Below, in pieces: positions 1 to 64,000 of a DNA stretch of 64,000 bases (the first letter of the stretch is position 1; the number at the start of each line of letters is the position of its first letter). Made by a program: the position numbers and the translations under genes. The stretch comes from Malania oleifera. Its lineage: Eukaryota; Streptophyta; Magnoliopsida; Santalales; Ximeniaceae. Location: the NCBI RefSeq assembly GCF_029873635.1, contig NC_080428.1:63421957-63485956 (forward strand). Reading direction: 5' to 3'. The notes below the pieces were generated by a model, which worked only from the letters and a program-made list of their open reading frames with translations, had not been told where the DNA came from and did not search any database.

Positions 1-889
1 ATTTTGGCACCAAAACTCTCTCTGCTAACCGATTTCCCCACTAACGGATTTGTCAGGGAATAATCTTATTCTCTGTGATTTCATTTCTTATTTTCTTTTA
101 CTATTTTTTTTGGATTTTAGTTGCTAACAAATTGCATTGCTATTGCTTTTGTGCACAGGTAACTTGGAGGCTCCAGGTGGCGGCCCACGAGTGGAGGGCA
201 TGTCATCTTCTTTTTATGTTTTATTGTATTTATTTTGTATTTCATTTCTTGCATGTACCGCCGGGTAGCCTGTACTGCAACAATTATTTGTAACCTTATT
301 TTATTTTTGTATTTTTCACTTTTCTAGCTATAATTTTCCCATGTTGTATTTTCTGCTTGTGACTTCACAAAGGGCAGGTGCCCATCCAAGTAAAGCATGT
401 AATCTTGACCCAAAATGTTTGACCAATTTTGTCTTAAAAGAAACTGGTGATTTGAAGCATGAGTTTAACATCTAACTAGAAACCCGATTTTAAAATTAAA
501 GGACTCATTCGATTAAAAAAACTCATCAAAAGTTTGAAAGATCCAATTAAACCTTTAAAGCTCAACTTTCAACCACACTTCTCTTAAATTGGAAATCTGA
601 CTCAAGGATCGTCATTCATTTTTGAATGAGACTTTTTAGAATGAATTTTAAGAACAAAACTTTTCAGCACTAAATAAATTTTTATGAAAAAAATTTAATT
701 AAAAGCATAGAAAAAAGGACTTAAACAACTTTTCCTAGAATACTGGGACTTGACTTGAAATGAGAATGGGGTTCTAATTTTTTTGAGAAAGGCTCGAATT
801 TGACACGGGGTTCCAATTAGACTTAAAGTCAACTCTACTACACCAGGTCTTTTTAGGAAAGCATGGTAAAAATTAGGGTGTCTACAACT
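1..889. other. Unassigned, repeat-like sequence
   Basis: No gene is supported. The short open frame near 75-293 is T-rich and has no recognisable domain. The stretch from about 361 to 889 ends in a 'ggtgtctaca' string of the kind that closes some plant Ty3 LTRs, so it may be an LTR-derived remnant. Neither a second copy nor a target duplication is visible. Confidence 0.25.
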
Positions 890-985
890 TGTAGTGGTGG
901 TGATATCATCTGTGACTCATCAGGTAATATTAAGGTTGTTTTCTCTGAAAGATTTAAGCTTGAACGGAGTTATGAGCTCTTACTG
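890..985 (+). pseudogene. Possible LINE-type RNase H fragment
   Basis: One short frame reads roughly CSGGDIICDSSGNIKVVFSE, which resembles the first strands of the RVT_3/RNase H-like domain of plant non-LTR retrotransposons and their domesticated relatives (glycine-rich strand, then D-S-x-G-N and an AFS-like end). Only about 30 residues survive before a stop, and no reverse transcriptase is adjacent. The family assignment is from pattern memory and is weak. Confidence 0.3.
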
Positions 986-1190
986 TAGAGGTGACAAAAT
1001 GGGTTCATGGCTCGGGTTTGGGCGAGTTGTAAACAGGTCGGGTTGTAAATAGGTTGAGATTAATCGGGTCAGAACCTACTAAACCCTAACCCGCCCGTTT
1101 AATAAACAGGCAGGTAACGGGTTACTCGTTTAAAAAATATAATTTCTTATTTAAAAAAATTTTAAACATTTCTATTTAAAAAAATCCCCC
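986..1190 (+). mobile_element. hAT-like non-autonomous element end (possible)
   Basis: The sequence starts with 'gaggtgacaaaatgggttc' and continues with repeated 'gggtt', 'cgggtc' and 'acccgcccg' words. This composition is typical of the ends of many plant hAT MITEs (consensus close to AGGGGTGNCAAANNGGG). The opposite terminus and an 8-bp target duplication could not be found, so it is at most one end of an element. Confidence 0.33.
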
Positions 1191-1569
1191 ATATGAAGAC
1201 ACATTTAATCAAATCAATAAAGCCATCAACAAATCAAGTAGCAAGATCTACTACTTCAACACTCAACAGCTGCTGCTTCAACACTCAACAAAGCCAGCAC
1301 AAATCAAGCAACAATATCAATGAGACCGCAACTCAAGTATACCTACAATCCTACATCGAAACAAAACAAATCAAAATCATAGATGAGAGATCTACGGCTT
1401 CAACAGAGCCATCAAGGAGACTAATTTTGATGCACCAATGGCAGCTTCAGGGATCGTTGTGGAGTATGCAGATCCAGTCTATCGATGGCATTGGGGCCGA
1501 AGCCAAAGCATTGATGTCCTGCGTTAATGCTATAGCGGTTAATATCAAAACAACTGCGACGAAGATAAA

Positions 1570-4300
1570 TATGAAGACCTTTGATGAAACCAAAAATAAA
1601 GTTGAAAACAGAACAAAATGGAAATGAAGAAAATATTATTGAATTCTCTTCCACAGTGCAATAATACAGTAACCTGGTATATATAACAAAAACACAGAAT
1701 AATTTTTGCAACAGATTTCAACCACAACAAACGAAATCTTTCCACGTGTATAACTAAAATTATTCTCTTATCATTCTGAATTGGCACATGGCCAGACGAG
1801 GTGTCCATTGAGAGTTGTTCCTATGTGGTAGAGGTAGTGCTAATACGCCCATGCGAGCTAGACATGTGTGGAAGAATAGTGAGGCTCAATAGAAGGGTTG
1901 AAAACCTAGATATAGACAAGGGCTTGGTAAATATATCAACAAGCTGATCCTTGCTTGAGAGAAAAGAAACTTGCAGAGGTTTAGCCTAAATTCGATCCCA
2001 TACAAAATGATAGTTAATATCCACATATTTGGTATGAGGATGTAGCATAGGATTCATGGATAGGTAAGTTGATCCCATATTATCACAGTAAAGAATAAGA
2101 GGTTTTGATAAGTAGATTTCCAACTTTGATATGAGAGATTGAAGCCACAACAAGTCTTGGGTGGCATGAGCCAGGGCATTATATTCTACCTCTGTGCTTG
2201 ATCTAACTATAGTGGGTTGTTTCTTGAAGCTCCATGAGTCCATGTTTTTCCCAAAAAATATACAAAATAGCCACCAGTTGATTTTATGTCATTGGGGCAT
2301 CCTGCCCAATCGACATCGGAGTAAGCAGCCATACAAAGAGTAAAAGATGATTGTAGAAATAAACCATAATGAAGTGTATGCTTTAAGTAGCATAAAATAC
2401 ACTTAACACTCTGCCAATGAGATAGGCATAGGGCATGCATGAACTGACAAACATGGTTGATAGAGAAAGCAGGGTCTGGCATGATGAAGAGCAAGAACTA
2501 CAAACTGCCCACTACACTTCAATATAAGGTAGGATCTTCTGCAGAGGTGGAGTCAAAAGTAGACAACTTAGTGGAAGAAGACATAGGGCTGCCAACAAAC
2601 TTACAATTTTGAGGCTAGTAGAACCATGGCGACATTCAAGACCCAAAAAATAATGTAAATCCCCCAGATCCTTAAAGGGAAAATAAGCCTGTAAAACAGA
2701 GATAAGATGAGCTTAAACACTTGGATTGGAACTAATAAGCAATATGTCATCCACACAGACTAGGAAATAGATAACCACAAATTGATGTCGATAAATGAAT
2801 AGTGAGGTGTCGGATTTTGAAATAGTAAAACCCAACTCCTGTAGCCGAGTGCTGAGATGTGCATACCAGGCCCGTGGAGCTTGTTTAAAGCCATATAAAG
2901 CTCTATTGAGTTTGTAGAAATAGTTGGGAAATTGAGGGTGTATAAACCCAGGTGCTTGAGTCATAGAAACATGCGCATCAAGAGTCCCATTGAAAAAAGG
3001 CATTCTAAATATCCAATTGGTGAATCCGCCAACCAGAAGATACTGCAATGGAGAGAACTAACTAGATGGTACTTGGCTTGATCACAAGGCTAAATGTTTC
3101 ATTGTAGTTGAAAGCTTCAAGTTGACTGTAGCCCTTGGCAACTAGTCTTGCCTTTCTTCGATCAATGGAACCATTGGACAGGTGCTTGGTCTTAAAAATC
3201 CATTGATAGCCAACAATATTTTGATTAGGATCAGGAGGAATCAGCGACCAAGTATTGGTTGACATAAGGGCATCAAACTCCAGTTGCATCGCATGCCTAC
3301 ATTCTGGAAATTTAGAGGCTTGAGTAATAAAGGAGGGTCCCTCTGGAGCAACGATGGAAGTGGCATGAGCACGAGGCCGAGGCCAAGAAACAATGTCTTT
3401 AGTCCTTATTTTAGGGCAAGCTTTGTTGGCTTTGGCTCTGGTTTGCATGGGATGAATTGAGGTGGAAGGGATTGCAGAGGGAGAAGTGGATGCTGGAGAG
3501 GATGAAGATAAGGGTGCCTTAGAAGAGTTAATAGATGACCTAGAAGATGGAAGGGATTCGGGTAACACGATGGGAAGATGAGTTCATGGGCCAGGAGTAG
3601 AAGCTTGAGATGGAAAGGAAAGGGTATTTGGGTGTGGAGATGGGCTGGGCCGAGTAGAGAGTTTATTATAAGAAGGAGAAGGCCCATGAGGCTGAGATGG
3701 ATAAAAGAAGGGTAGCTGAATAAGGGACGGGTTGGGCCGAGATGGACAGGCTGAAAATGGACTGGAAAGTGAAGCAAAGAATGGGAATTTGGTTTCATAA
3801 AAAAGAACATCCCTAGAAATATACATTCTGGCTCTAGGTACATAAAAACACATATAGCCATGGTGAGAAGAACTATAGCTAAGAAAAACACACAGGGAGA
3901 CTTAAAATTCATTTTATGATTATTAAATAGCCTAAGATTAGGCCATCATAAGCAACCAAAAGTTTTAAGAAACAAGAAATCTAGTTTTTGATTATATAGA
4001 ACCTCGAAAGGTGATTTGTGATTTAAAGGGGGAGTATGAAGGTGGTTGATTAAGAAAACCACAATGAAAAAAGCATCGGACTAGTAAGAATGGGGTAATG
4101 AAGAATGAGCAAAGAGAGCAAGACCTGTTTCCATAATATGTCTATTTTTCTTTCAATCGAACCATTTTTTGAACTTACTAAAGTCATCAACATAAGAAAT
4201 ATAATATTTAAAACAACCACAGGAATACACAGGAGCAGGACCCTAGACGTTTGAAAACACAAGATGGAGAGGCGCAGGAGAGCAATTGGAGGATTGGTCA
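1570..4300 (-). mobile_element. Ty1-copia retrotransposon remnant (A)
   Basis: This is a fossil copia element read on the minus strand, lacking its 5' part. From high to low coordinates it shows the integrase core start (about 4300-3900), a proline/serine-rich linker (about 3850-3400), reverse transcriptase (about 3380-2700; VCVDDILLIS box and an ARLVAKGYSQ stretch), and RNase H (about 2500-1880; SSTEVEYNALA and YCDN motifs). Between about 1870 and 1600 the reverse complement holds a TATA-type segment and the 'gcactgtggaagagaattc' string common in copia R regions, so this is probably the 3' LTR. Its exact ends are unclear. It is broken by several interruptions and looks old. No gag or 5' LTR is visible; it meets different repeat sequence near 4300. 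Confidence 0.85.
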
Positions 4301-4310
4301 TATGGGAGTT

Positions 4311-5172
4311 GATATTCGTATCATAATAATCTCACGCAAAAAATTATATTCTCATTTTCACTTATTTACTCAACTAGTAATTTTAAAAAATGACAGTTAT
4401 AATTTATTCCCCTTACCTGACTTATTGAGAGGCATGCTAAAAACCTTAGATCCACGCCCGCGGCGTTCGGAACTCAAAATCCTGAAATCACATTTTCCCC
4501 AGTTCAATTAACTTAATCACAGAATTACAATTATTTTAACATTTCCTAGGTCCCCACTCCTAATACTAATTAAACTTTAAAAATAATCAATGGATATAAT
4601 TCCACTATCCTTACCCTAGCCTTGGAGCGGTGCCTAAGAAACCCAAATTAAAAATTTGCACCGATTAAAATGACGAGGATTGATGCTAGGACCCCGTGGT
4701 GGTATCTAATCGTTGATTTGGCTAAAGATTTGAGAAAAATTGAGGAGAGAGAGAGAGAGAGAGAGAGAGATTACCTTATCTCAGGAGTGGTGTCTACGAT
4801 GCCCTAATCACAAATCCACTATGATTAAAATGTTGGTGGTCGAGATAGGAACCTAGTGGTATTTTCTATTTTTCGATCGGTCAACTATCAGAGAAAAAAT
4901 TGAAGAGAGAGGGAGGTGGGCAGAGGAGAGAGAAAGTTGGCGAGAGGGAGAAGGGGGGCGCTAAAGGAAATAAAATTTCCTTCCTGAAGCCAAGGTTTAT
5001 ATCTATATATCTATATATATATATATATATATATTATAATATAATTTTATATTTTATTAATATATTATTATATCATATTATATTATTTAATTAATAATAA
5101 TTATTATTAATTAATCAATTCTTTTTTTAAATCACTACATTCTCGTCTAATAATTATTTTTGGGCCGTAACA
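4311..5172 (-). repeat. Probable solo LTR (Ty3 type)
   Basis: The right end reads, on the minus strand, TGTTACGGCCC, a typical plant Ty3 LTR start. The body contains (GA)n at about 4746-4770 and an imperfect tandem duplication (about 4611-4770 and 4771-4910; both parts hold 'gattaaaatg', an 'aggaccc/aggaacc' block and a purine-rich end). A run of (AT)n follows at about 5003-5035. The left end is set only approximately, where the copia remnant stops. No target duplication was confirmed. Confidence 0.4.
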
Positions 5173-5470
5173 CAAAAGCTTTGCATCACTTTCTTTTTCA
5201 ATACTTTTACGTTATAAAATTAATTTAAATTATTAGTTCCTACTTTATTTCTCATTATTTTATATTTATATCTACTCAAAGTGAAGAATTAATTTCAATT
5301 TATATTATTCAAAAGTATAGAAATATATATATATACTATATTAGCATAGATGATTGAAATTGTTTTTAAAATTTAATATAATATACACAATACAATAATA
5401 TTTTTCTCCATTAAAATGGTAGAATTAATTTTAATTGATATTATTCAAAATTATAGAAGTTTATATACCG
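5173..5470. other. AT-rich spacer, no gene
   Basis: The stretch is very AT-rich with no coding frame. A roughly 45-bp motif (agaattaattt..att..tattattcaaaa.tatagaa) occurs at about 5286 and again at about 5422, so part of it is an old local duplication. Confidence 0.5.
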
Positions 5471-5556
5471 TGTTACTAAATAATGAATGAATAAATTAAT
5501 CAAATAGGATTGAGCGTAGAAAAAAAAATAAAAATAAGTGATTGGATTCTCTTCAA

Positions 5557-5631
5557 TTAAGGCATGATGGAGAAGCATTCTAGAGGGAGACCCTGTGGGA
5601 AGCGTTTGGTGTCCATGCAATAATTGTAAAA
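5557..5631 (-). pseudogene. XTH copy A, C-terminal scrap
   Basis: About 25 codons of an XTH 3' end survive, reading [18 protein letters not shown], a short tail and a stop. It matches the end of copies B, C and D, including the FPQGLPxEC cysteine motif that closes XTH proteins. Similarity also continues downstream of the stop (about 5470-5556), as in the other copies. Upstream of the YNYC codons the match ends abruptly, so exons 1, 2 and most of 3 are gone. This is the outermost relic of the tandem XTH array. Confidence 0.8.
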
Positions 5632-5681
5632 CTTCATGTTGTTAATAGATTTAAACTTATGGGTATTTTCTGTAGTTTTCA

Positions 5682-5850
5682 AGAAGACAAAAGGTGGAGT
5701 GTCGCAATTTGAAAAACTTAGAAGATATTGTTGGATTTAACCTAAATATTAAAAGGAAAAATTAAAAAAGACAAAAGGTGGAGTGTCATGTTTGAAAAAC
5801 TGAGAGGATATTGTCAGATTTTACCTAAATATTAAAAGGGCAAGAAAAAG
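5682..5850. repeat. 88-bp local tandem duplication
   Basis: The block 'gacaaaaggtggagtgtc' through 'acctaaatattaaaaggg' occurs twice, starting at about 5683 and 5771, with a few mismatches and small indels. No coding content is recognised. Confidence 0.75.
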
Positions 5851-5875
5851 TTATCAAGAGTTGGAAAAATGACCT

Positions 5876-6080
5876 TATGAATGACATGACATAAAACATC
5901 AAAAAGCCAAATTTGTGAGTACAAGTTTTGGATAGAAATTTGATGGATGTATAGTGTTTTAAATTTTAATGCCCCCTTCATAACTAATTAATTTATGATT
6001 GTGATTGCTTAGGGAGTTTGATAAAAATTGACAGTTAATTATTAATTAGAAGCAAGTATTAGAATTTAGATAAGTAATAT
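5876..6080. repeat. XTH-unit 3' flank (belongs to copy B)
   Basis: This segment is closely similar to about 56730-56935 (downstream of copy C) and about 61010-61220 (downstream of copy D). All contain 'aaagccaaattt.tgagt' and 'taattaatttatgattgt'. It ends in the aatat that flanks the large Ty3 insertion, and the same alignment resumes at 25991. It is therefore the distal half of copy B's 3' flank, separated from that gene by about 20 kb of retrotransposon. Confidence 0.85.
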
Positions 6081-7696
6081 TGTAATGACCCAGAGAAATT
6101 ATGATATTTTAAATAATAATGAGAGGGAGGAAATAAGAATTGGAAAAGAAAAGAAAGGGGCTGTAGGCCTCATCAACGAGCGCGAAAGCGTTCGTCGACG
6201 AAGTTACAATGGGGCTCATCGACGAGGTGACGTGTCTCGTCGACGAGAAATTACTGAGAAGGGGTTTTAAGAGATTCTGAATTTTGTCAATGAGGTGGGG
6301 GTTCGTCGACAAGTTGTCTTCAAGACCTCGTCGATGTGGTGACGTGGATCGTCGACGAAGGCCAGTGTATAAGAAGGGTTGAAATTCATTTTAGCCAAAT
6401 TCTTCTGCGTAGAACCCTCCTTCTCTCTCCTCTTCGGTTTCCCTCTCTTCTCTCTCAATTTTTGGGCCGAATTTCTGCCAGTTCGACGATCTGAAGCTAC
6501 CACGACACTTCTGAGAGAGTTCTCTGCATATTTGCTGGAGTGAATCATCACTGGGGCTGAGTTGGAAACCATTCCAAATCTAGGGTAAGGTTTTCTACTC
6601 AGTATTTGGCTTTTTGACAGTTGTAGAAAGCTTAGTATGCGTAGAAACATTGAACTTTAGTTCTGGGAAATGTCGTTTTCAGGGTGTTGAAAGGGGAACC
6701 CTATGGGTGCGGGGCTGTTTGTTTTACAGGCTTTTTAGGACTCAAGTAAAGGGATAAATTAAGCCAGTATTTTATGAAAAATATGCATATTATTACAGCA
6801 GTTGATTTTAGGAAAATAAATATATTTATATATGTTTTATATTTGGGAAATACTGTTGAAAATGATGGTATGTTTAATATATGAAAAACCTGTTTCGTGT
6901 GGCATAAGTGAAAATTATTATGAAATACTGTTTTCTGAAAATATGATAAAGATATGAATTTTTATAATGAAAAACTGACTTACGGGCCGAAATTTTTATA
7001 TGTTTGCCGGCGTACGGGCCGAGCTATGTATATGATTTGTTGGCGTATGGGCCAAGCTATATATATGATTTATCAACATACGGGCTGAGCTACGAATACG
7101 TTTGCCAGCGTACGGGCCGAGTTATGGATATGATTTGTCGACGTACGTGCCAAGTTATGGTAAAATATGAAATACCGGCGTACGAGCCGATGATTTTCAT
7201 TATATACATATATATGCAAAATGACATGATAATATTGATTTGGCAATTAATAGTATGAAATATCCATGTATCACAGTTTCATTATATGTTATATGCTATC
7301 AGAACTTAGTTGGTTTGGTTTAGGCTAGCACTTGTACGGTATCGATGCTATGTGTTCATGATTTATCATGATATTTGTGTTAACACTGCTGTACGGAGTG
7401 ATGTGAGATTGGATGGTCGATGTGGTTTCAAGAAGTGTGAGCACCCCTAGTGTACGGACCAGGTCTAGCAGACCCATCGCACTTACAGACTGTAGTTTTG
7501 ACTTGGCAGTGGTCGGCCAACCATTGTCAGGTCCTGCCTTCGAGCTACACAACCCAGTCATGTAGGGGTAATACATGACAATAGCTAGCTAACCTACCAA
7601 GAATGTTTTTGTATTATTATTATTATATGATATGAGTTATGCTATGAAAATACAGTATCTTCTGTCATGTTTTGATTATACATGTTTTCCTAGAAA

Positions 7697-7732
<36 letters not shown>

Positions 7733-8207
7733 TTATTGGTTATGTTTATGACTATATGTATACCACATAAATGCTCATGTTTCCACACACTAGTGTTAGT
7801 TTATTTCCTTTATTGAGAGGTGTCTCACCCCAAATTTCATAAAAATTTTAAGATCCCCTGATAGGAGAGCGGGTAAAGCTCCGCTGATATAGCTCTGTTG
7901 ATCTGCCCTCTCTGAAGGGTAAATTTTGGCGTGGATGGTTGGATTTTTATGAAAATGTCCTTATGTCTTTCTTTTTGGGATCTATAAACTTAAATATAGT
8001 GGATATAGTAACTCTGGTATTATGATGGATGGTTTTGTATTTATGATATGATAATTGTATGTTTCCTACTGTTTAGGCTTCTGTTATGTGTTCTGGTGTG
8101 TCCCTGGTACCCATGGGTCCAAACGGATTATGATTTGCTGGGTTTTGTCATATTGGTTATATTATATTATGGAAAAAAATATTATGGAAGTTAAGCAGGT
8201 TGTCACA
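6081..8207 (+). repeat. 5' LTR of the outer Tekay element
   Basis: It begins TGTAATGACC and ends GTTGTCACA, 2127 bp. The U3 region holds several copies of the palindrome TCGTCGACGA (about 6175-6360) just before a TATA-type 'gtgtataagaag' at about 6364. A short-period tandem block (gcgtacgggccgagcta words, about 6980-7190) and (AT)n at about 7700-7728 follow. The partner LTR at 23982 has the same architecture with a deletion in the palindrome region. Confidence 0.93.
6170..6375 (+). promoter_or_regulatory. LTR promoter with palindrome cluster
   Basis: Copies of TCGTCGACGA or near variants occur about every 25-50 bases (around 6191, 6238, 6304, 6349) and stop just before 'gtgtataagaag', a plausible TATA box. 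The arrangement recurs in every Tekay LTR in this window, including other subfamilies. A U3 enhancer role is inferred from position only. Confidence 0.5.
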
Positions 8208-8509
8208 GTTTGGTATCAGAGCTTAGGTTGCCAGGTTCTATAGACTTTAGAATGCAACAGAAACAATAATAGAGTATAGGAAATGATTTGAGGTTTTGTT
8301 CTACAGTTTGGAGATAGGACTTCCATGGTGGTTTCTGTGTTTTTCCTAGGGTGACGATTTCAAGAAAACCATAGTAAGCTATTATCAGGTTGTGTTCCTA
8401 GAATGTAGGACTAGGGATTAGAAATAAGTTGAGAGTGTTGAGATAAGAGGCTAGGTTAAGCGGGTAAATTATAAGGATAGGATTACTGAGTTGCAATTGT
8501 TATTTTTCA

Positions 8510-9560
8510 GGATGGATCCAGGTGGAAGTAGTGCCCATGCAAGTGGCAGTGATGAAGCAGGGCCATCGGATGCAGCTGGGACCGACTCTAATGCGGTATT
8601 ACGTAGCATGGCTCAATAGGTTATGGCTGAGATCACTAGGAACTCGAGGGAGCAGGGTGATCCATTGGTTGGCCATGGGTGCATTATCGAGAAGTTTATG
8701 AACATGAATCCTCTGGCATTCTCAAGTGGAGTTGATCCTACAGCCATTGAGAACTGGATGCAAGAGGTAGTCTATTAAAGAATAGAGGGTCCTCTTTGCC
8801 ACCTATAGATTGACGAGAGAGGCCGAGAGGTGGTGGACTGTGGTGAGACTACTGGAGCAGCAGAGGGTGACTCCGATAGCCATGACATGGGACCGGTTTA
8901 AAGAGTTGTTCTTCGATAGATATTTTCCAGTTACTATCAGGGAGGCTAAAGTGGAAGAGTTGCTGAGTCTGAAGCAGGGACAGTTATCCGTCCAGCAGTA
9001 TGCGGCGCATTTCATCGAGCTCTCTCGTTTTGCCCCGTACATTGTCCCTGATGATGTGAAGAAAGTAGGGTAGTTTGAGAGAGGCTTGAGGCGGAGTATA
9101 GTCAAGCAGGTGATGGTGTTACGGATCTAAGACTTTGTTGAGTTAGTCGACAGGGCAGCCTTGGCAGAGATTGGTGAGCATCTTGATGTAGAGGAGCAGG
9201 GACAGAGGAAGAGATCTGCATCTATAGGTTATCAATAGGGTCATAGACCGGGTCAGTAGAGGAGAGGAAACCATGGCAGAGGGCGGAGATAAGAGATTGG
9301 AGGACGCGAGGTTCAGGCAGTGCAGGGTCCTCCAGTATGTCAGACTTATGGTAGGAGACACTGGGGAGAGTGTCGAGCAGGTGGAGTTATATGTTACCGT
9401 TGTGGTAGACCAAGGCACATGGTGCGAGACTATCCTACCCCACCAGATGCAGTTCCAGCTCCCAAACCATACCGAGAAGGTTATCAGGAACAACGTGGGG
9501 GCCAGCAAAGGAATATCTCTCCAACCAGGGTGTTTACTCTGATGCTGGGTGAGGCTGAGA
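8510..9560 (+). pseudogene. gag region of the outer Tekay element
   Basis: It begins near the atggatcca at 8511, 300 bases past the primer-binding site. The capsid-like part includes WDRFKELFFDRYFP and ELLSLKQGQLSVQQY (about 8880-9030), classic plant Ty3 retrotrans_gag motifs. A zinc-knuckle-like CYRCGRPRHM segment lies near 9390. This is a fossil with several interruptions. Confidence 0.85.
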
Positions 9561-10154
9561 CGGCAGGTGATGTGGTGAGAGGTATGGTTATTATGCTTTC
9601 TTTTAAAGTTATTGCATTGTTTGATTCAGGAGCTACACACTCGTTTGTGTCCTTGAGATGCACTAGACTATGTGGGGTAGAAACATAGTTGTTGAATACT
9701 GAACTGTTGGTATCTACACCAACTGGGTTGGCAATGAGGTGTAGTAGGGTGCTCCGGGGTTACTCAGTTGATATTCAAGGGGAAATTCTGTCTGCTGATC
9801 TGATAATGCTAGATATATATGGATTCGATGTGATCTTTGGCATGGATTGGCTAGCAACTAATTTTGCTAGCATAGATTGTCATTCACGAGAAGTGATATT
9901 CAGACCTTCGGGACGAGCAAAATTCAAGTTCATAGGGTCACGAGTGCAATCCCCGCCTTAACTAGTTTCAGCTATTCAGGCAAGGAGACTACTGATGAGT
10001 GGTTGCCAAGGGTTTGTGGTTGTTGTAAAGGAGATGTCAGAGAATGAAATGAAACTTGCTAGCATACCTATAGTAAAAGAATTTACAGATGTTTTCCCAT
10101 ATGAGTTACCAGGCTTGCCACCAGATCGTGAAGTAGATTTCCCTATTGATCTAC
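9560..10154 (+). pseudogene. Protease and start of RT, outer Tekay element
   Basis: The aspartic protease active-site string ALFDSGATHSF lies near 9617-9650 and a DVIFGMDWLA flap-like strand near 9828-9860. The linker with VFPYELPGLPPDREVDF (about 10091-10140) leads into reverse transcriptase, where the nested element interrupts it at 10154/19187. Confidence 0.85.
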
Positions 10155-12011
10155 TGTCAAGCCCCGAACCCGCAGGTGGGTCCCAGGTGTGAATTTAGTA
10201 ACCTAACTTGTCTCTGTATCAATTTAAAACATACATGATATAATACAAAAAGAGGGTCCGACCCTGTGGGGTGAATAGATGCCCATTTACATACACATAA
10301 ACATCCATACTCAGCCATAATATGTAGTGGAACACAGTCTTTTACACGTATACAATATCATACCAGAGTCTATAAAAGTTAGGATATACATTCTCATAAT
10401 ACCAAGCATACCCCAAGTGTCTACAAAAACCATCTTGACAACCTGGATACCAAAACTCGTACCTAACAGGTACTAGCAATAGCTAACGACACCCCCGCTT
10501 CCAGATGCTAGGATGCTACTTACGGCTACCTGAAGGACTTGAAAAAAAAACATTGTACGTACATTCGTGGTGAGACACCTCTCAATAAGGAAGAAAATAG
10601 GTTATATCAGTGTGTGGCATACCAGTGTTATTTTACATACTTCATAACACTATAAGATATGATACGATTTGAAACATTTCCATACAGATTCATACAATTA
10701 CATGCAGTTCCAGTGTTTTCACAAAACCATTCCAGTACATTTGATACCCAAAACATACGGTCAGTGTCGTCACACTAGTACGCAATTACACAAGGTCACC
10801 TAGTCTCACAGCGATTACATTACTACATACGCAACCACGCTGCAATGACCGAGGCCCACAGTGATTACATTACTCCATAAGCAACTACACAAGGTCACCC
10901 AAGTCTCACAAAGATTACATTGCTACATACGCAACTACGATGCGACGACCATGGCCGACAGTGATTACATTGCTCCATACGGTGTAGAACACGCCCTTCG
11001 GTGACTAGCCGGAACATACTGGTGATATTTCACACCCCATATATAGAGCCGGCCACTCTCACCCACGGTAGTTAACCGATACATGGCGCAACATACGGTA
11101 ATTAGCCACCACATAGCTGTTTTGACGTATGGTAATTAGTCGCCCCTAACCGATTTCACAAAACCTGGAATCATTTTGAAGCCCGTACTCCTATACATAT
11201 CAGCGTACGGTAATAAGCCGCCACATAGCTGTTTTACAACATACCTGGAACAATTTCATACAACCATGCATACCATACTTATTTGGTTTACGGCAAATCA
11301 TATCATTTACAAATTCAAGTATATAGTTTATGCAAATATGGATTGCGGTCACATTAATAATACAGTTTTCCAAACAAAGAAGAGATGATTCCCAAAATCG
11401 CCAATTTTCTCGAAAATTGTAACCCAAAAATCTTGCATTTTTACCCAATAGATTTCCCTAAACAAGTAGTCAAATCATACATACGATCGTAGCCTACATG
11501 CTTATCGATCTCGATTTCGAAAATAAACTGATATAAATAGAATCCCCTTACCGTAACCTGAATTCCAACTACAAACTCTATGGTCCCTAAAACTTCGAAC
11601 CGAGACTCCAAAACCTACATACCACAGTACAATAGATGATTATAACTCATTCTACTACACATACATTGAATCGGAAATGAAAACCGAGCCTTACCTCAAT
11701 TTTAGCCTGAAACCTGAAATCGCTCAAAACAAGATTCTGATATGCTAGAAACGTAGAGAATTCTTTCCTGATCCTTGCAGTAACGTTGGATTTACGAATC
11801 AGCCAACGAATGACAAAGAAAACTGGAGAGAGAGAGAGAGTTTAGGGAAACTTAGTCGACATTCCCTCGTCGACGAGCCTCTGAATTTCGTTGACGAGAA
11901 GCCTTCAACCTTCGTCGACGAACCTTGGCCTCGTCGACAAAGTCTATATAATTACCCTTTTTACCCTTATTTTACATAATAAATCCATATATCACGGTTT
12001 GGGTTCCTACA
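10155..12011 (-). repeat. 3' LTR of the nested Tekay element
   Basis: 1857 bp. On the minus strand it begins TGTAGGAACCC and ends GGGGCTTGACA. It contains TCGTCGACGA palindromes at about 11850-11940 and a cluster of ggtcacc/tacgcaacta words at about 10760-10990. It is adjacent to the purine tract at about 12012-12026 (minus strand). Confidence 0.92.
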
Positions 12012-12469
12012 ACCTCCTCTCCTTACAAAAATTTCGTCCTTGAAATTTGCAATCTCTCATTACAAACACATTCATACTACTATATACATACATACCTTAG
12101 AGAATATGACGACCATTTATACGCAGTCTCGTCATGATACATACATACATACTCTAGAGAATACGGCGGCTATTTATATGTAGCCCCGTTACAATACATA
12201 CATACTCTCCCTCACTTATGGCGGAGGAATACCGTGGTTACATACTTACATGGCCTCGAGAGTTTACAATACAAAAAAACTTTCCCAGAGACTAACCACC
12301 AAATACAACATGATAATAGAGGATTACATACATACATACATACTCATACCACCCTACTATCTAACTACTACTCAGAACAACTCCGGATACTTCCGACGTA
12401 TTTCTGCCTCCAATTGCCAAGAAGCTTCCTCAACCGCATGATTCCGCCATAATACCTTTACTAACGGTA

Positions 12470-15400
12470 TTTCCTAGGTATGCAACTTTTGAACCTTCCA
12501 GTCCAGAATTTGAATAAGAATTTCCTCATACACTAAGGTATCCTTAAGTCCCAAAGACTCGTAACTGATAATATGCGATTGATCCAACACATACCTCCTC
12601 AACAGGGATACGTGAAATACATCATGAATCCTCGAGAGTGCTGGGGGCTAGTGCAACTCTGTAGGCTACCAGACCCACTCGCTCAATAACCTCAAATGGT
12701 CTGATGTACCTCGGGCTCAACTTGGTCTTCCTTCCAAATCTCATCACTCCCTTCATCGGAGCGATTTTTAGGAATACCTTACCCCCCACCTTGAACTCCA
12801 ACTCACGGCGACGAACATCCGCATAATTCTTCTACCGGCTCTGATCTGATCTAATCCTCTCCCAGATCAAACCTACCTTCTCAGATGCTTGTTGCACGAG
12901 TTCAGGTCCTAAAACTTGACGTTCACCGACTTCATCCCAATACAAAGGAGATCAACACCTCCAACCATACAAAGCCTCGAACGGTGCCATCTCTATACTA
13001 GTCTGGAAACTATTGTTATAGGCAAACTCCACTAGTGGTAGAAACTGAATCCAACTACCACCGAAGTCCAATACACAAGCCCATAACATATCCTCCAAAT
13101 TTTTTATTGTCCTCTCCGATTGTCCATTAGTCTGGGGTGGGAACGTTGTACTAAAAGTAAGCTTCATCCCCAATGCTTCTAGCAAGCTCATCCAAAATTG
13201 GGAAGTAAACCTCGAATCCGGATTGGAAACAATGGATACGGGCACTTCGTGCATTCTTACTATCTTATGCGCATATAGATCTGCTAGCCTACTCAAAGGG
13301 TAGCTAACCTTCATCGGTACAAAGTGAGCTGATTTCGTTAACTGATATATGATTACCCAAATGGAATTCTGCCCGTGAAGCACTGATGGCAACCCAATAA
13401 CAAAGTCCATGGAAATTTGCTCCCATTTCCACACTGGAATAGGCAAGGGTTGCAACGGCCCTGCCGGCCTCTGATCTTCAGCCTTCACCTGCTGACACGT
13501 TAGACACTGCTCCACTAACCAGGCAATATCCCTCTTCATACCACTCCACCAAAAGGACTCACACAAATCCCGATACATTTTTGTACTACCCGGATGTACC
13601 ATATACAGAGAACGATGTCCTTCCTTCAGAATTGTCCTTCTGATCCCATCGTCGCTTGGAACACATAGCCTGGTCCCAAATCTCAACACACCTCTATCAA
13701 AGATGTTAAAATCCATAGCCAAACCCTGCTGCACTTTCTCTACAATCTCAACTAACTCCGCATCACTAACCTGCACAACTTTAATACGCTCAAACAAGGT
13801 CGATTGGATCACCAAGCTAGCAATGAAATCCTGATGATCACCAGACACCAAATCTATGCCAAGGCTTTCCAGATCTCGTCTGAAATGATGCTGAGCTACA
13901 GCTACAGTTACTGCTGCATGCTCTAACTTCTGACTCAACGCATCTGCTACCACATTAGCCTTTCCTAGGTGATAACTGATCGTGTAATCATAGTCCTTAA
14001 TCAAGTCTAGCCACCGCCTCTACCTCATATTTAGCTCCTTTTGCATGAAAAAGTACTTGAGACTTTTGTGGTCAGTAAAAATCTCACACTGAATACCGTA
14101 CAGATAGTGTCGCCAAATCTTCAAGGCATAAACAACAGCAGCTAACTCTAGGTCATGCGTAAGGTAATTCTTCTCATACTCCTTAAGTTGCCGAAAAGCA
14201 TAAGCTACCACCTTACCCTATTGCATAAGCAAACAACCTAAACCCTTCAAGGATGCGTCACTATAGATCACAAAACCCCCATCCCCCAAAGGAATGGTCA
14301 ATACTGGAGCAGTTACCAGCTGGTGCTTCAACTCGAGGAAGCACTGCTCACAATCACTAGTCCAGTCAAACTTCACCCCCTTCTTAGTCAATCGTGTCAG
14401 AGGTCAAGACAATTTAGAGAAACCCTCCACGAACCGATGATAGTAACCTGCCAGTCCCATAAAACTCTGAACCTCCTGCATACTCTTCAGTCTAGCCCAG
14501 TCGACCACAACTTCAATCTTACTGGGATCAACAGAGATACCACCCCTAGACACCACATGGCCTAAGAACACGACCTGATTCCACCAAAACTCACACTTTT
14601 TCAGCTTAGCATACAACTTCTTCTCCTGCAGAATCTATAATACCAACCTCAAATGGTACTCATGCTCTTCCGAACTCTTTGAATATACCAGAATATCATC
14701 GATAAACACCATTACGAATTGATCCAGTGACTCATGAAATACCCTATTCATCAGATCCATGAACACTATCGGCGCATTGGTTAACCCAAACGGCATAACC
14801 AAGAATTCATAGTGGTCATATCTAGTTCGAAAAGCAGTCTTCGTTATATCCTCAGACCTAACTCTCACCTAATGATACCCTGATCGTAGGTCGTTCTATG
14901 AAAAGACATGCGTTCCCTCCAACTGGTCAAAGAGATCATCTATGCGAGGCAAAGGATAATGGTTCTTCACCGTCACTTTGTTGATCTCACGGTAGTCAAT
15001 GCACATATGCATCGACCCATCCTTCTTCTTCACAAATAATACTGGAACTCCCCAGGGTAAAACACTCGGTCAAATAAAACCCTAGTCCAGTAGTTTTTGC
15101 AACTGCTTCTTCAACTCTTGAAGTTCTGTTGGTGCCATCCGGTATGGAGTTTTAGTGATCGGTGCCTTGTTAGGCAGCAACTCTATCGCAAATTTCACCT
15201 CACGATCCAAAGGTAAACCGGGTAATTCTTCAAGAAACACATCTGAAAACTCGTTGACCATTTGAATATCCTCGAGTCTCAACTCATCCCGCGGTGATTC
15301 CTTCACACAAGCTAGGTACCCTTGACAACCATCCAAAAGTAACCTCCTCGTCAACAAAGCTGATAGAATCTGTGGCGTCGAACGCATACACGATCCCACA

Positions 15401-15760
15401 AACTCATACTCTTGCTTCTCAGGAGGTCTAAACAATACTACCTTCTTTCGACAGTCAATCACCGTATAACTAGGAAACAACCAATCCATTCCTAGTATGA
15501 CGTCGAAACCCGATATGTCGTATACTACAAGATTCGCCGGTAGTAGTCTCTCCTGAATCACAACTAGGTAGTTTCCTAACATTTTACTACAAATCATTAC
15601 ACTCCCAATCGGCGTAGTTACAAACAACATCTCATTCATCACACCAGTTTCAACCCCACACAATTTCACAAAACTAATAGATATGAACAACTGGGTTGCC
15701 CCCGAATCAAATAACACAGCAGCTCTATTCGAAAGCAATAGCATAGTACCTATCACCACC
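12470..15760 (-). pseudogene. pol region of the nested Tekay element
   Basis: From high to low coordinates: protease with LFDSGATQLFIS (about 15720) and VILGMDWLFP; reverse transcriptase (about 15120-14400) with [11 protein letters not shown]; RNase H (about 14330-13990) with [11 protein letters not shown]; integrase zinc finger, core and tail (about 13700-12950) with WKWEQISMDFVIGLP and SERTIKNLEDML; and a chromodomain-like end to about 12470. This is a fossil with several interruptions. Confidence 0.9.
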
Positions 15761-15799
15761 TTCCCATCCTATTCTGCATCTACTGGAGTAAGTGAATAT

Positions 15800-16830
15800 A
15801 CTCTCATCGGAGCCATGGTTGTCTGGTAATGTCCCCGAGGCACCTGATTACTCCCACAGTTCTAGCTCTGTGCAGGCATAACCCTCCTCTGTTCTTGACA
15901 GCTCTTTTTCATGTGGCCCAACTTGCCACAGTTGTAGTAGACACCCTAGAATGACTGACATTCGCCATCATGCCATTTACGGGACTTGGTGCACGATGCG
16001 AAGGATGGATCCTCCTGAGCATTCGGCTGCTCGGTGTCCCGCCAATAACTCGAGCTGCAGTTCTTTTTCTTCTTCCACTAACCTTGTTGAGGACCACTCT
16101 AAGAACCAGAAGATACTGGCCTCTTCCCCTAATCATGTACCACCTCATCTCCCCAAAGGTCAGTCTCAACTATGGTGGCTTTATCCACTAGGACAGAGAA
16201 TTCACGGATCTGCAGTATCCCCACAAGACAGCGAATGTCTTTCCTTAGACCTCTCTTGAACCTCCGAGACTTCTTGTGCTCATTCGGAACCAAGTACAGC
16301 GTGAATCGAGACAACTCGATAAATCTAGCAGCATACTTCTGCACTGTCAAAGTTCCCTGTATCAAGCTCAAAAACCCATCAGCCTTTGCATCCCGAGTGG
16401 AGACCGAAAACTATCTTTCGAAAATACCTCCTTGAAACGGCCCCACGTCATACCAGATGGACCAACTCTTTGCCTCTCCAACAGGCTCACTGCCGCCCAC
16501 CATCGCCTGCCTCCCTAGTCAGCTAGAAGGTAGCGTACAAAACCTTTTGCTTCTCAGTGCAGTGGAGAACTTCCAAAATCCTCTCGGTCTTCTCGACCCA
16601 GTCCTCCGCCATAATTGGATCAGTTCCTCCCATAAATGTCATAGGGTGTATGCGTGTAAACCTCTCGATGGTACACCCCGTATCAGTAGGAGAGCTCTCA
16701 CGTCTCCTAACACTCTGTCCAATCTCTTGGATCACCTGTCACGCCAAACCACGAGATACATAAGGAGACTCATCGCTTGCCGTCTCTTCGGAGTCACTCT
16801 CCAAGTTATTATCCTTGGGCTCCATTCTGA
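15800..16830 (-). pseudogene. gag region of the nested Tekay element
   Basis: Capsid-type segments include TVQKYAARFIELSRF (about 16330) and RIHPMTFMGGTDP with a W-x-x-K-x-E-R-I-L-E-V helix (about 16650-16550). A zinc-knuckle-like stretch lies near 15900-15950. This is a fossil; plus-strand frames over the same bases are shadows. Confidence 0.82.
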
Positions 16831-17152
16831 AAACAAAATAGGAATCGGTTAGAATTCCTATATTGTATACAGTTAACACAATCATAAACCAAATCATGTC
16901 AACTACTACTTTCATAGGTCTAGGTTAGTCCTATCACATCGACATGAAAGTCATCAATGGTTTGCTCTAGCTTTAGTGGAATCGTCATCCCAACAAAAAC
17001 ATGAAATACAGCCGACAAATCCTGGTCTAGCAACAGAATAGCCATCAACCAATACTACCCATTCCCTACATCCTATACTCTGGTATGTACACATCAACAC
17101 TCATAACCAAGTCTACAAGACCTAACAACCTAGTTAGCTCTAATACCAAGCT

Positions 17153-19186
17153 ATCATGCCCCGAACCCACAGGTGGATCCCAGGTGTGAATTTAGTAACC
17201 TAACCTATCTCTGTATCAATTTAAAACATACATGATTTAATACAAAAAGAGGGTTCGACCCCATGGGATGAATGGATACATACACATAAATATCCATACT
17301 TATCCAAAATACACAGTGAAATATAGTCTTTTACACGTATACAGTATCATACCAGAGTCTATACAAGCTAGGATATACATTCCCATAATACCAAGCATAC
17401 CCCAAGTGTCTACAAAAACCATCTCGATAACTTGGATACCAAAACTCGTACCTAATAGGTACCAGTAGTAGCTAACGACACCCTCGCTTCCAGATGCTAG
17501 GATGCTACTTACGGCTACCTAAAGGACCTGAAAAAAAAACATTGTATGTACATTCGAGGTGAGACACCTCCCAGTAAGGAAGAAAGCAGGTTATATCAGT
17601 GTGGCATACCAGTGTTATTTTACATACTTCATAACACTATAAGATACGATATGATTTGAAACATTTCCATACAGTTTCAAACAATTACATATAGTTCCAG
17701 TGTTTTCACAAAACCATTCCAGTACATACGATACCCAAAACATACGGTCAGTGTTGTTACACTAGTACGCAACTACACAAGGTCACCTAGTCTCACAGCG
17801 ATTACATTGCTACATACGCAACTACGCTGCGACGAACGAGGCCCACAGAGATTACATTGCTCCATACGTAACTACACAAGGTCACCCAAGTCTCATAACG
17901 ATTAAACTGCTACATATGCAAGTACCATGCGACGACCATGGCCCACAGATTACATTGCTCCATACGGTGTAGAACACACCCTTCGGTGACCAGCCAGAAC
18001 ATACTTGTGATATTTCACACCCCGGATATAGAGTCGGTTACTCTCGCCCATGGTAGTCAACCGATACATGGCGCAGCGTACGGTAATTAGCCGCCACATA
18101 GTTATTTCGGTGTATGGTAATTAGTCAACCTAGCCGATTTCACAAAACCTGGAATCATTTTGAAGCCCATACTCCTATACATATCAGCGTATGGTAATAA
18201 GTAGCCACATAGCTGCTTTACAACATACCTGGAACAATTTCATACAACCATACATACGACACTTATTTGGTTTACGACATATCATATCGTTTACAAATTC
18301 AAGTATACAGTTTGTGCAAATATGGATTACAGTCACCTCAATAATACAATTTTAACAAAATCAATAGTTTTCCAAACAAAGTAAAGATGATTCCCGAAAT
18401 TCGCAATTTTATCGAAAACTGTAACCCAAAAATCCCGCATTTTTACCTGATAGATTTTCCCAAACAAGTAGTCAAATCATACATACGATCGTAGCCTACA
18501 AGCTTACCGATCCCGATTTGGAAAATAAACTGATATAAACAGAATCCCCTTACCGTAACCTGAATTCCAACTACGATCTCTACGGTCCCCAAAAATATGA
18601 ACCAAGACTCCAAAACCTACATACCACAGTACAATACATGCTTACAACTCGTACTACTACATATACACTGAATTAGAAATGAAAATCGAGCCTTACCTCA
18701 ATTTTAGCCCGAAACCAGAAATCGCTCAAAACGAGATTCCAATCCACTAGAAACATAGAGAATCCTTTCGTGATCCTCGCAGTAATGTTGGATTTACGAA
18801 TCAGGCAACGAATGGCGCAAAGAAAACTAGAGAGAAAGAGAGAGCTTTGAGTTCTAGAGAGAGAGAGAGAGAGAGAAAGAGTTTAGGGAAACTTAGTCCC
18901 AAAGCAACCAAGAATATCATTTATAGCACCTTTGACCTGAGTGGCTTCGTTGACGAACTGGCATCCTCGTCGACGAATCCGCCACTAGCTTCGTCGACGA
19001 GTTGGTGGCCTCGTCGACGAGCCAGATATTTCAATTTCCTCCAAACCTCTCAGCATTCCCTCGTCGACGAGCCTTTGAATTTCATCAACGAGAAGCCTTC
19101 AACCTTCGTCGATGAAGTCTATGCAATTACCTTTTTTACCCTTCTTTTACATACTAAATCCATATATCACAGTTCGGGTTCATTCA
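17153..19186 (-). repeat. 5' LTR of the nested Tekay element
   Basis: 2034 bp. It holds (GA)n at about 18857-18885, TCGTCGACGA palindromes at about 18945-19110, and the reverse complement of a TATAAAT-type box near 18910. It is the partner of the LTR at 10155, with extra palindrome-region sequence. Confidence 0.92.
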
Positions 19187-20385
19187 TCTACTTTCAGGTA
19201 CAGCGCCGATTTCCAAAGTACCATATTGAATGGCGCCAGTAGAATTGGCAAAATTGAAGGATCAGTTGCAAGATTTGCTTGATAAGGGCTTTATACAGCC
19301 CAGTGTATCCCCGTGAGGAGCTCCAGGTCTATTTGTAAAGAAGAAAGATGGGACTCTGAGGATGTGTATAGATTATAAGGATATTAACAAAGTGACAATT
19401 AAGAATAAATATCCTCTACCCAGTATCGATGATTTGTTTGACTAGCTCCTGGGTACACGGGTGTATTCGAAAATTAACCTCAGATCTGGTTATCATCAAG
19501 TGAAAGTGAAAGCAAAATACGTCTCGAGGATGGCCTTCAGGACTAGGTACGGGCATTACGAGTTTCTTGTTATGCCGTTGTTGTTTTTATTGATGATGTA
19601 CTGGTCTATTCGAGGAGCCATGAGGAGCATGAGACGCACTTGAGGCAAGTTCTTCAGACGCTTCGGGAAAAGAAGTTGTACACTAAGTTCAATAAATGTG
19701 ACTTCTAGCTTGAGAAGGTCGTGTTTTTGGGGCATGTTATATCTGGAGATGGTATTTGTATGGATCATAGTAAGATTGAGGCAGTTGTGAATTGGGCAAG
19801 ACCGAGGAATGTCTAGAAGATCAGTAGTTTCTTAGGGCTAGCTGGGTATTACCGTTGTTTTGTAGAGGGATTCTCAGCGTTATCGGGGCCTTTGACACGA
19901 CTGACTAAGAAGAATGTTAGATTTGAGTGGGACGATAGCTGCGAGTAGAGTTTTCAAGACTTGAAGCAAAGGCTAGTCATAGCGCTAGTGCTGATCATCC
20001 CATCAGTGGGTGAGGGCTATACTATCTACAGTGATGTGTCCTTGAAGGGACTTGGTTGTGTATTAATGCAGTATGGCAGGGTGGTAGTGTATGCTTCTAG
20101 GCAGTTGAAAGAATATGAAAAGAACTACCCTACTTATGATCTTGAATTGGATGCAGTTTTACATGTATTGAAGATTTGAAGGCATTACCTATATGGAGAG
20201 CGGTGTGAGATCTTTTCTAACCATAAGAGTTAAAAGTACTTTTTCACATAGAAGGAATTGAATTTGAGATAGAGAAGATGGTTGGAACTTATTAAAGACT
20301 TTGACTGCACTATCAGTAATCATACAGGGAAAGCAAGCGTGGTAGCTGATGCGTTAAGCAAGAAGTTTAGGGAACTAGTGTTGGC
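19187..20385 (+). pseudogene. RT and RNase H of the outer Tekay element
   Basis: Reverse transcriptase resumes directly after the tctac duplication ([12 protein letters not shown]-type block at about 19462-19505; GYYR and fingers/thumb motifs to about 19870). RNase H follows ([15 protein letters not shown] at about 20025-20075; [20 protein letters not shown] at about 20090-20145). A solo LTR interrupts it at 20386. This is a fossil with several interruptions. Confidence 0.85.
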
Positions 20386-20654
20386 TATAAGAACCCAAAC
20401 CGTGATAAATGGGTTTAAATAAATAAGAGAGGGGTAAAATCAAAATTTGAACAGGCTTCGTCGATGAAGCCAGAGTTTGTCGACGAAGTGCAGAGGCTCA
20501 TCGACGAGGAGAAGCCGAGGAGTTTCGACGAATCCACTATCTCGTCGATGAAAACTATATAGCCTTGTCGACGAGGACACCATCTCGTCGACGAGTTTTC
20601 CTGGGTCAAAGGGGCTATAAATAGAAATTTCATTGCTTAACCATTAAGAAACTT

Positions 20655-20692
<38 letters not shown>

Positions 20693-22161
20693 CTCTATCT
20701 CTCTAGATTTCTTCAATGTTCGTCATTAGAATCGTGAATCTGAAGTTAGCACAAGGATCATGGAAGGATTCTCTACAAGTTCTACCGATTGGAATCTCGT
20801 TTCGAAAATTTTTGGGTTTCGGCTTAAAATAGAGGTAAGGCTCAGTTTTTAATTCTGATTCGGTAGTTTAGTAGAGAACTGTCTTGTGAGTATATTCTGT
20901 ACAGTTGATTATAGGTTTTTGAACTCGATTTGCTATTTAGAGACCTTAGAATTCGGGATTGGCTATTCGGGGAAAAGGTAAGGGGAATTGTGTTTATATT
21001 GGTTATTTTTGAAATCAAACTTGGTAGAACTGTGGTTCACGATCCTGTATGTGTTTTGGCTACTCATTTGGAGGGATCTAATGGGAAAAACTATGGGTTT
21101 TTCATGATTACAGTTTTGGGAAAAAGGTAGCGATGGGCTGTATCCCTAGTTTTGTTGAAAATCAAACGTATGTGTTGATTTATTCTGTGTTATAGGGATG
21201 GTCGTGCCTTGACTTATTTTAATTGTATGTATTTGAAAAACCATGATTTAGATTACCAAATGAGTGTGGTTTGTTTGGTTATATGAGCATGCATGTGTGT
21301 ATGATATGTTGAAATGCTAGTAGGAATGCGGTTCTGAAATTGTTCCAAGTGCTGAGAGTGCCCGACTCTATATATGAGGGCATATGAAATCGGTGGCCAT
21401 AGATTGGCAGAGGTCCGGCTCTATATCCGAGGGCGTGAGCCTATTCCGACACAGGTCAAAGGGTGTGGATCCACCAATTAGTGTCGGTACGATGCCATGG
21501 GAGTCGGGGACTAGCCATGTGCCGATGGCACCGTGTTCTTGGGTTAGCTACGGACCAATGTCGTATGTTGCGGGTCGGCTTGTGGCTGATGGGTGTGACA
21601 ACATCGGGATCGCTGATCATGTTTATGTGTGCGTGTATGCACTGTGTAAAATTAGTACTGGACTGCATTTAATTGCGTGTATGTTGCATCATGATAACAC
21701 TCAAATGCCACACACCGATATAACATGTGTTCTTTCTTACTGAGAGGTGTCTCACCTCGACTGTACGTACATTTTTACAGCTCCTTTGAGTAATCGAAAC
21801 TAGCATTCTGGTGTAGGGAGCGTAGTGGCCGGTGTACTACGATTAGCGCTTGGGTAAGTGCTAGAACTGTATTTTGGTGGGTTGCCATTTTGAGTTGTAT
21901 TGGGCACCCGTTTGTACGTTGTATGATAGAGCCTGTTTTTTCTATTGTATAGACTCTAGTATGGTACTGCATATGTATATAGAAAGACCTTTTTCCACTG
22001 CGTATATTCTATTGTGTTTGGATGTGTTTAGGGTGCTTGGGAACCCCACGGGGTCGAACCCTCATCCTTTGTCCTGTATCTTTGAATGTTTTGTATGATA
22101 CAGGGACATGTTAGATTATATTTTCACCCCTGGATCCCATTTCCGGGTTCGAGGCATGACA
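20386..22161 (+). repeat. Solo LTR of the nested-element family
   Basis: 1776 bp, flanked by ttggc at 20381-20385 and 22162-22166. Its start (aagaacccaaaccgtgat) and end (gggttcgaggcatgaca) are reverse-complement matches to the LTRs of the 10155-19186 element, so it is the same family in the other orientation. It holds TCGTCGACGA-like palindromes (about 20457-20602), a TATAAATA box (about 20616) and (CT)n (about 20657-20690). A solo LTR implies insertion followed by LTR-LTR recombination. Confidence 0.92.
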
Positions 22162-22166
22162 TTGGC

Positions 22167-23750
22167 GGCTATGGAGATCCAATATCCGATCATGATAGAT
22201 CTAGAGAGACTCGGCATTGAATTAGTTGAAAGTGGTTCTCAGGCTCACATTGCAAGTTTAGTGGTGCAGCCTACTTTACAGGAGAAGATTAAAGCGGCCT
22301 AGAAGGAAGACCCAGAGTTAGCAGAGGTGATGAAGAGAGTATAAATTGGTCAGGGAGAGGAATTTAGTATTGCAGATAATGGGACTTTGCGGTTCCATTC
22401 CAGGTTATGTGTTCCTGCCAATGCTAACATTAGAAAGACTATTTTAAAGGAAGCCCACAAATCTTTGTATACCGTTCATCTTGGTAGTACGAAGATGTAC
22501 AGGGATCTGCGAGAGTCGTATTGGTGGAGTGGTATGAAGAGAGAGATTGCCAAGTATGTAGTGTAGTGTTTGACGTGCCAGTAGGTAAAACCTGAGCACC
22601 AGAGGCTGGCAGGTTAGTTGTAGCCGTTATTTATCCCATAATGGAAATGGGATCATATATCCATGGACTTCGTATTAGGTCTGCCGACGGCATTACACGG
22701 CCTGAATGCGATTTGGGTGATAGTTAATCGTTTGACTAAGACTGCCCACTTTTTACCTATCAAGATCAGCTACTCCCTTAATTGTTTGGCGGAGATTTAC
22801 ATTCAGGAGATAGTTTGTTCTCATGGGGTGCCACTATCGATTGTGTCAGATTGAGACCCACGTTTTACGTCACGTTTTTGGAGGAGCTTACAGGAAGCTC
22901 TAGTGTCTCAGTTATTGTTTAGCATGACATTTCATCCTCAGTCAGATGAGCAGACTGAGAGGACGATATAGATATTGGAGGATATGCTCCGAGCGTGCGT
23001 ATTGGATTGTGGGGATAGTTGGACTCAGTTCATGCCATTGGTAGAGTTTGCATATAATAACAGTTATTAGACCAACATTTGCATGGCACCATTTGAGGCT
23101 CTATATGGTAGGAGATGTCGTTCCCTTTTTTTTTGGGATATGATGGGTGAGCGGCGAGTTATGGGGGCAGAGCTAGTACAGCAAGCATGTGATAAAGTTT
23201 GACTTATCAGAAGTTCGACTTATCAGAGATAGAATCACTACAACTTAGAACCGACAGAAAAATTATGCCTAATAATTGCCGTAGGAATCTGGAATTCGAT
23301 GTGGGTAATCATGTGTTTTTGAAGATAGCTTCATTAAAAGGGGTTATGAGGTTCGGTAAGAAGGGTAAACTTAGTCCTAGATTTATCGGTCCATTTGAGA
23401 TTCTAGTTAAAGTGGGGCTGGTTGCCTACAGGATAGCTTTGTCACCTATGTTGTCTAGGATCCACGACGTATTCCATGTGTCTATGTTAAGAAAATACGT
23501 TCCAGATCCTTTTCATATCATCAGTTATAGTAAATTAGAGTTAAGTGATTCACTGGTGCATGAGGAGGTACCAGTACAGATTCTGGATAGGAAAGTGTAG
23601 GAGTTATGTAACAAGGAGATTCCTTAGGTAAAGGTTTTGTGGAGGAATCATACAGTTGAAGAGGCTTCTTAGGAATCTAAGGAGCAGATGAAGTAGAAGT
23701 ATCCACACTTATTCCAAGAAGTCTAATCGGGTAAAATGTAAGTAGTTAGA
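22167..23750 (+). pseudogene. Integrase and chromodomain end, outer Tekay element
   Basis: The integrase zinc-finger region and core (about 22440-23100) include [39 protein letters not shown] and a GVPLSIVSD string. The C-terminal part (about 23199-23600) has MRFGKKGKLSPRFIGPFEIL and RIHDVFHVSMLRKYVPDP. The tail to about 23730 resembles the chromodomain-like end of Tekay elements. This is a fossil with several interruptions. Confidence 0.88.
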
Positions 23751-23981
23751 TAGTATTTCTTTTGCAGGTACATGTAAAAAGTTCAGTCAGTAAGAGGCAT
23801 TTTAGTTTTGGGAGAATTTTCTTTTGTATGTGTAATCTCCCAGGACTCGGAATGTAACCATGGTATTCCTCCGCCATAAGTGAGGGTAAGTAATAAAATA
23901 AGTAGACCGTTTTTACTTTAAGGGATGATGAGTTATATGAACAGTAAATTTCTAGGACGAAATTTTATAAGGAGGGGAGAA

Positions 23982-25990
23982 TGTAATGACGCATAGGAAT
24001 TATGATATTTTAAATAATAATAGAGAGGGAGGAAATAAGAATTGGACAAGGAAAGAAAGGGGCAGCAGGCCTTGTCGACGAGCACAAAGCGTTTGTTCAT
24101 GAAGTTACAATGGGGGCTCATCGACGAGGTGGGGGTTTGTCGACGAGTTGTCTTCATGACCTCATCGACGAGGTCATGTGGCTCGTTGATGAAGGCCAGT
24201 GTATAAGAAGGGTTAAAATTCATTTTTAGCCAAATTTTTTTGCATAGAACCCTTCTTCTCTCTCCTCTTCGGTTTCCCTCTCTTCTCTCTCAATTTTGGG
24301 GCCAGATTTCCACCGGTTCGATGATATGAAGCCACCATGATACTCTTGGGAAAGTTCTCTACATATCTACTGGAGTGAATCGTTGGTGGGGCTGAGTTGG
24401 AAACCATCCCAAATCTAGGGTAAGACTTTCTACTCTATATTTGGCTTTTTGATAGTTGTAGAAAGCGCAGTATGCGTAGAAATACTGAACTGTAGTTCTT
24501 GGAAATGTCATTTTCAGGGTGTTGAATGGGGAACCTTGCGGATGCTGGGCTGTTTGTTTTAGGGGCTTTTCAGGACTCGGGTAAGAGGATAAACTAAACT
24601 AGTATTTTATGAAAAATATGTATATTATTACAGTATTTGATTTCAGGAAAATAAATATATTTATATATATATTTTATATTTGGGAAATACTGCTGAAAAT
24701 GATGGTATGTCAAATATGATAAAGATATGGATTTTTATAATGGAAAACCGACTTACGGGCCGAGATTTTTATATGTTTGCCGGCGTATAGGCTGAGTTAT
24801 GTGTATGATTTGCCGGCGTACGGGCCGAGCTATGGATATGTTTGTCGACATATGGGCCGAGTTATGTATATGATTTCCCAGTGTATGGACTAAGCTATGG
24901 ATACGTTTGCCGGCATACGGGCTGAGCTATGGAAATGATTTGCCGGCGTACAGGCCGACCTATGGTAAAATATGAAATACCATCGTACAGACCGATGATT
25001 TTCATGATATACGTACACATGCAAAATGACATGATGATATTGATTTGACAATTAATAGTATGAAATATCTATATATCATAGTTTCGTTATATGTTATATG
25101 CTATCAGAACCTGGTTGGCTTGGTTTAGGCTAGCACTTGCACGGTACCAATGCTATGTATTTATGATTTATCATGATATTTGTGTTAATGCTACTGTACC
25201 GAGTGATGTAAGATTGGATGGTCGATGTGGTTTCAAGAAGTGTGAGCACCCCTGGTGTACGGAGCATGTCTGGCAGACTCATCGGACTTACAGACTGTAG
25301 TTTTGACTTGGCAGTGGTCGGCCAACCATTGTCAGGTCCTGCCTTCGGGCCACACAACCCAGTCATGTGGGGGTAACACATGACAACGGCTAACTAACTT
25401 ACTAGGAATTTTTTCGTATTATTATTATATGAGATGAGTTATGCTATGAGAATACAGTATGTTCTGTCATGTTTTAATTATACATGTTTTCCCAGAAATG
25501 ATATATATACAGTTTTATTGGTTATGCTTATGACTATATGTGTACCACAAAAATGCTTATGTCGTCACACACTAGTGTTAGTTTATTTCCCTTACTGACA
25601 AGTGTCTTACCCCGAATTTCATAAACATTTTAGAAGCCCCTGATAAAAGAGCGGATAAAGCTCTGCTGATATAGTTCTGTTGATTTGCCCTCTCTGAAGG
25701 GTAAGTTTTGGCGGAAATGGTTGGATTTTTGTTGCAATGTCCCTAGGTCTTTCTTTTTGAGATGTATAAACTTAAATACAGTGAATGTAGTAACTCTGGT
25801 ATTATAATGGATGGATTTGTATTTGTGATATGACAATTGTATGTTTCCTGCTGCTTAGGCTTCCGTTATGTGTTCTGGTGTATCCCTTGTACCCACGGGT
25901 CCAGGAGGATTATGATCTGCTAAGTTTTGTCATATTGGTTATATTATATTATTGTAAAAAAATATTATGGAAATTAAGCAGGTCATCACA
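23982..25990 (+). repeat. 3' LTR of the outer Tekay element
   Basis: 2009 bp, starting TGTAATGACG after the purine tract and ending GGTCATCACA. It shares the palindrome cluster (shorter here), the gcgtacgggccgag tandem block (about 24755-24990) and the LTR end with its partner at 6081. Confidence 0.93.
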
Positions 25991-26205
25991 AATATACCTG
26001 AAAAAACAGTGTTGGTCTGCGCAATCTTCAAGTTTTACAACATGGAATTAATATGATTGTAGAGGGTATTGCATTGTACATCAATTAAAATGAATGAATA
26101 TATATATACACACCAAGGTACTAAATAATGAACAAATAAATTAATTAAATGGGACTGAAGGCAAAAAATAAAAAAAGAAAAAAAAAGTGACAGTATCCTC
26201 CTCAA

Positions 26206-26804
26206 TTAAGGCATGCTGGAGGTGCACTCTGGAGGGAGACCTTGTGGGAAGCGCTTCGTGTCCGTGCAATAATTGTAAATCATGTAGTTTTACTAAACCC
26301 ATTTTAGTCTTTCTTGACTTGTAGAATCCAACTCTTGAGTGAGCCACGAATTCGCTGTACCAGAGGTTGAAGAAGATGGAGGTGAACTACATGAAGATTC
26401 TCCGGATGACCACACACATGCATCAACATTGTAATTCCTATAGGAGGCGGTCAAGGGTGCTTGGGTCTAGTCTGCCTTCACCTGCCCACCTCTTGTGGCC
26501 CAATCAACCGCATTCCAAAGAATGGAGTATATTCTCATCTGCTGATTTTTAGGAAAGAGAACACCCATTGATTCCATGGTTTTGAATTCCCTAATAGGCG
26601 TGCCATCCACAGAGAAGCTGAAAGAGAGACATGGTCAAGATGTTGAAAAACATATATTTAGATCGAACTAGGTTCGCTGGAACTGTATGTATAATTAATT
26701 TTGTCACATTAGTTGGGAGTACATATACTTACATTATGGCTTGAGGATTCCAGAGGATGGAATAGGTGCGAAAGTCAGCAGTGGTATCAAACCACAAATA
26801 GAAT
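26206..26804 (-). pseudogene. XTH copy B, truncated in exon 2
   Basis: Exon 3 (26206-26617) and the 3' part of exon 2 (26733-26804) of a group II XTH, in the same arrangement as copies C and D. Exon 3 contains in-frame stops: the Trp of the KADWTQAP motif is TAG, and the two Gln codons after LKWV are TAG TAA, so it is dead. Exon 2 alignment stops at about 26804, just inside the region that encodes [10 protein letters not shown]. Athila-type sequence follows, so the catalytic [11 protein letters not shown] box and all of exon 1 are missing. Its 3' flank continues to 25991 and, across the Tekay insertion, to about 5876. Confidence 0.9.
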
Positions 26805-26850
26805 ATAATTGTCGGACACTTTCAACTATGTAATCAAAGAATGATAGTAC

Positions 26851-27450
26851 CTAATCCGATTCCTTACTGAAGAGTTCTCCATTGCACATGATTTGGACAA
26901 AGTGTTTGCAATCAGGAGTAAGAGCTGTATAGAAATAATTGACTAACATCCATGATTCAAACCCGTGATGTGGACAAGTACTTATTAGATCCTTGAACCT
27001 CTCCCAACAAGCTCGAAAAGTCTCGTCCCCCTTCTGCATAAGCTGAATAATCTGTTCCTGTAAAAATTGACTTCTCTGTGAGAAACAAAACTTATATAAA
27101 AATTGGCACTCCATGTCAGCCCAATTAAAGATAGAGTGAGGTCTCAAAGAATTAAACCACATCTTTGCCTTATCCTTCAAAGAGGTATGAAATAAATGAA
27201 ATCTAGTAAATTCATTAGTTCTAGCACGAGAGAAAGAAATATTGTAAGTCAACTCAAACTCCGTCAGGTGCTGATAAGGACCCTAGGATTCTATCCCATA
27301 GAACTGAGGTATCAATGACGTCCTCCCGCGCTGCATCATAAAGTTAAGTTCGTCATTAGGTAAAACAGTGTAAGATGGCATAGTGGTGCATGTAGGCTGC
27401 AAAAAATTCATAAGCGTGTGTGGCGTACATGCAACCATATCTTCTTCAAA
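26851..27450 (-). pseudogene. Athila-type gag fragment
   Basis: A 133-codon stretch has the PF03732-like retrotrans_gag pattern: LKDKAKMWFNSL, a W-A-D-M-E-x-x-F-L-x-K-F segment and GDETFRACWERFKDLISTCP, then HGFESWMLVNYFYTAL. These are standard in Athila/Tat gag proteins. This is a fossil fragment. Confidence 0.85.
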
Positions 27451-27562
27451 AGTCTATTTTTTTTTTTTTAATTTTTTATTTTTTCATGAGAAGAGTTAAA
27501 CTAACGGGAAAAACACTAGTTTGAACTAAAATTGACATTCCCCGGCAACGACGCCAAAAACT

Positions 27563-28301
27563 TGACTCACTCGAAAAATGAACAGCTCAAAAGTTATCCT
27601 AAGTAGAGGAATTCTATCGTGTAATATTTTACCCAAGAGTCAGATCATCTTCTTAGGGAAAGCATTTTAATTCTAAACTCGTGTAATTCTAAAAGAAATA
27701 AAGAAAAGAAAAATTTACTGAACATTGTTCAGATTCAGTTTCCTGAAAATGTTTTAGGTTTTTGCTATAGAATTTAAGTTTTAACTAAAAATTAAATATG
27801 CATCAAATAATTTAAATAAATACTAGTTTCAATGTCAGAATAATGAAAGAACTAAATTCTTACAACCATTCTATCAAATAAAAATACTAACTTTAAGCAT
27901 AAACCCAAACAAAAATAAACGCTAATTAAATAAAAAAATTAATTTAAATAATAAAAAAAACCCAAGAACAATTTAAATTCTAATAAAGATTCCGAAGAAG
28001 AGAAACAAATTAAATTTTTTTATATAATAAATAATAACCCAAACAAATATTTAAGATTCCATGCAAGACTTTAAGAACAATCTAAACTAAATAATTCAAA
28101 ATAACCCAACCAAAATAAAATTCAATCACAACTTTTTATTAAATAAATACATTGAAGAAAAAGAGTAGAAGAGAGAAAGACTCAACCTAAAACTAACTGA
28201 CAATATTTAAATAACAAGGGAATTGAACTAATATTTAAATAATAAAAATAAATCCAACTAGTGTTTAAGATTCAAATAAAAAAAATAAAAAATAAACAAT
28301 A

Positions 28302-28348
<47 letters not shown>

Positions 28349-28477
28349 TAGGGAGATGGAGTTGGAGAGGAGAGTGCTGGCCGTGTAGAAGTTGACAAGA
28401 TTCAAATAAAAAAAATAAAGTGCTGGCCGTGTAGAAGTTGACAAGATTCAAATAAAAAAAATAAAAAATAAACAATA

Positions 28478-28546
<69 letters not shown>

Positions 28547-28830
28547 TATGGAGATTGATTAAGAGAGGAGAGAGCTGGCCGTGTAAAAGATGACAGCAAA
28601 GCTACTGCTCCTTCCCCCCCCCCCCCCCCCCCGGCCTCCTCCTACCAGAACAAAGACAAAAAGAAAGAAAAAAACTCCCAAAAAACCTAATTTTCCTCCT
28701 TCCTTGACTTCCTTTTTTTTTTTTTTTAGTTATTATATTTAAATTTAATATATGCTACCCCCTTCTGATTTCTACCAGCGCCCAGCCCTTTAAGGAACGG
28801 ACTCGACTACATGGCTGGGTCAAATCAAAC

Positions 28831-28895
<65 letters not shown>

Positions 28896-29444
28896 TTCTT
28901 CTTTCTACCTTTTGTTAACACATAATCAGTTCAGAACTTTCAAGGCCGATGTTGACCTAGTAAATGTTCGTATCTCTCAAAGCTTGAAACACAAAAGTTG
29001 TAGCGCTCTTTCTCAGCTTTCCTTAAAATTTTGAATCGTCTCGATCGGAGCTTAGATGAGAATGTTACGCCCATATTACAGAGTAATACCGAAATAATCC
29101 ATAAAAATAGCGTATGGTAAATTCACGTCTAATTTCGAACTTGATGTAGCCAATATTTTTCAAAACATAAAACATGAAAATTGTAGAGAGTTTTCTTATA
29201 CTTTTACAACATCTTGAATCATTAGAATCGAAGGTCAGATGAGAGAGTTACACACAAATTACGAAATACCATTGGTTTTTAGCTTCTAATAGTTGCCCTA
29301 CAATAAAAAATACCAAAAATTCATAAATTACTCAATAAAATTCAAATATTATGAATAGGACATAATGTTAAAATATTGAGAGGAATTAGATATTTAATTA
29401 AAAATATAATTCGTAATGCATGTATTAGAACACCTAATAACACA
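27563..29444 (-). repeat. Athila 5' LTR packed with simple repeats
   Basis: About 1.88 kb. It contains two (GA)n tracts (about 28302-28345 and 28482-28543) inside a ~176-bp duplication. A 46-bp tandem pair (gtgctggccgtgtagaagtt, starting at 28374 and 28420), a run of 19 C at 28614-28632 and (ATT)n at about 28831-28893 follow. The right boundary is set by a TGTGTTATTAGG start on the minus strand; no matching target duplication exists because the other end is lost. Confidence 0.62.
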
Positions 29445-29835
29445 ATTTAAGCTCGTAATCACGAGCGAGATAAGCAGATCAGTTTCGGAGATAGAGAGGA
29501 TATTTGTTCTACCCTGTCTGAAGGGTAGGTATTTTGGGGGGATATATTTATTGGTAGTTTTTAGGAGATCTTGTGGAGGATTTTTGGGAGGATGTGTATG
29601 TATAAATGTTTTGGGAAAATACTAAATTCTGGTATTTTAATTATGGTCATCTGATTTTATGTTTTCCGCTGCATAGGTGTGTTATCTTATAAACAAGTAT
29701 TCCTCGGTGCCCATTTTGGGACTGAGATGCTATAGTAGATATTACAGGGGTATCAGAGTAATATAGTTTTACAGTTTTTATAAATAATAATAATAAAAAT
29801 AAAAATAGTATGAATTGTTGGGTCATCACACTTCT
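29445..29835 (+). repeat. Tekay LTR fragment (3' end)
   Basis: The sequence from 'accctgtctgaagggtaggt' to 'gggtcatcaca' parallels the last 350 bases of the outer Tekay LTRs (ccctctctgaagggtaaatt to aggttgtcaca). Its left side abuts the Athila LTR, which suggests the Athila element inserted into it. Confidence 0.7.
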
Positions 29836-29995
29836 AGAGTATGTCAAGGCCATGACGGCACCCATAGCTACTAGAAGTGAGAGTGATGAGGGAGACGAGA
29901 GAGAGAGAGAGAGAGACAGAGAGAGAGAGAACTATGAGAGATGAGCGAGATGAGGGAGATAAGAAAAAGAATAGAGGGATTGAGAGATTTGTATG
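29836..29995. other. Short spacer with (GA)n, no gene
   Basis: Purine-rich sequence with a GA microsatellite at about 29897-29932. Nothing coding is recognised. The last five bases (gtatg) are the target duplication of the next solo LTR. Confidence 0.5.
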
Positions 29996-30931
29996 TGTAA
30001 TGACCCGAATAATAATGGTATTTAAATAGAGAGGAAGGGAAATGGAAACAGAAACAGAAACAGAAGGAGGCAGCAGACTTCATCAACGATTGCTTCACGT
30101 TCATCGATGACATTGCACTTTTGGAGTAATAACCGACAAATTTAGATCAAGGACTCGTCGACGAGGATATTCGTTGACGAGGATAACATAGGGTCTCGTT
30201 GACGAGGGTGAGCTTTGTCGACGAGAAGATACCAAGAAGGATTTTTGGGCAACTCTGAATTTCGTCAACGAAGGGGAGATTTCATCAATGAGGAGCCTTC
30301 TTGACCTTGTCGATGAGGTGACGTGACTCGTCAACAAAGGCCAGTGTATAAATAGCCCGAACTTCATTTTTAAGCATAATTTTCGGCATAGAACCCTCTC
30401 TTTCTCCTCCCTTTGGTTCTCTACTGTTCTTTTTTAGATTTCGGGCTGAATTTCCACTGGTTCAAGGATATGAAGCCACCACGACGTTCCTGGAGGAGTT
30501 CTCTGCATATCTGCTGGAGTGGATCGTCGGTGGAACGCCGTTGAAATTCATCCTTAAGTTGAGGTAAGGCATTTTATTCAAAATTTGGTCTTTCCATAGT
30601 TGAAGGAAATGATGTACTCAAATAAATACTGAAGTTTAGTTATGAGAATTATAATTTTCAGGGTACTGCTTAGGGTTTCCTATGGGTGTAAGACCAGTAT
30701 TATAGAAGGGCTTTTCAGTTGCCAGGTATGGAGATAAATTAAAACAGTTATTTTTCATTGAAATTACTATTATCTAATAGTAGAATAATTTTCAGAAAGC
30801 ATGTGATTATATATGAGTATAATTTTGAAAATGTAAGTTTGGGAAAATACTGCAATTGTACAGGAAATGTGATTTCAGAATGGAATATATGGTTTCACTC
30901 AATTCGTGTGGCATGATTATTGTTATATATG

Positions 30932-30971
<40 letters not shown>

Positions 30972-32117
30972 CTATACCATGTTAATTTAGATTTACAAGA
31001 TAAAGCATGTTGACAAATATTTTCAGAAATAACTTGATAAACATAGTAAATTATGATTTCGGAATATATGATATGTTCGGCACAAGGCCCTAATAGATGA
31101 TCGGCGCAAGGCCGCAATTATTCATGTTATTCGGTGCAAGACCACATATATTCATGTTTTCGGCGCGAGACCGTAATTATTATGATTAATATGAGATTTA
31201 GAAAATGCTATTATTTTATTTACGATAAATAGTGTATGTTTATGTACTATATGTTATCAGAATCCGGATGTTAGTTTAGTTCAGTTTCAGGAGCACGATA
31301 CCGTAGCTTATAGATCAAATATTTATGATCAGATTGGTGCTAATCACCCCACGAGGGGGTGGGAGTGGATAGTCGATGAGGCTTTCAGTGTAGAGTTGTA
31401 GACGTCCACCTAGCAATCCGGACCAGGGTGTGGCGGGCCCATCGTATTTACAGACATTTTTGACTCGACAATGATCGGCCAACTATTGTCGGGTCTTGCC
31501 TTCGGGCTACACAACCCATCATGGGGGGTAATACATGACAACAACTAACTATACATCCTGGGTAGTTTTCAGTATTATTGATTATATCAGATAACACATG
31601 ATTAGTATGATTACTTGGAAGTATGAAATTATATGTTTATCTAACCATATTACAATTTATGTTTTTTGTTATATGAAATGTGCGATATTTGTATTACAAC
31701 ATTAAATATTCATGTTGCCACACAACTAATTTTAATTTATCTACCCTTACTGAGAGGTGTCTCACCCCGAATATTAAATAATTTTCAGGAAACTTGGGGA
31801 GACCGGCGGGTCAGGGCCGCCGCTGAGTGAGTTGAGCTTCTCTACTAAAAGGGTGAGTTCTGACCTAGGATTAGGAGATTTTTGTTGTAAGATCCTAGGT
31901 TTATTTTGATATTTTGGAGACTGTATATATAAACACAGTATCTTTGGGAATATAGTAGACTCTGGTATTATGTAATTTATGGTTGATGAAAGTGATTTAC
32001 ATTTACTGCTGCTTAGGTTTCGCTATGTATGATAGGTGTCCCTGCTGCCCATGGGTTCAAGTTGACCATTTTATTTATTCTGCTTTTATTATACGAATAT
32101 CTAAGTAGGTCGTTACA
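29996..32117 (+). repeat. Solo Tekay LTR
   Basis: 2122 bp, starting TGTAATGACCC and ending GTCGTTACA, flanked by gtatg at 29991-29995 and 32118-32122. It shows the usual layout: GTCGACGA-type palindromes (about 30080-30335), a TATAAATA box (about 30346), (AT)n (about 30925-30972), short cggcgcaaggcc-type repeats (about 31075-31165) and the gagaggtgtctcaccccga block near 31751. It is related to the outer Tekay LTRs but clearly diverged, so a separate subfamily or an old copy. Confidence 0.92.
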
Positions 32118-32145
32118 GTATGTGTATGTGTGTGTGGGAGAGGGA

Positions 32146-32193
<48 letters not shown>

Positions 32194-32468
32194 AGAAGAG
32201 AGATTAAAGGGAGAGGGAGAGAAAAGAAGAATTGAGAAAAAAAAATACACAGTCCGGACCACATTTGCTAGGTGACATCGCCCAAATATGTGACCAAATC
32301 CCAACAATCCGCACTACGTTTTGTACAGATGAAATGATCCCTGTCATGTCAGTGATCCATGTTTTCGGGTTGTTCTAGTGGTAGGGTGTTATGTGTTAGG
32401 TGGTGATGTGTCGGGTGACATCATCACAACGAATCCCAACCCTAGCTCTAGTAATAGTAGACCGATAC
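32118..32468. other. Spacer between insertions, no gene
   Basis: A (GT)n/(GA)n-rich start (about 32118-32192) is followed by about 270 bases of unassigned sequence with no open frame of note. It may be a rare patch of the pre-insertion locus. Confidence 0.5.
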
Positions 32469-34449
32469 TGTAACAACCCGACCCTTTATATGGACCAACA
32501 CCGTTAACCCAAATACAAAATACTTGTACCTGTTCAAGATACATAGAAAACTCGCCCTAAAAAGGGACATACGGGTGTAAACCATACATAATTACAATAT
32601 AAATGCTGCAGAAAAATATAAACATTCATTGGGATTTCTGCTAGACTTATACCAGAGCTTACTATTACATCCTCAAGTACATAAATTCGAACATAGAATA
32701 TGACCTGTTATTACAACCCTCCAAAAAAGAACTTTATCTAAGTTTAATACATGATTTGAACGCTTACGTAAGCTAAACCAAAAACAATCTCCCCGGTCCC
32801 TCTTGCTACTAGAACCAACGTACTGATGGACCTAAAAACAAAGGTTGTATAATGGGGTGAGACACCTTTCAGTAACAAAGAAACTGTTACAACAGTGTGT
32901 GATTGCATATATGCATATTTTCATAAAAACTCATACATATGGAACATTTCTTTATAATACTGTATCGTATAAAATTTATCTGCACATTCAATTATTTAAA
33001 TCATGCATATGAATATTAGATCAACTTCCAGCTTGGTATGACAATTTGCTTGTTTACCCTAGAGGCACGGGTTGTGCATTGATACTTCTGACAGTGTCCT
33101 ATTTGTGCAAACAAATCCGAGCATCTTTTATAGTCCGACCGCCCCCTAGTTTATTTTTCCAGCAGCTTACTAGCTCCTCGCAGGTCGACTATCTCAAGTA
33201 CCCATACTGATCCCTCATGTATGGTTATTGTACTGTCAGCATCGACACCGTGCTTAGAATAGTTTAGAGTATTTTTCAACCCTATCACTGAAGTTTTTTC
33301 AACTTCTTCACTAAAGTTTTTTTCAACTTCTTTTGGCAGCAAGCTGTGGTTCCAGTTTCATATATACAATTTATAACAAAATCTAGTAACCTGTGCAATT
33401 CCAGTATTTTCACAAATTCTTATCACATCGGTACAAACCGGCACATATCCACTTGGTTTACCCTTTTTTACAAATATAGCTCGGTGTATAACCGGCCTTT
33501 ATTTTCCACATTTCAGTATAGCAAAATGGAACTTCAGTTCCCATATCTCATATACATAGTATAGATAATTCATATATTTCCATTTCAACATATATCACAC
33601 GAGTTTAGTCCAAAGATTGGCTAAATGATAAAATTGAGTAAACAACATTTAAATGAAAAAGTAAAGGATTCAAGCATCTCCTACTACAATATACATGCAA
33701 ATACGTGATTTTCGTAAAATTTGGAGATCATATGCCAAAATCCTCGTTTTTACCACAAATCGAAAAATCGTAAAACCGGCATTTCTACTCAGTGAAATTT
33801 AGCAAATAAGTAGTTAAATCATACATATAAGTATAAACTAATTTTTTAGCAGTTTAGTTTTCCAAAAATGTTGTTGTAATCAAATTCTCGTTACCTTAAA
33901 CACAAAACGAAATTACGTATGAAAATGATCCAAACGGACAACCCGGGATCCTCAAAACCTAAAAATCACAGAACATAACCTTACTAATATTTTGACTACT
34001 ATCCAAATATTCAATCAAAATTGAAATCAGATCCTTACCTTGATTTTTGGGAAAACCTGAAAATCCTCAAAACAACAATCCGATCCGTTAAAGTTGTAGA
34101 ACTTCCTCCTCTAATCTTCGCAGGAACTTTCATTTTTAGAAATGGACGTCGAACGTCGAAGAATCTTAGAAAGAGAGAGAGAGAGTGAGAGAGAGGAATT
34201 GTGTTGGTTTAGAGAGAGAGAAAGAGAGCTCATCGACGAGGCGGCGTCTTCATCGATGAATCTGTCACATAGCTCATCGATGAAGCCATTCCTTCGTCCC
34301 GAGCCCAATTCCGGATATTTCTCTGACTTGCTCGATATCTCCTCGTTAACGATGCTCTGAATTTTGTCGAGGAGGCTCTGAAGGACTTCGTCGACGAATG
34401 TGACTCCTTCGTCGATGAACCCAGCTTATTACGGGTTTGGGTCTCTACA
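32469..34449 (-). repeat. 3' LTR of the third Tekay element
   Basis: 1981 bp, TGTAACAACCCG at the left end and GTCTCTACA at the right. TCGTCGACGA-type palindromes lie at about 34228-34420. The gagacacctttcagtaac block at about 32869 is the reverse complement of the conserved ggtgtctcacc region seen in the other LTRs. Confidence 0.92.
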
Positions 34450-34675
34450 ATCTCCCCTCCTTATAAGAATTTCATCCTTGAAATTTTTTAACCGTTGCTA
34501 AACAGAATCTTTTCTTATAATTCCACTCTACAGAAGAGTCAAGAGTCACCTACAAAGCGACTTCGGCCCAAATTCATTACATACCCTCACATATGGCGGA
34601 GGAATACTGTGGTTACACAAAAGATACTTCGGAAGATTACATACATAAACAAAACTCTCCCGAAGATCATACCAT

Positions 34676-37600
34676 TCAATCTATACCATCTTCATTACTA
34701 TGTAACCGTGTACTATGAAATAACTGCGGGTACTTCTGGTGTATTTCAGACTCTAATTCCCATGAAACTTCTTCCACTGCATGGTCACGCCATAATACCT
34801 TTACGAGAGATATTTTCTTAGTCCGTAACTGCTGAACCTTCCGATCCAATACCTGCACTGGCACTTCCTTATAGGATAAGGCATCACTAATTTCTAGAGG
34901 TTCGTAACTCAATACGTGTGATGGATCTGGTACATACTTCCTCGATACAGACACATGAAATACATCATGGACTTTGGATAGTGCTGGAGGTAGAGCCACT
35001 CAGTAAGCAACCGAACCTATCCTTTCAAGGATCTCAAAAGGCCTGATATACCAAAGACTTAGCTTCCCCTTCTTCCCGAACCACATCACCCCTTTTATTG
35101 GAGCTATTCTTAGAAATACCATATCTCCTACCTCAAATTCCAACTCTCGTCGACGAGTATCAGCATAACTCTTCTGTCGAATTTGAGCTGTTTTGATTCT
35201 TCCCTGATTAATTCGACCTTTGTAGAGGTCTGTTGAACTAATTCTAGACCCAATATGTTCCACTTACCTACCTGATCCAAGTATAACGGAGATCGACACC
35301 GACGACCATACAAAGCCTTATAAGGTGCCATCTCTATGCTCGCCTGGTAACTGTTGTTATATGCAAATTCAATAAGTGGTAAATATCGTATCCAACTATC
35401 ATTGAAATCCAATATACAAGCCCGCAACATATCCTCTAACGTCTAAATAGTCCTCTCCGACTGTCCATCCGTATGCGGGTGAAAAGACATACTGAACGTC
35501 AGTCGCGATCTTAAGGCATCCTATAAACTCTTCCAGAAATGAGATGTAAAATTCGGATCTTGATCTAAAACAATAGAAATAGGGACACCATGGAGTCGTA
35601 CCACCTCCAGCACATAGAATTTTTCCAGTCTGTTCAGAGAGTAGCTGACTCTGATTGGAATGAAATGTGCAGTCTTCGTCAGCCGATCCACTATAACCCA
35701 TATGGTATTCTGCTCATGCACTGTCGTAGGTAAACCCGTCACAAAATCCATCAAGGCATGTTCCCACTTCCACTCAGCGATGTCGAGTGGATGAAGTGGT
35801 CCTTTGAGCCTCTGATGTTCTACTTTAATCCGCTAACATGTCAAGCACTGCTTTACAAAATGGGCGATCTCTCTTTTCATGTTGGACCATAAAAAAGATT
35901 CCCTTAAATCCCGGTACATTTTCGTACTACCAGGATGTACAGTGTAGAGTGAATGGTGTGCCTCTTCCAAAATGACCCGTTTAATCACAGCATCATTCGG
36001 TACACAATGCCTACCGCGAAATCTCAATATCCCATCGTCAGTGACACTGAAATCTGGCTTCAACCCCTTCTGAATTCCTTCAATAACCTCAATCAACTCA
36101 GGATCCTCCTTCTACGCCATATAGATCCTCTCCTACAAAGTTGGCTGTACCACCAAGCTAGCAAGAACAGCCTGATGGTTTCCTTCCACTACCTCCAAAC
36201 TCAACCTTTCAAGGTCCATACAGATATGCTGCTAAACCCCCACTACCAAAACAGATGCATCCACAGACTTTTGACTTAAAGCATCAGCTACCACATTAGC
36301 CTTACCTAGGTGATAGTTAATAATACAATCATAGTATTTAATCAACTCAAGTCATCTGCGCTGTCTCATGTTGAGCTCCTTCTGGGTGAAAAAGTATTTA
36401 AGACTTCTATGGTCAGTAAAAATTTCACACCTTTCACCGTATAGGTAGTGCCTCCAAATTTTCAATGCAAACACTACCACTGCTAATTCCAAATCATACG
36501 TTGGGTAGTTTTTCTTGTATTCTTTGAGTTTACGAGAAGCGTAAGCAACTACTTTGCCCTGATGCATTAGAATACAGCCAAGACCCTTTTTCGAAGTAGC
36601 ATTATAAATAACAATGCCACCAACACTAGATGGAAGAGTCAAAACAGGAGCAGTGACCAGTTTCTGTTTCATCTCTTGGAAACTCAACTCGCACTCATCC
36701 ATCCAATCATACCTCACGTTCTTTCGCGTGAGTCTTATCAAAGGACCTGCTAAACTGGAGACCCTTTCTACAAACCGACGGTAGTAACCTATAAGACCCA
36801 TAAAACTTCCGACCTCCTAAACATTCTTGGGTCTCGCTCAGTCCACTACTGCTTCAATCTTACTTGGATCCACTAATACACCTTCTTTAGACACTATGTG
36901 CCCCAAAAATGCAATCTGTTCTAGCCCGAACTCGCATTTTTTTAGCTTAGCATACAACCTCTTATCCCTAAGCATTTGCAATACCACCCCAAAATGAACT
37001 TCATGCTTTGCAACACTTCTAGAATACACTAGGATATTATTGATAAATACCATGATGAATTGGTCTAGATATTCATGAAAGACCCTGTTCATCAAATCCA
37101 TAAATGCTGCAGGTGCATTAGTCAAAAAAAAAAAAAGCATAACCATAAATTCAAAATGGCCACACCGAGTTCGAAATGCAGTTTTCGGGACGTCCTCCGC
37201 TTTCACCTTCAGCTGGTGACACCTAGACCGTAGATCAATCTTAGAGAAGATCTGCGTGCCCTGAAGCTGATCAAGCAAATCATCGATCTTGGGTAGCGAA
37301 TACTTGTTCTTGATTGTCACCTTATTCAGTTCTCGGTAGTTGATGCACATCCTCATCGATTCATCCTTCTTTTTCACAAATAACATCAATGCTCCCCAAG
37401 AAGAAACACTAGGTCGAATGTAACCCTTGTCTAGAAGCTCCTAAAACTATTCTTTCAACTCTCTCAATTTCACTGGAGCCATACGATACAGAGCTTTCGA
37501 TATCGATGTCGTACCTGGAGCTAATTCTATGGCAAATTCCACTTCACGATCTAGAGGTAAACTTGGCAAGTCCTCTGGAAATACGTTAGGGAACTTGAGC

Positions 37601-37760
37601 ACTACAACAATCATCTCCAGTTTATTTTCTTCTGCTAGCGTGTCTTTCAAAAACGCTAGATATCCCTAACAGTCTCTAAGGAGTAACCTTCTAGCTTGCA
37701 TAGCAGAAAGGATCCATGGTGCAGAACGCACACACGACTGTAAAAAGTGAAATTCCTACT
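34676..37760 (-). pseudogene. pol region of the third Tekay element
   Basis: From high to low coordinates: the linker with LPSLPLDREVEFAIEL (about 37560); RT (about 37389-36838) with [18 protein letters not shown] and [12 protein letters not shown]; RNase H (about 36801-36352) with [20 protein letters not shown] and [19 protein letters not shown]; integrase (about 36096-35130) with KMYRDLRESFLWSNMKREI and MMDFVTGLPTTVHEQNTIWV; and the chromodomain-like end (about 34999-34676) with VHDVFHVSVSRKYVPDPSHV and VLWRDHAVEEVSWELES. This is a fossil with several interruptions. Confidence 0.9.
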
Positions 37761-39050
37761 CTCTAGGCGGTCTGAACAACATCTCCCTTCTTCTTTGTAT
37801 TTCAATCGGGAAGTCATGGACTATACTACTACACCCGACCGCAGACCCGGATGGTGTAACCACTACCAATTCATAATCTAGCAATCGCACCTCTAACCCA
37901 CACTGTTTAACAAATCCACGGGAAATAAAAGAATGCATTGCCCTAGAATCAAATAATACAATAGCTTTATGAGAAAGCATGTAAATGATACCTGTGACAA
38001 CATCGCCCGTGTTCTCAGCATCGGCTGGAGTCAGAGAATACACCCTAACCTGGGCTGTACCCCTTTGTTGACCACTAAGTTGTGCCTGAGCATTACCCCT
38101 GCATAGCTGCTGTGAGGTTCCACTGTTCCTCTGCATATGACAGTCTTTCATCTGATGCCCTTGTCTACCACACCGCATACAAGCCCCCGTAGGCAACCAA
38201 CACTGCCTAGGGTGTTTCTTACCACACAAAGAACAACGTTGAACACGTATGGTGTTCTAGGATGTACCACCACTGTTCTTCTTCCAATTACCCTGTCCTA
38301 CCCCAAACGAAGAGTTAGGAGGCACTAGCCTTTTCTTTGAGACCTGAACCTATGCATCCTCTAGCAAACACTCTTCTGCTACCGTGGCTTTATCAACCAA
38401 CTTAGTAAAGTCCTGCAACTGCATAATCGCAATCTGCCTACTGATCTCCATTCTCAAACCCCTCTAGAGCTTCCAAGTTTATTTGCTTCATCTGGTATCA
38501 CGAATGGAGCGAATCAGGACAACTTCTGGAATTCGGCAGTATACTTCTACATTGTCAACGACTCTTGCGTCAGGTTCATAAATTCCTCTGTCTTCACGTT
38601 TCTAATTGGGGCTGAAAAATAACGTTCAAAGAAGAGCTCTTTGAACCGGACCCACCTCAACGCAACTGGTATAGGTCGGTGCTCCTCCATCTTCTTAACC
38701 GACACCCACCATCTCTCAACCTCCCTTGCCAACTTGAACGTGGCGAAGGTGACTTTCTACCTCTCCGTGTAGTTCAAAACATCCACGATCTTCTCAATCT
38801 CCTGGATCCAATTCTCAACACAAACTGGATCTACACTACCCACAAAAACCGAGGGCTTCAACCTGGTGAACTGCTTAATGGAGCAACCCAACTCAGTCGT
38901 AGGACGATCCTGCCCCTTATTTGTTTGCACTACCTCAGCCATAAGTTACTGTGCAAACTCCCACAATACACTAGTAGAGTCATTACCAGCCTCAGGGCCA
39001 GCACCCTCACTACTACTGCCTCCCACGTTGGCAGTAATATCCCTAGATTC
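37760..39050 (-). pseudogene. gag and protease of the third Tekay element
   Basis: Gag segments include GSVDPVCVENWIQEIEKI (about 38850-38800) and LRWVRFKELFFERYFSAPIR (about 38660-38600). A complete CCHC zinc knuckle, CMRCGRQGHQMKDC, lies near 38130-38175. A protease-like VLFDSRAMHSFIS stretch follows at about 37920-37970. This is a fossil. Confidence 0.87.
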
Positions 39051-39445
39051 CATCCTGAAAACTATTACAAGAATCCATTAGAAAGGTAATAGCCTAAGCA
39101 TCAACAAGTACTCAATTCCTTAACTTCATATCCCCAATATTGACATACTTCATTAATTTGACATTATCATTCAAACTCGAATTCCGCCCTTCTACTAGGA
39201 AACAAAACCATCAATGGATTGCCATGATTTTCTAAACCTTTCGACTGATCTAGAAAAAATATAGAAGTCTATCAATGAATTTCCGTCTCTAGATATACAA
39301 AGAAAAATCCAAGGTCTTATCTTTGTCCTATACTCTGGTATAATCTAGGTTACAGAACTAGCAACTCCTAAGTCCTGAACACATCCCTAACCAGAAAGCA
39401 TGCATCAAAACACACTTTCAACTGGGTAAGGGCTTTGATACCAAC

Positions 39446-41034
39446 TGTAACGACTCGGCCCTTTATACGGACCAGCACCGTTAACCCAAATACAAAATAA
39501 TTGTACCTGTTCAAGATACATAGACAACCCACCCTAAAAAGGGACATACAGGTGTAAACCATACATAATTACAATGTAAATGTTGCAGAAAAATATAAAC
39601 ATTCATTGGGATTTCTGCTAGACTTATACCAGAGCTTACTATTACATCCTCAAGTACATAAATTGGAACATAGAATTTGACCTGTTATTATAACCCTCCC
39701 AAAAGCAACTTCATCTAAGTTTAATACATGATTTGAACGCTTATGTAAGCTAAACCAAAAACAATCTCCCCAGTCCCTCTGGCTACGAGGACCAACATAC
39801 TGATGGACCTGAAAACAAAGGTTGTATAATGGGGTGAGACACCTCTCAGTAAGGAAGAAAGTGTTACAATAGTGTGTGATTGCATATATGCATATTTTCA
39901 TAAAAACTTATACATATGGAACATTTCTTTATAATATTGTATCATATAAAATTTATCTACACATTCAAGTATTTAAATTATGCATATGAATATTAGAACA
40001 ACTTCCAGCATGTATGACATTTTCCTGTTTACCTCCGTGGCATGGGTTGTGCACTGATACCTCTGACAGTGTCCTGTTCGTACAGACAAAGCCGAGCATC
40101 TTTTATAGTCCAACTACCCCCTGGTTTATTTTTACCAACAGCTTACTAACTCCTCGCAGGTCGACTATCTTAAGTACCCATACTGATCCCTCATATATGG
40201 TTGCACTGTACTGCCAGCATTGGAACCGTGCTTATAATAGTTTAGAGTATTTTTCAACCCCATCACTAACGTTTTTTCAACTTCTTCAAGGAAGTTTTTT
40301 TCAACTTCTTTTGGTAGCAAGTTATGGTTTTCGTATCATATATACAATTTATAACAAAATATAGTAACTTGTGCAATTCCAATATTTTCACAAATTCAAA
40401 TCATCACATCGGTACAAACCGGCGCATATCCACTCAGTTTACCCTTTTTACAGATACAAATCGGTGTATAACCAGCCTTTGTTTTCCACATTTCAGTATA
40501 ACAAAATGGAACTTCAGTTCTCATATCTCATGCAAATACGTGATTTTCATAAAATTTGGAGATCGTACGCCAAAATCCTCGTTTTTACCAAAAATTGAAA
40601 AATCGTAAAACTGGCATTTCTACTTGGTGGAATTTAGAAAATAAGTATTTAAATCATACATATAAGTATAAACTAACTTTTTAGCAGTTTAATTTTCTAA
40701 AAATGTTGTAGTAATCGAATTCCCCTTACCTTAAACCCGAAACGAAACTACGTACAGAAATGATCCAAATAGACAACCCGGGATCCTCAAAACCTAAAAA
40801 CCACATAACATAACCTTATTATAATTTCAACTACTATCCAAATATTCAATCGAAATTGAAATGAGATCCTTACCTCGATTTTTGGAAAAACCCAAAAATC
40901 CTAAAAACAACGATTCGATCCACTAAAGTTGTAGAACTTCATCCTCTGATCCACGCAAGAACTTCCATTTTTAGAAACGGACGTTGAATGGCGAAGAATC
41001 TTAGAGAGAGAGAGAGAGAGGAATTTCGTTGGTT

Positions 41035-41094
<60 letters not shown>

Positions 41095-41379
41095 TGGGAG
41101 AAACTTAGCTTCTAAGCAACCAAAATGGATATTTATAGAGCCTTTGACCGAGTCAAACTCGTCGATGAGGCGGTGTCTTTGTCAACAAATCTGCCACACA
41201 GCTCATTAACGAAGCCATTCCTTTTTCACCGAGCCCAATTCCAGATATTTCTCTGACCTGCTCGATATCTCCTTGTTGAAGATGCTCTGAGTTTCGTCGA
41301 TGAGGCTCTGAAGGACTTCGTCGACATACGTGACTCCTTTGTCGAGGAACCCAGCCTATTATGGGTTTGGGTCTCTACA
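39446..41379 (-). repeat. 5' LTR of the third Tekay element
   Basis: 1934 bp, TGTAACGACTCG to GTCTCTACA. It holds a long (GA)n at about 41037-41091 and palindrome variants at about 41157-41345. It is the partner of the LTR at 32469. Confidence 0.92.
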
Positions 41380-41410
41380 GATTCTAGTAGCCCCTTCAGC
41401 TTAGGATTAG

Positions 41411-43674
41411 TGTTGGCCTTACAAGGCTTAAAATCTTGTTATCTTGTTTTGATGCTAACAAAAAAGTGAAATTTAATGTATTTTTGTGAGTAATGATATT
41501 TCAGGGCTCATATATGAGAAAGCAAGATCAAAGTGCTCACAAAGATCAAATGAAGTTTAAATGAGTCAAAACATGGATATAAGGACATGAATGAGTTGTT
41601 GAAAGCCAAGGCATATTAAAGTCCAAAGAGCCAAAGAAAAGCAAAGTGAGAAAGCTCAAAGAATATGAAAGCTTGAAGAAAAGATGGATTCAAGCTTGAA
41701 GAAACAAAACATGAAGACTCAAGAATCCATAATGAGAAAAATTTTAGAAGTGTTTTAATGTTTAAAATATCGCTTGAAATATTTTGAAGCTCTTAGGTTA
41801 ACTTAGACCTAGATACCTTTTAAAATACCTAGAAAATATTTTTATAAGGCTAAAAATTATTTTAAAAGGGTTAGAATCATTTTTGGAATAAAAAGCACCA
41901 AAAAGGGTATTTCCATTTGTTGTTAGTTTTTATATGGCTATATTTAGGTGCATTTTCAACTATCAAAAACTCATTATTTTGAAAAGTGATCAACACAAAA
42001 GTTGTAGTATTTTTTCTTATCTTTCATTTGACACCAGGAACACCTAATTTGGAGTTATACAGAAAGAGTTATGGCCAAAATATTAAAGTGGGGTCACTGC
42101 GGACAAAAGAACAAACAAAATAGGCAGAGAGTTACAGCAGCAAGTTCAGACGACTGAACTTGCGACTTCAGTCAATTGAACCTATGACATCAGATGAATG
42201 AACCCTGATTTCAGTCAACTGACCTTGTATCCAGTTCCTTTTTTTTAAAGGGTTTTAAGAAACTTCAGTCGACTGACCTCGACACTTCAAATGACTGAAC
42301 ACTGTTCAACGGGCAAAAATTTTAAAACTCTTGTTTTAAAATATAGTCATTTGAGCTTCAAATTTTATAAAAACTTGGGAAACTCTCTAAGGAAACTTTT
42401 GCAACATAGAAACAAGTTTGAAAGCCTATAAATAAATGGTTTTGTAAATCAAAACTCATCCAATAATTGAAAAATCTGCTTGTAAAGCTGAAAGTATTCT
42501 TGTTCTTCAAAAGCTCTCTTGCTCACTCATTGAAAAATTCTTTTATTGAGAATTATGAATTGATGATCCTTCTTTCTCTGAGTTCCTACTGTTAATCCTC
42601 TTCTAAGAAGGATATTGGTGAATTCTACACTTGAGCTTCATTGTATTTCATATTGATATTTTACATTCAAAGTATATAGTGTTGAAATTGTACTAACTTG
42701 CTCTTTGAGAGAGTATACTTGTATGAAGATTCTATCTTGTGTTTCTTGTAGTTCATTGACTTTCCAAGGTGTTTGGATCGTTGGCTAAGTAAGGGGATAT
42801 TGCTTAGAGAGGCGGGCTCTAGCCTATGTAAGGAGTGACCGAACGGGGGGATATCATTTGGAGAAGGCAGGCTCTAGCCTTAACCAAGGAGTGTTGTAAT
42901 CGGTATTATTCCACCCATCAACGGAACTAAACTAGTGAATCCTTTGGTGGTTTGCCAAAGGTGAGGACGTAGACTAGGTATAAGCCGAACCTCGTAAAAA
43001 TCTCCGTCTCATTCTCTTTTTCCCTTACTCTTTATTTTTAGCATATTTAAATTGCGTGGATGGTTTATTTGATAATCATATATACTACGTAATATTTGGA
43101 AACCAAACAAACTTAAGGTTTAATTTTGATTTGGGTTGCGGAAACTGAAAGGGAGTACGTTGGTTACACCATATCTTGCGAAAACCTTACGGGAGTACAT
43201 TACTCGGTTAACATCCCAAAGATAAATTTACCAAGAGTTTATTTGAGTTCTAAATATTTGGAAAGAGTGATTTGATTCATCTATATAGGGCTTTAAATCA
43301 GCAAGCATAAATTCTCATTTACTACAGGGTTTGGTTCAAATTTGGCAAGTATAAACAAACAACCATCCTGAGTTATTAGATTACCAAAGTGCTGAATACT
43401 TTATATCTTGGTTTGGTTGTTTGTTGTTTAACTTGTACTTGGAAAATAAATTGATTGTTTGGCTTGAAGATATTGTTTAGTTGATTGGTTTTTTAATTGT
43501 GTTATTGATTGGATAAAGGAACTAAGTTCTAGATTGATTAAAGAATTAAACAAATAAGTCAAGAATTGGTTAAAAGAAATAAAGAAAGTTTAAGGTATCT
43601 CAAAAGGAATTAAAAGAAATTTTTAAAAGCCAATTCACCCCCCCTCCTCTCTTGGGAAGCTATTCCTAATTTCA
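41411..43674 (+). repeat. Solo LTR, SIRE/Maximus-like copia
   Basis: 2264 bp, starting TGTTGGCC and ending ATTTCA, flanked by attag at 41406-41410 and 43675-43679. The caattcaccccccctcctc block near the 3' end (about 43631-43650), the very long LTR, and the cagtcgactgaa words (about 42140-42300) fit the long LTRs of SIRE/Maximus copia elements. No internal region is left, so two LTRs recombined. It lies 31 bp from the third Tekay element. Confidence 0.82.
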
Positions 43675-43679
43675 ATTAG

Positions 43680-44553
43680 TTTAGAGATGAATCAATGTGT
43701 AATAATTAGGTGAACTAACTGCACCTATGTAAATAACAGGTTACTGGCGACTCCATTGAACCATTAATACTATTATCACCTTTCACCATTCCGGACCCCT
43801 TCTCAAGGACGTTATGACACTTAGAAAATAAATTTCCTCACAAGGAATGATCTATAAACTAAACCATAACAAACTACTCCTAAAGGATATACAAGATTAC
43901 GCCACAAGATTTTTTATGCCTCTTTAAAAAAGAGAGAGAATAAAAGAGAATAAAGAGTTTGGGCCACAAGCAAGTTCTTCCAATTTTTATTTATTTTTTT
44001 AAATAGTTGCAAGAAGAGAGTTAACTCTAATGATCTAAATTGTTTTAACATCTTGAAAACCAATTTAAAATGTTTAATATGATTTAGATGAACAATATCC
44101 TAACTTTTGAAATTTGTATATTTCAAGAATATAATCAACAATTAAAGTGAAAAATTTGATTAGTCAATCTGTTGTGAAATCGTACTCAAAGGTTACATCA
44201 CACACATACAAAATATGAAAAATAGAGAAAATAAAATGAGAGAAGAACAACGAATTTATGTAGTTCAACATTCTGCCTACGTCCATGGAGCGCCTCTGCA
44301 ATTTTCACTAAATCATTGAACTAAAATTTTCTTAGGAATTCAACCATATATAGCTCACATGAAAACCCTAAATTACCCTCATATGATAAAAACAAATATT
44401 CTACGCACTAACTTATACGTATTGTATTGTACTGATGGGGTTGGGGAGGAGGGGCAAAGGGCTTGACTTCTTTGCACCACCCCAATGCAACTATTGAATT
44501 TTTTTTTCAAGCAGATATTAGTCTCATGCATGGAAGGTCCAGCGATCCTATGC
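43680..44553. other. Spacer left of the Mutator-like element, no gene
   Basis: No coding frame is supported. A 'tggcgactccattgaac' string near 43744 recalls the primer-binding region of Tat/Ogre elements, but no LTR is recognised beside it. About 44329-44380 (cttaggaattcaaccatata through acatgaaaaccctaaa) has a close match at about 60949-60985. Confidence 0.45.
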
Positions 44554-44562
44554 GCCCCCTTG
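44554..44562. other. Left 9-bp target duplication of the MULE
   Basis: gcccccttg here is repeated exactly at 56561-56569, directly outside both terminal inverted repeats. A 9-bp duplication is the signature of Mutator superfamily insertion. Confidence 0.88.
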
Positions 44563-44690
44563 GGAGTTTTTTCCCAGATTATCTTTTTTTTTTTAAAAAA
44601 TATATTAAATAATACCTCTTTCAAGGAAATATTTCCCAGAATGACTCTGACGTAATCTCGCTACTCCAAGTTGTGAGATTTACTTTTGAT
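44563..44690 (+). repeat. Left terminal inverted repeat of the MULE
   Basis: It aligns with the reverse complement of about 56435-56560 with few mismatches, including a T-run, an AT-rich patch, 'aatacctctttca' and 'aaatatttcccagaatgact', and ends in the first palindrome. Confidence 0.9.
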
Positions 44691-44892
44691 TGAAGGGCTC
44701 GTGCTGACGCATGGCAAATCTCGCTACTTGGAGTAGCGAGATTTGCTTTGGATACTTAATGCTCTGCCAACCGCCGTTTGACGCGCGGTAAATCTCACTA
44801 CTCCAACTAGCGAGATTTACTTCGGATTTGAAATGACCATCCACCCGGCTATCGACGCTTGGCAAATCTCGCTACTTGGAGTAGCAAGATTT
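44654..44892. repeat. Left subterminal palindrome ladder (four copies)
   Basis: Four imperfect palindromes of the form AAATCTCGCTACT followed by GGAGTAGCGAGATTT occur at 44654-44681, 44716-44743, 44790-44818 and 44864-44892. Spacing is 62-74 bp with semi-conserved spacers (each ends gacgc..gg.aaatctc), so they form a degenerate ~74-bp tandem repeat. Each could fold into a hairpin. A transposase-binding role is inferred only from position. Confidence 0.85.
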
Positions 44893-47387
44893 ACTTCAAA
44901 CTAACCTCGCCCGTTCTTCCTTCTTCCTTGCACGAACAGATAGCTAGTACCTTTGCAGAGCCGAGCACAGGTTACCATTGAAGGAGACTCCAGAGCGCAG
45001 GTGACCGTCGCGGGCTTCAAACCGAGAGCTATATAAACTTGAGATGGGGTAAGTTATATTTTCAATGTTCGGTGCATAGATTTTTAAATTAATTTTATTT
45101 CATCCAAAGTTTTCGATAAGCGGAGAGTGTGAGTTTGTGATTTGTGCTGAAAGATTCATAGATAAGCACTTTTCGTAAGGTTAGTATTTCTTTTTTTTGG
45201 TATTTGAATTTGATTTTTTGCCGAGAATATTTAATTTTTTCCATTCAAACTGTTGTTCAATATTTCTTTTTTTTTTTTTGGGATTGTTGTTTCCATTGTA
45301 AAATGCATTATCTTTCCTGTCCTAGAATTTGTTGAAGTTTCCTCCACTCACTAAATTTGTTTTGAATTTCCATTCACATATTTTGGGTTTTCTAGAACCT
45401 TGAAATTGAAAAAGGAGGCTAAATGTCTATTCTACAAAATTTCCTAAAAAAAATGTTGAAATTTCCATTCACAAATTTTTTTTTCTTCTCCTTTTCGGGC
45501 AAGTTGAAATTGAAAAAGGGTGGTTAATGTCTGTTTTACAAAATTTCCTTTGACATACAAAACATTTGAAATTTATTAAAATATCAGCAAAACTTATCAA
45601 AAATTTGCACCATGGAACAAAATTTCCTTGAGTTTAAAATTTGATTTTTCAAACATCCAATTTAAAAACTCAATATATCACAATTTCTGTAAGACTTTGA
45701 AGAAAATCATTAACGGTTTGATAATCTCTCAGATGAAATTTCAATTTCATTAAATAAATCTCTTGATTAGATGGAAGCGTTTGATGCTCAACCTCTAACA
45801 AGTATTCAACCGTGTGATTATCTCGGACTAATAAAAAGCCCTTAAAAGGATAGGAGTGATAGATAGCTTTAAGCCTCTTGAAATTGTATGTAATACTGAA
45901 CTCATTAACTACAACATTATATGTGTGGAGTAGCTGTATTTGCATAATATATGAATGTTATTTATGTTTATTAGAGATCTTTAATATCTTTCATATAGGG
46001 TAATTAAAAATATTATTTCCTTGATGTTTGTGATTTGTGCAAAAATTGGTAATTATGAACTTTAATTGATGGATGTGTTATGAGAGTAGTTTTACAATTG
46101 TAGTGCTTTATTTTGGATTGATTGTTATTGGGATATATGATTAGAAGCTATACTGAATTGTTGATATGGAATTTTGAGTGCAACCTAATGAATGTATATA
46201 GACTATTGAGATTTTGAAGCTAAAATTTTGCCAAAGTTTCTATAAATTGGACTCCATTGGTTTAAGGAAAATATTCATTTGCCATTCTCGAGGAAATTTT
46301 CAATTTGAGAACTTATTTGAGGAAAATTGCATTTTTCTTTTTAATCTATTGAGCATAATGAAAAGCATTTTGAGTTGGACATTTAAATACCCTTGTGAAT
46401 GTATCTTGAACATATTGATAATATATATATTGTGATAGTTGGTGTGAAATTAGAGCACAGAGCATAATTGCACATGTTTTGTGGAGTTGATCTTGTCCCT
46501 TTTTTTTTAATAAAAAAAAGTAAATTAAATATTTTGAGACACTGAGATATTAAGGACATTGAAGAGTTAAGCAACTTGATGCTTAAGATTATTTCATATA
46601 TTGAAAATCTTTGTAGAAATATGAGCATATTTTTAAAAATGTAGTGGAAATTATCACTAAGAATGAACACCACATTTATTATGTTTGTGAAAATTGAAGA
46701 TCCTCCCCGAATTTATGTATTTTTCACCAATATATCGATATAAATGTACCCCTAGTGTTTACATTTTAAAACACTTGCCATAAGACGATCCCATTCCCAT
46801 TTCATGAATCGAGATGTTATGCGTCCTAAGTAACATTTTTCCAAAAGATCCCTTCAACTCCTTTGAGGATGGCTGTTCAGATCAGCAATAAATCCTCAAA
46901 AGGCTACTGAACAAAATTGAACTTCAAATTAAGTGGCAACCCAACCCATAATAAGGCAGAGTACGAAGTACCATTTTGGAAAAATTACTCTTAAAAGCAC
47001 CATTTCATAGTTCTTTGGATTCTAAGTTGAAGTACCATTTTGGGAAAATCCTAAGTATATGTCATATGGGGAAAATCAATACACATTAATGTTTTAACAG
47101 TTTATTCACTACACTTTTCAATTAATCTATTTGTTTTCTTGGTGGAAATTGAACTTAGCTCCAAACTCTAGAGTTCGTTTATTCATAGACGTTGAATTCA
47201 TCTATTTATTTTCTTGGTGGGAAAGTTAGGTCCAAACTCTAAGTTCATTCATTCATTAGAATTTGTATACATCTATTTGGTTTATAGTTATTAGTTATTT
47301 CATTAAGATATAATTTACACATATCACTTATACATACAATTTTGTCTTGCGTAGTTTTTTTTTTTTATTTCCCGATCGCCGATCTAA
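44893..47387. other. MULE leader / non-coding stretch
   Basis: No coding region is supported on the plus strand. A gggGTAAGT donor-like site at 45049 and a T-rich tract just before the transposase start (about 47355-47370) would allow a 5'-UTR intron, but this is a guess. On the minus strand, about 45670-45945 is an open frame whose YLMKLKFHLRDYQTVNDFL segment faintly recalls copia gag. Without other domains I do not assign it. Confidence 0.35.
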
Positions 47388-50041
47388 ATGGTAGGAAGCT
47401 CAAGTAGTGCTCCGATGACGGTATTATTATATATAGAGGGGAACATCATAACCGGATTAGATGGTGTTAGGTATAGTAGTCGGCTAGTTCGACCTATTCG
47501 AATTGGGCGTAGGTGTAAATTAAGTAAATTATATACGAAGATATATAAAATATTTGCATATTGATCCAAATCAATATGCATTGCGGGCGAGCGCAAGATA
47601 CCCTGCGCGAGAGTTAAATAATACAACCTTCTACGAGGCTGTTCCCATATCAGATGATTATGGGTTGCGCATTGTATTGGATGCACACTGTGTTAGTGAG
47701 ACATATTTAACGATGCAATTGTATGTCGAGACCATTCCTCAAATGGGTGTAATAGTGGTTAGGCAGCCAGACGCGCCCGCGGAGCAATTGGATGAGGTCG
47801 GTGAAGACACCGAACAAACACATCAGGTCGATGTTGGTGCAGAGGTTTGTGCTATGTCTACGGTCGATTTTAACGAATATCCGGGATTGTCATTTAAGCT
47901 ATCGGCGTACGAAGCACCTATTCCTCACACATTTCCGCAGGGAGGTTGCGAAGACATCCTGAGTGCGGAACCAGCATCATGGTTTGCCATTGCGAACGAC
48001 GGATTGGACAAGGGCATGAACATTACGAACGATGTTCATCTTGAAGACGAACACATGCACGAGCAGGAAATGGGTGAAGGGTTAAGTGATGTCCCCGATG
48101 ATGTGAACTTACCCTACCATGACACGGACGACACAACGTTTGATGCGCAATTCATGGGCGAGCTTCCGATGTACGGTCATATTGACCTAGATGCTGTAGA
48201 TTTAACTGCGGTCGATGAGCTTCCTATACGTGTGGCTTGTTGGGAAGAATCCTCTGAGTTGAGTAAGGGGATGCTTTTCAGATTAAAGGATCACCTGATC
48301 GTCGCAGTGCGAATATATCATGCTCGCTCCCACCATGACTTCCACGTGGTGCGATCTACCCCTGAGTTGTGGGTTGCTAGGTGTAAGGACCACGATTACG
48401 CATGAGATTACGTGTCATGTATCAGATGATACACCATTTATTCAAAATCACCCAATATGGTGGTCAGCACACGTTTCTTAATGAACTTCTATCACAAGAC
48501 CATAACCAAATCACTTCGTCCCTCATTGCTGTGAAGATAGTGAATATGATCAAGGGAGATGCGTCGACGTCGATCGCTACATTGAATGAGTTCATAGATC
48601 GTCGATTCGGGTATTCAATCTCTTATAAGAAGGTTTGGTTGGGCAAACATAAGGCAATAGCCCAAGTATGCGGTGATTGGGAGAAATCATATGAAACGTT
48701 ATCGAAATGGATAGAAGCGATGCGCGCGTACAATCCTGGACTATAGTCAGGTGGAGGTCAACTCCTGTTCTAGGTAGCGAGAACAGCGCAACCTTCGTAT
48801 CTGTATTTTGGTCATTCCTAGCATCTATTCAGGGTTTTTGTCACAACCCTACCGTTATATGTGTGGACGGGACACACTTGTACAGTAAGTACAAGGGCAA
48901 ACTCCTTATTGCAACGTGCCCCGATGCAAATAGGCAAATATTTCCCCTTGTATTCGCTATTGTGCAAGAGGAAAGCCTCGACATATGGAATTGGTTTCTG
49001 TGTTGTCTCTGTTTGATTATCGACAGGGACGACATTTGCCTCATATCAGATCGACATCCAAGGATTATCGCGGCGGTGCAGCACAATCCTGATCGGCAAC
49101 CACCATGTGCGCACCACCAATTCTGCCTTCGACATGTGGTGAGCAACTTTAATATAAAAGTGCGGAGTGTCAATATGAAGCGAATGGCTGAGCGAAGGGG
49201 AAGGGAGCATCAGGTGAGAAAATTTTACAAGTGGATGGAGAGGATATTCGATGAGGGTGGAGAGCCAGACAAGTCGTTCTTCGATCAGATCCCTCCTCAT
49301 ATGTGGACTCAGTGCCATGACGGTGGAAAGAGGTATGGAAACATGACCACCAACCTAGTCGAGTGTTTCAAAGCCGTCCTAAAAGGTGCACGTAGCCTTC
49401 CCATAACGGCTCTTTTGCAACTAACATTTTATCGCGTTGCACATTATTTTAATAGCCGACGGGAGGCTGCTCGTAACGCAATATCTAGAGGAAATACATT
49501 GACTCCGCATATATTGCTAGCGATGGAAATAAGGAAGCTGAAGGCGATCGGACAACGAGTCACGACGTTCAACCGGTATAGGGGTACTTTTAGCATCACG
49601 ACTGCACAGATGGGACCCCATAAAGGAAACAATGTCCAAACTTTGAGCATCCAGAGGCACGAATGCTCCTGTGGGAAGTGGCAATCTTTACACTATCCCT
49701 GCTCTCACCTTCTTGCAGCCTATGTCGAGACATGGCTAAATGCAAGCCAGTATGTTGAGCCATATTGGAGCACTACCAAGCACTATGCAACATATGTTGC
49801 CGAATTTCATCCAATTATGCATGAGGCATATTGGCCAACTTCCTCGTTGCCGAAATTGCAAGCAAATCCTGTATATGCTCGACATAAAGGTTGGCTTAGG
49901 AGCTCACGTATACAAAAGGAGATGGATGCCCGGGAAGGTCGGAAAAATATCACGTGTAGCATATGTCGTCAAGAAGGACATAACCTCACTAGATGTCCGA
50001 GAAGGACACAACTTAGGGATGCAGCTGGACCTTCGCACTGA
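47388..50041 (+). pseudogene. MURA-type transposase of the MULE (three frameshifts)
   Basis: This encodes a MuDR/MULE transposase, the DDE enzyme that cuts and joins Mutator ends. The frame starts at ATG 47388 (MVGSSSAPMTVLLYIEGNII). An acidic region follows, then the MuDR DNA-binding part (about 48240-48400; LFRLKDHLIVAVRIYHARSH, LWVARCKDHDY). The catalytic core is at about 48850-49400, with the three acidic positions in ICVDGTHLY, LISDRHPRI and MTTNLVECFKA. A SWIM zinc finger (CSCGKWQSLHYPCSH, about 49666-49710) and a CCHC knuckle (CSICRQEGHNLTRC, about 49955-49995) close the protein. Three frame changes (near 47552, 48402 and 48735) separate otherwise well-conserved segments. The last frame (444 codons) is intact to its stop at 50041. 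Confidence 0.92.
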
Positions 50042-50486
50042 CCTATAACTTATAGGTTAAGGCGATTTGCCTACTCGCAGTCCTCAAGTCTCGACAAGTT
50101 TTCAGCTACCATGCTACTTCCTCCTTCTAAACAAGGTGATTATAAATAAGTTAGCCACATCCATTTACGTGAAATTCATGAACTTGGGCTTGGCTAAGGA
50201 GAGCCTTTTTCCTAGATTCCAAATGTAAGATCCTCAAGCCACTTTCCTTTTTCAGTGAACACATCTCCTTCCATGCTTAATTTGGCTCTGAGCAATTGAG
50301 TCACTGTGTTCATCAATAGAGAATAGTGCATCTTGAGATAAAAACTCGGTGAGATATTTTCATTTGTACACATTTAGGATAAACACTGAGATTTTCGTTC
50401 AGTTCCACCATACAAAGCGGCCGTGACAGGTACTCAATTCTGATGATTTTTATGTTTATGCTTTAAATATGCTGGCTTGTTTGCAG
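50042..50486. other. Spacer between transposase and PMD genes
   Basis: 445 bases without a recognised frame, probably the transposase 3' UTR and the PMD promoter or leader. A tttgcag acceptor-like site at 50481-50487 directly precedes the first PMD-like codons, so an upstream leader intron is possible. Confidence 0.4.
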
Positions 50487-52710
50487 GATTGATCCAGGGT
50501 TGTCCGATACTAGTGTACTAAGTATGGGCGATCGTCACCGGTCCAGTCGGGTGTGGACCGATTCGCATGTTGACGTGTTATATTATTGAGGGGGCAGTCA
50601 GAGCGTACAGGATAGGATAGGCGCAGACCCTCACATTATTGATTGGATACGTGATGCGAGTTTTTATGGGATATATCAAATTGTCCATATCCAGTTGGAT
50701 TAGCATCTTGTGACTGCGTTGGTGGAGCCAATGGAGGCCAGAGACACACACTTTCCACTTGTTGCACGGGGAGGCGACTATATGTTGTGGTGTTGTTTGG
50801 GCTACCAATTGATGGGTTTCCCGTCATTGGTCGTACAGCTAGACCAGTACAGGAGGGAGGCACCGGTCAGGGGGGAGCACTTCGCCGCATATGCAAGAAA
50901 TTGTGAGGAGTGGTGCCTCCAGATGGTGAGCTTGTTGGTGCCCGCATTCACATGCGGTTTCTAGAGGGGGAGATGTTTCACCAACTTCTGGCTGATGCCG
51001 ATGATCACACTGTAACGTGTCACACACGTGCCCTATCGGGAAGTAACGCACACTTGATGTTCCTTCCACTCCTCGCGGAGCGAGCAGAGATACGCCATCA
51101 TAGTTGGGGCTCTGCGACGTTAGCGTGGCTGTACCAGGAGATGTGCTGCGCCGTTGACATTTCCCACTCACAGATCAGAGGAGCACTCTGCTTATTGCAG
51201 GTTTGGATGTGGGAGAGATTCACGTCATTAGCTCCTACGCGCCGTGGTCTCCGGCGTTTTATTTAGAGGGACGAGGACGGACGCCCAATTGACCCAGCTC
51301 CACTCGCATGTAGGTTAGTAACTCCACTTACAATCATTTTCTTGTATAAGTGGTACGTATATTAAGTTGTACTACGTACTGGTGGTTACACCTTGTTAAC
51401 TTACGTTTCATTTTGTACAGGTGGAGGGATCAGTTGTTAGTGCCTAATGTTGTGCAACACACGCCGCCTTGGTACAGATTCGAGCTGGACATGCACCGGG
51501 AGCACGAGGTAGTCTCGGTTATGTGTATTGACAGTATTTTGCATTATTTGGAGATATTCCCGTCCCACCTCTTACATTTACTATATGTATACGAGCAATT
51601 CGTATGGGTGCCCTACAATGATGACATTGTTGCCAACCTACTGACTGGCTATGCAGTTGGGTCGGACCTCTGGGTTGCCCGAGTGCTACTCATATGTTTT
51701 CATATTGTCGAGTGGCATCTCCCAGGCCGAGTGATGTGCCAGTTTGGCTTTCGACAGGACATCCCTAGCCGCTTCTGTACTTTGGGGGTCGATGTACGTG
51801 GGGACGACATGCACGAGATTGATGGTCGCGGTCGGGGGAACACAGATTGGGCTGCCGAGCACGCGATGTAAGTGAGTATGTGGGGACATAGGTGGGAGTA
51901 CATCGTGGAGGGAGTGCGGGCGAACGGCCCGATGGGTCCGGAGGATCCGTATTACACGTGGTATAGGTCGATCACACGTTGCTTCGTAGATAGGACTGCA
52001 GCGAACTACATGAGCCTCGTACGCTTACTCAAATGTATACCTAATTTGTTACCATTTACATTAGCAGTTCAATGTTGTAACCACTATTTTCGTATGCTGC
52101 AGGTTGACGTATTACACCAGGTCGACTTGCTATCATCAAACCCCACTGTGAGCAATTTAGCGAGAGCTGGTTTGGACATTGTCTACAAGGACGGGTGACG
52201 GATCCCTACCCCACGCCAGCCCCCAGCACCACGAGGTGGTCGAGCAGCTCCAGTACAAGGGGGTCGAGCAGTTACCTCCAACCGTCCATCGAGTCTGGCC
52301 TTCTCACTGCCTATTGTACATGAGGAGTACGTGTTTGGGCCATCTGCATCGTATGCCCCATCGACAGCTACTGATTTTGTAGGACCCTCCAGTAGACCAG
52401 CGAATTATCAATCTGACTCTTCCACGACACCGTCGATGTCTTACTTACTAGATGACCCTTTCGATGCGGAGGAGGTGGACGCACCCAGGTTGCCACCTCG
52501 AACTCGTCTAGAGACTACATACGACATAGCTCCCCGTCCGCTTCACCTAGAGATAGATTATCTAGTACCTATGGGCGGAGACGACAGACATGCAGCCCCT
52601 TGATGTGACCGGATGCCAGACGCGGACAAGCAGCCAGGTGAGGGTAGACACAGACGGTAGCCACCCCGACACCGAAGACGACCTCTACGCGGTACCGAGT
52701 AGGCGATATA
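50487..52710 (+). pseudogene. Plant mobile domain (PMD, MAIN-like) gene in the MULE
   Basis: The translated segments fit the plant mobile domain (aminotransferase-like/MAIN family): DPGLSDTSVLSM and DRHRSSRVW (from 50487), then DPHIIDWIRDASFYGIYQIV, HLVTALV and RPETHTFHL-like codons (50620-50760). Next come NAHLMFLPLLAE and WGSATLAWLYQEMC (51050-51150), RWRDQLLVPN and YEQFVWVPYNDD (51421-51630), and YTWYRSITRCFVD (51955-51995). Two GT-AG introns are visible: 51314-51420, which joins AG to G as an Arg codon, and about 52035-52102. The usual ATG before DPG is ATT here. Several stops and small shifts occur in the first exon and one stop follows NTDWAAEHAM, so this copy is decayed. Genic PMD proteins (MAIN, MAIL1) act in silencing and genome integrity; the transposon versions have no established role. 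Confidence 0.82.
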
Positions 52711-52735
52711 TGTATTTGGTAATTACTTCATACTT

Positions 52736-52912
52736 TCATTTGTACATCAGATATATGTTTACAACTTCATTTGTACATAATGTATTTATTCATTATTCAT
52801 TTGTGCATAATGTATTTATTCATGACTTCATTTGTACAGCATGTATTTGTTTTGAATATATCATTTGTACATAATGTATTTGTTTGGAGTATCATTTGTA
52901 CATAATGTAATT
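52736..52912. repeat. Short AT-rich tandem repeats (atttgtacataatgtattt)
   Basis: The 19-base word atttgtacataatgtattt or a close variant recurs about six times at 25-40-base intervals between the PMD gene end and the 149-bp array. No function is recognised. Confidence 0.8.
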
Positions 52913-52968
52913 TTCTTAATTCTGAATCTATAGAGCACCCCTAGGTAAAGTGCCAAGCAGGTATCATT

Positions 52969-53770
52969 TAGTATAGTAATTTGATATATTGAATGTATAC
53001 GAATCTTGTGAATGTAACGTTGTGAACATACTGGTATCAATTGTATTTGAAGAATGTTTTCTTTGCACAGGTGCATGGATGGATTTGCTCAATTTGTAAA
53101 CAGGACTCTGCCGAAATTAGTATAGTGTTGTGATAGGTTGAATGTATACAAATGTCGTGAATGTAACGTTGTGAACATACTGGTATCAATTGTATTTGAA
53201 GAATGTTTTCTTTGCATATGTGCGTGGATGGATATGCTCAATTTGTAAACAGGACTCTGCCGAAATTAGTATAGTGTTGTGATAGGTTGAATGTATACGA
53301 ATCTCGTGAATGTAACGTTGTGAACATACTGGTATCAATTGTATTTGAAGAATGTTTTCTTTGCACAGGTGTGTGGATGGATATGCTCAATTTGTAAACG
53401 GGACTCTGCCGAAATTAGCATAGTATTTTGATAGGTTGAATGTATACGAATCTCGTAAATGTAACGTTGTGAACATACTGGTATCAATTGTATTTGAAGA
53501 ATGTTTTCTTTGCACAGGTGCGTGGATGGATATGCTCAATTTGTAAACAGGACTCTGCCGAAATTAGTATAGTATTTTGATAGGTTGAATGTATACGAAT
53601 CTCGTAAATGTAACGTTGTGAACATACTGGGATCAATTGTATTTGAAGAATGTTTTCTTTGCACAGGTGCATGGATGGATATGCTCAATTTGTAAACAGG
53701 ACTCTGCCGAAATTAGTATAGTGTTTTGATAGATTGAATGTATACGAATATCGTGAATGTAACGTTGTGA
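52969..53770. repeat. 149-bp tandem array (about 5.4 copies)
   Basis: The marker 'gctcaatttgtaaacaggac' starts at about 53086, 53235, 53384, 53533 and 53682, an exact 149-bp period. A partial unit lies on each side. Units are nearly identical apart from a few substitutions. Each unit contains 'tttctttgcacaggtgc', a good match to a plant 3' splice site. The array lies directly downstream of the PMD gene, so the unit may derive from its last intron/exon border. Confidence 0.93.
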
Positions 53771-54656
53771 AATATAATTTAGTCTCTCTATTTATGCTTT
53801 TTAGGTTTTATTTCTACTTTTATTTTCACAATATTAAAAGTAACACCAAACGGGCCGTGAGGAAAAAGCAAAGAATTCAATTAGGTGCAATTCAACTTGA
53901 ATAGGGTGGAAATGTATACTTAGTAAAAGAGCTGCATGATATGATGATTTATCTTTAGAACTACCCAAAAAAAAAAAAATCCTAAAAAGTGTATACTGAG
54001 CCATTTGTATTTCTACAACATTTGGTTCGTTGCATCATTGTCTCCTTCCACTTTCGGATGCTTCAGAATTGTGTTACTCAAAATACAAAATTTTCATGAA
54101 CATAAGAATTTTAATGTTTTAATCACAAACATATTGCTAATAGATTCTTCGGCATGGAGCATTAATCTTTTGTTCATAATAAGATTGATATGGAAAGGAG
54201 GGTATGTCTTATTTTTTAAAATATAATTTAAGATTTTTTGTTAATTATTACCAAGTTGTGAATCTGGATATGAATGAACAACTTCAATGAAAAATTTTTA
54301 TTCTCGATAATGGAATTTGAACTAAACGAGGGAAAACATTGGAATACTTTGGAATCATTGAATGCACAAACCAAATGCCAAGCAAAGGCACAATAGAACC
54401 AATCATAAAATCAGAAATGTAATGACAATCTAAAATGTAGAAAGTTAAACATGAGCCATACAGAAATAATAACCTGCGATCTGTAAAGGAGGAAGTTCTA
54501 TCAACTCCTATTGATAACGGATGCATATATGATGAAGAAGTTAAAGTTAAAAAACATTAAATGCAGGACAGTGTTGTCCCAACTCTATATGCTAGAACAT
54601 GTTAATAACATAGAAGAAGGAAATAATTTACAAATCTCTAAATTTTGTAGGATTCA
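53771..54656. other. MULE interior, no recognised gene
   Basis: AT-rich sequence without a convincing frame. Part of it (about 54290-54656) lies just past the stop codons of the minus-strand captured fragment and could be that gene's 3' UTR. Nothing else is recognised. Confidence 0.4.
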
Positions 54657-55140
54657 TGAAGGGTGAAAGGGTTTTAACATTTGGAAATGTAAAGACAATC
54701 CAAGGGGGGATTGTTGTCTGAAGGAGAAGCAGAATCAGAATTTAGTTTCTCTCAGCTACTCTCTGCCTTCTCTTCATTACTGCCTACCCTACCGAACATT
54801 GAACTACTCTTCTTCTCTGGTGAAATCCAAGGATTCTCTACAGGCTTCAAAATGTCCGTCAGCAGCTTCTGGCCTACTAGCTGAGGCTGCTGCTTATTAT
54901 CTTGTCCTCTCTTCTTTTATGCTGCTGTCGCTGCTGATTTGGCATTTGTTGCTGCTTGTTTTATTCCACCCCCATTTTTTCCCACTTCTGGGCTAGCAGC
55001 TACCACCTCCACCTTAAAATCTTCATCGCTAAAATCATCGTTTTCATGTTCCCCATCAGATATCTCTGTAACAGTTAACGGATTTTTCTGTGCTGCAGCC
55101 CTTGATACTTTCTTCCTCGCTGGCACTTGGGGAATTTCAT
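54657..55140 (-). pseudogene. Captured host-gene tail, topoisomerase II-like
   Basis: On the minus strand one frame reads EIPQVPARKKVSRAAAQKNP, an acidic EISDGEHENDDFSDEDF patch, an Ala-rich stretch ending in a stop, then KKRGQDNKQQPQLVGQKLL, DILKPVENPWISPEKK and SSMFGRVG. This pattern (basic/Ala-rich linker, acidic patch, GQKLL...ISPEKK...GRVG) resembles the C-terminal tail of plant DNA topoisomerase II as I remember it; the identification is not certain. At least two in-frame stops make it non-functional. No catalytic core is present, and it lies inside the MULE on the opposite strand to the transposase. It is most simply a gene fragment captured by the transposon (Pack-MULE behaviour). Confidence 0.45.
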
Positions 55141-55229
55141 GTTAATTCCCAACATCAAGAACAATAAGTTTTGAAATGAGCAGAAGACTCGATAAGTATA
55201 ATTGTAGTAGTCATTGGAGGAGTAATGAC

Positions 55230-55930
55230 TAGTCTATCTAATCTGAGATCATCAGGGTATTTCCTTACTTGGACAAATGGTACGGTTTGAAGCAAATTGG
55301 CCAGGGCGATTGCTAATCAGAGATGGATTCTAGGGGATCCGAGAGCTATGGTTGAATTCCTTTTCCCTGGGATTCTCTTTAATCACTCGGTGTGCCTAAT
55401 TTCCCTGTTTGAATAGGGGTGTCTGGGAAGACGATCTTTAAAAATTTTCAACATGCGGACTCTAAACCATAATTTTCTCGACATTATCAAACAAGGTTGG
55501 GATGCACAGGTCCAGGGCTTTGAGCAATTCAAATTGGTGAGGAGAACCAGATTATGTCAAGATGTGCCAACCACCTAGATGCAGTGCTTCAACTTTTTGA
55601 GGAATGGGACCTCAATCATTCTAGCTCATCCATTTGCTATAACTTCTGGATAACTAAAGGAACTACGGTTCCTTGGTCCATGGTGGTTTGGAAGAGTGGA
55701 AGTACCCCTATACATGCTTTCACTCTTTGGTTGGGAATTATAAGGAAACTACCTACTTGTGATAGGCTTATTGGGTTTGAAGGAAACCTGTATTGTTCCT
55801 TTTGGTTGGTAAAAGAGTTGGTCTGGCCTCTATTGTTTATCTCATATGGAATGCCAGAAATCGGAAAAGGTTTGAAGGAAAATTCGTATCCCCAATGGAG
55901 TTGATTGTGACAATTTAGAAATATATATAC
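55230..55930 (+). pseudogene. LINE (L1-like) debris
   Basis: About 55240-55400 reads like the end of an L1 endonuclease (FTWTNGT, then an SEMDSRGSE-like segment with stops). About 55554-55904 is an open frame resembling the zf-RVT region after plant LINE reverse transcriptase (VVWKSGSTPIHAFTLWLGII, LPTCDRL and a GNLYCSFWL segment), although the usual Cys/His spacing is incomplete. The RT domain that should lie between is missing, so this is an internally deleted or composite fragment inside the MULE. Confidence 0.6.
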
Positions 55931-56290
55931 ACAGTATTAGGCCAAAAGGCCCCTAGATTGCTTAGGCTCTCTTAAGATCCTGAGTGTTGACTTTATTGCG
56001 TGTAATTTTGATGGGGCTCATTTCCCTCCTATATCTACCTAGTGTTCCATGTAAATACTCATTTTGATCAATATATTTACTTTTCGATCAAAAACACAAT
56101 ATGATAAATTGATGGATCATCGACTCTCTTTGTGCTACAGATAGCAGCAATAAATGGAACATAACATTTAAATATTTCCTACTCAATAATAAAATATATA
56201 AGATTTTCCTATTTAATTAAATATAATTACTGTATATTTATAGTGTATGATTGTTATATATTACATTTTAACTAAATTACAAATTATAAA
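55931..56290. other. AT-rich MULE interior, no gene
   Basis: No coding potential is seen. About 55930-56090 may be a LINE 3' UTR (ends tttttgatcaaaa), but no poly-A tail or target duplication is clear. Confidence 0.4.
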
Positions 56291-56296
56291 TTAAGC

Positions 56297-56474
56297 AAAT
56301 CTCACTATTTTGAGTAGAAAGATTTTCTTAAATCCCGCTACTCCAAATAGCGATATTTAAAGGCGAGGCCCTATTCTTGCAAAGACGCGTGGCAGCAAAC
56401 TCTCACTACTTGGAGTAGCGAGATTTGTTTAATGTCAACACGTGGCAAATCTCGCTACTTGGAGTAGCGAGATT
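56297..56474. repeat. Right subterminal palindrome ladder (four copies)
   Basis: Palindromes related to those at the left end occur at about 56297-56324 (decayed), 56330-56358, 56398-56426 and 56447-56474. Spacing is shorter (33-68 bp) than on the left. The outermost copy is the best preserved and lies within the terminal inverted repeat. Confidence 0.82.
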
Positions 56475-56560
56475 ACGTCAGAGTCATTCTGGGAAATATT
56501 TCCCTGAAAGAGGTATTATAATATATTTAAAAAAAAAAAGATAATCCAGGAAAAAAACTC
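56435..56560 (-). repeat. Right terminal inverted repeat of the MULE
   Basis: The reverse complement matches 44563-44690. It ends 'ccaggaaaaaaactc', followed at once by the duplicated gcccccttg at 56561-56569. Confidence 0.9.
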
Positions 56561-56569
56561 GCCCCCTTG

Positions 56570-56724
56570 GCCTCCACGCAAAATCTTTTACTTGTACGAT
56601 CAAGACTTCAAGGGAATAGCTCCTCTGATTATGAGTCGTAAGTCAATAGGATCATAATTTATATAAATGTTATATGATGTAGCAATTTACAAACAAAACT
56701 AAAAACTTAGAAGGGGAGAGTAAA
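56570..56724. other. Spacer between the MULE and XTH copy C unit
   Basis: 155 bases with no gene or recognised repeat; possibly the original intergenic sequence next to the MULE target. Confidence 0.4.
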
Positions 56725-57158
56725 ATGACCTTATGAATAACATGACATAGAACACCAAAAAGCCAAATTTGTGAATATAAGTTTTGGATAGGAATTTGAT
56801 GGATGGATAATGTTTTAAATTTTTATGCCCCCTTCATAATTAATTAATTTATGATTGTGATTGCCAAGGCAGTTTGATAAAAATGGACCCTTAATTATTA
56901 TTTAGAAGCAAATATTAGAATTTAGGTAATTAATATATCCGAAAAAGCAGTGTTGGTCCGCGCAATCTTCAAGTTTTACAACATCGAATTAACGTGATTG
57001 TAGAGGGTATTATTACATGGTACATCAATTAAAACAATTGAATATATATATATATAAATATATACCATGGTACTAAATAATGAAAGAATAAATTAATTAA
57101 ATGGGATTGAAGACCAAAAAAAAAAAGAAAAAAAAAAAAGTGACTGGATCCTCTTCAA
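56725..57158. repeat. 3' flank of XTH copy C (duplicated unit)
   Basis: It matches 5876-6080 plus 25991-26205 (copy B flank) and about 61000-61387 (copy D flank) with small indels. The uninterrupted version here (aattaatatatccgaaaaagc at about 56930) shows exactly where the Tekay element entered the copy B flank. Confidence 0.88.
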
Positions 57159-57869
57159 TTAAGGCATGCTGGAGGTGCACTCTGGAGGGAGACCTTGTGG
57201 GAAGCGCTTCGTGTCCGTGCAATAATTGTAAATCATGTAGTTTTGCTGAACCCATTTTAGTCTTTCTTGACTTGTAGAATCCAACTCCTGAGTGAGCCAC
57301 GAATTCGCAGTACCAGAGGTTGAAGAAGATGGAGGTGAACTACATGAAGATGCTCCGGAGGACCACACACAAGCATCAGCAATGTAATTCTTGTAGGAGG
57401 CGGTGAAGGGTGCTTGGGTCCAGTCTGCCTTCACCAGCCCACCTCTTGTGGCCCAATCATCCGCATTCCAAAGACTGGAGTATATTCTCATCGGCTGATT
57501 TTTAGGAAAGGGAACACCCATTGATTCCATGTTCTTGAATTCCCTAATAGGCGTGCCATCCACAGAGAAGCTGAAACAGAGACACGGTCAAGATGTTAAA
57601 AAACATAAATTTAGATCGAACTGGGTTCGCTGGAACTGTGTATATAATTTATTTTGTCACTTTAGTTGGGAGTACATATACTTACATTATGGCTTGAGGA
57701 TTCCAGAGGATGGAATAGGTGTGAAAGTCAGCAGTGGGATCAAACCACAAATAGAATTGCTGCTCCCTATTGCCTTTGCCTTGGCCGAAAACATTGGTAT
57801 GAAGAATGTAGGGATCTCCACTCAAGTTCCCCAAGAATTCGAAGTCTATCTCGTCGTGGGTCGATCCTA
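57159..57869 (-). pseudogene. XTH copy C, missing exon 1 and the start of exon 2
   Basis: Exon 3 (57159-57570) is fully open and encodes [20 protein letters not shown] through ECTSSMP and a stop. Exon 2 (57686-57869) is open and keeps the catalytic [11 protein letters not shown] box, the NLS glycosylation site and the [20 protein letters not shown] segment. The intron between them (57571-57685) has GT-AG ends. At 57869 the homology stops 12 bases short of the expected exon 2 start, and copia integrase sequence begins. There is no promoter, signal peptide or exon 1, so it cannot make a normal enzyme. Exon 3 differs from copy D by only a few residues (DACVWSS here, DACVCSS in D), so truncation is recent or gene conversion has kept the copies alike. 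Confidence 0.92.
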
Positions 57870-60751
57870 TCATGTCAACTAATGGAAATAAATATTATGT
57901 TTCATTTGTTGATAATTTTAGCAAATTTACATGGTCATTTCAAATCCCAAGCAAATGTAATGTCATGTAAATTTTTTTCTCATATCAAAAACTTGTTGAA
58001 CGTCAATTTAATTGTAAGGTAAAATCTATGCAAACTGATTGGGGTGGGGAGTATCGCTCTCTTCACACCTATTTTGCAAATATTCGCATTCAACACCGAA
58101 TCACATACGCCCTTATGTCCCAACAAAATGGGTCCGTTGAACAGAAACACTGTCACATTGTTGAAACATGTCTCTCACTCTTATCCCATAGTCATCTTCC
58201 TCACACCTATTGGCATGATGCTTTTCTTATGGCCACATGTCTCATTAATCACCTACCCACCACCCCTCTTGGCATTTCACCATTTGAAAAACTGTACAAA
58301 TATGCTCTTGATTTTTCATCTCTAAAAATATTTGGGTGTCCTTGTTCCCTTTTTCTTCGACTGTTCAATTGCCACAAACTTGACTTCAGATCAAAACACC
58401 GCGTCTTTATTGGCTATAGCAGCTCACACCAAGGATTCAAGTGCCTTGATACTTCCATTAGCAAGTTATTTGTTTCACGGCATGTGATCTTCGATGAAGG
58501 GTCTTTGCCTTTTGCAAGCCCAGACGCAAACCCAACTTAGCCTCAATTAAGCCCACATATAACTCTCATGTTTACTCTCTTAAGAAATGACATAAATCAA
58601 AGCCCACATCTACCGATATCACCACAAAATGACCTGTCACAGGCCACAAACTCATTAACCCCAACGACACCGTTTCAAAAAAATCACCCAATATCTTCAT
58701 CTTCCTTGTTACCTCCTTCTCCTTCTTCAAACATTTCACCACCTAAATAAACTCATCTTTTCTACCCAGCGACTCTGCTCTCACCACATAACCACACCAA
58801 TAACCAACTACAAGAACTCTTTGAGCACCATCCTCATTGAATGGTAACATGATCTCAGAACAATATCGTGAAACCAAAGAAGCATACAGATGGAACCGTT
58901 CAGTATCCACCGCCACAATCTTTTCTTGTAATAGGTAAGGTTCTAGAATCATCTACCTGTTATATGGAAGCTTTCAAGCACAGTGAATTGCGTGCAGCCA
59001 TGGATGAAGAATTCACTGCGCTAATGGGGAATGGAACGTGGTCCTTAGTTCTTGCCAAACCTGGTCTCAATGTCCTCGGCTCCATGTGAATTTTCAAATC
59101 CAAGCGCAAGTCCAATGACTCTCTTGAACAGAGAAATGCGAGACTCGTTGCCAAAGAGTATCACCAACAACAAGAAATTGACTTCGATGACACGTTCAGC
59201 TCTGTGACAAAGCCCATCATCATTCGGATCATGCTAAGTTGTGCTGTGTCAAACTAGTGGCTGATCCATCAAATTGATATAAAAAAATGCCTTCCTTCAC
59301 GGCAACTTGACTGAAGAGGTTTACATGCAACACCTCATGGCTATGTGATCATATTTGTCAACTACACAAGGTCCTATACGAACTAAAACAGACTCCAAAA
59401 GCCTGGTACCATTGACTACAAGAGCATCTACTCTCTCTCGACTTTGTGAACTCATGCTTCGATACTTCTTTTTCATTTGCAAACAAGGGTCAAATTCATT
59501 ATTTCTCCTTATATATGTCGATGATATTCTGATCACTGGGTCTAGCCCACTGGCCATCTCACAATTGATCACAAATTTGAGTCAAGAATTTGCTGTAAAA
59601 GACCTCGGGCACCTAAAATATTTTCTGGGTGTGGAAGCACAAAAACTTGTCGAAGGTCTTCTCCTTTTGCAAAGCCAGTACATCTACAATCTTCTCTAAT
59701 GGACAAAAAATCTGGATGCCAATCCATTTTCTTCTCCAATGTCTTCTTCTCATAAATTATCATTGTTCTCGGGTGCCACTTACTCAGATCCTTTAAATTA
59801 CCAAAGTGTAGTGGTGCGTTACAATATCTATCACTAACTCGGCCGGATATCTCATTTGCAGTTAATAAAGTCTCCCAATTCATGCACAAACCCACTGAAG
59901 AACACTAGACATCCGTCAAAAGGATACTTCGGTATCTAAAGTTTTCAATCAATTTTGGACTCCTTATTCGGCCAAGCAAGTCAACACAACTATCTATCTA
60001 CTCCGATGCCGACTGGGCGGGTTGCCCGGATGATCAAAAGCCCACCTCGGGTTTCTGTATTTATTTTGGTGACAAATTAGTCTCATGGAGCTCTAAGAAA
60101 CAACCAACTGTGGCACGTTCAAGCACTGAAGCGGAGTACCGTGTGGTTGCACATGCCACAACTGAGTTACTTTTGGTACAATCCTTGATGCATGAAATTG
60201 GTATTGTTTTAGCCCAATGTCCAATCCCATGGTGTGACAACATTGGTGCCACATATCTCACGGCAAGTCTAGTATTCCATGCACAAACTAAACATGTGGA
60301 GATAGACTACCATTTTGTCTGGGAAAAAGTTCAACGAGAAACTTTTGAAGTTCGCTTCATTTCAAGTAAAGACTAGCTCACTGATGGTCTCACTAAACCA
60401 ATCATGTCAGCAAGATTTGCCTTCCTACGAGACAAGCTCAACGTGAATTCATCCCCGCTGAACTTGATGGGGCATATTATGGAAAGAAATACTGCAGTAG
60501 ATCACGGCAAATCAAGTGTAACCGCACCTTGATTCCAAGAGTCCCCAATTGCTACAAAATTATTTTCTTTCCATGTATATCGCATTAATACATTTCCTTG
60601 TTTATAGTTTCTTATAAATCCGATTCTATGGACATTACACAGTTGTAAACAAATCCTCAACAATTGTACAGTTACTAATATAAATATACATCATCTCTCG
60701 CTGCATAAATAGCAGAGTTTCCAACATTCTTGTTTTATCTTTCAAAGTTCA
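57870..60751 (+). mobile_element. Ty1-copia remnant (B) joined to XTH copy C
   Basis: A fossil copia element whose 5' LTR, gag, protease and early integrase are missing. It has an integrase core (about 57870-58540; QTDWGGEYRSL, ALMSQQNGSVEQKH and KIFGCPC segments) and reverse transcriptase (about 58970-59700; LLIYVDDILITGSS and VKDLGHLKYFLGVE). RNase H (about 59990-60390; ARSSTEAEYRVVAHA and WCDNIGATYL) and a purine-rich cttgatggggcat follow. The probable 3' LTR runs from about 60474 to 60751. The coding region carries several interruptions. It begins exactly at the break in XTH exon 2. Confidence 0.88.
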
Positions 60752-60809
60752 TACAATGCAAGTAAAATTGGTTGAATTCTACTAAAATTTGAAGTAGGTA
60801 AGGAAGTCA
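60752..60809. repeat. Inverted copy of sequence upstream of XTH D
   Basis: The reverse complement reads gacttccttacctacttcaa and on through aattcaaccaattttacttg. It matches the plus strand at about 62980-63040 (gacttccttacctacttcaa, then gttcaaccaaatttatttg) with few mismatches. It is therefore a small inverted duplicate lying between copies C and D. Confidence 0.75.
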
Positions 60810-60816
60810 CGAGTCA

Positions 60817-60945
60817 TGACCTCGTCGACGAGGGTGCAGGTTCGTCGACAAAATTTCTATAGGACTCATCGACGAGGTGACGTGTCTCGTCGATGAATCC
60901 TGTCTTATAAATAGCTGAAACTTGGATTTTTAACATAATTTTCTT
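60817..60945 (+). repeat. Tekay LTR fragment (palindromes plus TATA)
   Basis: It contains TCGTCGACGA-type repeats, gaggtgacgtgtctcgtcga and a TATAAATA box (about 60905), closely matching the U3/R part of the Tekay LTRs (for example about 30300-30375). Only this ~130-bp piece is present. Confidence 0.75.
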
Positions 60946-60948
60946 AGG

Positions 60949-61387
60949 AATTTAACCATATGTAGCTTACATGAAAACCATAAAAACTAATTATTTGTGG
61001 AGAGTTGGAAGACTTTATAAATGACATGATATAAAATATCACAAAGCCAAATTTATGAGTGTAAGATTTGGATTGGAATTTGATGGATGGATAGTGTTTT
61101 AAATTTTTATGTTCCCTTCCTAACTAATTAATTTATGATTGTAATTGCTTAAGTAATTTTTTAAAAAAAATTGATAGTTAATTATTAATTAGAAGCAAAT
61201 ATTAGAATTTAGTTGAGTAATATAGCCAAAAAATGGAATTAATATGATTGTAGAGGGTGTTACATGGTACGAATGAATGAATATATATATATACACACCA
61301 CGGTACTAAATAATGAATGAATAAATTAATTAAACGGGATTGAAGGCAGAAAAGAAAAACGAAAAAAAATGACTGGATCCTCTTCAA
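60949..61387. repeat. 3' flank of XTH copy D (duplicated unit)
   Basis: Homologous to the flanks of copies B and C from about 61005 onward. The first ~40 bases (cttaggaatttaaccatatg through acatgaaaaccata) instead match about 44329-44380. No gene is present. Confidence 0.8.
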
Positions 61388-62553
61388 TTAAGGCATGCTG
61401 GAGGTGCACTCTGGAGGGAGACCTTGTGGGAAGCGCTTCGTGTCCGTGCAATAATTGTAAATCATGTAGTTTTGCTGAACCCATTTTAGTCTTTCTCGAC
61501 TTGTAGAATCCAATTCCTGAGTGAGCCACGAATTCGCTGTACCAGAGGTTGAAGAAGATGGATGTGAACTACATGAAGATGCTCCGGATGAACACACACA
61601 AGCATCAGCATTGTAATTCCTGTAGGAGGCGGTGAAGGGTGCTTGGGTCCAGTCTGCCTTCACCAGCCCACCTCTTGTGGCCCAATCATCCGCATTCCAA
61701 AGACTGGAGTATATTCTCATCGGCTGATTTTTAGGAAAGGGAACACCCATTGATTCCATGTTCTTGAATTCCCTAATAGGCGTGCCATCCACAGAGAAGC
61801 TGAAACAGAGACACGGTCAAGATGTTAAAAAACATAAATTTAGATTGAACTAGGTGTATATATAATTAATTTTGTCACATTAGTTGGGAGTACATATACT
61901 TACATTATGGCTTGAGGATTCCAGAGGATGGAATAGGTGTGAAAGTCAGCAGTGGGATCAAACCACAAATAGAATTGCTGCTCCCTGTTGCCTTTGCCTT
62001 GGCCGAAAACATTGGTATGAAGAATGTAGGGATCTCCACTCAAGTTCCCCAAGAATTCGAAGTCTATCTCGTCGTGGGTCGATCCTTGGGACGACAACTG
62101 CAGCACATACTTGATGCGTTAGTTAAACAAATCAACATTCCCAGGATGGTGATAAAGCTAAATTTTATCCTACCACTGAAATATTCCACATGTTTATTCC
62201 AAAATATTAATTAAAATTAAAAGCTGATTGAAAAGCTTGGACTAACTACTTACATAGTAGGCAGTGACGGTGCCTGCGGAGTTACCGGGGACAAGCTTGA
62301 GCTGCATGTCGATCTTGCCGAATAGGTACTCCTGCTTGGATTGAAAACCAGAGCCAGAGGCTTTGTCGAGGGAAAGGGTGAGAAGGTCGCCATTGTTGAG
62401 AATTTGAGCACGACCGTCTCCCCAAGTGATGTCAAAGTTCTCGTAGAAGTCGGTTGCAGACGAGAGGAGTACTACTGAAGAGCCGAACATAAGAGAGAAC
62501 AGCAGCATCTTCACAACATTTGAAGAAGAAAGCAGAGACGAAGCCATGGACAT
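61388..62553 (-). CDS. Xyloglucan endotransglucosylase/hydrolase (intact copy D)
   Basis: A secreted GH16 enzyme that cuts xyloglucan in the primary wall and rejoins the new end to another chain or to water. Three exons: 62553-62254, 62097-61904 and 61799-61388. Introns of 156 and 104 bp have GT-AG ends in phases 0 and 2, giving about 301 residues (family usually 280-300). Residues 1-33 form a signal peptide. The catalytic [11 protein letters not shown] box is at about 108-118 (nucleophile Glu110, acid/base Glu114), directly followed by the conserved NLS N-glycosylation site. The C-terminal XTH domain has [13 protein letters not shown] and ends in [18 protein letters not shown]. Motifs place it nearest group II (XTH22-25-like). 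The start could also be the ATG at 62547. One oddity is DACVC where the family and copy C have DACVW, adding an unpaired-looking cysteine. No stop or frameshift is seen. Confidence 0.93.
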
Positions 62554-62690
62554 GGTTGTACTAAGCACAGGGAGGAATTGGAATTTGTTGGTACCGACAA
62601 TACTGGGATTAAGAGGAAGGATGGTATTGGAGTGTGTTTGGGATGGAAGGTGTGTTGGGTTTTTTATACGAGAGGGAGGGAGGGAGAAGA
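62554..62690 (-). promoter_or_regulatory. XTH copy D core promoter and leader
   Basis: On the minus strand a TATAAAA box (plus-strand ttttata, 62662-62668) lies about 110 bases before the start codon. This fits a TATA box with a leader of roughly 80 bases. A (CTC)-rich pyrimidine stretch lies just upstream (about 62669-62690). Confidence 0.65.
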
Positions 62691-62769
62691 GGAAAGCGGC
62701 ATGAAGCTTCAGTTCAGCTGTGGACAGTTGGCATATGAATAGGGAAAAGTATAATAAAAGAGTTGGCAA

Positions 62770-63401
62770 AATGGAAATAGCAGTTGGCGTTATCTTTTAA
62801 CTCTGTAACGCGGTTTGGCATCATTTCCAGTTTTGGACACCCACTGGCTCTGGACTCGAGAGATAAAATTTTCTCTATGAAAAAAACCAGGGCCGTGGGC
62901 AACCCAATTAAAAGGCGAAACTGCAAGCAACAAAGCTGGGTTTGGCTGATATTCCCTTTTTTCCTTCTGTTAAAGACGAGACTTCCTTACCTACTTCAAA
63001 TTTTAATGAAGTTCAACCAAATTTATTTGCACTGTATTATACAGTTTGCTCAAATATTATATTTTCTGGTAACCACAAGATTTATTCCTAAAAATATGCT
63101 GTATGTAGCAACTTTTCATTTGAGCTAATACCTTCACACATAAGGTAGAATGGTTGAATGGCGTTCCCATTATTCCTCATGGATTAATTGATTTTCAAAG
63201 AGTTTCGAATACCATCATTTCAAATTTAGATAGCTTTTTTTTTTTTTTTTTTTTTGTAAGTGAGAATTTATAAAGAATGTCATAAAATATTTCAAAATCA
63301 ACATTATCAAACAAGTTTTGCAATGTTGGAGTAAAAAATACTTGCATGTAATTTTTTCGATCTCTAGGGAAGATTTTCCAAGTCGTGAAAACATATGATT
63401 T
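62770..63401. other. XTH upstream region, no further gene
   Basis: No gene is supported. About 62980-63040 is the parent of the inverted scrap at 60752-60809. A T-run of about 20 lies at 63235-63256. Confidence 0.5.
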
Positions 63402-64000
63402 TGTTGGATATGTGGCTCAATTTGAGTGGAACACGTGCGTTAAGAAAACATAGTGAAGCAAAGAACAAGGAAGGGGGCTACAGGAAGAAACCGTCGACAG
63501 TTGGCTCTTGGTATCAAATCATCAACGATTTTAGTCTTCACTATTGGGGCTTAGTATTAAACCATCAATGGTATTGCTCGGCGCAGGTCATAGATTTTGA
63601 ATTGGGAGATCAGTAGATTAGGAAATTTCAGAGAATTTTCCTTTGGGATTGCTACGGGAGTGTTTTAGATATAGTCTAAGCCTCCTATATGTATAGAATT
63701 GATATATAAACTATAATTATAACCCTTGATGTAAAGTTGACGATTTGATTGTGAAAATCGGCCGCTTGCTCCTGTCGACGTAGGTACATTGTCGAACCAC
63801 ATAAATTATTGTGTCTTTGATTTTATTGTTTTCCTTTATTCTCATTGTGATTGGTTGTTCCGTATATTCATCATTAGTTGCTTGCATTACTTGTTCTAAT
63901 TCGATTTATTGTTTTCTGCTATGCATTGGCATTCAGGCCACTCTACACAACAAATTGGTATCAAAGCCATTGGTTGTTGTCGCTGGGATTTTTTCTGCAA
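63402..64000 (+). mobile_element. Ty1-copia element start (LTR and PBS), runs off window
   Basis: A probable 5' LTR, 63402-63952, begins TGTTGGATAT and ends CACAACA. It is followed by the primer-binding site aattggtatcaaagccattg. The R/U5 block (cgacgtaggtacattgtcga, then accacataaatt at about 63776-63808) is characteristic of Tnt1/Ale-type copia LTRs. Only about 45 bases of the internal region lie in the window, so completeness cannot be judged. Confidence 0.72.

Follow-up and report, generated by a model that had tools for sequence, protein, structure and literature searches.

Analysis of the window (the whole 64,000-nucleotide stretch of Malania oleifera DNA presented above) revealed a Mutator-like element (MULE) of 11,997 bp at positions 44564-56560, in which a MULE transposase gene and a plant mobile domain (PMD) gene lie on the same strand (Table 1). 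The terminal inverted repeats (TIRs) of this copy are 86% identical over 98 nt (44584-44681 against 56447-56544) and their tips 94% over 31 nt, in agreement with an earlier reading made from the sequence alone (the sequence-only reading), which had described terminal inverted repeats enclosing the element. The same reading reported a perfect 9-bp duplication. The match is indeed perfect; its length is 10 bp (GCCCCCTTGG). The element had also been taken to start at 44563. The G at that position is the last base of the duplication and the element starts at 44564, because 18 of 20 fetched copies (all but L024 and L027) have the tip GAGTTTTTT at this edge, whereas a G precedes it in only five of them. 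Exact 10-bp duplications were found in all four complete copies examined, namely the window copy, the copy on contig C7 that contains L031, and the derivatives L010 and L017, and this length falls within the 9-11 bp by which MULEs are recognised. The long TIRs of MULEs are likewise present, both in the window copy and in the C7 copy, whose 150-bp ends are 98.7% identical.

Table 1. Features of the element in the window and the basis on which each was placed.
Feature	Position	Strand	Basis
Target-site duplication, left, GCCCCCTTGG	44554-44563	.	Exact 10-bp match to right side
Left TIR, tip GAGTTTTTTCC, continuing into first palindromes	44564-44744	+	Pairing of inverted repeats; tip GAGTTTTTT in 18/20 copies
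Left array, four 29-bp palindromes AAATCTCGCTACT-nnn-AGTAGCGAGATTT, 0-3 mismatches	44653-44892	.	Starts 44653, 44716, 44790, 44864
MULE transposase gene (MULE domain, SWIM finger, C-terminal CCHC knuckle), 3 frameshifting indels	47388-50041	+	884 aa in intact copy L031
PMD (MAIN-like) gene, decayed: 8 in-frame stops, 2 frameshifting indels	50524-52702	+	641 aa in intact copy L031
PMD exon 1	50524-51313	+	Homology to L031 exon 1; boundary by reading
PMD exon 2	51421-51508	+	Homology to L031 exon 2; boundary by reading
PMD exon 3; acceptor ahead (intron 2) is AA, not AG, in window copy	51599-52018	+	Comparison with L031
PMD exon 4, Pro/Arg-rich tail beyond Pfam domain	52103-52702	+	Comparison with L031
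Tandem array, 149-bp unit, 5.4 copies	52968-53771	+	Matched also after the PMD gene in 17/17 end-sampled two-gene copies
LINE-like remnant (zf-RVT, slightly under Pfam cut-off)	55524-55904	+	Surroundings recur in L010 and L017
Right array, four 29-bp palindromes AAATCTCGCTACT-nnn-AGTAGCGAGATTT, 1-4 mismatches	56297-56475	.	Starts 56297, 56330, 56398, 56447
Right TIR	56398-56560	-	Inverted-repeat pairing with 44564-44744
Target-site duplication, right, GCCCCCTTGG	56561-56570	.	Exact match to left side

Pfam identified the MULE domain PF10551 (1.5e-15) and the SWIM zinc finger PF04434 in the window transposase (48695-50038), and PF10536, the plant mobile domain of PMD-C proteins, in two exons of the PMD gene (50907-51263, 8.7e-15; 51350-51868, 5.2e-15). 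The transposase domain and finger, of the kind expected of a MULE transposase with a SWIM or CCHC finger, are above cut-off in both the window copy and L031, and the plant mobile domain is found in two exons of L031 at 1.9e-53 and 7.1e-21. The CCHC knuckle and the D, D, E residues of the transposase were picked out by eye and are presumptive. The tail of the L031 PMD protein has no Pfam match, and the surroundings of the LINE-like remnant have no match in the recent C7 copy. These results bear out two genes of the same orientation in one element and, by comparison with the intact L031, a PMD gene spliced from four exons, both as previously read. The decay of both genes had been overlooked. Since both are broken relative to L031, by frameshifts and in the PMD gene also by stops and a lost splice site (Table 1), the window copy is an old, dead member of its family and can itself neither counter silencing nor assist transposition, the two roles suggested earlier for the PMD protein.

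The best-preserved member of the family encodes a DDE-type MULE transposase and a separate four-exon MAIN-like PMD protein. In this copy, L031, the transposase is a single frame of 884 aa starting with ATG, and the PMD gene consists of exons of 839, 88, 420 and 579 bp with GT-AG introns, encoding 641 aa. The complete copy around it (C7:8793965-8808219, 14,255 bp) is flanked by the duplication TGCAATCTTC. Divergence between L031 and a second copy, L035, is 0.5% for the transposase and 0.6% for the PMD domain. This near-identity, together with the similarity of the ends of the C7 copy, suggests that the family moved recently.

The distribution of the two genes was analysed across the 1.49-Gb genome. 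The left end gave 2130 first-look candidates (40 scored), the transposase 2094 (94 scored) and the PMD exon 1719 (150 scored); from the 20 best end matches, excluding the window, 10 kb inward were fetched. This genome search with the terminal repeat, which the sequence-only reading had proposed, found that 17 of the 20 end-sampled copies have both genes, transposase and PMD, with order and strand preserved. Copies without a PMD gene, which that reading had named as evidence against its view, make up a minority: three of 20 lack a full PMD gene. L010 is a gene-less 2.25-kb derivative with neither transposase nor PMD gene, L017 has no transposase and retains the 3' part of the PMD gene, and in L023 the transposase is present and no PMD gene was found in the 5.4 kb beyond it. 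Two of these three, L010 and L017, have lost the transposase as well.

Sampling by transposase gave a similar picture. At least 66 of the 94 scored transposase matches are followed on the same strand by a scored PMD match at 1.29-3.86 kb (at 1.29-1.54 kb in 65 of the 66), a lower bound in that the PMD side was drawn from the 150 scored matches. Seven of the other 28 were fetched (L016, L030, L033-L036 and L038), and all seven contain a PMD gene. In four further transposase-PMD pairs within 20 kb, the PMD match lies elsewhere or on the opposite strand. Among the 94 scored matches, 10 have a frame of at least 883 aa without a stop, and a PMD gene is present in 10/10. Measured in 25 copies, the PMD gene lies 264-738 bp downstream of the transposase, in sense. 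The possibility that the PMD gene is a separate nested insertion with its own boundaries was rejected, as the gene occupies the same place in many copies (17/20 end-sampled and 10/10 with an intact transposase); here too the earlier view held.

Comparison of the 10 copies with an intact transposase revealed a clean PMD gene only in L031. The PMD gene of L029 has a single stop, at codon 633 of 641, those of L032, L033, L035, L036 and L037 have stops or frameshifts, and those of L030, L034 and, less so, L038 contain indel-dense stretches. These stretches look like assembly noise, a reading based for L034 on its alignment, where dense random indels begin abruptly and the remainder is about 99% identical, and extended to L030 and L038 by analogy. 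Recombination with another subfamily was considered for the PMD 3' halves of L030, L034 and, to a lesser degree, L038 and set aside, as none of the fetched loci made a better donor. A transposase can thus stay intact while the PMD gene of the same copy decays. A trans-acting helper allows this, and so does partial dispensability; the decay also weakens the case for a PMD helper.

Selection was analysed on alignments of 28 PMD copies and 29 transposases, the window copy included. Leaving out L030, L034 and L038 reduced the counts to 25 PMD copies and 26 transposases (L023 was kept). Replacement and silent changes were counted on FastTree trees with parsimony states. As control, the spacer and introns were treated as if coding, in each of three arbitrary frames, and counted on the transposase tree. 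Internal branches mostly reflect copies that later transposed, while dead copies decay on terminal ones. On internal branches the ratio of replacement to silent changes per site was 0.33 for the PMD domain (bootstrap 0.25-0.45) and 0.38 for the transposase (0.30-0.48; 0.37 with all 29 copies), against 1.08, 0.96 and 1.24 for the control (intervals from 0.73 to 1.74). On terminal branches the two genes gave 0.73 (PMD domain) and 0.72 and the control 0.84, 0.66 and 0.92; as these gene values are not clearly different from non-coding DNA, only the internal-branch values carry the argument. Without CG and CHG changes the values were 0.29 for PMD and 0.38 for the transposase, and PMD gave 0.37 on the transposase tree. 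Constraint is weaker in the PMD tail, with a ratio of 0.70 when counted on the tail's own tree and 0.53 on that of the PMD domain. Of 268 internal changes, 148 fall at third codon positions; of 1232 terminal changes, 434 do (p=1.8e-9). New stops on terminal branches number 78 in the PMD domain and 109 in the transposase. By parsimony, eight and six, respectively, fall on internal branches, which implies decay or recurrent changes along part of these branches; both push the ratios towards 1.

Our analysis shows that purifying selection has acted on the PMD domain as strongly as on the transposase. The PMD gene is a selected part of the element, given its internal ratio of 0.33 against 0.96-1.24 in the control. 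The two genes also descend together: in 25 copies PMD and transposase distances gave a Mantel r=0.938, with 0 of 5000 permutations as high, and the two trees have 14 of 22 splits in common. Selection of this kind favours a PMD protein that serves the element; it demonstrates that the PMD gene has a use, not which use.

Relatives of the PMD gene were found in the host genome. The element PMD shares 36% identity across 325 alignment columns with part of L042, a host gene that we take to be MAIL2-like, and 25% across 348 columns with L041, an intronless host gene that is presumably PMD-B-like. One phase-0 intron is placed alike in L042 and the element gene (host ...LQPND|VEWLPY, element ...HREHE|FVWAPY). 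The element gene lacks the intron that follows LLQ in the host gene, and its own first intron has no counterpart in the host exon. MAIN, MAIL1 and MAIL2 are the host PMD-C genes, and these observations fit a descent of the element PMD, long ago, from a genomic PMD-C gene and not by recent capture. No PDB sequence relatives were found for PMD exon 1 (E up to 1) or for the transposase (E up to 0.1).

Three other accounts of the PMD gene are to be weighed against these results. Capture of gene pieces by MULEs has been described (PMC6446971, PMC5418596), and a single master copy could in principle have picked up the gene from the host as inert cargo. We regard this as scarcely credible: the internal ratio refutes it in the main, the recent copy retains a full multi-exon gene with its GT-AG introns intact, and an identity of a mere 36% to the host relative suggests long residence. 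It is almost as improbable that selection acts for the host, with element PMD copies having become host genes or regulators. Host PMD-C genes do function in silencing (PMC5418596, PMC7156037). The PMD distances, however, track those of the transposase across dispersed copies, and the ratio climbs to 0.73 on terminal branches, the pattern of an element gene and not of one fixed host locus. Read-through or splicing might, alternatively, join transposase and PMD into one fused protein, an arrangement that PMC5418596 describes in grasses and Amborella. The order and spacing of the genes are consistent with this, and TTTGCAG, which resembles a splice acceptor, precedes the PMD start. Nevertheless, a TGA closes the transposase frame in 28 of the 29 copies aligned (the L023 match stops short of the end), and the pooled spacer and introns behave like neutral sequence on internal branches, which makes fusion improbable.

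Besides the genes, the ends of the element contain arrays of 29-bp palindromes (Table 1). With up to six mismatches tolerated, the scan found four palindromes at each end of the window copy, five and six at the two ends of the C7 copy, two and two in L010 and three and three in L017, and none in the rest of the window outside both arrays. The left end of each of the 20 end-sampled copies has 2-5. In the genome, 736 exact sites were counted, against 0 for a reversed-pattern control. The 50 sites listed all fall on C1, and 29 of them have a scored transposase or PMD match no more than 20 kb away, where 0.4 are expected. The second and third left units vary less (0.074 and 0.079) than the spacers (0.128 and 0.183), a difference given without a significance test; the first unit is unremarkable (0.101) and the terminal 20 bases are equally conserved (0.080). 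Conservation of the palindrome's arms around a variable three-base core accords with a protein site. A role as an RNA hairpin found no support: among 82 palindromes from 21 left ends, 88 changes affect one arm only and two both arms, of which one is still complementary, so that compensating changes are absent but for one. The arrays are candidate cis targets of the PMD protein or the transposase.

Accessory proteins such as TnpA of En/Spm pair the ends of other plant DNA transposons or bind subterminal sites so that the transposase cuts. The PMD protein may be a transposition cofactor of this type instead of an anti-silencing factor, a possibility that we consider unlikely but worth keeping in view. 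Palindromes at both ends (eight in the window copy, 11 in the C7 copy and four in the gene-less L010), the lower variability of the second and third left units relative to the spacers, and the symmetry of the site, which suits a dimeric protein, all argue for it. On the other side, PMD is not known to us to bind DNA, the PDB offers no sequence match to its exon 1, and the palindromes are more simply explained as sites for the transposase, which has zinc fingers.

Overall, we read the window element as a decayed copy of a two-gene MULE family that looks autonomous, in which the PMD protein would be a trans-acting helper of the element, most probably by counter-silencing; we put the probability of this reading at about 0.58. 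Counter-silencing is the likeliest action because the host relatives MAIN and MAIL1 act with the phosphatase PP7L in silencing, according to PMC7156037 and PMC8616336. The element PMD could compete with or redirect the host MAIN/MAIL1-PP7L complex, and with this complex diverted the transposase would be expressed. The palindrome arrays near both ends would offer candidate cis targets to the PMD protein or the transposase. It is conceivable, though doubtful, that the element PMD, perhaps as a dimer, recognises the 29-bp palindromes and holds off the MAIN/MAIL1-PP7L machinery or DNA methylation.

Pack-MULEs are non-autonomous and contain gene fragments instead of a transposase. The family described here resembles them in having host-derived coding sequence within a MULE, and differs in that a whole selected gene adjoins a full transposase. 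The association of MULEs with PMD genes, including the guess of anti-silencing, has already been published (PMC5418596, PMC8616336, PMC6446971). PMD is described there as angiosperm-only (PMC8616336). Several angiosperm MULE groups have it in most of their members, as a sense or an antisense gene (PMC6446971), and PMD-C is found in MULEs of grasses and Amborella, where anti-silencing was speculated (Ikeda et al. 2017, PMC5418596), an idea repeated in the review PMC8616336. The PMD-bearing MULEs of RepBase (MUDR, MUDRAVI2, MDR, MULE-Monocots and VANDAL; PMC6446971) resemble the window family in a transposase with a SWIM or CCHC finger, in TIRs, in duplications of 9-10 bp where these are given, and in the presence of PMD in most members of several groups; in VANDAL, PMD and/or DUF occurs in half of the members. 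In contrast to the window family, where the PMD gene lies downstream in sense, several of these groups have PMD antisense in most or many members (PMC6446971). The MULE-PMD-C fusions of grasses and Amborella (PMC5418596) likewise involve a MAIN-like PMD carried by a MULE, whereas the window family has two separate genes with the transposase stop kept. VANDAL21 (Hi), with VANC and its repeated target motifs (PMC5735166, PMC10398659), is comparable in that this MULE has other genes in addition to its transposase, and short motifs that recur in its non-coding parts; however, VANC, of a type that removes methylation, is a tested anti-silencing protein, while the PMD protein of the window family is a candidate for such a role.

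The two-gene structure is thus ordinary for plant MULEs, and the selection result is a useful addition; in the open-licence papers searched we found no measured selection test on a MULE PMD gene. The molecular role is one that we infer. It was suggested in 2017 that MULEs evade silencing with captured PMD genes, and capture alone could be an accident. The present family answers the first half of this suggestion quantitatively: in many copies, and against a near-neutral control, the PMD domain is held as tightly as the transposase. As the family also provides a complete copy of recent origin and, in the palindromes, a candidate cis target, the action of the PMD protein is open to direct test. 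If sequence-specific anti-silencing through the palindromes were true, a protein of the host silencing pathway would have been turned against the host, and the family would represent a second, independent solution to the problem solved by VANC in VANDAL elements.

Analysis of the region following the plant mobile domain (PMD) gene of the Mutator-like element revealed a tandem array shortly 3' of the gene. The 149-bp unit of this array was matched after the PMD gene in all 17 two-gene copies sampled by element ends (L009, L011-L016, L018-L022 and L024-L028), and array length differs among these copies. A splice-like TTTGCACAG|GTG is present in four of the five units in the window.

Features of the window at and beside the Mutator-like element
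Feature	Window position	Strand	Remarks
Tandem array, 149-bp unit	52968-53771		shortly 3' of PMD gene
Right-hand 2.3 kb of element	53772-56060		includes LINE-like remnant
Duplicate of C-terminal exon of XTH-type gene	57159-57587		95% DNA identity
XTH-type gene	61388-62796	minus	domains GH16, XET_C
Third XTH-related stretch	25991-26804		92%, judged from DNA alone

The insertion point of the element lies about 600 bp away from the duplicated XTH exon. Between this exon and the XTH-type gene is a retrotransposon frame with an SH3_retrovirus domain, which we take to be copia.

Dense indels were found in the PMD 3' halves of three recent copies that are otherwise very similar (L030, L034 and L038). 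These indels probably reflect unpolished assembly, an appearance directly observed in L034, and the count of intact recent copies may therefore be too low. Elsewhere in the genome, three strong PMD matches occur inside 65 kb at G000:C1:147136336-147200599 and form a PMD gene cluster; the one gene read in this cluster (L041) is intronless and presumably PMD-B-like.

The element's 2.3-kb right-hand segment is at least partly common to two derivatives with family ends, L010 (lacking both genes) and L017 (lacking the transposase), whereas comparison of this segment with the complete recent copy at C7:8793965-8808219 (14,255 bp) gave no match. Hence, subfamilies of this element differ in their 3' parts.
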